This document shows positions 1-64,000 of a stretch of 64,000 nt of DNA, piece after piece (position 1 is the stretch's first letter; each line of letters opens with the position of its first letter). The stretch is from Diphasiastrum complanatum (Eukaryota; Streptophyta; Lycopodiopsida; Lycopodiales; Lycopodiaceae), in contig CM055107.1 of the NCBI GenBank assembly GCA_029204225.1, forward strand, positions 47,166,476 to 47,230,475. The letters are read 5' to 3'. The translations under genes were made by a program, and so were the position numbers. The notes below the pieces were generated by a model. The model did not search any database. It worked only from the letters and a program-made list of their open reading frames with translations, and had not been told where the DNA came from.

Positions 1-33
1 TGTCACGATTACCAAAAGTGACTCGCCCTTTGC

Positions 34-1014
34 TCAGTCATGAACGACTCGTGCATTGGTGAGCCACGGACGACCGAGTAGTAATTTATAGGAACAGGCA
101 TTATTGGGAATATCAAGTACTACGAGATCGACAGAAAACTTGAGACCTCCTAGTTTGATTAGCATGTGCGAAAGGAAACCGGTAGGTCGGACCACACTTT
201 GATCAGCCATCCGAAGCTGACAAGTGGGTTTGGCTAGCTTGTCTCTCAGATTCCATTCTATCATGAGGGATGTGGAAATGATATTAACACCAGAGCCACC
301 ATCGAGTACTGCTAAAACTTCACGGGATTGATGATGTGTAGCTGGGATTTTGATGTTGCCTCGTTCGCTAAGTGGATTGGTTAGATTTAAGGGCATTTCA
401 GGCAACTCGTCGGTAGTGGTGGTGTTATTGGATTGGATCTGTTGTTTCCACTGGCTAGCATGCTTCCAGAGTACATGGAAGGGAAGAGTGACATTGGCTT
501 GTAATAAATCTCCCCAAACTTCGGTACCTTCAAGGGTTTTGCTGTCAAAGGGCTTGTGAGGTACTTTATGAGAAGTGGAAGATTGTTGGTCGGCATTGCA
601 GATTTGTTGGCGATACTGATGATGCAGCCGAATTTCTTCAGATGGGTGAGGGTAAACTATCAGGATTGAATCTTCACTTGGAGGAACAGCTTGCAGTTGA
701 GTTTTGTTGGGTGCAAGTGTAGGGGCTTGGCGTTGGATTTGTGCCCGAGTCAAGACCCAAGCATGATGAGTTTAGATGAGTAAGGTTTCTACTTGCACTG
801 AACAGACAAGAGCAGCGGGCTTAGATCGGGATGGGCAGTCCTTTACGTGATGTTCAATACCACAATTTTCACAAACTGGAGGAAAACGAAGTTTATCTGG
901 GCAGCGAATAATAGGAAGTTTACCTGCACAGATAAAACATTCTCGTATTGCGGGTAGTTGATGTGCGACAAAGACGGCTTGGTTTGGATTGTAAGCTTGG
1001 GCATTGGGATCCAC
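34..1014 (-). pseudogene. Ty3/gypsy gag-protease fragment
   Basis: Reading on minus, the 772-1014 part holds a CCHC-like zinc knuckle (CENCGIEHHVKDC; spacing slightly off the canonical C-X2-C-X4-H-X4-C) preceded by another Cys pair. After a frame break near 753-772, the 34-753 part carries a retropepsin-like region: VLDGGSGVNII in place of the usual D-S/T-G core, then the flap-side block ending LLLGRPWL, which is typical of plant gypsy proteases. This order (nucleocapsid, then protease) is that of a gypsy Gag-Pol polyprotein. RT, RNase H and integrase are not present to the left within the window. The frame break and lack of a full gag mark it as a fragment. Confidence 0.75.
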
Positions 1015-1060
1015 TGTTTGAGCATTAGAATCATAAGTATATTTTTAGCTCATTGGAATC

Positions 1061-1700
1061 AAACTAATTCTTGCAGACACTTATGTGTCCTAGTCTCACC
1101 GAGATGGAACTTTCAAATTCTCTACGAGGGTTCTTGACCACTGGAACTAAAAATTTAGTGTTTGCGAGAGTTCTTCAGTATTTTTCATCTTTTTTCCACT
1201 AGGAACTCTCGCACATGCACTTAAATAGTGAACTAACTCTCGCAAGCTTCCTGTGTCCTGGTCTCACTAGATGGAACTTCAGGGTGGTCTGCGAGAGTTC
1301 TTGTAAAGATTTGAATTTTTTTTATTTTTTACAAGGATTTTTTGAATTTTTATGATTTTTTCTCTGATTGTTGCAATCTGCTTGGAACTAACTCTCGTAG
1401 GCTTCTATGCAGGTCTGGGACAGTACCCTGGAGCTGTTGCCAATCATGCGAGAGTTATCTCTCACTGGTTTTGGAGAAAACACAATCTAATGAAAAATTT
1501 GGCTCTTTTCCCTCCAAAATGCGAATTGGTGTGTTTTTCTGGATTTTATCAGGTTTTGGTTTGGATGTCAAGCCCTTAGAGACTGTTCAGGGCCTCCTCT
1601 ACCCTCTCACACCTCCTCCGCTAGCTGGGAACAGTCCAAACATAAGAAAATGCAGAAAACTAACTCTCCCTACCCCAAAATCCACCTAAAACTACTCTAA
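1061..1700. repeat. Degenerate repeats, probable retroelement untranslated region
   Basis: Three imperfect copies of a block lie near 1074-1135, 1243-1302 and 1390-1460. They share a tgtcctggtctcac-type core, a gatggaact stretch and a flanking ctctcg(c/t)a or gcgagagtt motif, spaced roughly 150-170 bp apart. They sit just upstream (minus sense) of the gypsy gag fragment, so they may be its leader or LTR. No coding potential was recognised. Confidence 0.4.
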
Positions 1701-2540
1701 AAAACAAGAATTAACTAAAATGCAGCTATACTAGTTAGTATAAACATATCCCTGGCATCGGTGCCACTGTAGGGTCGAAGTCCTCACATCGTGGTAGCCC
1801 TCTTGCCTGTCAACAAGGGTTAGAACACTGGATAGGTGCCTAACTATGAATAGATGCTCCTTTTAGTTAGTGCTCTACTTTTTTCCTAACACTAGCACCA
1901 CTAACACTACTCACCCCTAACTCTACTCCAATAAACTAACATTCATCATGATTTTTATGAAAGGGAAGAGAGAGTAGAAATGAGAGAGGGGGAGAGAGAA
2001 AGAGAGAAAGGGAGAGGGAGAATTGAGATGGAGGTTAGCTCAAATGCTCAATGTCATTGCTTAGGGAGAAACTTTAACTAGCATAGACAAAAAGCATGGA
2101 AAATGGAAATAATAAGCAATCCACAACAATGGCATAAGCAAGAGTGATTAGCAAATGAGGATGTTTGAGCTCCCAAAATGGTAGAATCTTCTCCTCTCTA
2201 TTAAGCATCCAAATAGAGTACAATTGGTGTCTTTTTATAAATGGGAAAGGCCCTTGCTCCAAAATCCTATTGGCTAATATTCACATTGATCCTATCCATT
2301 CATCTTGGACCCAACTTGATCCAAGGGTCCACAAAAAGTACATTAGTATTCACAAGATTCATGTGAGTCCAAAGTTGGACCCAACTCTAAAAAAATAAAC
2401 TTCTAAGTTTAAAATGACTTTGGGCCTCAAGTTTTATTTTAATTACAAAGGGCCCAAGACCATTATTTCTATTTACATTCGCCTTGCATGCTCCTTGGGT
2501 CATGGACTGCGCAGGAAGCCATGCCCTCACAACACATTTA
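1701..2540. other. No gene seen; purine-rich patch
   Basis: I see no recognisable coding sequence here. An imperfect GA-rich patch lies at about 1975-2035. Short ORFs exist but show no family signature. Confidence 0.4.
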
Positions 2541-2544
2541 TTGA

Positions 2545-3000
2545 CTCACTTTCTTTATTCGCTCTATGTTGGGAGTACCCCCGACATGCATACAAGGTGA
2601 TGTTGCTTGTCCTTGAGTTCGTATCCCTCTGGCTACATCATATAGATTTCCTTTTCGATGGTTCCATTGAGGAAAGCGGTCTGGACATCCATTTGGTGGA
2701 CTTTAAGATCGGTTGCGGCTGCAAAGGAGAGAAGTAGGCAAATTGAAGCATGTTTGACAACTGGACTGAAGGTTTCTAAATAGTCCAGATCTGGAATCTG
2801 GTTGTAGCCTTTGTCGACTAGCTTGGCTTTATAGCGATTGAGCTTTTTTCAACATCATACTTTGCCTTGAATATCCATTTGCACATAATCGAATTTTGGT
2901 CTTTTGGCAGCTCCGTGACTGTCCATGTTTGATTCTCTATCAGAGAATCGAATTTGATGTCCATCGCTGTTTTCCACTGGTCAGCATCAGGAGTAGACAT
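2545..3000 (-). pseudogene. Ty1/copia reverse transcriptase fragment
   Basis: Minus-strand translation gives the start of the copia RT domain: W-KTAMD, NQTWTVTELPKDQ and CKWIFKAKYD. After a frame change near 2830 it continues with YKAKLVDKGYNQ, YLETFSPVVKHASI and HQMDVQTAFLNGTIEKEIYM, then PEGYELKDKQHHLVC. These are consecutive conserved blocks of plant copia RT, up to just before the Y-x-D-D active site, which is absent. Frame changes show a pseudogene. The element's other domains are not adjacent. Confidence 0.8.
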
Positions 3001-3239
3001 AGCCTCAGAAACGGTGGTTGGTTCTTGAACAAATACATAAATCTGGATGGAGGCTGTCTAGACCTGTTCGACCTTCTGGGCTGAACTTCAATCCTCTAAT
3101 GTCGGTTGACTCGTTGAGGTTCTAACTCATTGTCTAAGTCAGTGTCGATATTCTGTAGTTGAATCCCTAGATCGAAATTTGGTTGCTTGATTCTTGGGTC
3201 AGATTTTGTTGGATTATTCTCCTTCTTACTAATCGACTA

Positions 3240-4307
3240 ATCGATTTTAATCTTCATCCATTGTTTATCCAGTTTTGCGGATTTCTCTGTGTCTTTATAT
3301 AGTCTACAAAATTACAAGTGTTTTTACAGTCTGCAAAAATACACAGAGTTTGATTTCGCATTTTTTGCTTGTCAAGAATTACTTGTAAAAATGCAGTGTG
3401 TCATCTTTTTCGCATTTTTCGCCTGTTAGAAATTACGAGCAAAAATGCAGTGTCGTCTTTTTTGTATTTTTCGCCTGTCAGAAATTACGAGTAAAAATGC
3501 AATGTCGCATTTTTCAACTATGGCAATTTATGTGAATGTATGCAGAATGACTATTTACGTTCATTTATGCAGACAGACTGTTTACGACCAATTGTCGTCA
3601 CTCATTAACAACTAACTTCTGAGAAGAACTCGATGACTGCCAGCGGACTCCAGCCAACTAGCAATCTCATTTGACGACTTAATTACTTAGTATAAATCAG
3701 CTATTCATACATCTCATTATCAATGATCAAGTAGAATGATTAATCAACACTATGAATTGTGAAAGAGTTGAGTGTTATTACACGATGCTTCTTGCATTCT
3801 AATCAAGCATATCGTTCACAATCAAAAAGTATTGTTGTTAGCTCTCTATCAAGCTTTCAAGCTTGAACTCTCTTGAGCATTCTAGCTCAGTCTTTTAGAG
3901 ATTTATTTTAGAGTTGCTATTGCGCTACTGCTTATCAGCAAAGTTGCTTATTTCAGACTTATTCTCAGTTACTCAGAGACAACTTTAGAGTGCGCAGTTT
4001 CTATCCGCTATTGTCTTGCACTCATTAGCATCTGATCTTGTTTTTCTGAATCAATACTAATTTCTTTGTTGCGTTCAGTTTTGTGTCAGAGTGCATGCAT
4101 CTCTGTATTGTTTTTATAACTGATAAAAATTGTCTGAGAACTCAATACTTTATGTTTGACTACATAATCACTTAGTATCTAGCGAAAGTTAGTTGCTAAA
4201 GTTTGGATGTGATTTTCATCACTACTGTTTTATTCAGTAGTTGATAGGCGTAGTCATGCATTGGAAGTAGGAAATTTTTGCATTCTATTACTCACCTATT
4301 TTCGACA
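3240..4307 (+). repeat. Probable 5' LTR of a copia element (start uncertain)
   Basis: This non-coding stretch ends in ttcgaca immediately before a tRNA-Met-type primer-binding site, as a 5' LTR should. It contains several copies of a gcagtgtcgcatttttcgcc-like motif near 3360-3510 and a TATA-like tagtataaatca at about 3690. The left end is not defined because I could not find a matching 3' LTR. Similar tgtcgcattttt motifs recur near 26740-26800, suggesting a related LTR there. Confidence 0.45.
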
Positions 4308-4321
4308 TGGTATCAGAACGT
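4308..4321 (+). other. Primer-binding site of a copia retrotransposon
   Basis: tggtatcagaacg closely matches the plant copia primer-binding consensus tggtatcagagc (complementary to initiator tRNA-Met). It lies directly after an LTR-like end in ...ca and about 200 bp before a copia gag start. Confidence 0.7.
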
Positions 4322-4520
4322 ACCTACATAGTATCAGAGCTGTGATCTCTATCAGGGCCTATAAGAGCGACAAGCTCTAATACTTGATATCTTTTGCGAT
4401 GTCAAATTGATATCATATTCTTTAGTTCCTTTCATCCTTTCAATATCAGAGAATTGATTTCCTGTTGTTGGCATCTTTACATCTTAGCGTCATCGATACA
4501 ATCGACAGACTAAGTTCCAG

Positions 4521-5226
4521 ATGGATTCTCAAAGTAAAGTTGGTCTTATCGCAGACAATCTGAATGGATCCAATTATCATTTGTGGAAATTTAAGATGAA
4601 GACCTTGCTAATCGCCAACAAGTTATAAGTTGTTGTTACAAGTATCGAAGTAAAACCTGAAGACGACACAGATGACTCAAAATGGAAATCGAAGGATGGT
4701 AAAGCTTTCACGCTTATTATTCTCAATATATCAAATACTCAAATTGGCCACAACGGCTGAAACTAAAACTTCGAAAGAAGTTTGGGACATCTTGAGCTCA
4801 CTATATGATGTGAGAGACGTAACAACTAAGTTGCATCTTCGAAGGAAATTCTTCACACTCAAGATGTCAAATGGTGATTCTCTTTAGAGTCACATTAACC
4901 AATTTAAGAATCTCTTGCAATAGATGGCCGTTGTTGGATCAGTCATAGACGATCAAGATGCAATCATGACATTGCTTTCAAGCTTGCCGTCTACATATGA
5001 GAACTGGCTAATGATCATCACGACACACTCAGATTTAACTCTTAACAGAGTTATCACTATGTTGCTGCAAGAAGATAATCGAAGAAGACAAGACACTTCG
5101 TCTACCTCTTCGTCTCATGCTCTATATGTCAACAAGGGCTCGAAACGACAGAAGCAGAAAAGCTCCAAGCAGTTTGATAAAAATCCAGCAAGTTCACACG
5201 TGTGGGGAACCAACCCAAGAGTGTGA
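4521..5226 (+). pseudogene. Ty1/copia gag polyprotein remnant
   Basis: ATG at 4521 begins MDSQSKVGLIADNLNGSNYH, whose GSNYHLWKFKM block is the hallmark of copia-type Gag N-termini. An in-frame stop follows after IANKL. The rest continues in another frame with EVWDILSSLYDVRD, KLHLRRKFFTLKM, HINQFKNLL and LLSSLPSTYENW, all typical of the copia Gag family, then a Lys/Arg-rich tail. At least two stops and one frame change interrupt it. No zinc knuckle, protease or integrase follows on this strand. Confidence 0.8.
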
Positions 5227-5502
5227 ATGATCTTTGTTAAGCTTTGTGTTTAGCACATAAACTGATTCTAGATTGAGTATCAAGATCTAGTTCAAGAATT
5301 TATGACCAAAGCACAATCTAGCATGCTAGTAATCAAAGAATGGTTACTTTCACAAAGAATGGAAAAAGTAGCGACAAATTAATGCATTAGCATAGCCTTC
5401 TACTCGAGTTAGAGAGAGAAAGAGAGAGCAAAATTCAAGCATGCAATGCGATAGATCCAAAATGACATAAATTAGCTTCAAAGCTTGGTTCTTCATCAAA
5501 GA

Positions 5503-6260
5503 TTATGAGAGAGTTGACATACTTTTATGGAGATTGGAATAGCTCGAGTCGCAATGGTGAGTCATGTTTTGAGTTGCTCCAGAATCTAGATACCATGAAT
5601 CGATATACTGTTGTTCTCCGACTTTGGTCATGAAAGCTGCTTCAGCTTCTTCTTCTTGTTGCTGATTTGAGTGACTCGGCTGTAGCACTATGTGCTTGTT
5701 GTTGGAATTGCTTCTTCTTTACGTTGTTGTACTTCAAAGTTCGGTAGTCCTTGATTTTGTGGCCAATCCTCTTACAATATCTGCAGAATAGCTTCTACAC
5801 TAGTCGGAATGATGAAGAATTTGAATTCGATCCTGAACCGGAATTTGGTCCAGACTACATGTTGCTCTTCTTGTTAGTATAACTTGACTTTGTAGATCTC
5901 TTGGATCTAAACTTCTGATTTTTCGAATATAGAGCTTGAGGATCCGATCCTGAGCCTGAGGAGGATGCTAATCTTCTGATCTCCTCTTGTAGGAGCCGAA
6001 ATTACTCTTGGCAAAGTGCTCCTAGGTAGAAATTGCCATTACCCAATTTTCGTAGGCTTCAGGTAGACTCGATAATAGAGTCATGAGTCATGAGTGCATC
6101 GGAATCTTCTACGACTGAGCCAGTTGCAGTCATCTGCTCCATAAGATTTTTGAACGTGTTGAGATGACTTGAAACACTTTCTCCAGAGATGGTAGTTATC
6201 TCCATCGAGTTTGTGAATGAGAGATGGACTAGATGATGGATTCATTCTGGTTGAAGGAGA
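5503..6260 (-). pseudogene. Second copia gag-protease remnant, opposite strand
   Basis: Read on minus from about 6230, there is LDGDNYHLW, then HLNTFKNLMEQM with GSVVEDSDALM. Next comes a zinc knuckle CRYCKRIGHKIKDY whose last Cys is replaced by Tyr, then WYLDSGATQNMTHHC, the copia protease active-site block (D-S-G-A). Order and motifs match copia Gag-Pro. It resembles the + strand gag at 4521-5226, so the two are inverted relatives. Several frame breaks are present. Confidence 0.75.
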
Positions 6261-6299
6261 TCATTGGTAGAAACAACGATTGTCAGAATACTGTTGGCT

Positions 6300-9200
6300 G
6301 CACGTTTGCTAGAGAGAAGTCTTGGTAGAAATAAGACTAATAATCCATAGTAAACTTACATCACAAGGATATAGAGAGAGAATACCACAAATTTCACATA
6401 GTCCCTCTTGACAAGTCAAGACCAAACCTTTTGAGTCCTTTTGTCTTATAGCATAACATATTTACACAAAGATGTATAAGAACTTATTGTAGAGAGTACC
6501 ATAAAGTGAAGCAAGTTTTAGGAAACTCATCTGTTACTTGCTACTATCCACCAAACAAAACCGCACGAGTTAGTATATTGTGGAAGACATGTGTCATAGC
6601 TGAGCATAAGTTGTTATCCATGTCCGAAACAACATTCACTACCAGCTTACCTGAAACGTATCATAATTAGTCCAATTTTCCCTACCATTATCTTACCATG
6701 TCATAGGTCTTGCCCTAGTATTATTGTATCAGGGCATCCGCCATACTGATCAGTTTTAGGCAAATAATTCTATTATTACACTACCGCACAACATCCTAGA
6801 AGCAACCATAATCAATCACTAAAATGGAAAAGGTCTTGTTTGGACATAGAAATCGATATCAGGGCACATCCGTGCCATACTTTACCAATTGGTACCATGA
6901 ACAAACTTGGTAGCCAATGGAATCTATGAAGCACTACTTGGACAAATCCATGCCATTCAAGTTCACCTAACCCAAGACCGATTCAAACTTAACAAATGCA
7001 CAACTCCGCAGACCATTATGCTATTATAGCCCAGTAACATATCGCTTTGTAACAAGTAGGGTGTGATCGTCCTCGTCGGCATCAGGGTAAATCCATATCA
7101 TCTTGACCCATAAGACTGTCAAACCGTCTTTTACGAGCATGGAACAGTCTGAGCTTACAACCCACCTCACTTGTAATCAAGTGGAGAAACAACTTACTTC
7201 TATGTTCTACAAGTATATGATTCTTAATGTCCAAACGTTGCATATAGAACAATTTCTATAAATTTATCCAATGTAGCCTAATTTTCATTATGCTAGTGAA
7301 AATGGTTGTTTATAAAGTTAGTAACGCATTCTATAAGTAAAGAGTCTTACTAGGTTAAAAAATATGAAGAATGTCTAAGAACAGATTGGGAGTTACTGGG
7401 TTATTAGTAACAGACCAGCTCTTCAATTTATAAACATAGTAGCATACGTATCAAGGGGTATGTGTAGTACGATTTTTGATTACGTGCTAAAGATTCTTCC
7501 TGAGAGGTAGTCATGATCGTCTTTCTAATGTGATAGACAACAAACCCTTCCAGTATTGGTACCGAAGAGCAACATATCATGTTAATGTCATAATAAACCT
7601 TATAGTAATGGTTTTGAAAGGAAACCTGACAAACCTTAACACCATAGTCCAAACTCACATGTATTTGTCCTAAACCTCGTCTTTTGATTGTAGTGTCCTA
7701 AAATGATTTTAACAACAACACACAAACAGATTCTATTTTGTCTAACCATTGATAAAACAAGCTTTATTGGACAACATGCCAAGTAATATGTTTGTGAACA
7801 ATGATTCCAATACCCAAACTATCAAGGTTGGGCCAAAAATAATGAAAAAGGTCATTCATGTTCAACACAACATTATTACGCCACTGTAGCTTTTACCAAA
7901 CTATTGCCATATCCCCTTGCCCTCCACAAGCAAGACCAAAGATGTACACAAAGCTAAGGAATCCTTCACTTAATGGTAAATTGCGAATGAGTAACATCGG
8001 AAGACGATCCATTTTTCTTGGGGAGTCTTGAATTTACAGTTATGAATAAGCGTGTTTTGTTAAATTTGAAACTTTACGTTGTTAACCATAAGTATTGTTT
8101 TGTGTGACATTCTAAGTAAGCTATGTGTTACCTAGTAGCTGAATTCAAACTATGGCCTTCAAAATGGTTCAAAACTTAGATACAAGTTCTACAGATGTTT
8201 TTGAAAATTATTCACGCATAAAGATATTATTATGTCTAATTTATAGAATCATATCTAACATGTGCATAAGCTTCATATGGCATCGAAGAACTTAAGTATC
8301 ATTTCAAAAATGCTTGATATAACTATCAAATATAACATTTAACAATTTGAAACTCTTTAATTGACTCCCAAAATTGTCTTTGACGCCCGTTATGCCATCA
8401 AACTACAATTATGAGCCGTCATTGTCAATTGAGTTTCCCTAATAGCCACATGCTGCAACCTCCATTCTCCATGCTTTTCCATTTGTGAAGGACGACTTTC
8501 CAAAATCTCATAAGAGCTTCATGGAGGGGCCATATCAGTATTAAGGGTGGGAAAAGTTGGTGGATTATTGAGAGCACCTATTAAGCAACCATCACAACCA
8601 AGGAAAGTGAAAAAGGAAGCGGAGGTATAGGCACATGGAGTGGTTAACAATGGGGCCACTTTCATCCAAGGGTTCGGGGAGAGTTGGTGCCAGGTGGGTG
8701 CTCGAGAGCTCGAGAGCAGCTTTGAAGCAGACGCTACTCATGGATGATCGATCATGACGGCACATGGCAGTCATAGTTGCCTATTTGCGAAGCAGAAAAA
8801 GATGGGAATCGGGATGTTGTGGGGCGAAAAAGAGGAAGGGTCTGGTGGGCTCCACGGGCCTGACATTGCTTTCAGCATCAGGATGGCGTGGAGCCCACCA
8901 TTGCTTTCAGCTTCAGGATGATACAGCTACATCCCACTTTACACAACTTTGCAGACTGTTATTCCTGAATCCTGATTGATTTTATTTACTATTATGAATT
9001 TTGAATTAGTGTCCCAGTCTCATCGTCATCCAGCTTTTGGCACCGGTGGGCACGATACTACGATTTCACAACAACAGGCTGTATAATTACAACCACTTTT
9101 AAGCTTGTGTAATAATACTTTTGAATTTCATAATCTGGTACCTTAATATTTTATAAACAACTGTCTCAAAATGTATGTGCAGGAAAATTGAAATTCATGT

Positions 9201-9490
9201 ATTCAGGTGCGGGAATACGAGTGTATCATAATTTGATCAGGCATATCGAGCTCTGCTGGATTTAATGCTATTCTACAATACAAATAAATTTTCCAATTAT
9301 ACCATTTTCTAATAAATATAAAGTTACTCTCAAAACCTGAAGATTCTTTTTAAAGAGAAATATGTTTTCTTTGTGAGCACTCAGCAGTGTCAGCACTGCT
9401 ACCTACTAGATTAGTTAACAGCTCTGGCCTTCCAGAATCCATTTATTTTGTTAGTTCACTAAAGAATGGACAAAGACGACAGTTACAACA
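6300..9490. other. Unassigned intergenic sequence
   Basis: About 3.2 kb without a convincing gene. Near 6720-7110 a loose motif (atcagggca...ccgtgccatac) recurs three or four times. Near 8860-8925 the string attgctttcagc(a/t)tcaggatg occurs twice about 50 bp apart. The longest minus ORF (7428-7658) has no signature I recognise. Confidence 0.4.
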
Positions 9491-9496
9491 TGTTTC

Positions 9497-9907
9497 TCAG
9501 AGACACGATACAGAAATGGCTGGAGCATTACTCTCGCTGCTTCCACATAGCTGCCTCGCTAAGTCTTTTACAGTCCTATCCGCCAGTTGCTGTGGTCCTG
9601 CGTGATTTCCAATTAACTCGTATATGGGTCTCTCGTAAATAGATCGTAGTACAATATCAAAGTAGCTTTCGGAGTGCACTGTGTGGCCCCAACTTTCTGC
9701 AGCTCCATTGTTCTCTTGGCTTTTTGTAACACTATTTGATGCTAATGGTTTGGTTTGTGATCCAGACTGTTTGTTATTCATCATGGAGCTCCTGCCTCTA
9801 AATGAGACCTCACTCGCCAGAATTTCTTTTGTTGTCTCTTTTGTTTGCAGAAGCTTACAAATCCAGATTCTTGAGTACGCCTTTTCTTTATTCTGTGAAC
9901 GAAGCAA
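9497..9907 (-). CDS. Possible terminal exon, unknown protein
   Basis: An open minus-strand stretch of up to 136 codons ends at 9497. The most protein-like part is the C-terminal half, with SYFDIVLRSIYERPIYELI and AGPQQLADRTVKDLARQLC, a soluble, probably helical segment. Upstream on minus, AAACAAAAG/AG-type acceptors are possible near 9840, so only the last about 110 residues may be exon. It sits divergently from the TRM-like gene. I do not recognise the family, and a chance ORF cannot be excluded. Confidence 0.3.
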   Translation of the reverse strand: MLRSQNKEKAYSRIWICKLLQTKETTKEILASEVSFRGRSSMMNNKQSGSQTKPLASNSVTKSQENNGAAESWGHTVHSESYFDIVLRSIYERPIYELIGNHAGPQQLADRTVKDLARQLCGSSESNAPAISVSCL

Positions 9908-10224
9908 ATCTTGGATCCAGATTTGGCTAATTGAATTTAAGTTGCAATTCCAAAGTCAAGCTCAAAATTTCTTGGTACCTCCAGGCCTTAAGGGCAGGGC
10001 AGTGCTTCAAATTTTCGTTCGTTCTCACTTTCCACCTCGTGACAAGCATTGATCATACTTGAAGCTCATCATAGCTAGTAGCTACTGCATTCAATCCACT
10101 TACCTCATTTATGACTGATCTATGGTGGATTCTGAGCACATCGATGTTTCTGAGTTTCGTAATACGATAGTGTTTGACACCGTGAACTTGTCCGGACAGT
10201 GAGTACGGCTTCTTGGTTTGACGA

Positions 10225-10320
10225 GATTTTTTTGAGCTATTTTTCTTTGGGTCTATAGTCATTCAAGTTTGAGTTGATTTTTTTGAGCTGATTTTCTTTG
10301 AATCTATACTCATATTCAAG
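10225..10320. repeat. 51-bp tandem duplication upstream of the TRM-like gene
   Basis: Two imperfect copies starting gatttttttgagct at 10225 and 10276, each followed by tttctttg(g/a)(g/a)tctata. They lie 600-700 bp upstream of the first coding exon. No function can be assigned. The rest of 10320-10920 shows no gene and probably contains the promoter and 5' UTR. Confidence 0.55.
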
Positions 10321-10920
10321 ATCTCCAATGTAGCCGCGACTTAGACATGTATCCGACAGATCCCGTTCTGTTTTCTCTCTTCGTCAGCAGATTTGCTCAT
10401 CACTTATGCCAACTGCGAAACATACCTTGAGCTATAGTAATATTTTGTGTATGAACGCTGAACAGCATTTGTGCTTCTAGAAAATGCATTCAGTCACCTC
10501 AGCTGCGCTACAAGTTTTCTAATTGATCCAATCAGTCAACTAAGGAAACTCAGTCGCTCTAAAGCTCGACTTTGCTCTCTAACATAGACTGGAGTGCTTA
10601 CGCTATGCTGGCCAAGCCTTTTAGTATAGATCGGTATTAAACTAAGATTGGCCGACTTTGTGCAAATTACCTAATCGAGAACCAAATTAATGGGTTCGAA
10701 TGTTGCACCCTGCTTTAGGAAGATATCAGATGTGTGGAGTTTGCAGATCAAATATCAGAACGTCGCTCACATTCAGAAAGAAAAGACTGTAAAATATTAA
10801 ATGCTTGTTACTGGAGCCGATGTAGGTTTCCATGACTAGATTGGAATTGGACGTTTAAATTTTGTGGGTCTACCCTGCTAGGCTTGCCATTTCTCGCTGT
10901 GTAACTTTCCGGCAACGAGA

Positions 10921-13900
10921 ATGACAGACGCTCACGGTCGGAAGCATCATGGTCTTCAGATCAAAGAAAAGCCTTCCAAAGCAGGAAGTTTTACAGGCCT
11001 GCTTTTGAAGTTGTTCAATTGGAATGGGTGGCTTCTCCGAAAAGGCGTTCCCAAAAAACTGCCCTCAGCAGGTAATAATTGTTCAAGCTCTTAAGTGTTT
11101 CAATCTGCTGGATGTTACAAGCCACGAAGCCTTGCCGTCAAGAATCCGCCGCGAACTTCAAGCTAAAAATCATGCAAGGCACTCTGCCCTATTCTATATG
11201 CTCATTTCTCACGTTAAAGACTTTCTCAAGCAGAAATTCTTATGCAAGTCTATTTCATCTGATTTTATAGGCTTTTCAAAACTTCCAGAGTCACCTTTTT
11301 TACTTTTATATTACCAAGTAGGGCTTCCGGATAGCCACATTCCACATTACACTATGCCTGTCATAGATCTCATGTAAGCCTGCGTGCTATGACCTTGAAG
11401 ACCAGTCATGCATATCAAATATCAACCTTTTGACAACAAAGACTTGATTTACATGGACTAAGCAGTACCTGAATTGAACCAAATGCACGTCAAATTAACT
11501 ACCACAAATTCAGCTTAATTCATTTCCTTTCTCTATCAGGAGCTGTCTCTTCAAAGCATGTGGGGTTTGAGCTCGCCACCATTGGGTTTCGCACAAAGCC
11601 TTGAGATTTTGGCATTTGCCATGTAACATCCAATTTGTGTCAGCCAAACCCAGCTGAGGTCATGCTCTATTCATGGGAGATCATTTGCTAAAAATTTGCC
11701 CCAGCAGAGTCTGTCATAAAAACAATAAACAAGTGCCTTACAGGTTTTCAAAGTTACCACTTCTTCCGGAAGATCTTGCTAATCCAGATGCTATACAGAT
11801 GATTATTACCCCAGGTCTATCAATCGATGAATTATGCACTTTCAAGGGGCTACATGATATCATTCAAAAACTACAGCGATGCTTACTGCTTTTATGTTTC
11901 AAATGCAGCTTCATTATGTACATCAAGCCAGATGTTAAGAGTTCTTTCAGTCTGTTAAATGGATTTTCAAAAAACTGTCTAGTAATTCATGAACTATTTT
12001 GAAAATTGCAATATACTTGCATTTCAAACTGATAGGATAAAAGGGTGTACTATGTAGCTTTATGAATCGCTCCCACAAGTTTCTGTAGACACATTAAACC
12101 TTTCATGCTACAAAACCAGATTTTGAAAGCTCTTAGTGACGAGAAATAACTTTCCCACCCAAATTTCTGCAGGCACATAAAATCTTTCATGGCACAAGAC
12201 CAGACTATGAAAGTTCTCACATGATCTTAAAGAGACATAGTCAGCCTTACAAACACATTCACATGCTAATCATTTCATGTAGAGGTTTTAATATGATATT
12301 GTGCATTTTTTGCTTCACCTTCTGCTTGAAATCTCACATTATTTATTTCTTTTGCAACCATTTAACAGAGCGGCCCCAGGATTCAAAAAATTGCAGCAAG
12401 GATGAGATACTACCAATGCCAACACTCCTACTGGTGAGACCATGGGCAACTGCAAACTCTTAATCTGTTTTTGTATTAACCTTTTTCTTCAAATGGATTG
12501 CTAACAGACCACAGAAGCTGCAAGTAGACAAGTCAGATGTCTTCATTCCTATTTTTAATCAGAATGTCACATTAGATTTTAACCGAGGTGACACAGTGGC
12601 TTGTCTGTCAATCATCAAGTTGTCAGTATTTGTCCTCTGTTTCTGAAGGCAGGCAATGCAAACAACAACGAGTACTAGAGTTACCATAGATAAAGTTCCT
12701 CATACTATCGAGCATCTAACAACTCAATTCTGTACTCCTAGACTCCAGCATTTTGCTAAACTCCCATACTCCTGCACAATCTTATAATTTTGTTCTCCTA
12801 AACTTCTGTTTTTCCTCTTTTCAAAAAATTTCTCGTCTGATAATCAGCATTGAGATCTAGAATAAGCACCTAATCTTTCAGATGCCTTTCATTTCACTAA
12901 GATATAACAAGAGCTACGATGGATGGTTCTCCTAGCACAATTTGATGTTCATAACTGTCGAATATAGGGATTATATGAATTCTAGAAACAAACCATCACA
13001 ACAGACATTTACAGATGAGGAGAGTCTCATGTAACAGTTCTTCCTTGAAACGCGTGATCTGGATAAAGCACTCCATAATTGTACTCTAATTTCTATAGCA
13101 AGTATTTGCATATGGTAGGTACATTTGCCCGAGTTTCAAACTTGTTGAGGTAGCCAGTTAGTTTTGCCTGTGTATATCTAGATGCAGAGGCTGGTCAATT
13201 TGGGTAGTCTTGTTGTTAGGTAACAATCAATGAACACACGTAGAACATAAAGGCGACAAACGATGAATATAACACTCCCTGCACCATGTCAAGGAGTGCA
13301 TTTATGGCTGAGAAGTAAGGAAAAATTTATAGTACGGCACCAGTGCACTCCCTGATATGGTGGAAGGAGTGCACAGGGTGTTGAAACTAAGCGGAAGCGG
13401 AATAATAGTTGCAGATCTCTTACAAAGGGCTGTTGTAGAGCCTCCTACAAAGGACTTGAACCAAATCAATCTGCTATCATATGAGTAGTATAGCTCCTCC
13501 TGTACTGTCTAGGGACCATTTAGAATGTAGCATAAAGGTTCCATTAGGCAATTGGAATGAATCAAAACTTTTTACTGGGAATTGGAATTATTGAGTTATA
13601 GTTTATGAGTTTTGAGATGATTCTCAGAGTCATTTTTTTGTCTCTAGTTTTATGAATAGTTGTCAGATTTCAGTTTTAGTGGCTTATCTGGACTCCCTCT
13701 TCATTTCACAGAAGGCAAGCTATTACATTTGAAAGCAGTAGACAGTAGGGTGCCCACAAACGAAGTTCGCGCCTTCCAAATTTCACGATTTTCACATTCT
13801 TTTGTGGATTTAGTGACATATTTGTATATCAGTGTTCTTCATACAGTTTTTGATACTTTACTTTGAACCATAGTTTCTCAGAAACGCGATTCTGGTACAG

Positions 13901-16900
13901 AATCTCAATTTTTTTTTTTTTTCGGAAAAATTGCTTATGGCTGAAATTTTTTAGGGGAGCAATGGCCAAACCAACGTTTTGCTTCCCAAAAGTGAAGTAG
14001 TAGATAGGGCAAAAATAGATCTTATTTTCAGTAGCTATTTGGTTGTTATTTGTTCTAGTTCTCAAGTAATTGTTAATGCTACATTTTGAGCTATCAACTC
14101 TATGGATGCAATCATTTCACTGAAGATGTGAGTGCAATGTGCATACAATTGGGGGCATAAATATTGGGCCCTTATTGGCGCGCATTTGGACCCCCAGTTT
14201 TATCTTAGGGGGGTGTAGGGGGGGGCAGCGCCCTCCCTGCTATTGTCGCCAGGGCCCCCCTTGGAGGGGGGATCGAAGGGCAGCACCCCCTGAAGCAAAA
14301 AGCGAGGTACAATTGCTCTACAATTCTCTGTCTCTGTCTCACTGGAACCATCTGTGATCGTAACGAACATGCTAGAGGTTAGTTTTGAATTTTTATCCTT
14401 GACAAAATCCAACATGGATTAATGCACTTAAACTTGACCGAATTGTATTAGAAATGCTCGTCAACCCACATAAAAATAATGGTCTTAATTTAGGCTTTGA
14501 TTTGATACCCATATTGGCCATACAAATACATATTAAGCCAATTTACTTGTATAGATACAATCATACATATGATCCAAACTATACATATGTAATGCTCTTA
14601 ATTAGAGCTATCATATGATATCCATATTGCCCACAAAAAAAAAAAACATATTTGTGAGAAACGCTAGCAAAATCCAGAAAAGTTTTGGACCGCGTTTCTG
14701 AACACCTTTCCGGAATCGGAGTGCAACGATGCTTTGAACTAGGAATTATTGTGTTGACTCTTTAAGTATGTAATATGTATTGGTGAATGTATGCTATCTG
14801 GTTTTTGGAGTATGGTCCAAACTTTACGATGAAGTCAACACTGAAGTCTAGGGTTTTGACATTATGCGAGTAAATTTTTGGTGAGTTTCTTCTACCCATG
14901 ATCCAACAAAATCGTAGCTACTCTTTTTATGCCACTACATGATTTTTTAAAAACAAGAACTGTGGTTTGATGCATACTTAAAAATTTGACTATCCATCAA
15001 ATTCTAAGTAGGTCCATCACAAAATAATTTGTTACTCTATAAAAATAGGGTTACTTTTATTTTTGTTGAATGATGGTAAGAAAGAAACTCGCAAACTCGT
15101 GTTTATCTACCATATTTGTTCATACATCTTCCATTCACAGGTGAATTCTTGATATCATTATTAAATAGCACTGTACAATTTCCACATGTCCATCCATGTT
15201 ACTCATTGTTGAAACATCTTCCATGTTACTCTAATTGTTGAAACATCTTCCATTTTTCCACATATGTGTCTCGGTCACCTTCTTGTAACTCATCTTTAAA
15301 ACTTTATTTTACAGCCACTTTTTCAGTTTTCAATCTTAGGTTCTACTATACTTTTACATGCTTAGTCTTCCATTTAATTTCTTGGGTGTCTATCATTGTT
15401 CATGCACTTGCCATTTTTCTTCTACATGTTCCTCCGTTTTATCTTAGTTTAGACCCCACACTTTGTAGATAAACCTTCCTGCGTTTGCCTAGTCTTTTTT
15501 CACGTTTATCCTCTTTCTCCCATACTAAAAAATGAACTCCTATATAATTTTCCTTTCTTATGTAAATCCCTCATATACAACATAGTTTTGTCTCCCATTG
15601 TCTCATTAACTATTATTATTTACTTTGACGTCATTATCATTATTTCCTCCGTTTTATCTTAGTTTAGATCTTCTATCACCCCACACTTTGTAGATAAACC
15701 TTCCTGCGTGTGCCTTGTCTTTTTTCACGTTTATCCACTTTCTCCCATACTAAAAAATGAACTCTATATTTTTCCTTTCTTATGTAAATCCCTCATATAC
15801 AACATAGTTTTGTCTCCCATTGTCTCATTAACTATTATTATTTACTTTGACGTCATTATCATTATTTCATCTTTGACGTCATTAAATATCCACTAAAATG
15901 GTAGGCACTATGATAGAACTTAAATCCTGCATCACCATTTCCGTTGTTTCCAGCTTCTGTTCTTCGATCATTCTTTGTTGCTCCTAACATAGCACTTCTA
16001 ATAGTGATGCAATAACGTCTACATAAATGCTCTATTTATAGTTGTTTCTTTACTCATGAGCTAAGCCACCATGGATCAATTTGCAAATCCATACAAAGGG
16101 TTTACACTGCTACGTTGGGCTTTATCTTTGTGTGTTGAGCCATTTATTGTTGCTTCTCCATCACAAGTTTGGTCTCTACAACAGACTTCAGCTCTATAGG
16201 TATATTTTAGATTGTCTATTGCTGTTTCCAATTGGTGTTCGGTAGAAAGGATCGCTGGAGATCTTTCTGCATCCTTTGTGTTGTCTATTGTCGCTATTCT
16301 CTAGCATTCATGGTCACATATGTATCTTGGGATCTCTTTGTTCCAAACCACTTTATGCAGCTTCAACTTGGCGTTCCTGATCGTTTGGAGTAGGCTTGGA
16401 CAATCTTTATCGATATTGTGCCGTTTATTGTGGTATCCATGTGACAGTCATAGATGCCCGTTCCGAACAGTATGGTTCAGAACGTACCGTTCCGTACGTT
16501 CTGAATTTATTTAAAAAAATTTAAAGTACATCCTTAAGTACATGGGCTAGATAGCAAAGCGAATTTGGGATGGAAAATAACGAAAATCGACCCAAACTAA
16601 AGGGCAAGGATTGCCATCAGTGTCTATCTGGGCAAGGATCCTCACACTTGCCACATGTGCAGTTGCAGCGCATATGCAGCAATGGCCGTTTTGTTCTTCA
16701 AGAGGTGAAAAGCCCCCCTCAATCAGCCTTCCAGCCAATCAGATCACAGGGCCGATTGGTTCTGCAATTGATCCATCAAACTGGTCCGATCCTGCCAGTC
16801 ACAGATCCAAACGCAGACAGACCTGATCTTTTCCCCAAAGGGCATATGGGCTCTGGAGAACCCACTGAGCCTTTGAACTCAAATTCAAAGCAAGAATTCT

Positions 16901-19900
16901 CAAGCAAATTTGAGGAAGCAGTAGGAGCTGTGTCAGATTGGCAAGAAGAAACCATGCCCTCAAAGATGCCTAGATAGGATCAAAGCATAGATGCCCGCAC
17001 TATTTAAAAAAAAAATAAGACAATGCATGTTTCGAATTTTTTTTTATTTTTAGCCACGTTCTGAAACGGAACGCGCCTTCCGTACGCTTTCCATTTCAGG
17101 ACGGGCATCTATGTATAAAGACTGCGAGTATGTGGTGTACAACACAGACAGAAGAGCATAAGGCCATCTCTCCTGCGTGTGTGGGCAAGAAATAGAATCT
17201 CCATCCAGAATGTAGTGTGTTAATGCTCCTTATTGTATGCACATTGCAGGTCCCTTGTTCTCACCCAAACCCTGCTATATTAACAATCTATGTTTGTGAC
17301 CAGGCTGTCAAGAACCAGTGGCCATGTTCACCAGTACACAAGTCCACTACAAGATCAATTTCCTTCTAGACACCGTATTGCACTATGGTAGGTCTAGTGC
17401 TTCCTATGTCCCTATTAATCTCTTTACCAACTCCCTGTCAAAAGTGAAATTTCCATTCTTAATCTGTTGTGCTATCGGTGCAAGCCATTCTACTACATTA
17501 ATATGTGAGATGCAATTGTACTCTTTTGATGCAATTACAAAGTAAAGACTCATAATCATTATGCCTGATGGAATGTAATCATTATGCCTGATTCATAATA
17601 GGTATGTCTTGTAATCCCAATAGAAAAGACTCATAGTCAGTTCAGCTTGTAAATTAGCATTGTTTTTATTCACATGCAAGAGAATGTTTTACAACTAGCA
17701 TGATGTGCCAAAGTAGGACGAAATTCATCACCTTTTGTCATCCTTCAACTTCCTTCACTCTTGAAAAATAAGATGATACGGAGCAGCATGTGGACAGGCC
17801 ACACTTCTACTCTATTATACATTGATTATGGTTGCTAAAAAATTGCAGATTCCTAATGAAAGAAGTGCGAGTTCTGCAACCATTTCTAGGACAGATGATC
17901 CATATGGTGCTGTGCAAACCACACCAGCTGAAGATGGAATACACCTGCGAAAACCAGGAGTTGTTGCTAGACTAATGGGTCTAGACTATATTCCCTGTTC
18001 TCAATCTAAAAAGGAAAACACAGATGCTCATCAACAAGCCATCCTGGCTGCGCGAACAGGCAAAAGGCAATACTTCAAGTCAAAGGAAGCAAATTTGACC
18101 GCAAAGACTTTTGACAATAGCTCTAAAAAAGTGAATGTGAATCAGCACCTTCAACAAAGACAATTAGCACGTTCTCTTGACATAAATCTGCAGAAGATCA
18201 GCAAAAATTCTTTTCTAAATGCATCAAAGCCTGTGTGCCAGCAGGAAGACATTCAAAAAATCTATATCTCAAGACAAGTTTCATCTCATCATTCACATAG
18301 CAATTCTCCACCTTCAAAATCATCCGGTAAACTCAGATCAACACAAAAGAATACTGGAAGCAAGAGAGCAACACTGCTTCTGGAGGCTGCAGTTAAGACC
18401 CTTGAACCAAATTTTCAATCTGGCGACCATGATCGCCCTGTTCTGGTGCAGGCTTTAGCATCCAGGACTGCTCATCCAAAAATCAGTGAAAAAAGGATCA
18501 ACCTAGAAAGGAGAGATGATGGGCGAAATTGTCACAATGACAACATAGGAGTTCCAAGAAAAGGTTCTGCTATCAACTCAACCGCTAATTTGCCATCTCA
18601 TACAAAGTTCTGTTGCAGCCAGGAAGAGAGAGGGGCTTGGCAGATGAGTCCACTTGCATCCCACCAAGAGAGTCAGAAACTGAGAACTTCTATAATTCAA
18701 GCACGCCACTATTGCTCAGACCAACATCAATCAAACAAAGTGGGTGTTGAAGGTGTTATGAAAAAAGGGCATCATGGACAATTGCACGTTGGCACTAACG
18801 AGCACATATCAGAATCAAAGCCAAAGATTGTGAAAGAAATGTTTGCAACAAGCCAACAACCAGACAGAAAAATTGTTCACAAGGAGTTCGAAGAGGCGAC
18901 TGTCAAAACCAATGACAGATTGCATAAGACTGGGTGTAGGAAGACACCAATGCTTACAGCTAAAGATCCCACCAATTCCACCAAGAGCAAAAAGTTAAAC
19001 ACAAAGCAATATCCACTTAAACATGAAGACGATGAACTATCAGTTCGACTCATCAACCCATGTGCTGAAACCAATGTGGAAAACGAGCCCAAAATGACTG
19101 AAGTTTCTCATACTGAGAAGATGTCGACCTCTTCAAGAAATAGCAGGCCAGGTAGGGATCGGAGGTCTGGGCAAATACACAAGGAAATCCTGGCTTGGAA
19201 CGAAGAAGAGGCTGATATAAAAGGAGCAAGCCAGGCATCACAGGAGAAAACTCTTCCGACAAGAAGGGCACTGGCTGATTTTTCTCTGCAAAGGAATCAA
19301 AACGATTCAAATACTAAGCACAAGAGCCTGTCAAACACATCTGCAGGAAGATGTTTCCAAAAGTCGCGTGACTCAAAATCATCTTCTAGAGGGACAGAGG
19401 ACAGAGGGAAAGAGGAACTAGGAGTCACTCTGGCATCATGTACGGAAAAAAGCAAGTCCCAGACATACAGCCAACTAACTGCAGTCAATCAAGAATTGGT
19501 TCTAGAAATAGATGGTCCACATTTATCAACTGAGTCAGAAAAGTGCCCGGAGGAGTATGCAGTAAATGAAACAACAAAGCGAGACCGTCCTTTAGATGCA
19601 AGTTATGGAGGAAATTACGCCGATGATTTGGACAATGTTGATTTACTGCCCTTCGACCGAAAGTATCTGGTGAGTAGACATTGTGAAGCCTTATTCCTCG
19701 AGAAGACTAAAGAAAAATCACCTCAAAAAAATCAGATATCAAAAACTGAAATCGACATACGCACACAAGATAAGCTGTGCGCAGACCATCCAGGTGACGA
19801 GTTACAGAATGAAAAGGACGCCAGAGAGTGTTCTTTAAAGGATCATGATCTGGAAGAAATTTTGAAAGGCATGTTATCTATGACCATTGCAAGCGATTCT

Positions 19901-21348
19901 TCGAACGAAAAAGACTACAAAAAGGACATCTGTTTCTTGTCACAGGACTGTTCAGAAGCATGCAACGACAAGCTTGAAGGACAATCTCAGGTCAGAAAGA
20001 AAGATATCTGATCGTCACTGTGATATACCTTTCCTTTCAAATTATGATGTATAGGCTTACTACACTTCTTTGCTCACTACCGTGGGTTGATTAATACCTG
20101 AATTGTTCTATATTATTCATAAACTTATTAGGTTCACACACACTCACAAGCTTGCTGTCAATTGCAGTCTCCCTTACAAGACGAACCTCGAGCTACAAGC
20201 GTAACTTTGGAAATTAGATCGCCTCCAGCACCTGAAAGTACAGTTAGCACCCCAAGGTGTGCCGAGAGCGTTTCCAAGCCTGATAACATAGAGGACTGTG
20301 GCCAGCCTAGTCCAGTATCCGTACTTGAATTACCATTTGAAGATGAGGACGTATGCTCATGGAATGGAGAAGGTTGTTGTTTGGCACTTTTAAGCTTCTG
20401 TTGGCACAAAAATTAAGATAGTATTCATGTATATGTTATATAACAGCCAGATAAACTTAACGAAAGCATAATCTGTCTTCCCTCACTAATATAGAATCAT
20501 GTGAAATTGAAAACAGGGGTAGTACACATTCTTTGCGTGAAATTTTATCGTCTAAGAAAGGTGGCCTTAAATTGCACTGACATACATCGTTGCATCTGTG
20601 TTCAGCTTGTACAGAAAAACTCATGGATGCACTCCATTCGCGTCCAGCATTAGCACCAAAGGGGAATCCGATCTCTCAAAGCACATGTAATATCAATCTT
20701 TTGGGGAATCCGAAAAGCCGCAACAGGGAAATGATTCAAGAAGCCATTCTGTATAACCTAAAGCAGCATTTTCTTGATTTGCTTAGATATGAATCGACGG
20801 ATAGCAATGACATGGATTGCATAGAGTATAAAGTAGATGACACCAAAGCTAAAAATCTGCTCTTGATTCAAGACTGCGATATTACTTCTTGTTCCAATAA
20901 GATCAGGAGACTGCAATGCCAACAGCTGCATCGATTTGCGACGACTGAAAACACATGCGCCAGCAAACAAGGATATTCGTCTAGAAGATCCGAGGCTTCA
21001 AATTTCCATGATAAGCTTTTGTCCGACTGTGCCAAGGAAGCATTGAGGCCTAAGCTGTCAAACTTTAGATATGACGACTTATGGTGCCAACCTTCGTTCG
21101 TCGAACTCACAGCCATTGGAAGACAAATTGTTCACGAGGCTTGCAAACAGATACTCGTATGGAGTCAGCTCAATCTAAGCACAATAAATGATTTGGTCGA
21201 CAGGGATTTGAGCCTTCCTGCTGAAAATTGGACCGATTCTCACAAAGTAGACGAAATAGGAGCCAAAATCGAAAGCGCCATATTCGATGCAATATTGGAA
21301 GAACTCGTATATGACTTGTCAACCTCAGACCAAACTACGGCTAGTTGA
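10921..21348 (+). CDS. TRM-like (TON1-recruiting-motif family) DUF4378 protein
   Basis: Model: join 10921-11071, 12369-12433, 17849-19990, 20168-20372, 20615-21348, giving 3297 nt and 1098 aa. All junctions are GT-AG and phases agree (1, 0, 0, 1). Residues 26-36 contain LLLKLFNWNG, matching the LFDWN block at TRM N-termini. Residues 108-118 are PGVVARLMGLD, the diagnostic VARLMGL motif. Residues 832-840 are QPSPVSVLE, another TRM hallmark. The last about 210 residues resemble DUF4378, ending in IGAKIESAIFDAILEELVYDL. The middle (about 150-780) is hydrophilic, Ser/Lys-rich and probably disordered. In seed plants, TRM/LONGIFOLIA proteins bind TON1-PP2A or microtubules and steer division-plane position and organ elongation; that role here is inferred. 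Exons 1 and 2 are short and easily missed. The gene looks intact. Confidence 0.85.
12081..12225. repeat. 84-bp imperfect tandem duplication in TRM intron 1
   Basis: ttctgtagacacattaaa... at 12081 is repeated as ttctgcaggcacataaaa... at 12165, with the following ctttcatg(c/g) and gaaag(c/t)tct blocks shared. It lies about 150 bp before the exon 2 acceptor. The remainder of intron 1 (11072-12368) has ORFs but no family signature and is treated as non-coding. Confidence 0.6.
12434..13260. other. Start of TRM intron 2, nothing recognised
   Basis: No coding or repeat signature recognised in this first part of the 5.4 kb intron. Confidence 0.4.
13273..13374. repeat. Pair of related hairpins in TRM intron 2
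   Basis: cactcc (13273-13278) pairs with ggagtg (13293-13298). About 70 bp on, gtgcactcc (13343-13351) pairs perfectly with ggagtgcac (13366-13374) across a 14-nt loop. The two share the cactccctg...ggagtgca arrangement, so one may be a copy of the other. Confidence 0.55.
13860..14720. repeat. Interspersed G-rich repeat, copy A (in TRM intron 2)
   Basis: This copy shares colinear blocks with 56278-56935. They are gaaacgc-type ends, a ttgcttatggctgaaattttttag block, a cttattttca(g/a)tagctatttgg block, a dense G/C patch (14190-14300 here) and a distal gatcgtaac(g/a)aac...gctagaggttagttttg block. The outer ends contain inverted ...gcgtttctga / tcagaaacgcg elements, so it may be a non-autonomous DNA transposon. 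No protein is encoded; ORFs across the G-rich patch are artefacts. Confidence 0.6.
15431..15868. repeat. 215-bp tandem duplication in TRM intron 2
   Basis: Two near-identical copies starting cctccgttttatcttag at 15431 and 15646. Copy 2 has a small insertion (tcttctatca) and a few substitutions. High identity suggests a fairly recent duplication. A short partial third piece (tttgacgtcatt) follows. Confidence 0.85.
16449..17113 (+). mobile_element. TIR DNA element with internal ORF (TRM intron 2)
   Basis: The ends are catagatgcccgt (16449) and its inverse acgggcatctatg (17101-17113). Beyond the tips, both ends contain related, partly palindromic blocks with gttccgt, gtacg and cagaacgt, so the inverted repeats extend imperfectly for about 70 bp. 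A second direct catagatgcccg lies inside at 16986. Between 16570 and 16977 runs an open frame of 135 codons with a DCHQC pair near its start and a Ser/Glu-rich C-terminus. I could not see an obvious target-site duplication. The structure resembles a non-autonomous element carrying a captured gene fragment (Pack-type), which is inference. Confidence 0.55.
16570..16977 (+). CDS. ORF inside the TIR element, unknown
   Basis: A 135-codon ORF, soluble, with no membrane segment. KGKDCHQCLSGQ near residue 15 is reminiscent of Cys-x-x-Cys zinc-binding starts in plant chromatin proteins (for example CHQC of R1/4CXXC or KDM3-type domains), but the remaining Cys residues of such domains are not seen. It is most likely a captured and drifted host-gene fragment, or a chance ORF in a GC-richer insert. 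Confidence 0.3.
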   Translation: MENNENRPKLKGKDCHQCLSGQGSSHLPHVQLQRICSNGRFVLQEVKSPPQSAFQPIRSQGRLVLQLIHQTGPILPVTDPNADRPDLFPKGHMGSGEPTEPLNSNSKQEFSSKFEEAVGAVSDWQEETMPSKMPR

Positions 21349-22110
21349 ATTGTGCATTTACTATACACGGCCATTACTGAAAGTTGATCCAAGAAGCAAG
21401 TTATGAACAAAAAATACACATACCTGAAATAGATTGGATAGAGAAAGAGAAAAGGTTGCCATAGCTGCCTGTAAATTGTAAATCAACTCATCACACTAAC
21501 CCTGATTTTACATTAGGTTGCAACTTTTTGCTCTAGCCAAACTTATCAATCTGCTTTCGAAACACGGCTTCGAATACAACATTCTTTTTAGCATTAGTAG
21601 CTTGAATTTCTAGAAAATGCATCATGTTTCACAAATTATTTATTTCATCTTATTTTGAGGAATTTAGTGCATGACATTCATATTATGATCGTATGTATGT
21701 GTGTGGCATTGCCTATACGCAAGTTATTAGCCATAATGAAGAAACCTTGACGAGGTTGTCTTTTGTTTTATGTGTCAACCATATGTATGAGCTCTGATTT
21801 TCTGTGTCTCTCCGCACTGCTATTTTGACAATGTAATAAATAAGAAAACTTAGTAGCATTTGATATGCACTAGCTTCAACACGCACAATATTTACAGAGT
21901 ACATCCACTTACAGACTATGCCAACGTCGGAGGAGGAGGCTAATAAGCATCCCTTTTTCACAGCGATCCAGATTCGAGCTTGAGTCTTCAAGGACGTAAA
22001 CAGCTACTCTTATCAAATTAGGCTACAGAAAACATAATATTAAGTAACTTACAGCTTAGTGTAGACTCACTTGTTTTTCTAAGTTAGTTCTCTTTCGAGG
22101 CTGAAAATAT
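21349..22110. other. TRM 3' flank, no gene recognised
   Basis: AT-rich and presumably contains the 3' UTR and terminator of the TRM-like gene; no clear poly(A) signal could be assigned. A minus ORF at 21713-21991 has no signature. Confidence 0.4.
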
Positions 22111-22300
22111 TTACATCGTGGCTGCAATACAAGAAAAGTCGTCTAGCATGGAGCGCTGAGACATCTTCATTTTCTGCTGCACGCCTGTCTTTGCTTCCCT
22201 CCACGATGCTTGTAACTCCCTTCTCACATTCTTCTCAGAAATAATTTCATTGCTGCTGGGCTTTCCAGATCCATGTTCTAGTGTAGCATCGAAGGAATGT
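22111..22300 (-). CDS. Possible terminal exon of a convergent gene, unknown
   Basis: Minus-strand reading gives an open C-terminal peptide of about 60 codons ending in a TAA at 22111-22113. It is rich in Lys/Arg/Glu (NVRRELQASWREAKTGVQQK) and ends RSMLDDFSCIAATM. A gactgctgag acceptor-like site precedes it near 22305. It is too short for standard ORF listing. The region beyond it is retrotransposon sequence, so upstream exons, if any, would be far away. I do not recognise the family. Confidence 0.25.
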
Positions 22301-22345
22301 TCTCAGCAGTCAGTGCAAGGTTGCATACATGTCCTATCAAGATCG

Positions 22346-22590
22346 TAATTCAACTTGGAACACACTTTGTAAATGAAATGATCAAGTGTATGTTGGAAGA
22401 CTTTTTAGTTAGTACACCGTATTATCCGAGGACAAGCAAAATTTTCCAATAAGACTTTCTACAATATTATGACAAAAACAATTGAAGCAAGTCGTTTTGA
22501 TTGGAAACATAAACCTCATGCAGCGTTTTGGGCATTCAGAACAGCTTACAAAGTTAGCACTAATCAAACTTTAACTTGTAAGCTGTTATC
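22346..22590 (+). pseudogene. Ty3/gypsy integrase core fragment
   Basis: The translation QLGTHFVNEMIKCMLEDF, then STPYYPRTS, matches the region around the second catalytic Asp and the following helix of gypsy integrase. After a frame change come NKTFYNIMTKTIEA and HAAFWAFRTAYKVSTNQT, the segment after the catalytic Glu. The Q-G-x-x-E block itself is degraded. Confidence 0.75.
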
Positions 22591-22710
22591 TCGTGCCAAC
22601 TCTAGCTTGTGCTGCATCTGAGCCAAAAACTCTACAGCACTAGGTACCCTATGTGGAATTCCTATGATTGCAGGACTCAGTGGCCTGAAACCATAATTGA
22701 GCTCAAATGG
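22576..22710 (-). pseudogene. Ty3/gypsy integrase C-terminal fragment, reversed
   Basis: On minus, SPFELNYGFRPLSPAI, then PSAVEFLAQMQHKLELARDN, is the gypsy block following AYRTA-x-K in integrase. It abuts the + strand integrase piece head-on, so an inversion or nested insertion has rearranged the elements. Confidence 0.75.
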
Positions 22711-23063
22711 ACTCAATCCAATGGCCGCATGTCTCTTATCATTGTACGCACGAGGATAAAATCAAGATTGTGACTGAGTGGCCAATTCCGGAAACTGTGA
22801 GGCAGGTAAAGTCTTTTTTAGGTTTCACACTTTTATTCAAGAGATTTATTGAGGATAATGCTAAGTTAGCAGCACTGCTTAATAATCTGACAAAAGGAAT
22901 TGTTAATAAAAAGAAAAAGAGAAATCAACGTAGTCCACCTGTTGTTTGGAACGAGAAATTGAATCAGTGTTTTGAGAAACTTAAAACAATGATTGTTTCA
23001 GCTCCCGTGTTACAAAAGCATGAATATTATAATATAGGTTTAGATCTTGAAATTTTTCATTAA
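22707..23063 (+). pseudogene. Ty3/gypsy RT thumb / RNase H junction fragment
   Basis: KIKIVTEWPIPETVRQVKSF, LGFTLLFKRFIEDNAKLAAL and VVWNEKLNQCFEKLKTMIVS match the RT connection region and the start of gypsy RNase H. The RNase H catalytic D (usually VxTDAS) is not reached. The order integrase before RT shows the pieces are from different or rearranged copies. Confidence 0.8.
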
Positions 23064-23700
23064 ATGCAGTATCTAGGCGAAGGATGCTCTTAGGCGAGAG
23101 TTGTGAACCCTCGCCAAACCTCCAGAACCTTTGCCGAACTACACCAGTGGTCAAAAACCTTCATCGAGATTTCTAGAAGACTTTCTTTTTATAGTATTTT
23201 CCATGCCTACAAATTTTTGTCCAAAACTGATGAGCCAAACTAGTACTTTGTCTAATGGACTCTCAAAATTAGCCTATAAAAGGGCTGAATTCGATTTCAT
23301 TTCTCACTTGTGCTAGCGAAGCTCTTGCAAATTTTTTCCTGCCAGCGAACTTTTCCAAAACTTTTATACATCCTTCTGATACACTTTTGAGTATTTTTTA
23401 CTTTCAGTTTCTACCTTTTGCCATCATGTCTTCCAACGATACCAATAATTCACCGCGCTTTGTTGTTAAACGTGATGTTCCAATTGTAACGGACATCATG
23501 TCGCTTCCTAGCACAAACAAGGTGGCTGAATGGATGAACTTTGTTGAGCCCTTGGTCACAAAAATGGGGATCCATGAGCGTACCTTTTCCAATAAAATGA
23601 ATATGAAATCTATTACTATGGCTTTTAGTACTTGGAATGAGGATAAGTTGGATTTGCTATTTGTTGGATTTGATGCTTATTGTGATTGATCATTCTTATG
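23064..23700 (+). repeat. Possible LTR/leader with short gag-like ORF
   Basis: cctataaaagggct near 23272 resembles an LTR TATA box, and the flanking ctcttgc / gcgaga strings resemble those at 1100-1450. An ORF at 23425-23689 (from the ATG within gccatcatgtcttcc) encodes an 87-residue soluble peptide (MSSNDTNNSPRFVVKRDVPI...) with no named domain. The interpretation as retroelement LTR plus gag start is inference. Confidence 0.35.
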
Positions 23701-23705
23701 CTTTT

Positions 23706-23708
<3 letters not shown>

Positions 23709-23774
<66 letters not shown>
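23709..23774. repeat. (GA)n microsatellite
   Basis: About 31 uninterrupted GA units followed by an imperfect agagtgag edge. Confidence 0.95.
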
Positions 23775-24015
23775 TGAGTTTCTATCATTGTGGATTAGTG
23801 TTAAAGGATGTAGTGTTAATGCTTAGTGTTAGTGAATCATTTGCACATGCTTGATTACGATCTATGATATCACTCTCATGGGAATTAACCTCCACGTGAC
23901 AACTAGCTTCATCTCCTTGATGCTTTTGTGCTTGGATCTAGGGTTGAGGGTAGGATAGGAAATGCCCACTACATGGAGGGCATACTCCTAGGTCATAGAA
24001 TATTGGAATGAGGGA

Positions 24016-25320
24016 TTGGACAAAGATAAAGCGAAGATAATACAAAATTTGAAAGAACCAACCAACTTACGTGAACTTCAAGGATTCCTCATATGTGTTG
24101 GATATCATAGGAGGTTTATTCAAGACCATGCATGTCTAGCATCGCCACTTACACAACTATTGAGAAAAAACACTGAATACGAATGGTGTGCTGACTGACA
24201 ATGATCATTCGCCCTATTGAAGTAGAAACTCATAAACATCTGAATTTTACAGCCCCCTGATTAAGTAAGAACCTTTCATGTTTTTCAATTGGAGTTACAC
24301 TTAGTCAAAAGAACGATGAGAAGAAATATTATCCTATATATTATGTAGGGCATTAATTGAATGCATTAGAAAACAACTATTTGATGACAAAATGTGAAGG
24401 ACTAGAAATGGTCTTTATAGTCAAAACATTTCGACATCATCTATTGGGCTATCATTTTTATCTTTCATGTCGACCATTATGCGCTTGAAATTTGGTAAAT
24501 AAGCCAGATCTTTCAAGATAAATAGCCTATTGGGTGATGTTGCCTCAAGAATTTGATTATCAAGGTGAGGTACGACAAGTGAAGTATCACACCAATGCAG
24601 ATTACTTATCGTGCTTAAGTGCTAGGTCTGTTACTGAGAACTTAAGTGGCAAATTTTTTGATGAGCAAATCATTATGATATCATCTGACAATTTATTATA
24701 TGATGAGATTATTGATTATCGAAAAAACTAGAACTACCATGTTGGGTACGATTTAGAACAAAGAACAGTCTTCCAATATAAGATTGGACCGTATATGATA
24801 AGGAACAATGTACTATATAAATTGGGAGTAGATGAAGAACTTCGACGTTGTCTTGAACAATTGGACATCCAGAAAGTCACTCAGGCTCTAGATTCGGAAG
24901 ATGTCAGTGGACATTATGTAGTAAATATAAATACCGTTAAGAAAATATTGAATGCAAAATATTGGTGGTCGACCATGTATAAAGACATTGCAGCTTTTAC
25001 ATAAACTTGTTGCCAATAGGTCAGAATTTCCACATCTTCAATGTACTGGCCAATAGCCCTAATTCTTCCAGTTGCACCATTTGAAAAATGGGGTATCAAC
25101 TTTGTTGGACCAATCAAGCCAATCACCCGATGATATACAAGGTAAAGCTATATTCTAATAGCAACAAATCATGCCTCAAAGATTGTTGAAGCAGAAGCCA
25201 CAAAGAGAAATGATGCTAAAATGGTTGCATTGTTTCTGTTTCGAAATATTATAACCGTATATGGTTGTCCTTTTGAGCTTGTAATCGATAGAGAGATGCA
25301 CTTTCTTGGGTTGGAGAAGA
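24016..25320 (+). pseudogene. Ty3/gypsy pol fragment (RT end, RNase H, integrase)
   Basis: In order but with many frame breaks: LRELQGFLICVGYHRRFIQD and TQLLRKN (RT/RNase H boundary); NYLMTKCEGLEMVF- and FRHHLLGYHF-like blocks (RNase H); LPQEFDYQGEVRQVKYHTNA with YLSCLSA (RNase H end). AKYWWSTMYKDIAAFT follows (integrase zinc-binding region, with His/Cys positions degraded). Next come APFEKWGINFVGPIKPIT, ILIATNHASKIVEAEAT and NIITVYGCPFELVIDRE (integrase core with both catalytic Asp blocks). The order RT-RH-IN fits one gypsy element in decay. Confidence 0.85.
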
Positions 25321-25826
25321 CTACACTGAGCAAATCGAAAGGCAATTTCTTCAAGGCAATGGGAGATCTCATTGTTGAGCTTACTCAAGTTTGTTATGGA
25401 CTCAAAAGAGCTAGATTTATTAGGTTTGATACTCATCTTCACCTACTCTACTTCATGTTGGATGGAAAGTTTGGAATCTATCTTTTGATTTATGATGGTG
25501 GCATTGTTTTCACTAACCTTTGTGGAAATTCGAGATCAAGCATTGATGAGATCTTGTTGGATCTAGATCGTATGTTTGAGAGGGAATATTTCCAGAGGTT
25601 CAGGTCTGAAGATATTCATATCTTTGATATCTTTGATGATCAAGAGAAAGGTAAGCAAGTGGAAGTGATGCACTTTGCTTTACTCACATGTTTTGGAGAA
25701 TCTTCTTGTGTAGATGATGCTATGCAAGTGGATATTGGTTCTCATAGTTTTCATGCTATAAAATCAACTAATGGATCTGGAGAAGAGGTCTTAGTCAATG
25801 GCTTTGATGGTCAAGTGGAAGATTAA
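25221..25826 (+). pseudogene. Chimeric ORF: gypsy integrase joined to a copia-RT-like stretch
   Basis: A single 201-codon open frame begins inside the gypsy integrase core (NIITVYGCPFELVIDRE). After about 30 residues of unclear origin it continues with VCYGLKRARFIRFDTHLH and GIYLLIYDGGIVF. This layout mimics copia RT (YGLKQAPRAW..., LLIYVDDLI...), with the Y-V-D-D replaced by YDGG. The frame stays open through an acidic, structureless C-terminus. The copia assignment of the second half is moderate only. Confidence 0.45.
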
Positions 25827-26389
25827 GAGGTTGATCTCAATGGGCTTCAACAACACAAAAGGGAAAGTGACAATTTGGAGCTAGTCAAGGGCATCAAAGG
25901 AAGTTCATTTGGCAAAGATGTTTTGGATCTATTTTTTTAGGTGTTTGAAGACTCAAGTAAGGTTAAAGGAACATCAAGAAAGTGTTGTTCAAGGTTTACT
26001 TTACTTCTTCTATCCCATGTTTGAACTATTTCATGTGGATGTGTGCAAATTGTCAAGATATGGTAAAACTGGCTACATTGATTTGCATCATTTTAATGTT
26101 AGAGCTGTACTAACATTCTTGGATGGTTTTGCTGATGGAAATAAAGCTATTGGAGATTCATTATGTCACTCATTCATGGCCAATCATCACTTGTTGATGA
26201 TATCTTGTAGCAAAATGGCAACGGAGGCTCATTCATGAAGTTTTATGGTGGAGACATATGAATGCAAAGATGTAGAACAGTAGTGAATTTGTATAATAAT
26301 GTCATAAAAACAACAATCAAACCACAATACAACTACGCTGATAAGCGCTTGGTCCTACTTATAGACTCAAATCAATTGCTAAAGTTCTG

Positions 26390-26390
<1 letters not shown>
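25827..26390. other. Unassigned, copia-internal-like sequence
   Basis: Follows the chimeric ORF with partial open frames (25909-26238 +) of no recognised family. The wording of its reading frames (hydrophobic blocks, VRLKEHQESVVQGLL) could be drifted retroelement sequence. No host gene is seen. Confidence 0.3.

Positions 26391-26391
<1 letters not shown>

Positions 26392-26463
<72 letters not shown>
26392..26463. repeat. (TC)n microsatellite
   Basis: About 36 uninterrupted TC units. Confidence 0.95.
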
Positions 26464-26467
<4 letters not shown>

Positions 26468-26469
26468 CT

Positions 26470-27120
26470 AAGTCTGAGGAGTCAACTACTAGAAGACCCA
26501 TTCTGGTCATTTTATCTTTGTCTGGTCATCATCGATAATCGATTCAATCGCTTATTTACATATATAGCAACTGGAAGATCTTGCATTATTCTAGCTTTAC
26601 ATCTACAAGATCGCTAAACAGTTGATTAACTGACTAATTAGAACAATTGTTATTGGAGCATGAAGACGTAGATAGTCTGTACTTGGAATCCTATGTATTT
26701 TTGCAAAGTGTCACATTTTTTGCGTATGTGGAATTCCGTGTAAAACTGCAGTGTCGCATTTTTTGCATTTTTCTCGAAGCAGTGTCGCATTTTTGGAAGT
26801 GTCTAAAATGGCCGGAAAACTAAGTTAGCACAAGTGTCGCAAAACACTTAGTGGCTCAGGATGACCCGAAGGTGAAAAGGCGATAGTGTCGGGTTTTTCG
26901 CCTGTCAGATAGAGTGCCCTATTGGAGCTTGGACACACCTATAAGGGAAGTGATGATGCTTTAGTCGAAGAAAGTGTGACTTATTGTTTATCTATAGCCT
27001 TTCTCGTGACATTGGATTGCTACTGGGATAAAGGGTTATCACCCGTAAGATTGGACGTCAATCAACCCTTGCAATGCTATAGTTAAAATTAGAAGCTTCT
27101 TCTTCATAAATGCAAATGTT
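26470..27120. repeat. Probable LTR fragment related to the one at 3240-4307
   Basis: Contains multiple gtgtcgcattttt and tttttgcatttttc motifs at about 26700-26810 and a ttttttcgcctgtcagat string at about 26895. These match the motifs in the putative copia 5' LTR near 3360-3510. Boundaries are not determined. Confidence 0.4.
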
Positions 27121-27176
27121 TTGCAAGCTTTAATATGTTCCATGATTTTGATCTACCTCAACCATTTTTTATCCAA

Positions 27177-27560
27177 CCATATTCATGGGTTGATCAATGT
27201 TGAAATTGAAGACTCATTCAACATACCATATATCATCGAGATTTAGCAAATATCAAACAATGATTCCTAATGTTGCTTAGGTAAGGAAGAGCAATGAAAG
27301 CAAATCTTATTACAATATTAAAAAAGAGAAAAGAATGACCACCATTCAACCAAGCATAGAGGTCACCATATTCATGGCTTGATAGATGTTGAAATCGAAG
27401 ACTCATTCAACCCAACATATCATATATCATCGAGATTTGGCAAAGATCAAAGAAAATATCAAATAATGATTCTTAAGGTTGCCTATGTTGCTCATTGAGT
27501 TGAGGAAATGAAATAAAATCTTATTACTATATGGAAAAAACAAAAGAACCACCACCATTC
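27177..27560. repeat. 189-bp tandem duplication
   Basis: Two copies start ccatattcatgg at 27177 and 27366. They share gttgaaat(t/c)gaagactcattcaac, atatatcatcgagattt and the caccattcaa end. About 10-15 percent divergence by eye. Confidence 0.75.
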
Positions 27561-27942
27561 AAATAAACGTGAACATATGAGGACATTTGCATAGAGCTAT
27601 TTGATAGGTCAAACTAGAAATCTTTTAAGCCCCTTTACATCATTAGAGTGGCTATGTTAAGGCCTATAGTTTAATTCAAGCTAGATAAGCTACTAAAATT
27701 ATTGACTGCAAACTATAGTAATCAACTACTCTTATGGCCACATATAGCCAATACATGACATAGTTCCAAAAAAAATCACTAAATACCATTGTCTCCCAAT
27801 ACACGAATAGGCTATGCAAGAGCAACTACCTTAGCCTAAACTCAATTTGAAGGAGTACATCTCCATCTATGGGTGCCATGTTTGGTCTCATTACGGGATC
27901 CATCTATGCAATTCGAGGCATAGCGTCAATTCTAATGCAGGG

Positions 27943-28165
27943 TTCTTGTGTTCTGGGTGCGCAAAAATTCATTTTATGCATTATCATTATCAGCCACTTC
28001 TTGCAAAGAAAACCATACATGTCCTTTACAAGCTCATATTTATGTTATCACAAGAGGGAGTTCTTATGTTTTAAGTATGCGCAAGTTCATTTCATATATT
28101 CATCATGAAGGCTTTATAACATGTCCTTGCGAGTGCATATCATGTTCTCACAATAGGTGATTTCA
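27943..28165. repeat. 118-bp imperfect tandem duplication
   Basis: ttcttgtgttctgggtgcgc at 27943 is repeated as ttcttatgttttaagtatgc at 28061, followed by shared caa(a)ttcatttcat, acatgtcctt and tgttctcaca blocks. ORFs over it are read-through of the repeat. Confidence 0.55.
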
Positions 28166-28534
28166 ATGCTATTGATGTGTTACATAATTTATTTTTTTCA
28201 TTAATCATGGTCACAATCTTACAACTCTGCATATTAACTTTAAATCCATGGTCATGAATGGGTGTAAGGTACGTCTTTTGTATTTCCACTCCGTTCTCTC
28301 CTAAACAATCTGTGTTTAACCAACTTGGTTCATATGAGTCTACAACTCGTATACCTCCTCATATTGATACCCGACTAGCATTAGATTTGTGAAAAAATTG
28401 CAATACATGGACCCAACTAGTAAAATAAAATTAGATACCTGCCCAACACTACTACTAACCAACAACATCACTAACATACATAAAGAGGAGGCTTTATATA
28501 TTATAGATAGGTATATAACAAAAAGTACCTCGTT

Positions 28535-28535
<1 letters not shown>

Positions 28536-28573
<38 letters not shown>
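28536..28573. repeat. (CT)n microsatellite
   Basis: About 19 CT units. Confidence 0.95.
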
Positions 28574-28575
<2 letters not shown>

Positions 28576-28579
28576 GCAC

Positions 28580-29880
28580 TTTACTCACACTATTTCTTTC
28601 CATTGATGTAGCACTCATGTTCATATTAAGACTACTAGTAATATTTTGCTAGGGTCATAGCTATGCTTAGTGCTTCTATTGCTATCATCCGATTGTTTAG
28701 GTTAATAACTGTCTCATCCAAGAACCGTGAAGTCATTCTCGGGACCCTCTTGAGAATTTTTACCAAATATCATCCACAATGTGTTGATAGATCAAGATCT
28801 TGATGTGTCCAAGCTTGTTGTTCAAGCAAAAATCAAACGGGTACCGCTCAAAACGAATATCGCAATATTTCTGATAAATAACAAGCTATCAATTCTATGA
28901 ACGAAAGCTAAGATTCCGTACAAAACCCATTTTCCTACAGCTGTGTTTCTTCTGTTCGAAGAGGCACGTGAAGTGATCAGCCAAGCGCTCTGAATGCATA
29001 GAAATTCAATACAGCATTCACTATGGAATCTGAAATATTTTCAAGAGATCGCTGCTACAAAGGAGCTTGAAAAAAGCACAAAATCGGTATCAGAAAACTA
29101 TCAAGGATCGTTGAGAAAACAGCAATGAAAATGCGAGGAAACTGTCAAAAAAGATCAGAAAAAATTGAAACTAATGAAGTGCTGCATTGAATACATTCCA
29201 TAAATGAAGAAGACAGAAAATGTGATGTGCTGCTACCTGGAATTGAATGGAGAGTGAAGCAGATCGATGATGGAGAATTGGTATTCCTTCCTCTGTCTCT
29301 GTTGAGGAGGAAGTTGGAAGGGTTCGTCTTTGGTTTGCAAAAGACGAAGCCCATGTCACATGAGACGCAGTCACTTTAAGCCCACTTGGATGTCAGCCGC
29401 GTGTCCCTATACCCCTCCAATCCTTCGAAGAGGTTGTTGGCTCACGTGTATCCAACGGTGGCGGGTACGTGTGTTTCGTGGACGTTCAAGAATAGGCATC
29501 ATAACTTTTTTTTGGCCTTTCTTTAAAAAAAGGTGTTTGTTTGGCAACTCCATGTGATCCATCTCTAGTTTAAAGCTTTTCTACATTTTTGTTTTGCCCC
29601 TTCCCATGTCAAGAATTTAAAGCTTTTTTGCCCCTTTCCCATGTCAATCATCGAGGTAGCTTTTCTATAGAGACACATTATTGTGCTAAGAATCACTAGG
29701 CGATTATAACTGACGCAATTTAATACATGATGTGCATTATCTCAAAACTCACAAATGGACTAGCAATATTGAGTAAGAGACCACCACTACCTATAGTAAT
29801 AAGACCTAATTCTTTCCTATAAATTTGATATGCTATACTTTATCGACTTAAATAAAAGCAACCAATACTATGCGTTGAGG
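28580..29880. other. No gene recognised
   Basis: Short ORFs only, with no family signature. The patch 29200-29560 is somewhat richer in GC than its surroundings but contains no coding sequence I can support. Confidence 0.35.
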
Positions 29881-30019
29881 TTGGCCAATGGAGTTTGGAA
29901 GAAAGTCAATGTTAAACGATGATGTGTGGTGGTGGTCTAAACTTTTAAGTCTTGGACTTTGGTTGAGGACTAAACTATCCTGCATTTATTGCCATTTCCA
30001 ATTCGTACGAAGGCATGCA

Positions 30020-30215
30020 AATAGTGCATGGTTGGACATTCTCATCCTATCATTGATGCCTGTCAATAGATCTTCATTGGTTGGAAAATGATGGAATCTA
30101 ACGATGCGGGAAAAACGAAATAGTGCATGGTTGGACATTGTTATCCTATCATTGATGCATGTCAATAGATCTTCATTGGTTGGAAAATGATGGAATCTGC
30201 GGGAAAAATGAAATG
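30020..30215. repeat. 99-bp tandem duplication
   Basis: aatagtgcatggttggacat starts at 30020 and again at 30119. The copies share cctatcattgatgc, tgtcaatagatcttcattgg and ttggaaaatgatggaatct. Very similar copies, so recent. Confidence 0.85.
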
Positions 30216-30439
30216 AGCAGGTGTCGGACTATCTGAATCTACTGATTGAGTGTCAGATAATGCGCTTTCTTTCCTGATTCCTATTTTACCTAGATAGAGT
30301 CGAGCTCTTAAGTGCGGCTACTGCTGCATCTCTAAGATCTGTCCTCTTCAGACACTACTGACGTACTACTGATTTATAAGCAGTAAGATAAATGAGCCTT
30401 AGTGCGGAATGAAAGATGAAAGCTAAATGACATTATCTA

Positions 30440-31237
30440 AATACAATTCTACGACACAAATATAGGGGCCAAAACAAGATACAAAAACACTCATATTAAC
30501 AACCCACAAATCGATAGAACATGGACACCTATATGATGGTTTGTCAATGAAATACAAACTGGAAACAATCATCTGAACATCATCACTAGAAAACAATCTC
30601 CAATCCAATTGTCCCCAACACGAATAATACATCATGTGAAGGACTAACCATGGACAAACTCGCATTCAATCCAAAAGGTATTAAAGCGCATGGTCTAACT
30701 TATACAACACTTTCAAGAATCAAAGACACTAATAATAGTATACCTCCTACAACCATTGCAAGCAGAAAACTTCATCGTTGACAAACTTAGTAAAGCAAGA
30801 AATGCAAAAGCACACACCTCATCATACACTCTTTGAACACGATATACTTAGAAAAATACCATGATGACCTAAAATCTAACGACCACATAATGAATTTCGA
30901 TATACTTTGCTTACAAGAAACACGTCAAAAACAAACAAGCAACTCCACACATATTTCAAGCCACAATAACCTTTCATTTACTGGAAATGCAATATTTTAC
31001 AAGCCAACACAAATACTCCACAAAGCCACAACATTCAACACCAATAACATTGAAATAACACATGCGATATTCAACAAAGACACACGATTCCACATGCACA
31101 TAATCGCTACGTACAAGCATCCAAAGGCAAATATGAAATCACTACTGCAAATTTTCCACAACGTACTGCAAACAATACCCACAAATGCTCCTATCACAAT
31201 AATAGGTGACGTAAACATTCACAATCATCTGATATGA
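30440..31237 (+). pseudogene. PIF1-like helicase C-terminus plus EEP endonuclease (Helentron-like remnant)
   Basis: The 30470-30780 part reads (one stop and one frame slip) NPQIDRTWTPI, ITRKQSPIQLSPTRIIHH, GLTMDKLAFNPKGIKAHG and GLTYTTLSRIKD. These match helicase motifs V and VI of Helitron-type PIF1 helicases. About 60 bp on, an open frame (30833-31237) gives YHDDLKSNDHIMNFDILC, LQETRQ, IIATYKHP and ITIIGDVNI. The Glu of LQET and the Asp of GDVN are active-site residues of the endonuclease/exonuclease/phosphatase fold. A helicase followed by EEP is known from Helentron-group rolling-circle elements. The Rep domain and the element termini were not found. The unit is truncated. Confidence 0.65.
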
Positions 31238-31880
31238 GTGATGTTTGCTTTCATTTTTCTTATGGTGATGCCAGAATTGAAGATATTTGTTTAGCTCTGC
31301 TTTCCTTAAGTGAGCTTTAATGTTGGGCATCTATATAGAGTTGTGTAGCTGTGGTATAGGATGTGAATGCTTTCATACCAACTTTGATCTTGTCGAGCAA
31401 GCTAGTATAAAAATATGTCGATATGGCCTTTGAGAGAATGGATGGATCACAATTAACAATTCTTCTAGTGTATTCTCAAATAGTTTCATCGGTAAATAGA
31501 AATACTTGAGCGTTATAGCCTAACTTTTCGATTCCAAAGAAGCTACCTAACTTTTGTTAGTTTAGGGTAACTATGGACCTCCAATTCAAACCTACTCACT
31601 TGGTAATTTTAAACTAACAAACATTTCTTTTTAAGACTCTTGGGTAAGCCATTACATTCATAATCTCGAAGAGCATTTGTGGGCTATACCTCCCTCGCTC
31701 CACCTCATGCCTATCTCTCACAAAAGAAAGAAAATTTTGCATGCATGTGGATTTTAGATTATTACCCGTTTTGGTGATCATTAAGGAAACCATTTCCAGA
31801 AAGTTTGTTGCACAAAGGGATGCGCGTCCCATCCTTGGAATTCCAGAAAAGCTAAGGCTTTCCATGCAGCAGATAGCTTA
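31238..31880 (-). other. Possible gag-like remnant, weak
   Basis: On minus, about 31300-31480 gives a broken reading with RPISTYFYTSLLDKIKVGMK and FTSYTTATQLYIDAQH, in the style of a retroelement Gag. The ORF at 31614-31865 has no signature. I would not call a gene here. Confidence 0.25.
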
Positions 31881-31888
31881 CCAACATA

Positions 31889-31900
31889 GCTATAAATACA
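31889..31900 (+). promoter_or_regulatory. TATA box of the GDSL gene
   Basis: gctataaataca lies about 213 bp upstream of the chosen ATG. This leaves room for a 5' UTR of about 180 nt that contains a short upstream ORF (ATG at about 31921, 14 codons). Confidence 0.5.
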
Positions 31901-32103
31901 AAAAATAGCAAAAAACATCTATGTCTTCCACTCACTGCATTGGCAATTCGCATGTTCACAAATAGCTACTTTTGCTGCTTTGGGCTTATCACCATCATCT
32001 ATGTAATACCTGGGTGGGTTGCTTTGAGCAACCAAAACATTAGTGATCGCAACAATCAGCAAAAAAGTGGTTGATCTTGAGATTACTAGCGCAGCTCGTG
32101 GCT

Positions 32104-34024
32104 ATGGCAGCGATTGCTGCTGCAATACGGATGCTGTGGATGCAGGCGCTGTTGGTATGGTTCTTGCAGCTTCGGATCTGCTGTGCAGCTCCCTCTTTCA
32201 ATCCGGCATGCCCTTCGGCTCTCATAAGCCTCGGAGACTCGTCCGCTGACACAGGCAATGCAGAGATCGTCTTTCCATTGGTCATGCCTGCACAGTATCC
32301 ACCCTATGGGATGACTTACTTTCATCGTCCAGCTAATAGGTTCTCTGATGGGCGCCTCGTTATTGATTTTATGGGTATTGTTTTTATCGATTTGCATGAG
32401 TTGATTAGGCTTCACAAATATTGGTTTTGTTGTTGGTAATTTATATCATGTAGATGACTCGAAATTGTTAAAGACAGTGTTAGTTTTGTGATGATGAACG
32501 TAGCTCAAGCGTTGAACCTTCCTTTGCTGGAGCCTGATCTTGGACAAAGCAGTACCGCAACACTTTCCAGGGGCATCAATTTCGCTGTCGCTGGGGCTGT
32601 GGCAATTGGGGGTTCTGAGTCGCAACTTTCATTCTCAGCCCAAATTGAACGATTTCATACACTCGTAAACTCTGAAGCCAACCGAGGCAATCGTGTATTT
32701 TCTGGTAGTTTCTATGATCCCAGTAACACTTCCAAGGTTTGAGCGTATGAGAAATTTGTTCAGAATCTTTTGAATACTGTGTCCTTGGTTGGTTACTGAT
32801 AGCGGATGAACCTGTATATGGCTTGCGGCCTTTTCTGTGATGTTTTTCTATATGATGAAGATGGGTGCATCGTGATTGGAGATACTAGGATGATTTTCTA
32901 TTTACCAATTGTAACCTCTGTAATTTTTGTATTCGAATAATAATGATCAAAATAGATAAGTTGTTCATTAGCCATGTCCTATTTTCCAAGTTTATAGAGT
33001 TAGAACTGAGTTATTTTCTATTTCAGGTGCTCTGTATGTCATCTCCATTGGCACGAACGATTTCTACAATTCACTTGCCGTTGAGAAGATGAGTGAAGAA
33101 GATGTGCGTGGTTTAATAGCACCCCAAGTTATTGATGCAATTGCAAATGCAGTGAGGGTAAGCAGCTTACCTTTTTCATTAAGTATATGCTGAATTTTAC
33201 AAGTGTTGATCTCAAAAGTAAAATGGAGGTCTAGAAAGGTTTCTTTATAAAATTTGCTTTTGGATTTGCAAAAATTTGAGTCATATTCCAAATGGATGCT
33301 CCTTCAACAAGCTCTCATGGTTTTTATATTGCCTTTTATGATCTTATGATGGTACAGAACATATACAATCAAGGTGGCAGGAATTTTGTCGTTGTTAATG
33401 TATATGCCCAAGGATGTACTCCTGCAACATTAACACTAGTGGATCCTTTGAATGTTGATGCGCACGACCAATTGGGGTGTTTGCCTTCATACAACCAAGT
33501 GATTGAAGACTATAACAAACAACTTAAACAAACAGTTTATAATCTGATTGCGGAGTTGGAAGGTGTAAACATTGCCTACGCTGATGTCTATCAAGCACTC
33601 ATGAATATGTTGTCAAATCCACAACAATATGGTAAGCCATCTATACGTAATTGTTTGTACATTCCTTAATGGTTGTATTCAAGAACATGTACAATGTTTG
33701 GTAGATTGATAAACCACTTGTTCTACATGCAAATGTCTCTTCAAATCATTCAACATTTTCCAACATTCAATCATACGTCATTTTTCAGGATTCCAAGATG
33801 CTACAAAGTTGGACGCTTGTTGTGGTAGTGGAGGAACTCACAACTATGATGCCACAAAAATATGTGGTGAGATTGCAAATATATGTAGCAATCCTTCAAG
33901 CTACATATCTTGGGATGGGATTCATCTTACAGAGGCTGCATATAGAGTGATTGCCAGAGGAGTTATCACTGGGCAATATTTGGATCCACCAGTTAACTCG
34001 AGCTCAACTTGTCATCGACCATGA
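32104..34024 (+). CDS. GDSL esterase/lipase
   Basis: Model: join 32104-32374, 32504-32704, 33027-33157, 33358-33631, 33789-34024, giving 1113 nt and 370 aa, with GT-AG junctions and agreeing phases (1, 1, 0, 1). Length fits plant GDSL enzymes (350-400 aa), which are secreted hydrolases of lipid or ester substrates. Residues 1-28 form a hydrophobic signal peptide ending near CCA. Block I is LGDSSADTGN (catalytic Ser46; the usual Leu of GDSL is Ser). Block II is INFAVAGA (Gly121), block III is SIGTNDF (Asn168), and block V is WDGIHLT (Asp335, His338). All catalytic and oxyanion residues are kept. The exon 2 donor at 32704 was chosen over 32736 because only it restores the FSGALYVISIG reading. 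Substrate is unknown. Five exons is the usual plant structure. Confidence 0.9.
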
Positions 34025-35400
34025 GCTATCTTTGAATGGCTACAAATTTACCACTGGGCAACCCCTATCTTCTAGCATTTTAAAAGTAGTTAGTAAGTAA
34101 ATTGATACAACCATTGGCATTTTGATCTATGGAGTCTATGTCAAGCATATTGCTCACAAATAATAAATTTTTTATAAGTGGTCACCTCGAAACATGTATT
34201 TGACACATGTTCCGAAGTGTATATTCAGATACACATGGATACATCAACATTATTATCTCAAATACTTGATATTTTGTACGTGCTCCTCAAATTTCAAAAC
34301 GGGAAATTCAATGGGAGTCATGCGGAGTTTAACTAAAGTTTGCATCGTTTTATAGCTTAACTCTCATATCGGAACTTCATTAGTGTGGATGTGTTTTATC
34401 ATTATTTTCTATTTGAACACTTTTTTATGAATTTTGTCTCATATTTTTGTTCTATCGTTTTGCAATATTGCATGTCAAATTATGAAATTGGCACTTTTGT
34501 ATATGTAGATTCTGCTGAAATTAATGAGAATATTTTTTGGTAGATTTTCGGTATAGTATATATGAGACATGATTTTCCTACCTTGAATCTTGGTACCAAG
34601 ATATTTTCATATTAACACTAGCAACGTATTTGTCCAAATTTGTTGGCACAAATCAGAAGCATACATAAATATTTGTGGACTTCTTGGACCCAACAAGGGA
34701 CTCTTGATTAGTACAAATATTCAACTTGATTGGTGTGAACTTCAAGCGAAGGTTTTTTACTTTGATTTTGACCCACAAAGTGAAGGTTTTTTACTTTGAT
34801 TTTGACCCACAGTGTAAACTTGGCTCGCATGCAAATCTATTCATAAATTCTACTCCATTCACATGAACTTCTGAGGGATTAATATGGGGAACCTCCCAAA
34901 AAAAACTAATTCTCAAAGGAAAATCTTTAGTATGCAAGATCGATTGGCAAAAGCCAATTACATATACATGATCATGGTGTTTATGCTTCTTGAGGAAGTA
35001 AATGACAACCTTTGTTCTATTCAAATAGCAAGTCACAATTCTATACTATAAAAACAATGGAAAACTAATCACATAGGCATTGGTTATGCATATATGCAAG
35101 GGTAAAAAAACTCGGAGTGGCGTGCAAGAAGAATGGAGTGGAGATTAGGTTCGTGCAATAGTTTTGGCAAGAATTGTGAATTTAACATTAAAGGCTTTGG
35201 AATATGGTAATGCATGCATGCAACTATTATTGTTGGGTTTTTTTTATCTAATAGAGAAGATTTTGGTTACGAGAGCGTATGGGAGTGAATCTAGATTGAT
35301 AGTGGGCCAAATGTATGAGCGAGGGGGTTGATCTTAAGGGTATTTGATGATGGAGAATGAGTTGTAGAGGGTTGAGTGGGTGGGAGAGAAAGAAAGAGAA
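34025..35400. other. GDSL 3' flank, no gene; small tandem repeat
   Basis: No gene recognised. A 34-bp direct tandem duplication (gaaggttttttactttgatt-type) lies at about 34747-34812. The remainder is AT-rich and unassigned. Confidence 0.4.
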
Positions 35401-35410
35401 TGGTATGGGA

Positions 35411-35893
<483 letters not shown>

Positions 35894-35899
35894 CCAGAG

Positions 35900-36950
35900 C
35901 ACCTACATACAAAAGCAAGCAAGCTAGGCATCATTGAGTATAATAGACTTGGTAGGAGGGCACACTCCTTTTCATAGAGAATTGGAAAACTTGCGAAAGG
36001 GCGTGAGATGTGGAGAAATGAAGCGGTGAGGAAGAACTGTGAAGGGTAGAGCGAGAGAGAAGGGCGCACTTTCCTAGGTGTTCAAGAGTTCCCAAACCAT
36101 GTGGCAAGGTAGGTATGTTATCTTAGTTGGCTTAACATTTAACGTTAGACAAGCTAGATTTTCTTTGTCAATTGCCCCAAGTGCAATCTTTCTATGGGAG
36201 AGGTTTGGTATATATGTCTAGATTCTTATTTTGCATAATAGTCATTAATTGATAGACCTTGTTTTCTAGTGGTTACTCATCTCCAATCATGGATGTTCAA
36301 TCCACCAACCTTTGGATTTCCTACTCTGTTTTGGTCAAAAAACATCATGGCTGAAAGGGAGACTAGAGACTTTGTTTCTTGGACTATTCAAGATACCAAC
36401 ACTACACACACACATTCATTGTAAGATGCTATGACAAAATCCTCTGAGATATCATGCCTTTAACTAAACTTTTTTATAGCCTCCAACGTTTGCCTCAAAG
36501 GTTGGTGGTCCTTTGTGTTCTCATTGGCATGGCAAGAAGTAAAGACATAATCGCATTACTTCATGTATGATATGTTTCACAATTTTTACCTTTTAAGAAT
36601 AGCCTAATTATTCTTTCACATATGACGCATGTCAAGTTTGCCTTGTATATACTTCCACTTGCACTATACATTATACTCATTTGATTTTCCTTATGGATTA
36701 TTAATTAACATGAGCCACAAGAGCATGTGCATGCATGATTTTTGCATAACTTGGGCATGATTTATGCAGAAAACTTGTACACATGAAATGGTATGCAAGG
36801 GAAAGGTACATGTGCCTTATGTACTTCAATTTGACCAGTGATTATTGGGGGGACTGGAAAGAACATTGCATGCAAAGATGCAGTGAGAGAAAGATCAAAA
36901 AGGTCAGATCGATGGATTCTGTGGAATGAGAGTTTTCCCTCGATGCCTGA
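35900..36950. other. No gene recognised
   Basis: Unassigned sequence. A G-rich ttggggggactgg string near 36845 could be a retroelement polypurine tract, but its context does not confirm this. Confidence 0.3.
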
Positions 36951-36954
36951 ACTA

Positions 36955-37925
36955 AATCTATCATATTAGAATCAGAATGGTGAGTCGAATGACTTGGTTG
37001 ATTCTACTTGATTCTAACTTCGAAGTCATCAGAATTGATTACTTAGACAAACACAAAGTCATTAAAAAAAATTAGCAGTTCTATACAAGAGCAGTATTAG
37101 ATAGAATATTTAATTAGAGAAGCATACATTCATATTGGCATAAATCTGAATGCAATAAGACAATGGATTAATTCAAAAAGTAACAAGTACAACTTTGCTG
37201 AAATGGCAAGCATAAAGCAATCGCGGTGATAATTGCATACTCGAAACTAACGCTAGTTCTATGGTAGCTTTGATAATTCAAGGATCATTCAGTAGCTTAC
37301 GCTGACTCTCTGTTTGAATCTAATCGATGTAATAACATCAACTATATTTTCTTCAATTCAATTCAAAATGCTTCGATTGATTGACTTGCTTGACAACCAT
37401 GCTGCTTGATTGTACATTTATTTAAAAATATACAGGTGTATAGACTTGAGCTATGTTATTTGATACGGATTTTGACAGCGAACGTGGCTGTCACTTTCAA
37501 GGTAGGCAACTATCGCTATCTAGACAAGTGGCGATCGTGGTTGTTGTCATTGTCAAACTAGTTGCACAATGTTAAACTTATTTAAATACATGTAACTAGC
37601 TTCAGTAGGAATGGTACTATGCTAATTAGACAGTCGACAATTGTCAATTCGAGCTGGAGCCAAATTAGTTGGAGTTCAGATTGACAAAGGTTCGAATGCT
37701 TGATTCAATAGTTGTTCAAATCAAACATTCGAACTTCTATCAATAGTCGATAGCCGACACTCGATACTCCTTCGATAGTTGACAATTCACACTCGATACT
37801 CTTTCGATAGTTTGACTGTCGTTCGATTGTCATGTAGATACTTGTTTTTTATTATCGTGTATTATTACAAACTGTGCAAAATGCGAGTAAAAATGCAATA
37901 ACATGAATGAATCTAGATTAACTAT
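36955..37925 (-). repeat. Possible 3' LTR of the minus-strand copia element
   Basis: Non-coding stretch directly downstream (minus sense) of a copia RNase H domain, where the 3' LTR is expected. It has short internal repeats near 37740-37825 (cactcgatactc(c/t)ttcgatagt twice) and an aatgcgagtaaaaatgcaat string like that of the 3240-4307 LTR. Ends not defined. Confidence 0.35.
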
Positions 37926-37929
37926 GGAA

Positions 37930-38390
37930 TTAACTATGAATGCCTTGATCTTTAGCTAAGCAATGCACAAAATCTGTTGTGTGCATAAATATATCTGCTA
38001 TCATGTGTGCCTTGATAAATTGCATTCGACAATACTCTAAGCTTGCCTCTTTGTTGAGAATTTTACTCTTAGAATGAAATCTAGGGTTGCCCAATAAGTC
38101 AATTGCACTTTGATTATCACACAAGACAATTGTTGCAGCATGTTGTTTCAGAAAAATGTTTGATAATAGATTTCTCAACCATATTGCTTCTTTAATAGCT
38201 TGAGAAGTAACAATATACTCTATTTTTGTAGAAGAAAGGGCTACAAAGATTTGCTTATGACTATTCCAGGAGATATGACTGTCATTAGGGAAAAATGTCA
38301 ATCATGATGTGGATTTATGAGTGGCTACATTGCTTACCCAACTTGCATATGTATATCCACTAATAATGTGAGATATATGTTTCTAACATA
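37930..38390 (-). pseudogene. Ty1/copia RNase H domain
   Basis: Minus-strand reading: a degraded SGYTYASW-type start, then HISWNSHKQIFVALSSTKIE with YIVTSQAIKEAIWLRNLL. Next are VLCDNQSAIDLLGNPRFHSK and a C-terminal ADIFMHTTDFVHC. These correspond to SSTEAEY, KEAIWLR and CDNQSAI-x-L of plant copia RNase H, including the acidic residues. The N-terminal part is broken by a stop near 38300. It is the 3' end of a copia pol whose upstream part (beyond 38400 on minus) has been lost. Confidence 0.85.
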
Positions 38391-38849
38391 TTCGCGAACT
38401 ATTTGACATCTTTAACCATGACTGGACTTTAATTGTTGAGGACTTCTGTCTAGAACACAACAGTTCAAAAATAAGATTAAGTATTTGCCTGTTCGTACAC
38501 GTCTACATCAAATATAACACAAATCCTTATTGACAATTTAATCAGCCAGAGTGTAGTTCATTTGTGCTAGAGTCTGATAGCATTTCACTTGTAGAACGCT
38601 TTTCATTCGGTTCGATAGAGGAAGACTGTTGTTCTGAATTTGTCATCATCACACACCCACAACAAAAGTATTCCTGGTTACTTATTAAATGTAAGTTGAC
38701 AACCAGATTAACACACAACTCCATTTCATTCAAATTAAGTCAGGACTGTACCAATTATATCGCTTTTAAGTGCTATCTCCTTGGAGAACGACATAAATAC
38801 TACACAAATCTAGCAATTCTATGTTGGTATATTACGACATATGCCAATT

Positions 38850-38869
38850 TCGGCGCCATTGTCGAGGAT
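38850..38869 (+). other. Primer-binding site of a gypsy element
   Basis: tcggcgccattgtcgaggat resembles the plant gypsy (Athila/Tat-type) site tggcgccgttgccggggat and lies about 70 bp before the gag remnant that follows. This implies that 5' LTR sequence ends at about 38849. Confidence 0.6.
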
Positions 38870-38929
38870 AGCCAAAAAAAACTTGATACAAACTGACAAC
38901 TCCATCTCCATCCCTAGTGTATGTCAGGT

Positions 38930-39740
38930 AGAGCTGCTCCACTAGAAAGATATCAGAAACTTTGAGACGATTTTTTCAAAAGTCTTCAGGAATCTTTACA
39001 AAGAGGAGATTCACCTTTCTATAATTTTAATGAAACTTTCTTTGATAATCTTCTTAATCCTAAAAATTTACCTGAAACCTTTGTCCTGAAGCTTCTGTTG
39101 TAGCTGAACCAGATTTTGAAGTTACAAATCCAGTTCTTGATCCGATCTGTGAACGCACCGAAAAGACACAATCCACCAAAATTTGTTGGTCCTGCAATCA
39201 GGTCTACCAGTTCAACGAAACCTGTTTCAGAAAATTGCTATAACTATGGTGAACCTAGACATTTTTCACTTGACTGTCCGTAGCCGTGAAAACCGATCGG
39301 ATATATACCTTTATGTTCGAACTGCAAAGAACTTGGCCACAAGTATCCGGACTGTCCACAACCGTAGAAGCCGCATTCAAAGTACCAGTATGTTGTTACA
39401 CATGTGCTGCTGCTAATTCAAAAGTAAAACTTTCAGCGCGGACGCTGTTGTGCAGAAGGTTGATGTCATCGAAGCCAAACAGACAAAGACAGTTGACCAA
39501 TCTTGGCCAAGCAATGTCAAGAAGTTATTTAAAATGACTATGAGAAGCAAAAGCTCCTCAAAATCTGACACAGAAGTATCTTCAAAGAAGCGGAGAAATT
39601 CTTCGAAAAAGAAATCTTCAAACAAGTCTATAACGAAGGAAGATCTTAAAGCAAATCTTGATTACGATCGTGATGCAGCCAAGTTATTCTCGAAGGATAT
39701 TTTTGCGGAAGCGAAAGAAATTATGAATTTCGAATTATAG
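38930..39740 (+). pseudogene. Ty3/gypsy gag remnant with two zinc knuckles
   Basis: After the primer-binding site, broken frames contain SPFYNFNETFFDNLLNPKN. Two tandem CCHC-type knuckles follow: CYNYGEPRHFSLDC (second Cys replaced by Tyr, about 39235-39280) and a perfect CSNCKELGHKYPDC (about 39318-39360). Downstream, 39450-39740 is a Lys/Ser-rich region. Several stops separate the blocks. Confidence 0.7.
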
Positions 39741-40019
39741 ACAACCATTGTAGAGAGAGTCACATTTTAGAAAGGAGATGTGGAAATCACAAAGACAAAA
39801 ATTTCGGAGGCCACTATTGACAAGCCTATCTCAAAAGCGAAGACGAAAGATTGTGACATTGTAACCAATATTGGTTCTCTTCATCCAAATATAACCTTCG
39901 AGCAATTATTGGTAGATAACAATTATTATCGCAAATAGTTAAAAGGTCTCTCTGTCCCTAAGAAGAAGAAACGAATTTCTTTGCCAGACATTGGCATATT
40001 ATCTATTGATCTAGGAGAC

Positions 40020-40340
40020 CTTGGCGCACCATAAATCGACGTCACAATTGTCGGATGCTTAATCGAAATATGACTTAGGTTCGAGTGTCAACATAATAAC
40101 TGAAGACACTGCTCATGCCTTGGGTTTGACTAATATTCAACCAACCCAAAGAAATGTGAAACTGGCTGATTCGACACGAAGAAAACTTGTTGGCAAATTG
40201 AAGGACGTGACTGTATATATTCAAGCCAAGGCTTTTACAATGAACTTTATTGTTATCAAACCACTTAGTTTGTCATCTTATTCTGTTTTAATTGGATGAC
40301 TTTGGCTTTATTAGTCTAACGCAAGTGTATATAGGAAGTC
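40020..40340 (+). pseudogene. Ty3/gypsy protease remnant
   Basis: Reading: GSSVNIITEDTAHALGL, KLADSTRRKLVGKLKDVTVY and FIVIKPLSLSSYSVLIG. This matches gypsy retropepsin from the residues just after the catalytic Asp (the Asp codon itself is lost to a frame break or stop) to the LLGRPWL position. It follows the gag knuckles in the expected order. Confidence 0.65.
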
Positions 40341-40809
40341 CAGAGAACTAAGATTCCAAACTGGCGAGACAACTAATCATGGAAATCCAGAAGAACAGAT
40401 TATCACCTGGAAATGTGACAAATATGAATGTGAAACTCCTATGTCCTTTCACTTCAGAAGATTCTTCTTATGCCCTTAATATATTCTCTAATGCATCAGA
40501 CTTCAAATAAATTATTTTGAATGCTCTGAGAATAATGATTCATTGAATGACGAAGAAGAATTTTTCGATGTCTGCAATACAGATGCTGATATAATTATAA
40601 ATGAATCAAAAGGTGTAGCCATGAATTTTGAGGATTCTGATCAAGACACAGATGACGAATTTGACGAATCCGAACAAGAATTTGGTAATAAACATCTGGC
40701 TAATGACAAGGATAAATCCATGGAGTCAGCCATGCACGAAATTCATGGCCATACCAAGTCCAGTAATATTGCTGGATTCTATAGAGCTAATTGAACTTGC
40801 ACCTGGAAA

Positions 40810-41530
40810 ATTTGTGCATGTTTCTATTCGGATCATCAACCATTGTTGAATCTTGTGAATATGCAATACAGACTGCATTGTGAGATGGTTACTATTGTTA
40901 TTAGAGTTTGGTTTTTGTGTGGTCCTACGAAAAGGCAAACAAAATTATATAGTGGATAATGTTTCAAGGATTCAATCAGCACCTTTCAATACCGAAGTAG
41001 ATGATGAACTTCTAGATGCATCGTTATTCTATGTGGAAGCAGTACTTGAATGGGCAGCTAATATTATTGAATACCTGATGCATGGACAACCAAGTGACTC
41101 TTTGACAAAGGTTTAACAACATAGTTGAATTTGAAGGTAGGTCAACTGTATCACAAAGGTGGAAGACATTCTACAAAGATGCATTTTGCCACATGAAGTA
41201 CTAGATCTTATCATGTTATTGATCACATGACAGAATGAGGAGGCTTTTTTGTAGATGATATCATGATTCATAAAATTTTACAATCTGAATGTTGGTGGCC
41301 TACCATCTATAAGGATACAAAAAAGCATACTCAATCATGCGATATTTGTCAATGTGCATGGTGACCTACTAAACAGCATTATGAGCCATTGCATCTAGTT
41401 GTAGCACAAGTACCATTTGAAAAATGGAGATTGAATTATGTTGGCCCAAAAAAATCTAGCTGCATGTTATATAATTGTGGCTACTAATTATATGGCAAAA
41501 TGGGTTGAAGCAAGAACTGTGCGGGTTGCT
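40810..41530 (+). pseudogene. Ty3/gypsy RNase H end and integrase start
   Basis: SDHQPL, then RWLLLLLEFGFCVVLRKGKQ, is the end of gypsy RNase H. An acidic spacer follows, then ILQSECWWPTIYKD with HTQSCDICQ (integrase HHCC zinc-binding region, His and both Cys visible) and VPFEKW-LNYVGPKK (start of the core). RT is missing between the protease (to 40340) and here, so the element has an internal deletion. It probably continues the element that starts at 38850. Confidence 0.75.
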
Positions 41531-41533
41531 AGG

Positions 41534-42440
41534 TCATACAAGTAGATTTCCAAAAATTTCTACAAGTCTTTTTTGAAGACAAATTGCATAACTTGTTGGA
41601 ATGTACTTGGTGCATTGCATAACCCAAAAAAACATGACTTTGTATGCGTAGGTTTCGCATTTAGCAGCAAATGCAGTTTTATGTTGATCTTCGGTTGCAA
41701 TATTGACTTGATTGTATCCACTAAAGCCATCTAGAAAACTTGTATGCTTCAGCTCCAACAATGGGATACAATACACTATTAGTGAAAGGTAAAGGAAAGT
41801 GATCCTTTTTGGTACTGCATTCAAAGCTTTCAGATTAACACAAATTCTCATCTTGCCATTCTTCTTTGGTATAATCACGATTGGTGATGTCCATTCAATA
41901 TGCTTGATCTCATAAATGAAATTAGCATCCAATAATCTTTGTAACTCCTTGATCAATTCTTTGTAATTTGGACTGCATCGCTAAATCGACTTACTTTAGG
42001 AACAAACTGCATCTGGTACTACTAACTTGGAATTGTATGTTGTACAACGGAAGTAGGAATACCCTTGAGATTTATATAGGACCAAGCAAAATAATCTATG
42101 TATTCAACCATCAACTTTCTCAACTCTAATAATTGAGATGGAGTTAGTTGTGCCCCCACTTGAATTATCATTGCTTCTTCACTTGGTCCAGTAAGATTCA
42201 TTGGTTGAGTGCGAGCTGGGTCTATCATAAAGTTTTTTCATATCTGACACAACTTCTTCAGGTTCACGATGAGCTTTTGGCAACATGATTACCACATCAT
42301 CCAATGTATAACTTTTAGAATGCTTTGACATATCATGATGGACTTCATCTTCCTTTTCTTGTTTCAAAGGGTTAGTCTTGGTTTTATTTTTTGATTTCTT
42401 AGCCACTGGATATTTTGATTTCAAATATTTTTTACTCAAG
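41534..42440 (-). pseudogene. Ty3/gypsy reverse transcriptase, N-terminal part
   Basis: On minus: FAWSYINLKGIPTSVVQHTI (linker before RT), IKELQRLLDANFIYEIKH, WTSPIVIIPKKNGKMRICVN, FLDGFSGYNQVNIATEDQHK and TAFAAKCETYAYKVM. These are RT blocks 1-4, including the first catalytic Asp (FLDG). The Y-x-D-D block is not reached because the copy ends at 41534 beside the + strand integrase. It is moderately preserved, with one frame break between 41956 and 42022. Confidence 0.85.
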
Positions 42441-42662
42441 GAATCATGATCACTCCAAAGTATGGTTCGAACACCTATTTTGCTTGTGTGTTGATTTTGT
42501 GGAATAGTTTATGAAACTAGATTGATGAGTGCTTGTGCTAAATATTATTCATGATTGTGATAGCTTCATTAACAACAACAAACAAGCATTCATCATCCAT
42601 ATAAGGATCACACACATTAAAAAATGGAGGGCCTTTGCAAGCAAAAGATAGGAAGGAGGAGA

Positions 42663-42822
<160 letters not shown>

Positions 42823-42829
42823 TCTATTC

Positions 42830-43262
42830 TCTTCAAATGAAAAAGGTGCTAAAAAATGGTATCACATACCCTTATATAGACATTCGTAGGGTTAGGATTT
42901 TTGGTTCACCCAAAACCATGTGCCATAACAACTTGACTTTAAAAAGTTTTTAAAACCAAATTGCATTTTTGGCCCATCTGAAAGTGAATCTATCTCTAAT
43001 TCTCGTGCAATATAGTACCTGATTCGTTATATTTGATTTTAAACTGGTGCTGAAAGCTAATATCATTAATATTCCACACGTGTGGAGCTGGATTATACTA
43101 ATTGATCAAGGCTTTGATTGTCTCTACTTGTTTCCTATCAAGCTACTAAACTAGATCTTGTTTTCTGATGACTAGTTTATAATAGATTGTTTAACAAGCA
43201 TACAATCACCTTGTGGATCATTCAAAGATCCATTTTTGGTCCTTAGTACTGTACTTTTCACA
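42830..43262 (+). repeat. Probable copia 5' LTR fragment
   Basis: Ends ...tttcaca next to a primer-binding site. Contains one CACACGTGTG palindrome (43075-43084), as does the copia LTR at 62.5-63.3 kb. The LTR start was not located. Confidence 0.4.
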
Positions 43263-43281
43263 TGATATCAGAGCCAAGTAC
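43263..43281 (+). other. Copia primer-binding site
   Basis: tgatatcagagccaagtac is one mismatch from the consensus tggtatcagagcc. The following 650 bp (to 43950) contain no intact gag, only traces. Confidence 0.6.
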
Positions 43282-43828
43282 AAGGCCATGGATCTCTCTT
43301 TGAATCTAATCCAGTTTTAGCAGGTTTTGGTGCAAAAAGCTAGTATTGGAAGGGCGACCTGGTATCCAGGTTTTGGTGAGGGAATTTGATCCCAAACTTT
43401 TTCAGGATCAAAATCCATACTGTTTACACATGTGGGCATCTCTGAACCAGCATTTAATAACCCATATTCATTGGATCATAGAAAATTCATCTGGTGTCAG
43501 TTTGATGTAATTTTTGGTGCAAATCCTAGAATAAGCTACCAAGATCACTTGGCATTGATTAGTTTTGAATTTGTTTCATGAAAACTAATTAATCTAGGCT
43601 GATCTCAGACCTTCTTAAAGTGGAAACCAAGTCTTGAAAGTACATCAAAGTGAATGAGAGAGAAAGAGTCAGTTTTTGTCCAAGAATAGCCAAGATTGGC
43701 AAGATTTGCTTGAGAGTAGTTTTCATCTCATCTTATCTTCATTCCAGCTTTGTGAGGGAGTGATAGAACTGTGATTACAAATCCATTTGTTGGATTAGAA
43801 GTCTTATTTATTGTTTCTTTTTTATGTT

Positions 43829-43950
43829 TTTTGTCTCCTATGCTAAGTATAACTTTTTCTTTATTTAATTATTTCTTTTTGATACTTTAACTCTTCTATT
43901 CTATTTTATATTTTATGTCTCCCATGCTAAGCATAGCTTTTTCTTTTTCA
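43829..43950. repeat. 85-bp direct repeat before the methyltransferase exon
   Basis: A tttatg...gtctcc(t/c)atgctaag(t/c)ata(a/g)ctttttctt block occurs near 43825-43865 and again near 43905-43948. The second copy ends as a pyrimidine tract plus CAG that forms the acceptor of the next exon. Confidence 0.55.
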
Positions 43951-43951
43951 G

Positions 43952-45120
43952 TCTCCCGAAGATAAGAAAAACAAAGTCCTTCTAGAGCAATTCAAGAGAC
44001 ATATTTTGAAGGCAAAAGCAAAAAAAAAAGGACAGAGAGAGATTAGCACGGGGTGAGACCATTGCGGAGGAGGATCCATTAGAGACCTACCTTCCCAAAA
44101 GTGTCGATGATCAACCATGCTTTTACTCAGTTGAGGAGGGCGATTGTAGAGAAATTTTTAGAAAAAGGCCTTATACACTCTGCATTGCCGATATACCATA
44201 TGGATTTCAGATGAAGGAATCATTAAATGACGATTCTCTCCTCAAATTCACTGAAATCCATAGTTTTATGCAGGGTTTTCTCGAAGTCACAACTTCTCCA
44301 ATTTGGAGAGTTGTTATTTTTCATTCTTCTTGGCAGTCAGTTTCAATACATAAAGCTCTACTAACTTTCTGTAATACGGGAATAGAAAATGTTGTGTGGT
44401 AAGTTTTTAAGTTCTTGAATTATTAATTCGTATTTTGATTCATAATCATATTTTAATTTTTTTATTTATTTTAGTTGTAATGTTCCATGTCAGATACAAG
44501 CCCAATGTTAGGAACTCGGGAGGAGCACGACTTTGTAATGAAATAGAATACATAGCCATCGGTTATTATTCTTTGGATGACAAACGTTCGATGCTTCATT
44601 ACAATACTTCCGGACTGACAAGTTTTGGAAACTTGTTTCAATATTCAGCCGTGACGAAGAAACTAAAGAATCCAATGATGGTTCTGTGGCTTGTCCCTAC
44701 GAAAAACCACAACAATTAATATTTTTTCTCACCCAACTGATTGGATTTTGGATTTATTTAGTGGTAGCGACACTACGAACGCATGTGCTATTCAGAAAGG
44801 CAGACATGTTGCTGCAGTAGATTTAGATTCTAATTTTGATTTTGTAAAATTGAGAATGAAATTTCTTTCAATTTTGTCAGATGAACTATCTGAGGTGGAG
44901 TTTAGATAGCGAGGATTTAGTAATTCCCTTGTCCAAGGAACCTCAGCCTCCTACTAGTGAAAAAGTAGGCGATACAGGAGAATTTGCTGATGTCTTGGTT
45001 CAAGATTATAATGTGGTTACGGTAGTCGAGGAAACTGTAGATAATGTGCCACTTCAAACTACAGTAGCTACTCAAGAAAAAGAAAAAGATGTAAATGATC
45101 TCGTTGATTTTTGGGAATAA
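43952..45120 (+). pseudogene. DNA N4/N6-methyltransferase (PF01555-type), decayed, with intron
   Basis: Exon 43952-44398 starts after a ctttttcag acceptor. After a slip near 44050 it reads AEEDPLETYLPKSVDD, CIADIPYGFQM (motif IV, consensus [D/N/S]PP[Y/F]; first Pro is Ile here), then FLEVTTSPIWRVVIFHSSWQ. The donor is gtaagt. The second exon (about 44494) reads YKPNVRNSGGARLCNEIEYI (the KPN...NxxEYI block of this class), NP then CPYEKP (the HPTQKP equivalent), and WILDLFSGSDTTNACA with GRHVAAVDLD (motif I, FSGSGTT with G to D). Motif IV before motif I is the beta-class order. Such enzymes use S-adenosylmethionine to methylate cytosine N4 or adenine N6 in DNA. Lesions are a TGA across the splice junction and slips near 44050, 44676 and 44730, so no active enzyme is expected. 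An acidic tail ends at 45120. Confidence 0.7.
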
Positions 45121-45800
45121 AAATTTCTCTTTTGTTTCAAAAAATAATTGCGTTTATATTTTTTGATGTATTGTGTTTTGAAATCTTTTTTATTAATTTA
45201 ATATTTTTAAATTTATTTTTTAATTATTTAAAATTAAAAATTTGAAATATTTTAAAAATTTAACATTGATAATCATTATAAAAAATTCAAATTGTAACAA
45301 TTTGTCAAGTTTATAATATTTTGATTTTGGATGTGTTTTTATGATATTTTTTGTGAGAAAAATATTGTTAAGAATTTAAAAAAATGAAAAGATGTTTTTC
45401 AGAGTGATTTAAATATTTTCACAAATCATTTTATCTCGATTGTTGTAAAGTAATTTCATTTGCGTTTATTTAATGTTTGAATATTCAATGAACTTATATA
45501 GGTCTAAGTAAAGATTTAAAACTTTAAAAAATATTGATTAATATCATAATTTAAAAAATATTTTTTTCAATACAAGAATTGTAATTTTAAAAACTTTTAA
45601 AATTCCAAAAAAAAAATTATAACTTTTGTTTTAAATATGCAAAAAATATTTTTAGTTATTTTAGTGGTTGTGTATCTAATGATTTTATTTTGAATAGTAT
45701 TATTATTTCATATGAGCTAATTTAAAGTTATTTATGAAAATCTATTTACCAAATTTTTGTAGCTTGAATTATTTTCTTGCAAAATACAATATTTTATTAT
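45121..45800. other. Very AT-rich spacer
   Basis: About 680 bp of A/T-rich sequence with no coding potential, separating the methyltransferase remnant from the next spliced remnant. Confidence 0.6.
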
Positions 45801-45804
45801 CTAG

Positions 45805-46553
45805 TTTTGAAAGAGATGAATGGATTGCACCAGATGTTACAGTTTCAGAATCATTTCGTTGCAAGATATATAATGATGTAAAAAATTCATTAAAAATGAG
45901 CACGAGATAAAAAATAGTCAGATTGAGTTGGTTTATTTCCTTGAATATATTTGTGGATTTCTTTTCAAGTGTCAATGTACACAACCCCAACGATGTTTGT
46001 ATGCAAAAATTTATCAGACAGTTTATTATCTAAACTTATGGATGAAGGCTGGGACAAAAGATCAGATGGAGAAATAGAATGTAGAATTAAAATGTCTTCC
46101 ATGTGCTTCCGTTATCAAATTGAAAAAATAAATGCTGAGCTTATGCTTCCATTATCAAAGATGGAAAAAAAATAAAGGTAAATGGGTGCCCCTCGATCAA
46201 GACTTGGAAGCCAGCGGACATTCAAAACGAAAAAATATTGAAACTATATACAATGATGCCGTTTTGACATGTGTTGAGGTGGAAGAAGATTGGAGTTTAA
46301 ACTACATCCGGCGGGAACTATTGCTCCTACAAGATGATGTACTTTCAGACTTCAGATTCATTTTCAATGGTAAACTCGTAAGTAACTGTAAAAACTCAAT
46401 CTTTTATGAATAGTTTCAATCAAAACTTTCTATTACAAACTCTGTACTAATTCTAACTAACTTTGTAGTTTTATGCAGGTACGTAAAAGACATGAGCTCG
46501 AGATCAAATGTAGAGATATTGGCGAAACAATCCAACTTATGGAAGAACATTGA
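45805..46553 (+). pseudogene. Spliced coding remnant, unknown protein
   Basis: The exon 45805-46377 begins after an attatctag acceptor. With one frame change it reads FERDEWIAPDVTVSESFRCK and KNSQIELVYFLEYICGF. After two in-frame stops it continues GKWVPLDQDLEASGHSKRKN, WSLNYIRRELLLLQDDVLSD and FRFIFNGKL, then a gtaagt donor. The second exon (46479-46553, after ttatgcag, phase 0) adds VRKRHELEIKCRDIGETIQL and a TGA. The C-terminal FRFIFNGK...DIGETIQL pattern is loosely like a ubiquitin-like fold, which is a weak guess. I do not recognise the family. It lies on the same strand as the methyltransferase and has the same AT-rich character. Confidence 0.5.
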
Positions 46554-46755
46554 GATTCACTATCAGCAAATACATGCCAATCATCATGTTTCTTTTATCA
46601 TTATATAAAAATTGCATTCTAGTATTAGACTATGGACACAAGCTGATTGTAAGAATCTATTGTGATATCAATAAAAAAAACCCATAAACGGGTTGTTTAC
46701 AAGTAAAATGATTGTATCTTTTTTTTTTGATGTCTCTCTATTTACAAATAGATCT

Positions 46756-49022
46756 CTATTCAATAAGTTTTTCTATATTTTCTATATCAGTATCAGGAAT
46801 TGATAAGGCAACAGCTCCTTCTATAATCTCGCCCTCCTTTGTTTCGGGAAGGGCCTCAATGCCTTTTAAGGCAAGAGGAATATCTGCTACAAAAATGCCT
46901 TTCTATGTATTAGAAAGGACTTTTATTCCTTTTTGATCATATAAAATAAGATCTGCATCCTGAGCAACCTGAAAGGTTGTTAAGGCAGGAGTAGCTTTCT
47001 TTTGAGGGCCCTCGATTACAGCTACAATTCTTACACCGTACTGGACATAGGTTCTGATCAACTCTTGCCGAAATCTATATACATCACCAGGAGTATACGA
47101 CTCAAGAGTGAACTGTCATCACAAAACACGAGAATCATCAAATTACAAACAATGATAGTAATAAAATATGAATAAGAATGAAATGAACTTCAAATGAATA
47201 AAATATTACCTCTTCAATATCTACATCCGTTTGTAAATTATACCGTTCAAAAAATAGCTTCGTATTGTACAGGACGAACCATGCACAACTAAAAGCGTCT
47301 TGTTGTTGTACACACTGCATATATAGAACAAAAATTAGTAATATAATGATAAAAAATTTATTTATGCTATGACGATACATTTGAATTAAAAAAGAAATAC
47401 ATGCGTATCAGAGATGAATTTAATATACCTTGAGAGATTTAATGGTTATATCTCCAATTGAAGTTGCCGTTGTCGATATTTTTTGAACAACATCATGAAG
47501 TAGAGAATCAAATTCTCGTTGTATATTTGTAGCCGACTTTAATTTTACACAAAGAAAATTTGATACTCTCTCCTTATTTATCTTTAAAAAAAGAATGTTC
47601 AAGCTCCAATGCCAACTGCAAGAACCAAAATACAAATATCGATAAATTCATATTTATGAAAAAATTTCGTTTTTATTAAAGCAATGAAGCATGCAACAAT
47701 CCATATTAAAACAACAAAAACAAAAGAGCAATCCTTACTTATTTTCATATGGAATCAAATAGAATTTTGCCATAGGACTGCACTCGATAAAATAGACAAC
47801 CTTCTCAAAATTGGCTTCTTTCACCTAACCGCTCCCATGAAAAATGGACTAACTACAAAAATTGTACCATGGGAATCGAGACTAATACTATTCTGCAAAA
47901 AAGAAACTTCGGCCTCTACTATTGCATCTGAAATTTTTGAGGTCTTATCTTTTAGCTCGGCACAAAATTTGGAACCTAATCTAAAGCTTATATGTGTACC
48001 TAGAAGAAAAAAATCAAAAAAGTTGCCGAGAAAATCAATTTCATTAGCTAGGTAGGTCTCGTATTGATTATAATGGTCAGAATAAAAACAAACCCGGGCT
48101 GGATCGTATGGAATTCTCACAAAAAGATTATGTATAGGAGCTAAAACAGAAGGGGAAACAATATTTACAGATTTCTCTGTTATTTTGTCTAGCTCCTCTT
48201 GAGTAATCAACACTTTTGGTAATGAAACCTGTTGAGGAGCTAGATGATATATCGGTTTCGAACGCACTCATAGTATTCACAATAGTATATAATAAGCAAA
48301 TCAACAGAAAGTTGAAATGAATAAATAACAAATTTAGTGATTATGAATGAATTAAAAAGTTCAAGCAATATTCAATACCAACTAAGCTATAATTTACTTG
48401 AATGCACAGATTTGTCTTTTTCTATGACCTCCTCTGGATGATAGATCACATATATCCTTGTTTACCAGTCTCTTTCTCTTATTGCTTCGGACCTTTCTGT
48501 TGAGCACATCCATATCTTTAACAAGAGACAAATATGAGATACGCATGATTGAAATGCAATTTTTATCTCATCATTACTAGTTGTATAATGATGCAAAGAA
48601 GATTTCAACCTTCGAATCTCCTCCTTGAGCATCTCATTTTCATCCAAACAAGTTTTCATCTTTGTAGATTTTTCTTCGCACTCCTTTGATATTTTCCTTG
48701 ATTCCACTTCCAAATAATGTATTCTTTGCATTGAATGTGCATTCCCATAGAGCATCAAATTCTCACGGTAACTCAAAAGGCCATTTTTACCACGACACAT
48801 ATAAATTATTAACTGACTCACCGAACGAAAATATGGATGTTGCAATGAACATGGATCAATAGGATACAATGTTCCTGATGACCATAAATCTACATGTTCT
48901 AGCTTTTCTTCCCTATATTGGACCATATCAGAAGCTGAAAATTTGGGTTGCTTTGAATTTCTCGTCCTGAGCGGAGCATATTCTGGTGACAGATCCACAT
49001 GAAGATGATAAAGCTTTGTCAC
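46756..49022 (-). pseudogene. Multi-exon gene of unknown function, few lesions
   Basis: Exons on minus: 48462-49022 (ATG at 49022; an ordinary N-terminus, then a probable coiled coil with KECEEKSTKMKTCLDENEML); 47739 to about 48280; 47429-47615; 47210-47314; 46756-47112. The last three junctions are textbook (gtaagg / cttgcag, gtatat / tatgcag, gtaata / gatgacag) and keep the frame. Recognisable but unassigned blocks are LITQEELDKITEKSVNIVSP, FVRIPYDPARVCFYSDHYNQ, YETYLANEIDFLGNFFDFF, QELIRTYVQYGVRIVAVIEG and VAQDADLILYDQKGIKVL. Damage is limited to a 1-nt slip near 47826 and a TAG at 46903-46905. The first junction is not resolved. It is convergent with the + strand remnant. No transposon or host family was recognised. 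Confidence 0.55.
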
Positions 49023-49029
49023 CAGTACA

Positions 49030-50600
49030 GTATTATAGTAACAAACAACACAATGACAATAAGAAAGCTGGAGATGGCGCTAACGACTCTGCTGGAGATA
49101 GATATGGCGTAGACTTTTTTAAGAAATGTCACTCCTAATTCAAATTTTTGAGTGTTCCCAACTATGGGGAGAGAATATTTCAGCATTTTGAAAAATTATA
49201 TTTTAACTGTGGTTAAACACCAGTGAAGTTTGATGTGACTAAACTAAGGTGCATTCATTTACATGGAAAGTAGTGCGGGCAGATGCGTAAAGAAGTTAGA
49301 AAATGATATTATAATTACTTTATAGTTATTTTTCTCTCTCCTACATGGCATTTCTTATAGGGCCCTCTTTGGGCCCATATTTTCTCTAATGAATCATTCA
49401 TCATCTCCTGGAAAGTGGCATGGCACATTCCTTAGCCAAATGGCGTGCTTTGTTGCAATTGAAACATAATCCTTGCTTGAAGCGTCTCTTACAGATGTCT
49501 TAGGTTTTTTTCTTAATTTTCTTTCTAGTCTTGGGTTTTCAATAAACCATGGCTGCTATTTGTTCAAAATTTCCTTTTGTATCAGAAATGTATATTGATT
49601 TATAAAAAAAAATCCCACTATCAGCGATATTGCAACTGTCCAATATTAGTGTGAATAACATCTAACACACCTGCTAAAGATCCACTCGGCTCTCATTCAT
49701 TTATGTTGGATGGATATAAATTTGCAAGAGAAAAATGATCAGATTGGCAAGTTTACTATCAGATATTTATGAATGACAAAAATCAAAGTAAAAACATATC
49801 AATACTCACAGTTGTTTTTTTTGTGATCCTGACGGTTGAATCCTTGCACATTTATCTCTGAATGCATATATACATGTTAGACTAGAATTTCAAAAATAGA
49901 TTTTCCTCCTGATTATGTTCTGAAATCCAAAATTCTGGCCTTCCAATAAGATCGAAATGATAGTTTTGACTTTTTCCTTTTTCGAAATGCTCCTTTTAAT
50001 GATGGATGCATCAAAACCCAAGAGTTTTTTGAATATTTTCTTGGCACTCATAATCCATTATCATCTGTCTCGTTGAATAGAAGCACAGAGTCGATTGAGG
50101 AGCATGGCTTCCTTGATGGCGCCATTCGTAATTTGCATGCAAAAATCTAAAACAATGAACTATGAATATGAAAATTTGCATAAACAAAAAACCATGAATT
50201 TGAGAAAAAGTGTTGGCGAAAATTTGAAACACTGATTTATTTGGCGCCACAAATTAACTCTGGTTAACCCTGTTAATTATGGTTTGACAATGCATACACA
50301 TTAATGGTACATCGATTTTCTCATCTCAACCATCTGTCATATTCATTTTCAATATTTTTGGGTCTCTTCGGGCAGTGATGAGCTGGAAGGGCAGGCCTCA
50401 TCAACCAATAGCATTTTCACATGCTGCCCGACGAAACAACAATATATTAAAAAAAAAAATTATTTTATTATATTTGAGAAATTCTACGTTACTTAGAACC
50501 CTGAAGCTAAGGTTTCAATTGGTCCACATGGCAACAAAATAAGAAAAATAAATAAAAAAACATCTTTTTCAAAGGCCCTCGTCGGGCTCTAAGTTTCTCT
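49030..50600. other. No gene recognised; possible small MITE
   Basis: No coding signature. A short non-autonomous DNA element may lie at about 50474-50605. The left gagaaattctacgttactta and the right ggctctaagtttctctaa are imperfect inverses, and a related right end (gggccc...ttttctctaatg) occurs at about 49361-49393. Confidence 0.3.
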
Positions 50601-51310
50601 AATGTATTTTGTCTATATATGGGAAAGTTTCTTGTTGTGTTTTTGGATGATATTCTCATCTATAGTAAAACACTCAAAGATCATAATAAGCATCTCCGTA
50701 CTTTCTTGAGGATATTGAGACAAGAGAGCTTTATGCTAAAGATTCAAAGTGCGAATTCTATAACTGTTATATCTTGGTCATTTCATATCCTGGAAAGGGA
50801 TTATGATCGTTCGAGAAAAGATAAAGACGGTTCTTGAATGGCCAATTCCTAAGGCAGCAAGAGAACTTAAATTAATTTTTGAGATCTATTGTTTTCTTCC
50901 GTAGATTTATTCTGGATTATTTAAAGATTGTTGCTCCTCTTAATAGTGCATTGAAGGGGATTATTACTCGTAAAAGTAGGCCTAGTGCACCCCTTAAGTG
51001 GAATGAGACTTTGGATGCAAGTTTTAATAATCTTAAGAAACTAATTGTCTCAACACCAGTACTAGTCATAATGGATCCTGATAAACTTTACGTAGTTAAA
51101 GTGGATGCTAGTGATTATGCGATTGGTGCAGTTCTGTGGTACATGCGTTGAAGATGTGGAGACACTATTTGTATGGTAGTCAATTTATGGTGTGCTCAGA
51201 TCACCAACCATTGAAGTATTTCTGTAGTCGAAAAGCTCGATGGGCTGAGCTGATGCAAGAATTCGACTGCGTTTTTAAAAAGTACTCAAGATATAGTGAG
51301 AGAGATTAAT
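50600..51310 (+). pseudogene. Ty3/gypsy RT active-site and RNase H fragment
   Basis: VVFLDDILIYSKTLKDH is the RT catalytic (Y/F)xDD block. TVLEWPIPKAARELK and FFRRFILDYLKIVAPLNSAL are the connection region. VVKVDASDYAIGAVL is the RNase H catalytic Asp block, and after a short loss WRHYLYGSQFMVCSDHQPLK with ARWAELMQEFD follows. Order is correct for one gypsy element. Several frame changes and a deletion after GAVL disable it. Confidence 0.85.
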
Positions 51311-51319
51311 GTACAGGGT

Positions 51320-52310
51320 TTCAAGATTGGAATCTAGGAAACTTGTTTCTTGGGAAGCATGGCACGAATCATAAGTTTATCTTCTTCATGCACAGGGCAC
51401 TCTGTATCCACTCTACGTCCATAGTAGCAAATGGATGAGCTGTATGTTAGTTATGTGTTCAAGTTTTTGACTACTTCCAAAGCAATGAAAAATGCAAGCA
51501 TGCTTCGTTGATACTGGTTGCATGCGATTTCATATTCCAAAGTTTTTATTATAGCCTCGGTCTTATCTTCGTCAAAAAATAGCAATACTTTTTGAGATGG
51601 GTGTAGATTTCTTCTTGCAAGCACATAGGTAGTTGTAAAATCCACTCCTTAAGCTTAGCATTTGATAAATACACATTGCAAAGACATGTGACAACATATG
51701 ATACATAAATGTATAGAAAGGAATGAATTTGTAATGTAAAAGCATTTCACAATCAATAGACCCCTCAAGAGACATCAATTCACGTTTGCCAAAACCTATT
51801 CCAAGTCATGTTTTTTTTTTAAAATTTGCAAGCTACCGGTCTTTTGCAAACTAATTTAGAAATGATAATGCCTCTAAAATTTTGCCAAGTCAATATTATT
51901 CTATATGATGATTGTGGAATTTGTTACAATCTAGTTGGGATTCAGACCAGCTGTCTACAACTTTAACTCTGGAAAAACTATTTTCTGGGCAAGAATTTGG
52001 CCGAGGTAAAGGCTTTGAATTTCGAACTAATCATTTTGTAGAAACAAAGCTTATGGCATCTAAATAGATGGAATGTGCTAAGTTATGGCAGATCCTTGTT
52101 TAACATTAACATAGATTTTGGGTTCTTTCTTTTTAGGCATATCACTATTGTGGGTTTAATCCATCTGGTCGATGTCAGGCATGAACCCATCATTTGACAA
52201 ATTGACTCGGCAAGTGATCGTGTGCGTGAGTGCATGTGCGTGTGTGCGCACGAGTAAGTGCTTAGAGTAGTAGTCTCATGGCTAGCAAAGGCAATGTTCT
52301 TTGTCACCAA
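51320..52310. other. No gene recognised
   Basis: Unassigned. A GT-rich stretch (gtgtgcgtgagtgcatgtgcgtgtgtgcgc) at about 52217-52250 has alternating purine-pyrimidine character. Confidence 0.4.
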
Positions 52311-52315
52311 CATAT

Positions 52316-52316
<1 letters not shown>

Positions 52317-52357
<41 letters not shown>
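52317..52357. repeat. 41-nt C homopolymer
   Basis: An uninterrupted run of 41 C (G on minus). ORFs here with poly-Pro or poly-Gly are artefacts. Confidence 0.97.
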
Positions 52358-55300
52358 ATGCAGTGGCGGACAAGTGGTATGGTCCTTTATCAACCCTGCA
52401 TCTACACCGTTCTATTCTGGTTGGACAAAATCCAACGGTGGCAGCGTTAGGGCAACATATTACACTTTCTTTTTGGGTTTGGACATGATGGATGGAGGGT
52501 TTCATCAGAGCACTGATTTCCGCAGCGCAGCTATGGCAGCGAGATCATCGTGGATGGAAGAGCGGCTTCCAGATTAGAGCATTCCCAGCTGTGTTGCTGC
52601 TTCATCTGTTTGTAGATCTTGTTAAGTAGTTGTAAGTTTGAGATGGAAATGATGGTATTAGTAAAAGGTCTGAGCAGCCGATTGAGCGTATGATGGACAT
52701 AACAACAGGGTGCGATGAAATTGAGACATGAGAGTGCCCTAGCATGTACTCGAGCAATAGTACATCTGCTGTCGCAAGTTCTCTTATAATAAAGAATAAT
52801 GGTAGAAGAAAGGCGATGGCTGAGGACATGGATGGTATTTTCAGCTAGACTTCTTCCATACAGTAATACTCTTCTTTGTCCCCTCCTGTTTTTGAGGTCC
52901 TTTTCTCTGGCTGCCTTGACTTCTCATCCTTGCACTGATCCTTCTCATACTATGTTATTCTTGTATAGGAAGTGGTATTTTTTTTTGGCTTGTTCTAGTT
53001 GTGATTTGTATAATTCAGTTTTTAGAATGTCTTTTTCTTGCTCTGTGTTGCTATTAATTGCTTTGTTCTCATTGATAGAGATTATACATCATGATGTACC
53101 TCCAATGGGTGGAAAATAATGTGCTTATAGGGTTCAGAGTTTCTATATTTTTAGAATTTCTGAGTCGCACCTAGTCTTGCTATTTATAAATTGAACTATG
53201 TATGTCATTCTAAGTAGATCCGAGTGTCCGAGGGAGGGCTTCATAAAGTTACAAGTTTCTAGGTCATTTCAATGTCTTCGTGTTAGGCTGTTGTTAATAT
53301 CATGCAAAATTTCAGCCTTCTCGTTACATGGAATGCCTTTCTTTCAGTCGTGGTATTTTCATCAGCTTTTTTATGCGTGTATATAGCCTTGCTGCAAACG
53401 ATTTCCCGCAAAGTAGCTTTTTTTTTTCTGCTTATTGCCTTTATGGTAGCTGTTGGAGGGTTACTTCATTATGTTTTTGAGCAGTTCTTAAGATGTTCAT
53501 TGGGTATCTTTTCAAAACCAAATCATGTACGTTGTTGATCGTCCTTCGGGTTTAATCTCATGTTCGATCAATGACAGAAAGGCCAATCACCATTCTCCTC
53601 AGCTATACCATGTGTCAGTAGTTCAACATGCTTCAAGATTCCAAGGTTTAGCTAATATGCTTACGTGGACACTCTTGTACAACCATCTGTTTGAACGTTT
53701 GACACTTATGAGAATTTGTGGGTAGGTCTATGAAAGAGCTTCTATGCTGGAATTACCGGCCAAGAGTTTCTACTCTTATTATTATGCTACTACTATTGAG
53801 GTTGGGCTAAATGCATGTTGGAGCTGTGTGGCATTCTGGTAGAGGGAGACGCAGTCCCACACACCCAGCCCGCCCTTCACCCTCTGTCAAGTGTGAGGAG
53901 AGTGTGCTTGGAAGCTGTCAATATGTGAGTTTGAGGCTATGGAGGTCAGCTACGTATGCATATAGCTCAAACATAGCGTGCATCCAGGACCTAGTTGGCT
54001 TTATCAGTCAAGGCTGCCCTAAATTCTAATCATTTTCCCTCACATCAGATGGTACTTGCTACTTACCCCTACGTGGCCTGTGTGACACAAATGGATTGGC
54101 AACATGGGGTAACTGCACTTACTAGGGAAGGGCCGGCCTTATATACGTTCACTTGTTACCAAGCCAGTGGTGGGACCAACTTCCAAGGGCCCAGTCCCAC
54201 TTTCCTAGGGCCCATGAATGCCATGGCTTGATTACCCAAATTTGAATTTGGGACACTTCCAGTTGCCTTGAAAAATAGGGCGTATGTGAAAGTCCTATAC
54301 TCCTTTTAATGTGGGGGTAAGCGAGGGGAGCACCTCCATTGTCTATAATGGCCGACAGCAGTTTCAAGTTAGGGCTCAAGGTGAAAGGCTAAATGGATTT
54401 GAAATGTTAGTGCAGGCTCTTGATGAAGTGTAACTCCAGCCTTCGCAAGTTGTCAGCTTCAACAGGTTATGCAGTTTATCTCTTATCTGATTTTTATTCC
54501 TACACTATATATTTTCCAGCCGTGCATTTTTCCTATACTGTAGAACCTCCAGCCAGACTGGTCTTCAGTGGGGGGCATATGGTATTGTGCACAGCTTGGC
54601 GTCTTTACCTGTAGGGGGCAACAATGATGTAATTATATTCATTGGTCTATGAAGATTTTTAAAATTGGAATTACCGCCTGAGGGAGACAACTCTTATGCT
54701 GATTATTGCTATCTGAGACCTTGTTTCTTGCTGTATCTGCTAGAGTTGTCCTGACTGAAATCAGAATGGTCTGTTTTAAAGTATTGACCCTCATCAGTTT
54801 TTATCACTTGCTCTGTGAAGGGATATTTTTTCCTGGAAGAGAGTTTTTATGCTGAATACTGCTTTGAGGCCCATTCCTTGCTCTATATTCACTTGCTCAC
54901 TTGCTCTGTGTTTGGTACTTCATAATAGTCAAAGGTTGTATGTTTTAAAATTTTCATTTGTTGGCTGGGGATATGGGTTCAGGGCTCTTATGTTGACATT
55001 CAACAGTCAATAGCTTATTTCACATTACTAGAGAGACACCAGTTCCAAGTTAGGGCTTAAGGTGAAAGGCTGAATTGAATTGAAATGTTAGTGCAAGCTC
55101 TTGACGAAGTGTAACTCAAACTAATTCTGCACAGACTGATTCTTTGAGTTTTGGTTCGGTGAGTTTTTCGTTTTTGATTACATTCAAAGTGTTAGATCTA
55201 AGAATCAGTTGAATTGCAATTGGAATTGGTTTGGAAGCTGGTATGGACCGGTGCATAGCAGAAACAACCATTAAAGGCATTCTGAAAATATAATATTCAC

Positions 55301-55950
55301 ATGTATATGACAACAAAAAGATATTAATAGCTAGAATGATTGGTTTGGATTTCTGGATATTTAGAAATTTGGAGCTGAGCAGAATGCCTTTCAGGGTTGA
55401 AGGATTCAACAATGAGAGGGAGTGATCCATTGGATGGATGGCTTTTATGATCTCATTATAACATGTTACTTTCTCAGGACTACAATTTTTCAACAGGTAA
55501 GAGAATACTAGGGTTACATGGAAAGCTTATTGGATTGTATCATTTGAACCCGCTCACTTATTACTTCATTCCAGGTGAGGGATGGAAAGGCGCCTTTCGT
55601 ATGTGTAGTCCAAGTGACTTCATGATTTATTAACATTTTCGTAATCATTATCATTGGCCTTGAGATTGTTGTTGCTAACTTGCTTGGGTCGAGTGGTATG
55701 GATCTTGCATGCAGTGATTCATAATTGCTAGAGTCATGCTTGAATCTCTCATTGAAAGAGAGCCAGAAATGTTTATTTTAAATAATGTTTTGGCAAAGTA
55801 AATTGGTAAGTACTATAATTGGGTATTGTCTATGTTGGTAGTTTGGTATGAGTATTATAAGTGGCTTGTCAAATTGGTATTCACTTTGACAAATAGTTTA
55901 GAATCATAAATGCAATTTGGTCATATGCTAGTGTGAAAGCTACCAAAATT
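52358..55950. other. Unassigned region with diverged internal repeats
   Basis: About 3.6 kb with no gene I can support. A block of about 90 bp (caagttagggct(c/t)aaggtgaaaggct...ctcttga(t/c)gaagtgtaactc) at about 54364-54436 recurs at about 55040-55116. A second loose motif (ggaattaccg...ctcttat...) occurs near 53750, 54670 and 54840. Hydrophobic ORFs near 52900-53530 reflect T-rich sequence. Confidence 0.4.
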
Positions 55951-55958
55951 GGCACATA

Positions 55959-56135
55959 GATGCGATTGTTACAAATAGACAATTTAGTTAATAAATTATG
56001 GTTTTTGATTAAGAGCTGAAAGAAGTGATGCCCATCCCTAAACTTTAGGCTATTCAGATGTGTTTGTTACAAACTGACAGTTTAGTTAGTAAATTATTGT
56101 TTTTGATTAAGAGGCAAAAAAGTGATGCCATGATT
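55959..56135. repeat. 98-bp tandem duplication
   Basis: gatg(c/t)g(a/t)ttgttacaaa starts at 55959 and 56057. The copies share agtta(a/g)taaattat, gtttttgattaaga and aagtgatgcc. Confidence 0.7.
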
Positions 56136-56277
56136 CATGGGCCTTGATTTAGGGCATGACGACAATACATTTAAGGTTAGGTTAGTTGTTGTAAACCTTA
56201 ATACTAAGTTGGACTTGGGGAAGCTTATATGATGAATTTACACCAATGATGCAAGGATTAAACCATAGTTCATGGCA

Positions 56278-56935
56278 TAGATGCCCAGAAACATGTTTCT
56301 GGGAGGACGTGTTTCTAAAACCGCATTTCTGAGAAACGCATTTCTATATCTAGAATTGTTAAAAAAATTATTTTTTGGAAAAATAGCTTATGGCTGAAAT
56401 TTTTTTAGGAGATCGATGGTTAAACCAGCGTTTTGCCTCTCAGAATTGCAGTAGATGGGGCACAAACAGATCTTATTTTCAATAGCTATTTGGTTGTTAT
56501 TTGCTCTGGCTTTTCAATAAATGCTCAGGAGGTTCGGGGGGCGGTAGCCCTTCGAGAAACAGGGGGTCAGGGGGGCGGTAGCCCCCCGGTGGGGGGTTTG
56601 GGGGGCAATGCCCCCCAATGGCCTCTTCATGATTTGGCCTCTCAACTCCCTGAGCGAAAACACACTTACTGGGACCTTTAGTGATCGTAACAAACAGGCT
56701 AGAGGTTAGTTTTGAATTTTTATCCTTGATAGAACCCAACATGGATTAATGCACCCGAATTGGACCATCCTGCACCCGAAACAGTCGGCATATTACACAG
56801 TAATAATGCTCTTAATTAGAGCTTTCATCTGATACCCATATTGCCCCAAAAAAAACTAAAAAAAAAAGAAAAAAACTTTATGAAAAAAATTTTAAAAATT
56901 TTTGAAACGCGTTTTTGAATCGCATGGATATTATG
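56278..56935. repeat. Interspersed G-rich repeat, copy B
   Basis: Starts catagatgccc, the same tip as the TIR element at 16449. It then has gtttctgg / gaaacgc blocks, the conserved gcttatggctgaaatttttt block, a G-rich core (56528-56620, many runs of 5-6 G) and the conserved gctagaggttagttttgaat block. The right end has gaaacgcgttt. Same family as 13860-14720. The shared catagatgccc tip links it to the TIR family, suggesting DNA-transposon relatives. Confidence 0.6.
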
Positions 56936-57408
56936 ATTGATTGAATAAATATGTAGCTAGGTTAGCTGCTGTGAAGTTTTACATTTGAGTGCAATTTCAC
57001 AAGTAGATTTTACGTTGATCGCGATGTTGTCATGGAGCTAGAAAACTAGCTAGCCTTGAAAAATCCGGGTTCTTTTGTATCTATTACAATCTCCACCACT
57101 TAGATCCTTGTATTTAAAAGTTACTTGATATTATTTATGTGATGTTTATTAATCTGCACTTTTGGATCTTGCGTCCACCTCATCACACAAATAATTTAAA
57201 TAAAAAATTTACACCAATTAGCTTTCTTGTAAAGAGTATTGTCAAAGGATGCTTCAATATCTCTTAAAGCTGCTTCACAATTTGCCTTCAAAGGAGTTGC
57301 ATATTTATAATGTATCAAATATAGAAAGTTGGTCAATCGTCTTTTGTCCATACGTGTAGAAAAGATGTTAAAAGTAAAAGATGTTAAAGGTGCTCGTCAC
57401 GCGTTAGC

Positions 57409-57436
57409 GGGGCAGCGTTAGTGCTGCCCCACTAAA
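57409..57436. other. Perfect GC-rich hairpin followed by CTAA
   Basis: ggggcagc (57409-57416), loop gttagt, gctgcccc (57423-57430), then actaaa. It stands out in an AT-rich setting. Helitron-type 3' ends have a GC hairpin before CTRR, but there the spacing is usually about 10 nt and here it is 1 nt, so this is only a possibility. Confidence 0.4.
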
Positions 57437-57479
57437 GTTCTATATTATATAGATTTATATAAAGTTGCAAGAGAGATAA

Positions 57480-58860
57480 TGATTTGAATTGTTATTATTT
57501 TTAATGTGGGTGCAAAGGGTTTTTCATAGTCAATCCCATACCTTTGAGCATAGTCCTCTGCCACCAACTTTGCCTTGTAGATTTATCTTGGGCATGGCCT
57601 TTGCCAAGAACCTTGGTGCTCTCATATTTATTATGCTTTAGTATGTAGATTCATTTGAATCAAGCTTCTTCCTTGTTTTAAGGAAGTTTTACAAGATTTC
57701 AAGCATGATTCTTCGACAAAATATTATGCGACATTTATACAATCATACCATTTTTTTAATATGCATCTTTATAGAAAAGACTTAATTATTTCAAAAATAA
57801 AAGACATCAAAGCTCTCAATCACTTGCATATCTTTTTGAGCACAACCTTGCTTGCCCTTAATGACCTTTATACAATAGGTGTGAAAGAAACTAGTTTTCT
57901 CAATCAGTTGCATATTCTTTTGAGCATAATTATATCTACTTAGAATCTTTCTTATCCTTGATGCTTTCATAATATCTTAAGGAAAAGTTGACAGGTCATT
58001 TTTACCAATAATTTGATCAATAACAAAAGCAATATGATATACATTTGTTCCATTTAAAAATAATATTTCATTTAACACCAAAGTAATAAATCAAGATCAC
58101 ATTTTTTCGACAAATTTTTTTTAGAAGGAATATACACTATTTTTTTACGATTGTATTGAACAAGTATGATCTTTTGTTGCCTTAGAATTGTCCTTAGATT
58201 TATTTTTAAAAAAACATGAGCATAGCATGTCCCCCAAAAAATTTAAGTTCTTAGCATTAGTTTTTTTGTAAGGTGACTTATTATCAAGTGGAACATTTGG
58301 TAATCTATTTTGAAGATAGTTAGCATAATTGATTGCATCATTTTAAATTGTCAAAAGGAAGAGATGTATCTAGCTTTAGAGCCTTAGAACATTTTCAAAA
58401 TATTATATTTTTCCTTTGGATTGTCTCATTTTGTTGTGCATCACAAAATTTAATGAGAGCATTGGAAATATATTCATTTCTATTAGTACTACAATACATT
58501 GATCCTCTTGTTAAATTGGGGTTCCACCATATATTTTAATTTTAAGTATTCTTTGTAATTTGTATGCAACTTTGATTATCACAAAATATGTTAGTGGCTT
58601 TTAAGATAATTACGACTCGAATATGAGTCTTTTCAACCAAATAAATCCACATAACGTAAATTCACTCAAGTCATCTTCAATTTTAACTAAACAAATTGCA
58701 ATAGTAGTTTTCTTTTTGCTCTTTCATGAGAGATAGTAAAGCTTCCCAACATAAATACATGACTTGTGTTGTTCAAAGCAAGAGTAATCTGTTTTGTATT
58801 CTTATGAAGACCCAAGTAGAGTCAAATGTCAACAAATGAGTATCCATATCTTACTTTGTT
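57480..58860 (-). pseudogene. Ty1/copia integrase-to-RT fragment, heavily decayed
   Basis: On minus, from the right: a drifted integrase core start near 58700-58860; RNEYISNALIKFCDAQ (the GGEF-x-S block); a broken region with ANYLQNRLPNVPLDNKSP (consensus TAxYLxNRxP) near 58270-58320; and at 57490-57600 YKAKLVAEDYAQRYGIDYEK with PFAPTLK (RT). The order integrase then RT is that of copia. Stops are very frequent. Confidence 0.65.
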
Positions 58861-59363
58861 TTATTTTTGTATTTGGAAAAACTAATGGCATAAATATAAA
58901 ATTTGCAATTTGTTATAAAACAATAATAATTTCTATGTATCCTTTGGTTTGTTGAAATTGACGGAATGTTTTATTGCTAATCTTAATAATGCATGGCAAG
59001 CATCAAAAGCTTTAACTTATTTTTCATTCAATTTCACATGTGCAACGTATGGAAGTTTTTCAAAAAATGATGAAAGTTCAAGCTCATGCATATTGTGCTG
59101 TGTTGCATTAAACCAATGTTAGATGTAATATGGTGAACCAAACAAATCAGACTCATACAAATGGTTTCACACGTGTGCTGCTATTTATAGAGATATGAGA
59201 GAAACATGTTGAAAGTCACATCTTATCTTTGTGTTGACATTTTGTCTATATCATCTTATAAAATTGGCATAAATGGTGATGAAACATGCAATTTGGACTC
59301 CATTCATTTTGAGAATTATGCTATATCTTATTTATGTTTATCATGTGATTTTAGAGTAAAGAC

Positions 59364-60008
59364 ATTTAAGAGGTCCACAATTCTTGTTAGAGAACATACT
59401 AAATTTGTGATTGAGAAGGAGTTAGAAATGTAAATACAATTGGTCATGTTGTGTGAATACTATTGTTTATGATGACATGAATCAAGGAGCCACAATTTAA
59501 TGCACTAAGTTGGGAACTTGGTTACCACTCATACATGTAAGCTTGGAAAAAAATTGTGTTAGAATTGCAATTTAACCTTCAAGTCTTTGATCATTTGCTT
59601 CAATTTGTGAATATAAGTGTACTATTCAGGCTTTTAATTATGCATTCATAATCAATTACTATATAAATGATGCAAATCATATACTATTTAAGAGGTCCAC
59701 AATTCTTGTTAAATAACATACCAAATTTGTGATTGAGAGGGAGAGTTGGAAATGTAAATACAGTTGCCAGGTTCTGTGAATACTATTGTTTATGATGACA
59801 TGAATCAATGAGCCACGATTTAATGCACTAAGTTGGGAACTTGGTTACCACTCGTACATGATGTGAGCTTGGAAAAAAATTGTGTTAGAATTGCAAGTTA
59901 AATCTTCAAGTCTTTGATCATTTGCATCAATTTATGAATATAAGTGAACTATTTAGGCTTTCAATTATGCATTCATAATCAATTACTATATTAATGATTT
60001 TTTTTTTA
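59364..60008. repeat. 322-bp tandem duplication
   Basis: Both copies begin atttaagaggtccacaattc (59364 and 59686) and end near aatcaattactatat. Shared blocks include atgatgacatgaatcaa, gcactaagttgggaacttgg and gcattcataatcaattact. Only small indels separate them. Confidence 0.9.
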
Positions 60009-60539
60009 ACTATGAAATATAGATATAGAAGAGAAGAACTCTTTGTAACTAACCATGGGTTCAATTCTACACTAGATGACATAAATCTTGAGGACATTAT
60101 AAGTGAATTCTCATAGTTTCATCAAAGGTGAAATTACTTTTTTTATCATCAATTTTTTAATTTCTCTTTTTGTTGAAGTGCTCATTCGCAAAATGACTAA
60201 ATGGAACAGATGATGGCGCAATTTGATCAGAAGTTCAAATCATCTGAAGTTGTCATCACTAACCAACCAAAATCACTTCCACTACAGTTTCCTAAGTGGG
60301 AGAATGTATGGCGCTCAATACGTGTTGGAAACTATACGGTTTTAAAAAATATTGATCGATGAAAGAGAGACTAGCCACTCTCATCTATATAATGTTTCAT
60401 CACATAAAACGACATATTGTACATTCAATCCATGAGTTATCCAGTTGATGAGAGCTTCATATGAATTCCATCAAGGATGTCACAACGACAAGAAGCGGGG
60501 TTTTCGACATGCACCTCCAACTAATTTCGAAAAAATTAA

Positions 60540-60765
60540 ACTCTGTCGAAATCTGACACATCGTAATCCGACAGGCCTTTCCAAACGACACTGAGCATGA
60601 AATGATTTTTAAATTAGTTGTCAGATTTTGACAGATAAATTGGTTGTCGAAAATCAATATCCAATGTGGCAATCACATGGTAGCCGTTTTGCGAGGTGGT
60701 ATCTAACATGGATGTCAAAATCTGACGGATATAGTTATATATCAGATTTCGACATCCACGTCAGT
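60540..60765. repeat. Cluster of TGTCGAAATCTGACA-type motifs and a long hairpin
   Basis: The motif occurs at about 60545 (tgtcgaaatctgaca), inverted at about 60619 (tgtcagattttgaca), and as the two arms of a hairpin at about 60713-60757. In the hairpin, gatgtcaaaatctga pairs with tcagatttcgacatc across about 16 nt. No ORF. It resembles the inverted ends of a small non-autonomous element. Confidence 0.55.
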
Positions 60766-60884
60766 GATCCACGGCCCCGGTGATTTGACGTGTGTACTTA
60801 TTGCCAAGGATATTTTCATTTCTCTCTCCCTCGAAGCTCATTTTCATATTCACTTTGCAGTTTTTGTTTGGCGACTTGGGGAGT

Positions 60885-61218
60885 GACTTCTTGAGCGATT
60901 GTGGTGTCTTCTTGGAACACTCACCTTGCCTTCAGCTCTTCTTGTCTACCACTCTCCTTGCAGGTTGCTGTATCTTCTGAATTTTTGTTTTTTGGTTTTG
61001 TTTTGATTTTTTTGGTTTAGAAATATTGTGATTAAGCAAAGAATGAAATACGACTTCTTGAGCGATTGTGGTGTCTTCTTGCAACACTCACCTTGCCTTC
61101 AACTTTCCTTGTCAGCCACTGTCCTTGCAGGTTGCTGTATCTTTTGATTTTTTGTTTGTCTCTGGTTTTGTTTTGATTTTTTTGGTTTAGAGATATTGGG
61201 ATTAAGCAAAGAATGAAA
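60885..61218. repeat. 167-bp tandem duplication
   Basis: gacttcttgagcgattgtgg starts at 60885 and 61052. Both copies continue through tccttgcaggttgctgtatc and ttaagcaaagaatgaaatac. High identity. Confidence 0.9.
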
Positions 61219-61369
61219 TACGACTAAAAGCAATTGTGAAAAGAGGAAGTTATGGTTTGGTTTTGAGAAATTGTGTGAGAGAAAAAGATATGGATCTTGG
61301 TTTTTTAAAATATGGATCTTGGTGAGAGAGAAAGATATGGAATGAGAGGTAAGTAAAAGAGATGTATTG

Positions 61370-61650
61370 TTGCCCACCTCCAGTTAGTTTTACCAATTAC
61401 ATGTTGAAGCTTCGCCTCCTTTGTCATGACTTGTTCTCTCACAGAATGATAAGCCACTTTAATATGCTTGCTCCTTGCATGAAAAATAGGATTGCTTGCC
61501 AATCTTTGGGCTGAAAAGTTATCACAACAGATGATTGGACTCTCTAAAAAATCCAGCAAGTGAAAATCCATTACCATCCTTTTGTTCCAAATTATCTGCT
61601 TTGTGCATGAAGTCAAGGCTTTGTACTCGGCCTCACTAGAAAATCTCCAT
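61370..61650 (-). pseudogene. Ty1/copia RNase H fragment
   Basis: On minus: FSSEAEYKAL, TSCTKQIIWNKRMVMDFHLL, SPIICCDNFSAQRLASNPIF, HARSKHIKVAYHSVREQV. This is the C-terminal half of copia RNase H, with the conserved Asp of CDN and the His of SKHI. A polar, low-complexity region follows toward 61250. Confidence 0.85.
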
Positions 61651-61789
61651 CACCTATGAAAATAACATGTGCACTTATGGATTTTCTATCCATTTTATTT
61701 CCAACAAAGTTTGAATATGAAAAGTGAATGATCATACTCACTCATCTTGAAATTTGAGAAAGTAGAAAGATGTTAAGCTTAGCATACCA

Positions 61790-62545
61790 ACTCCTTGGTG
61801 CTTGCTTAAGTCCATACAAACTCTTTTGTTGGAAAACACACGTGATTAGGGTTGCCATGTAAAATGAAGCCCTCGAGTTGCTCCATAAACACCTCCTCCT
61901 CAAAATCACCATTCAAGAAAATGCATTTGTGATATCCAATTGCCATAGATCACATCCAAAAAGTGTTGCAAGAGATATGATGATCCGAATGCTTATCATC
62001 TTTGCCACGGGTGCAAAGGTCTCATCATAGTCAATTCCATACTCTTGTGCATCTCCTTTTGCCACCAACCTTGCTTTGTACTTGTTGATTGATCCATCTT
62101 GGTTTGTCTTCACTTTGAAGATCCACTTGCATCCAATAGCCTTCTTGTCCTTTGGAAGTTCCACCAATCTCCATGTGTCATTCTTCATAGGAGCTTGATA
62201 CTCAAGATCCATTGGTCGGATCCACTCCTCTTTTTGTCTTGCTTCATCTACAAATGTAGGTTCATCACAAGAGTTTAGGAAAGCCTAGTTTGTACCACCA
62301 ACAACTTGCTTACCTTTTTCATCATAAGTGAGCCTCAAAGGTTGTTGCCTTTGCCTTGATGTCCTTCTTGGCTTTTGATTTAAAGTAGAGTCTTCAACAT
62401 CAACATCCAAAGTATCATCAATGTCATCTAATAAAAATATCACCTCCAACTTGATGTACCTTGTAGATCTCAAGTTAATTGATCTTGATAGGATCTCACA
62501 CGTGTGGAGTCTGTCCCCACATGTGAAAGAATGTACATAAGTCAC
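61790..62545 (-). pseudogene. Ty1/copia RT start and integrase-RT linker
   Basis: The 61913-62212 part is a clean RT start on minus: NDTWRLVELPKDKKAIGCKW, IFKVKTNQDGSINKYKARLV, YGIDYDETFAPVAKMISIRI, CDLWQLDITNAFS. The 62285-62545 part is the linker (PRRTSRQRQQPLRLTYDEKG). Together with 61370-61650 this is one copia pol. The Y-V-D-D portion (61650-61910) is decayed; only a trace like LYGLKQAPRSW (reading cttaagtccatacaaactct on +) remains. Confidence 0.8.
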
Positions 62546-63260
62546 TTTTATAAAGTTAGATTGATTTTAGCTTGATCTACACTAGTGTGAAATTGACCTT
62601 TGAGTAGAATCTTGAAAATGGTCAAATTGGTCAAACTTTGTGTAAATAGATTGGACTTCCATGTGAATGAGTTATTACTCACACATGTGTAGATAAACTT
62701 CTAGAAGATAAGATAGGAAGATTTCATTAGATCCTATTTTATAGAAAATATTCCTATAAATGTGAAAGACTAGTTCTTTGTTTTCTAGCCAAAGAGAATA
62801 GTCAACTTTGGGAAATGAGCACATATGGCTCCCATTGTGGATCTGGATGACTAGGCACTCTTCACACGTGTGAAGACTTGCTGGACAATACACAGCTCGT
62901 GGATGTACTTGATCTATAGAGGGATCAACCACATCAATAAGAAGTTGATGTGACATTGGCAAATTCTAATTTTGTTGTGATTTCCACATTTGTCTTGAGA
63001 TTTTATGATTAAAATGCATTTGTAAGCTGATGTACTTTACTCTCTGTAGACAGGCCGTACTGGTACTGTCCTCCACACGTGTGAGGCCACCCATCCATGT
63101 TTTTGATCATTTGATCCATTGCTCTTGCTTAAATCATAGTGTAAAGCATCTAGATCAAGATCTAACACCTAGAACTTGATAGATCTTTGGATTAAACAAC
63201 CAATAACTCTTAATGATTGATAGTGCAATCATATTTGTCCTTTTTCTTTGAAAATCGACA
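62546..63260 (+). repeat. Copia LTR region rich in CACACGTGTG
   Basis: Ends ...atcgaca directly before a primer-binding site, identical in its last bases (tcgaca) to the LTR ending at 4307. It contains exact CACACGTGTG at 62863 and 63074, one more just outside at 62497, and related cacatgtg strings near 62516 and 62690. LTR start not fixed. Confidence 0.5.
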
Positions 63261-63276
63261 TGGTATCAGAGCCAAG
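63261..63276 (+). other. Copia primer-binding site
   Basis: tggtatcagagccaag is an exact match to the plant copia consensus (initiator tRNA-Met). Confidence 0.8.
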
Positions 63277-63773
63277 TCTAAGAGTGATCTAAATGATTAA
63301 TAGTACTTGTGAAATCATTGACAATTTGTTGTTTTTGAGTTCTAATTGAGAGGGCGAGTTCAAGGAGAGAGGTATCATCAGTGTTTTTGGTCAAGATCGA
63401 TTTGTGGGCTGCTGAAGTACTGTCCACACGTGTGAACCGTACAACAACCTTCAAATTAACTTCCATTAGTGTTTTTGATCCAAAAAAGTGCATACTAGTC
63501 CACAATTCAAGGATTTTAGTGCATTGTCTAGATCTAGGTTCACTTTATTGAATGCTAATGATCAAATAGTGATTTGAGTCATTGAAGCAATTCATTTTGA
63601 AGCATTAGATCAAATCTTTAAGGCTGATTTGTTCGAATCTTAAGTGTGTGTGAAATATCAAACCAAAATTAAAGTAGAATCAATTTTTTTGAGGAGTGAT
63701 TTGCTAGGATATTTGTAGTTGATCTATTATACCATCATTCAAGTTGAACTAGAATTGATTGAGCCGAGATTAG
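63277..63773. other. Copia leader, gag deleted or unrecognisable
   Basis: Between primer-binding site and RT there is no gag, protease or integrase, so the element has a large internal deletion. It contains one more CACACGTGTG at 63425. Confidence 0.5.
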
Positions 63774-64000
63774 AAGATTTTTAGATCACAAGTTTGGAGA
63801 GATACAATGCAAGTAGAGTTTGATGCTTTGATAGGTAATCAAACTTGGAATCTTGTACACTTTCCATATGGAAAGAAGCCACTTGCATGTAAGTGGATCT
63901 ATAGATTAAAGTACAATCAAGATGGATCTATAAGTAAGTACAAAGTTAGATTGGTTGCTAAGGGGTTTCTTCAAAGTAGAGGCATAGATTATGAAAAAAC
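63774..64000 (+). CDS. Ty1/copia reverse transcriptase, runs off window
   Basis: Open frame to the window edge: WRDTMQVEFDALIGNQTWNL, PLACKWIYRLKYNQDGSISK, YKVRLVAKGFLQSRGIDYEK. This is the start of copia RT with no stops, the best-preserved copia pol piece here. It belongs to the element whose primer-binding site is at 63261, with gag to integrase missing. Confidence 0.85.

Follow-up and report, generated by a model that had tools for sequence, protein, structure and literature searches.

The window, the whole stretch of 64,000 nucleotides from Diphasiastrum complanatum analysed here, contains on its plus strand the right-end remnant of a transposon (43803..45799), corresponding to positions 6615-8678 of the 8794 in a complete copy found elsewhere in the genome. 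Over its main aligned piece, the remnant shows 83-89% identity with every one of 20 copies fetched from the same genome. It has lost the left gene as well as the terminal ~116 bp, which include the right inverted repeat. A 65-bp fragment of the left (DUF7869) half is located at 43009..43073, with no strand assigned (element positions 1351-1415; 89% identity, E 7e-18, in a blastn search of the window with the complete copy), and ~730 bp separates it from the rest. The remnant carries a methyltransferase gene consisting of an exon with motif IV (43952..44398, plus strand; DIPY placed from the sequence at 44190-44201), in which the frame shifts between 43952 and ~44020, an intron with the borders gtaagt...cag (44399..44493, plus strand), common to the sister copies in a 21-row alignment, and a last exon (44494..45120, plus strand) with YKPN...NEIEYI, CPYEKP and motif I, LDLFSGSDTT, the gene ending at 45120. 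The motif blocks reported by the first-pass annotation are indeed present, in the order and at the places it had given: ADIPYGF at 44187-44207, YKPN...NEIEYI shortly after 44494, CPYEKP at 44692-44709 and the motif I block LDLFSGSDTTNACA at 44748-44789. The last exon has at least three frame changes, motif I at 44757 reads FSGSD, and a TGA spans the splice joint (44398/44494), as had been noted earlier, because the acceptor reads CAG|ATAC and not the CAG|GTAC seen in 11 of the 21 aligned rows. The frame slips, the TGA and the loss of the motif I glycine are decay, and in these respects the earlier description of a pseudogene holds. The missing proline of motif IV, which it had also counted among the losses of this copy, is instead a family trait, since, within the main subfamily, 17 of the 23 copies in which the motif can be read have DIPY and none has DPPY. 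The window copy is dead and truncated, and incapable of any of the transposon or methylation roles proposed below.

The remnant is adjoined and cut off by the start of a different high-copy repeat (45801..46620, plus strand), which lies outside the transposon and is younger than the methyltransferase remnant. When the stretch 45800-46620 was tested, the 40 scored rows (2,547 candidates) comprised the window and 39 others at 94-95% identity, 38 of the 39 starting at query base 2 or 3. This repeat, taken to extend over 45801-49100 with the right limit a guess, has no Pfam match over cut-off in its open pieces on either strand and is possibly another undescribed transposon. A right end of the window copy at 46579 (TCATCATGTT) was rejected because this other repeat runs from 45801 on. 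A diverged relative was also observed at L014 7024-8724, beside another methyltransferase copy.

Far from being a lone relic, the methyltransferase of the window is the 3'-terminal part of a DNA transposon present in high copy. A genome-wide search (1.74 Gb, 5,176 contigs) with the gene of the window, in which 40 of 1,596 candidates were scored, yielded 43 rows; the window aside, their identity was 83-92%. The left end of the element was found in 40 of 40 scored candidates (of 1,508) at 93-100% identity. Paralogues elsewhere in the genome, previously considered plausible, are present: all 150 scored matches to the PF01555 profile, of 1,605 candidates, were over the cut-off, and in ~86 of them, by our count, the matched stretch is free of stops. 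As the number of candidates is not the number of copies, and duplicated stretches account for some of the rows, the scored rows are a guide only to a lower bound. Twenty copies, picked by similarity from the rows of the window-gene search and including two sets of near-identical duplicates (L009/L010 and L022/L023), were read as 10-kb stretches, and all-against-all blastn of these copies gave a common left end and a common right end. The complete copy, the only one read end to end (after the adjacent stretch was added) and one in which both genes are broken, spans 8,794 bp (~8.8 kb) between terminal inverted repeats of ~12 bp with two differences, AACACGATGACA...GGTCATCATGTT. Where the alignments end, 14 of the 20 copies have the right-end sequence GGTCATCATGTT with no more than two mismatches, and that of L020 is altered further. 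The left end, AACACGATGACATTTG, is exact in six of ten flank sets (two of these representing one duplicated locus), near-exact in three and altered in L009, and AACAC, AATAC or AACAT stands upstream of GATGACATTTG in all eight loci of the left-end search.

Exact 4-bp target duplications were identified at three independent insertions, TTTA (the C19 pair, one event), TTCC and TTTA. The TTTA duplications are weak evidence alone, as they are AT-rich and easily arise by chance. Duplications with one mismatch (AGTG/AGTA and TTCT/TTTT) were found at two others, and a 5-bp one, GGTTG, flanks the copy whose left end is altered; the other four flank sets are one duplicate and three (one on C7 and two on C22 that share their flanks) without a right end in the fetched stretch. 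Inverted repeats at fixed ends together with short target duplications identify the element as a class II, terminal-inverted-repeat transposon. It encodes two divergent genes, DUF7869 on the minus strand in the left half and the methyltransferase on the plus strand in the right half, and a Pfam scan of 19 element pieces (15 of the complete copy's 45 open pieces of at least 55 aa, and four from other copies) found no reverse transcriptase. The first-pass annotation had allowed for the cargo of a eukaryotic mobile element and had proposed looking in the same genome for copies with the same neighbours. The gene does lie inside a mobile element, and the search recovered a repeat family with common ends and DUF7869, a two-gene, high-copy transposon context that had gone unnoticed.

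PF01555 is a family of DNA methylases, N6/N4 amino-methyltransferases, and the class is mainly prokaryotic. The window piece 44679-44909 alone matches its profile (E 2e-7, 31.6 bits, cut-off 26.7), with no profile match for the exon-1 piece alone or for two short exon-2 pieces, and a sister copy reaches E 5.6e-13 (49.8 bits, cut-off 26.7). In L144, where both exons are in one frame, the match covers profile positions 3-217 of 221 (E 8.7e-15, 55.7 bits) and starts just before DIPY, so that the catalytic half belongs to PF01555 and DIPY is motif IV. The class proposed from the motifs is thus corroborated, as is the permuted order, in which the catalytic motif IV (44190) precedes the SAM-binding motif I (44757), both in the window and in the L144 alignment. 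Motif I of the FxGxG type is present as FSGSG in 14 of 25 pieces, in both subfamilies. The usual motif IV of PF01555 is DPPY, NPPY or SPPY. In the transposon family the pattern (D/N/S)PP(Y/F/W) gives way to a predominant DIPY, the remaining six of the 23 readable copies having DRPY, NIPY (two copies), DILY, DISY and YIPY. This departure from the usual motif is what might be expected if an enzyme of the PF01555 fold methylated RNA or protein and not DNA, for example as a silencing suppressor. Such a target is improbable, however, since the family consists of DNA methylases and the best structural matches are the DNA methylases RsrI, CcrM and MboIIA, which a profile built from four copies found at 4e-7 to 4e-6 among solved structures, with nothing else at 1e-3. 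The same three were best in a single-sequence structure search, which also returned antibody chains, from 5e-4 down, taken as chance matches. The motif X-I region of these bacterial enzymes aligns with that of the transposon enzyme, although identity is low and the latter differs in its non-standard motif IV, its intron and its N-terminal region. Judged from sequence, the enzyme is predicted to methylate DNA, its target probably being the N6 of adenine, with the N4 of cytosine possible. Adenine is favoured because of the Asp in DIPY, a weak argument: the available part of PMC8885841 gives DPPY for bacterial N6A enzymes and SPPY for most N4C enzymes, and the catalytic SPPY of the latter is replaced here by DIPY.

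The methyltransferase gene is laid out as an N-terminal part followed by the catalytic exon and the SAM-binding exon. In the last exon, a second subfamily (L029-L031) is 55-63% identical to the main one at the amino-acid level; it is represented in the dN/dS analysis by one open exon (L031), the motif IV of which is not within the sequence seen. Ten of 25 pieces, picked for open length, were used. In the last exon, L031 compared with nine copies of the main subfamily gives dN/dS of 0.13-0.21 (Nei-Gojobori), with dS of 1.76-2.85, near saturation, and the N-terminal part, with stop codons skipped, has a dN of 0.26-0.30 between the subfamilies, with dS undefined or 2.7-3.7. These low ratios indicate that both parts were selected in the lines giving rise to the copies, and the codon estimates show purifying selection on the methyltransferase between the subfamilies. 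Among the 36 pairs within the main subfamily, dN/dS lies between 0.29 and 1.44, and stops interrupt the matched stretch of many copies, as might be seen if the methyltransferase were a passenger, that is, a captured gene which is carried but unused. High values within a burst are however just what decay after insertion yields, and a passenger is unlikely in view of the between-subfamily ratios, near saturation as the synonymous sites are, and of the conservation extending into the N-terminal part.

In L016 the DUF7869 gene was identified at E 5.1e-41, and a piece from the complete copy matched at 3.3e-20. In the genome, 150 of 150 scored matches were over the cut-off, from 2,953 candidates (more than for PF01555), and the domain was found in 0 of 14 control genomes. 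Three conserved blocks, VIDG, LDNTxRENKNQ and GHTxDQIDQ, look like an RNase H/DDE core. As DUF7869 has neither a solved-structure match nor a paper, the word being absent from the literature searched (most subscription journals and all preprints lay outside it), the term transposase rests on the anatomy of the element, from which the protein is a candidate and most likely a DDE-type transposase. Many of the top-scoring DUF7869 matches begin at profile position 4 and not 1, perhaps representing another subfamily. The two genes could instead be host genes moved by another element, the repeat then not being autonomous, and the putative role of DUF7869, with no DDE structure match, leaves some room for this. 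It is nevertheless quite unlikely, as the copy read end to end has both genes enclosed by one pair of inverted repeats, no transposase other than DUF7869 was found among the 19 element pieces scanned, and element ends pair with each gene elsewhere. Within 12 kb, 5 of 40 left ends pair with PF01555 (7-8 kb apart, two being the duplicated C22 locus) and 6 of 40 with DUF7869, in each case against 3 summed over 20 shifted controls, while direct PF01555-DUF7869 pairs number three, one in a different orientation, against 3 summed over 20 shifts. With no more than 150 of the 1,605 or 2,953 candidates listed, pairing rates as low as these are expected. No methyltransferase was seen in the stretches of 3.2 and 2.5 kb expected to hold it at two of the top-scoring DUF7869 sites (L142, L143). 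Some DUF7869 elements may therefore lack it, and its carriage may be limited to some DUF7869 subfamilies.

The intron donor GGTAAG is intact in 14 of the 21 aligned rows (the window and 20 copies), the acceptor is CAG in 12 and TAG in three (AG in 15), and the intron occupies the identical position in the second subfamily. The gene therefore has a eukaryotic history, as had been argued from the intron of the window copy. The mainly prokaryotic class might suggest a gene acquired horizontally from bacteria or viruses, or an integrated virus. This is very unlikely, since the gene has an intron, the element has inverted repeats and target duplications, the 19 pieces scanned contain no viral gene, the prokaryotic matches are only 26-36% identical (15 of 279 and 8 of at least 5,000 among the matches listed) and one match to a viral contig is remote (29%). 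A recent bacterial transfer was rejected, as the contig scan (covering close relatives only) was empty, the phage and plasmid matches listed were remote and the intron is present. Fusions of ParB and PF01555 are known from phages, according to the available part of PMC12704722, and would also favour a viral source. In the transposon, the N-terminal stretch YHFFVLGGIH...GLTVEEAKLLAWDHN resembles ParB_N by eye. L058, cited beside the phage fusions, gave PF02195 at 5.4e-5 (23.6 bits), under the cut-off of 26.3. The N-terminal part has no supported database match; for ParB specifically, none was found in Pfam, PHROGs, NCBIfam or PDB, and hhalign against 80 phage proteins gave 0.3%, with shallow profiles (the methyltransferase itself reaching 89.6% over 63 columns). 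A ParB-like N-terminal domain is thus supported by no comparison and is kept as a lead only.

Taken as a whole, we consider the window to contain a dead copy of a class II transposon in which DUF7869 and a PF01555 methyltransferase are combined, the latter kept as a working part (probability roughly 0.7). In this scheme a complete element of ~8.8 kb, with short inverted repeats and 4-bp target duplications, would carry the two divergent genes; the DUF7869 protein would be the DDE-type transposase moving the element, and the spliced PF01555-class gene, with its own N-terminal region, would encode a DNA amino-methyltransferase. The enzyme may act on the DNA of the element itself and so control transposase binding or excision, or alternatively serve in escape from, or rewriting of, the host (5mC) silencing, and either use would explain why the methyltransferase has been retained as a working part of the transposon. 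More tentatively, and with the odds rather against it, this may be a family of land-plant transposons that writes its own 6mA or 4mC mark, a self-supplied epigenetic code in a host that silences by 5mC, used for transposition control or silencing escape and able, while active, to seed a non-native mark throughout the genome.

Methyltransferases in transposons are already known. The available part of PMC5890265 describes DIRS retrotransposons that encode a Dam-like adenine methyltransferase and, in Symbiodinium and Klebsormidium, retrotransposons bearing a DNMT (C5), which likewise are eukaryotic mobile elements with a DNA methyltransferase of their own. In those cases a retroelement has a Dam-like or C5 enzyme, whereas the present element is a DNA transposon with PF01555 in a land plant. 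The virus-borne Mariner elements are DNA transposons combining transposase and methyltransferase; by the partial description in PMC3627910, they differ by a Mariner transposase, a location in viral genomes, other methyltransferase families and an added endonuclease. Sola elements, by the partial descriptions in PMC10741241 and PMC3627910, have 4-bp target duplications, short inverted repeats and a size of 2-9 kb, all shared by the present element (8,794 bp), a likeness by description only; these same descriptions mention no methyltransferase. The N4CMT of bdelloid rotifers is also a bacterial-type, permuted amino-methyltransferase in a eukaryote. According to the accessible text of PMC8885841 it carries SPPY and a chromodomain and marks transposons, but it is a host gene, whereas the enzyme with DIPY resides on the transposon itself. 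A 2019 paper stated that land plants have no transposons that encode DNA methylases. A high-copy DNA transposon bearing a selected PF01555 gene in a land plant contradicts this statement and is a counter-example to the stated absence. No description of a PF01555 transposon in a plant was found among the titles and abstract openings listed from the literature searched (with most subscription journals, all preprints and Repbase outside it). The finding bears on the 6mA and 4mC reported in the DNA of plants, for which it offers a concrete enzyme and loci for testing.

Elsewhere in the window, a plant gene with a VARLMGL motif and DUF4378, which we take to be of the TRM/LONGIFOLIA type, is located at 17777-21345. 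A GDSL lipase gene, in pieces, lies at 33280-34021, and its first exon may be 32047-32436, which has no Pfam match. Genome-wide, 14 matches to GASA, a family of vascular plants, and 66 partial matches to Self-incomp_S1 were obtained, and a search for MIR164, with 63 of 205,912 candidates scored, gave no match, as in the controls. Together with the genes of the window, the GASA matches point to a land plant, probably a vascular one. At 35394-35911 and 42632-42853 there are long (CT)n / (GA)n arrays, one of them duplicated inside a 236-bp direct repeat.
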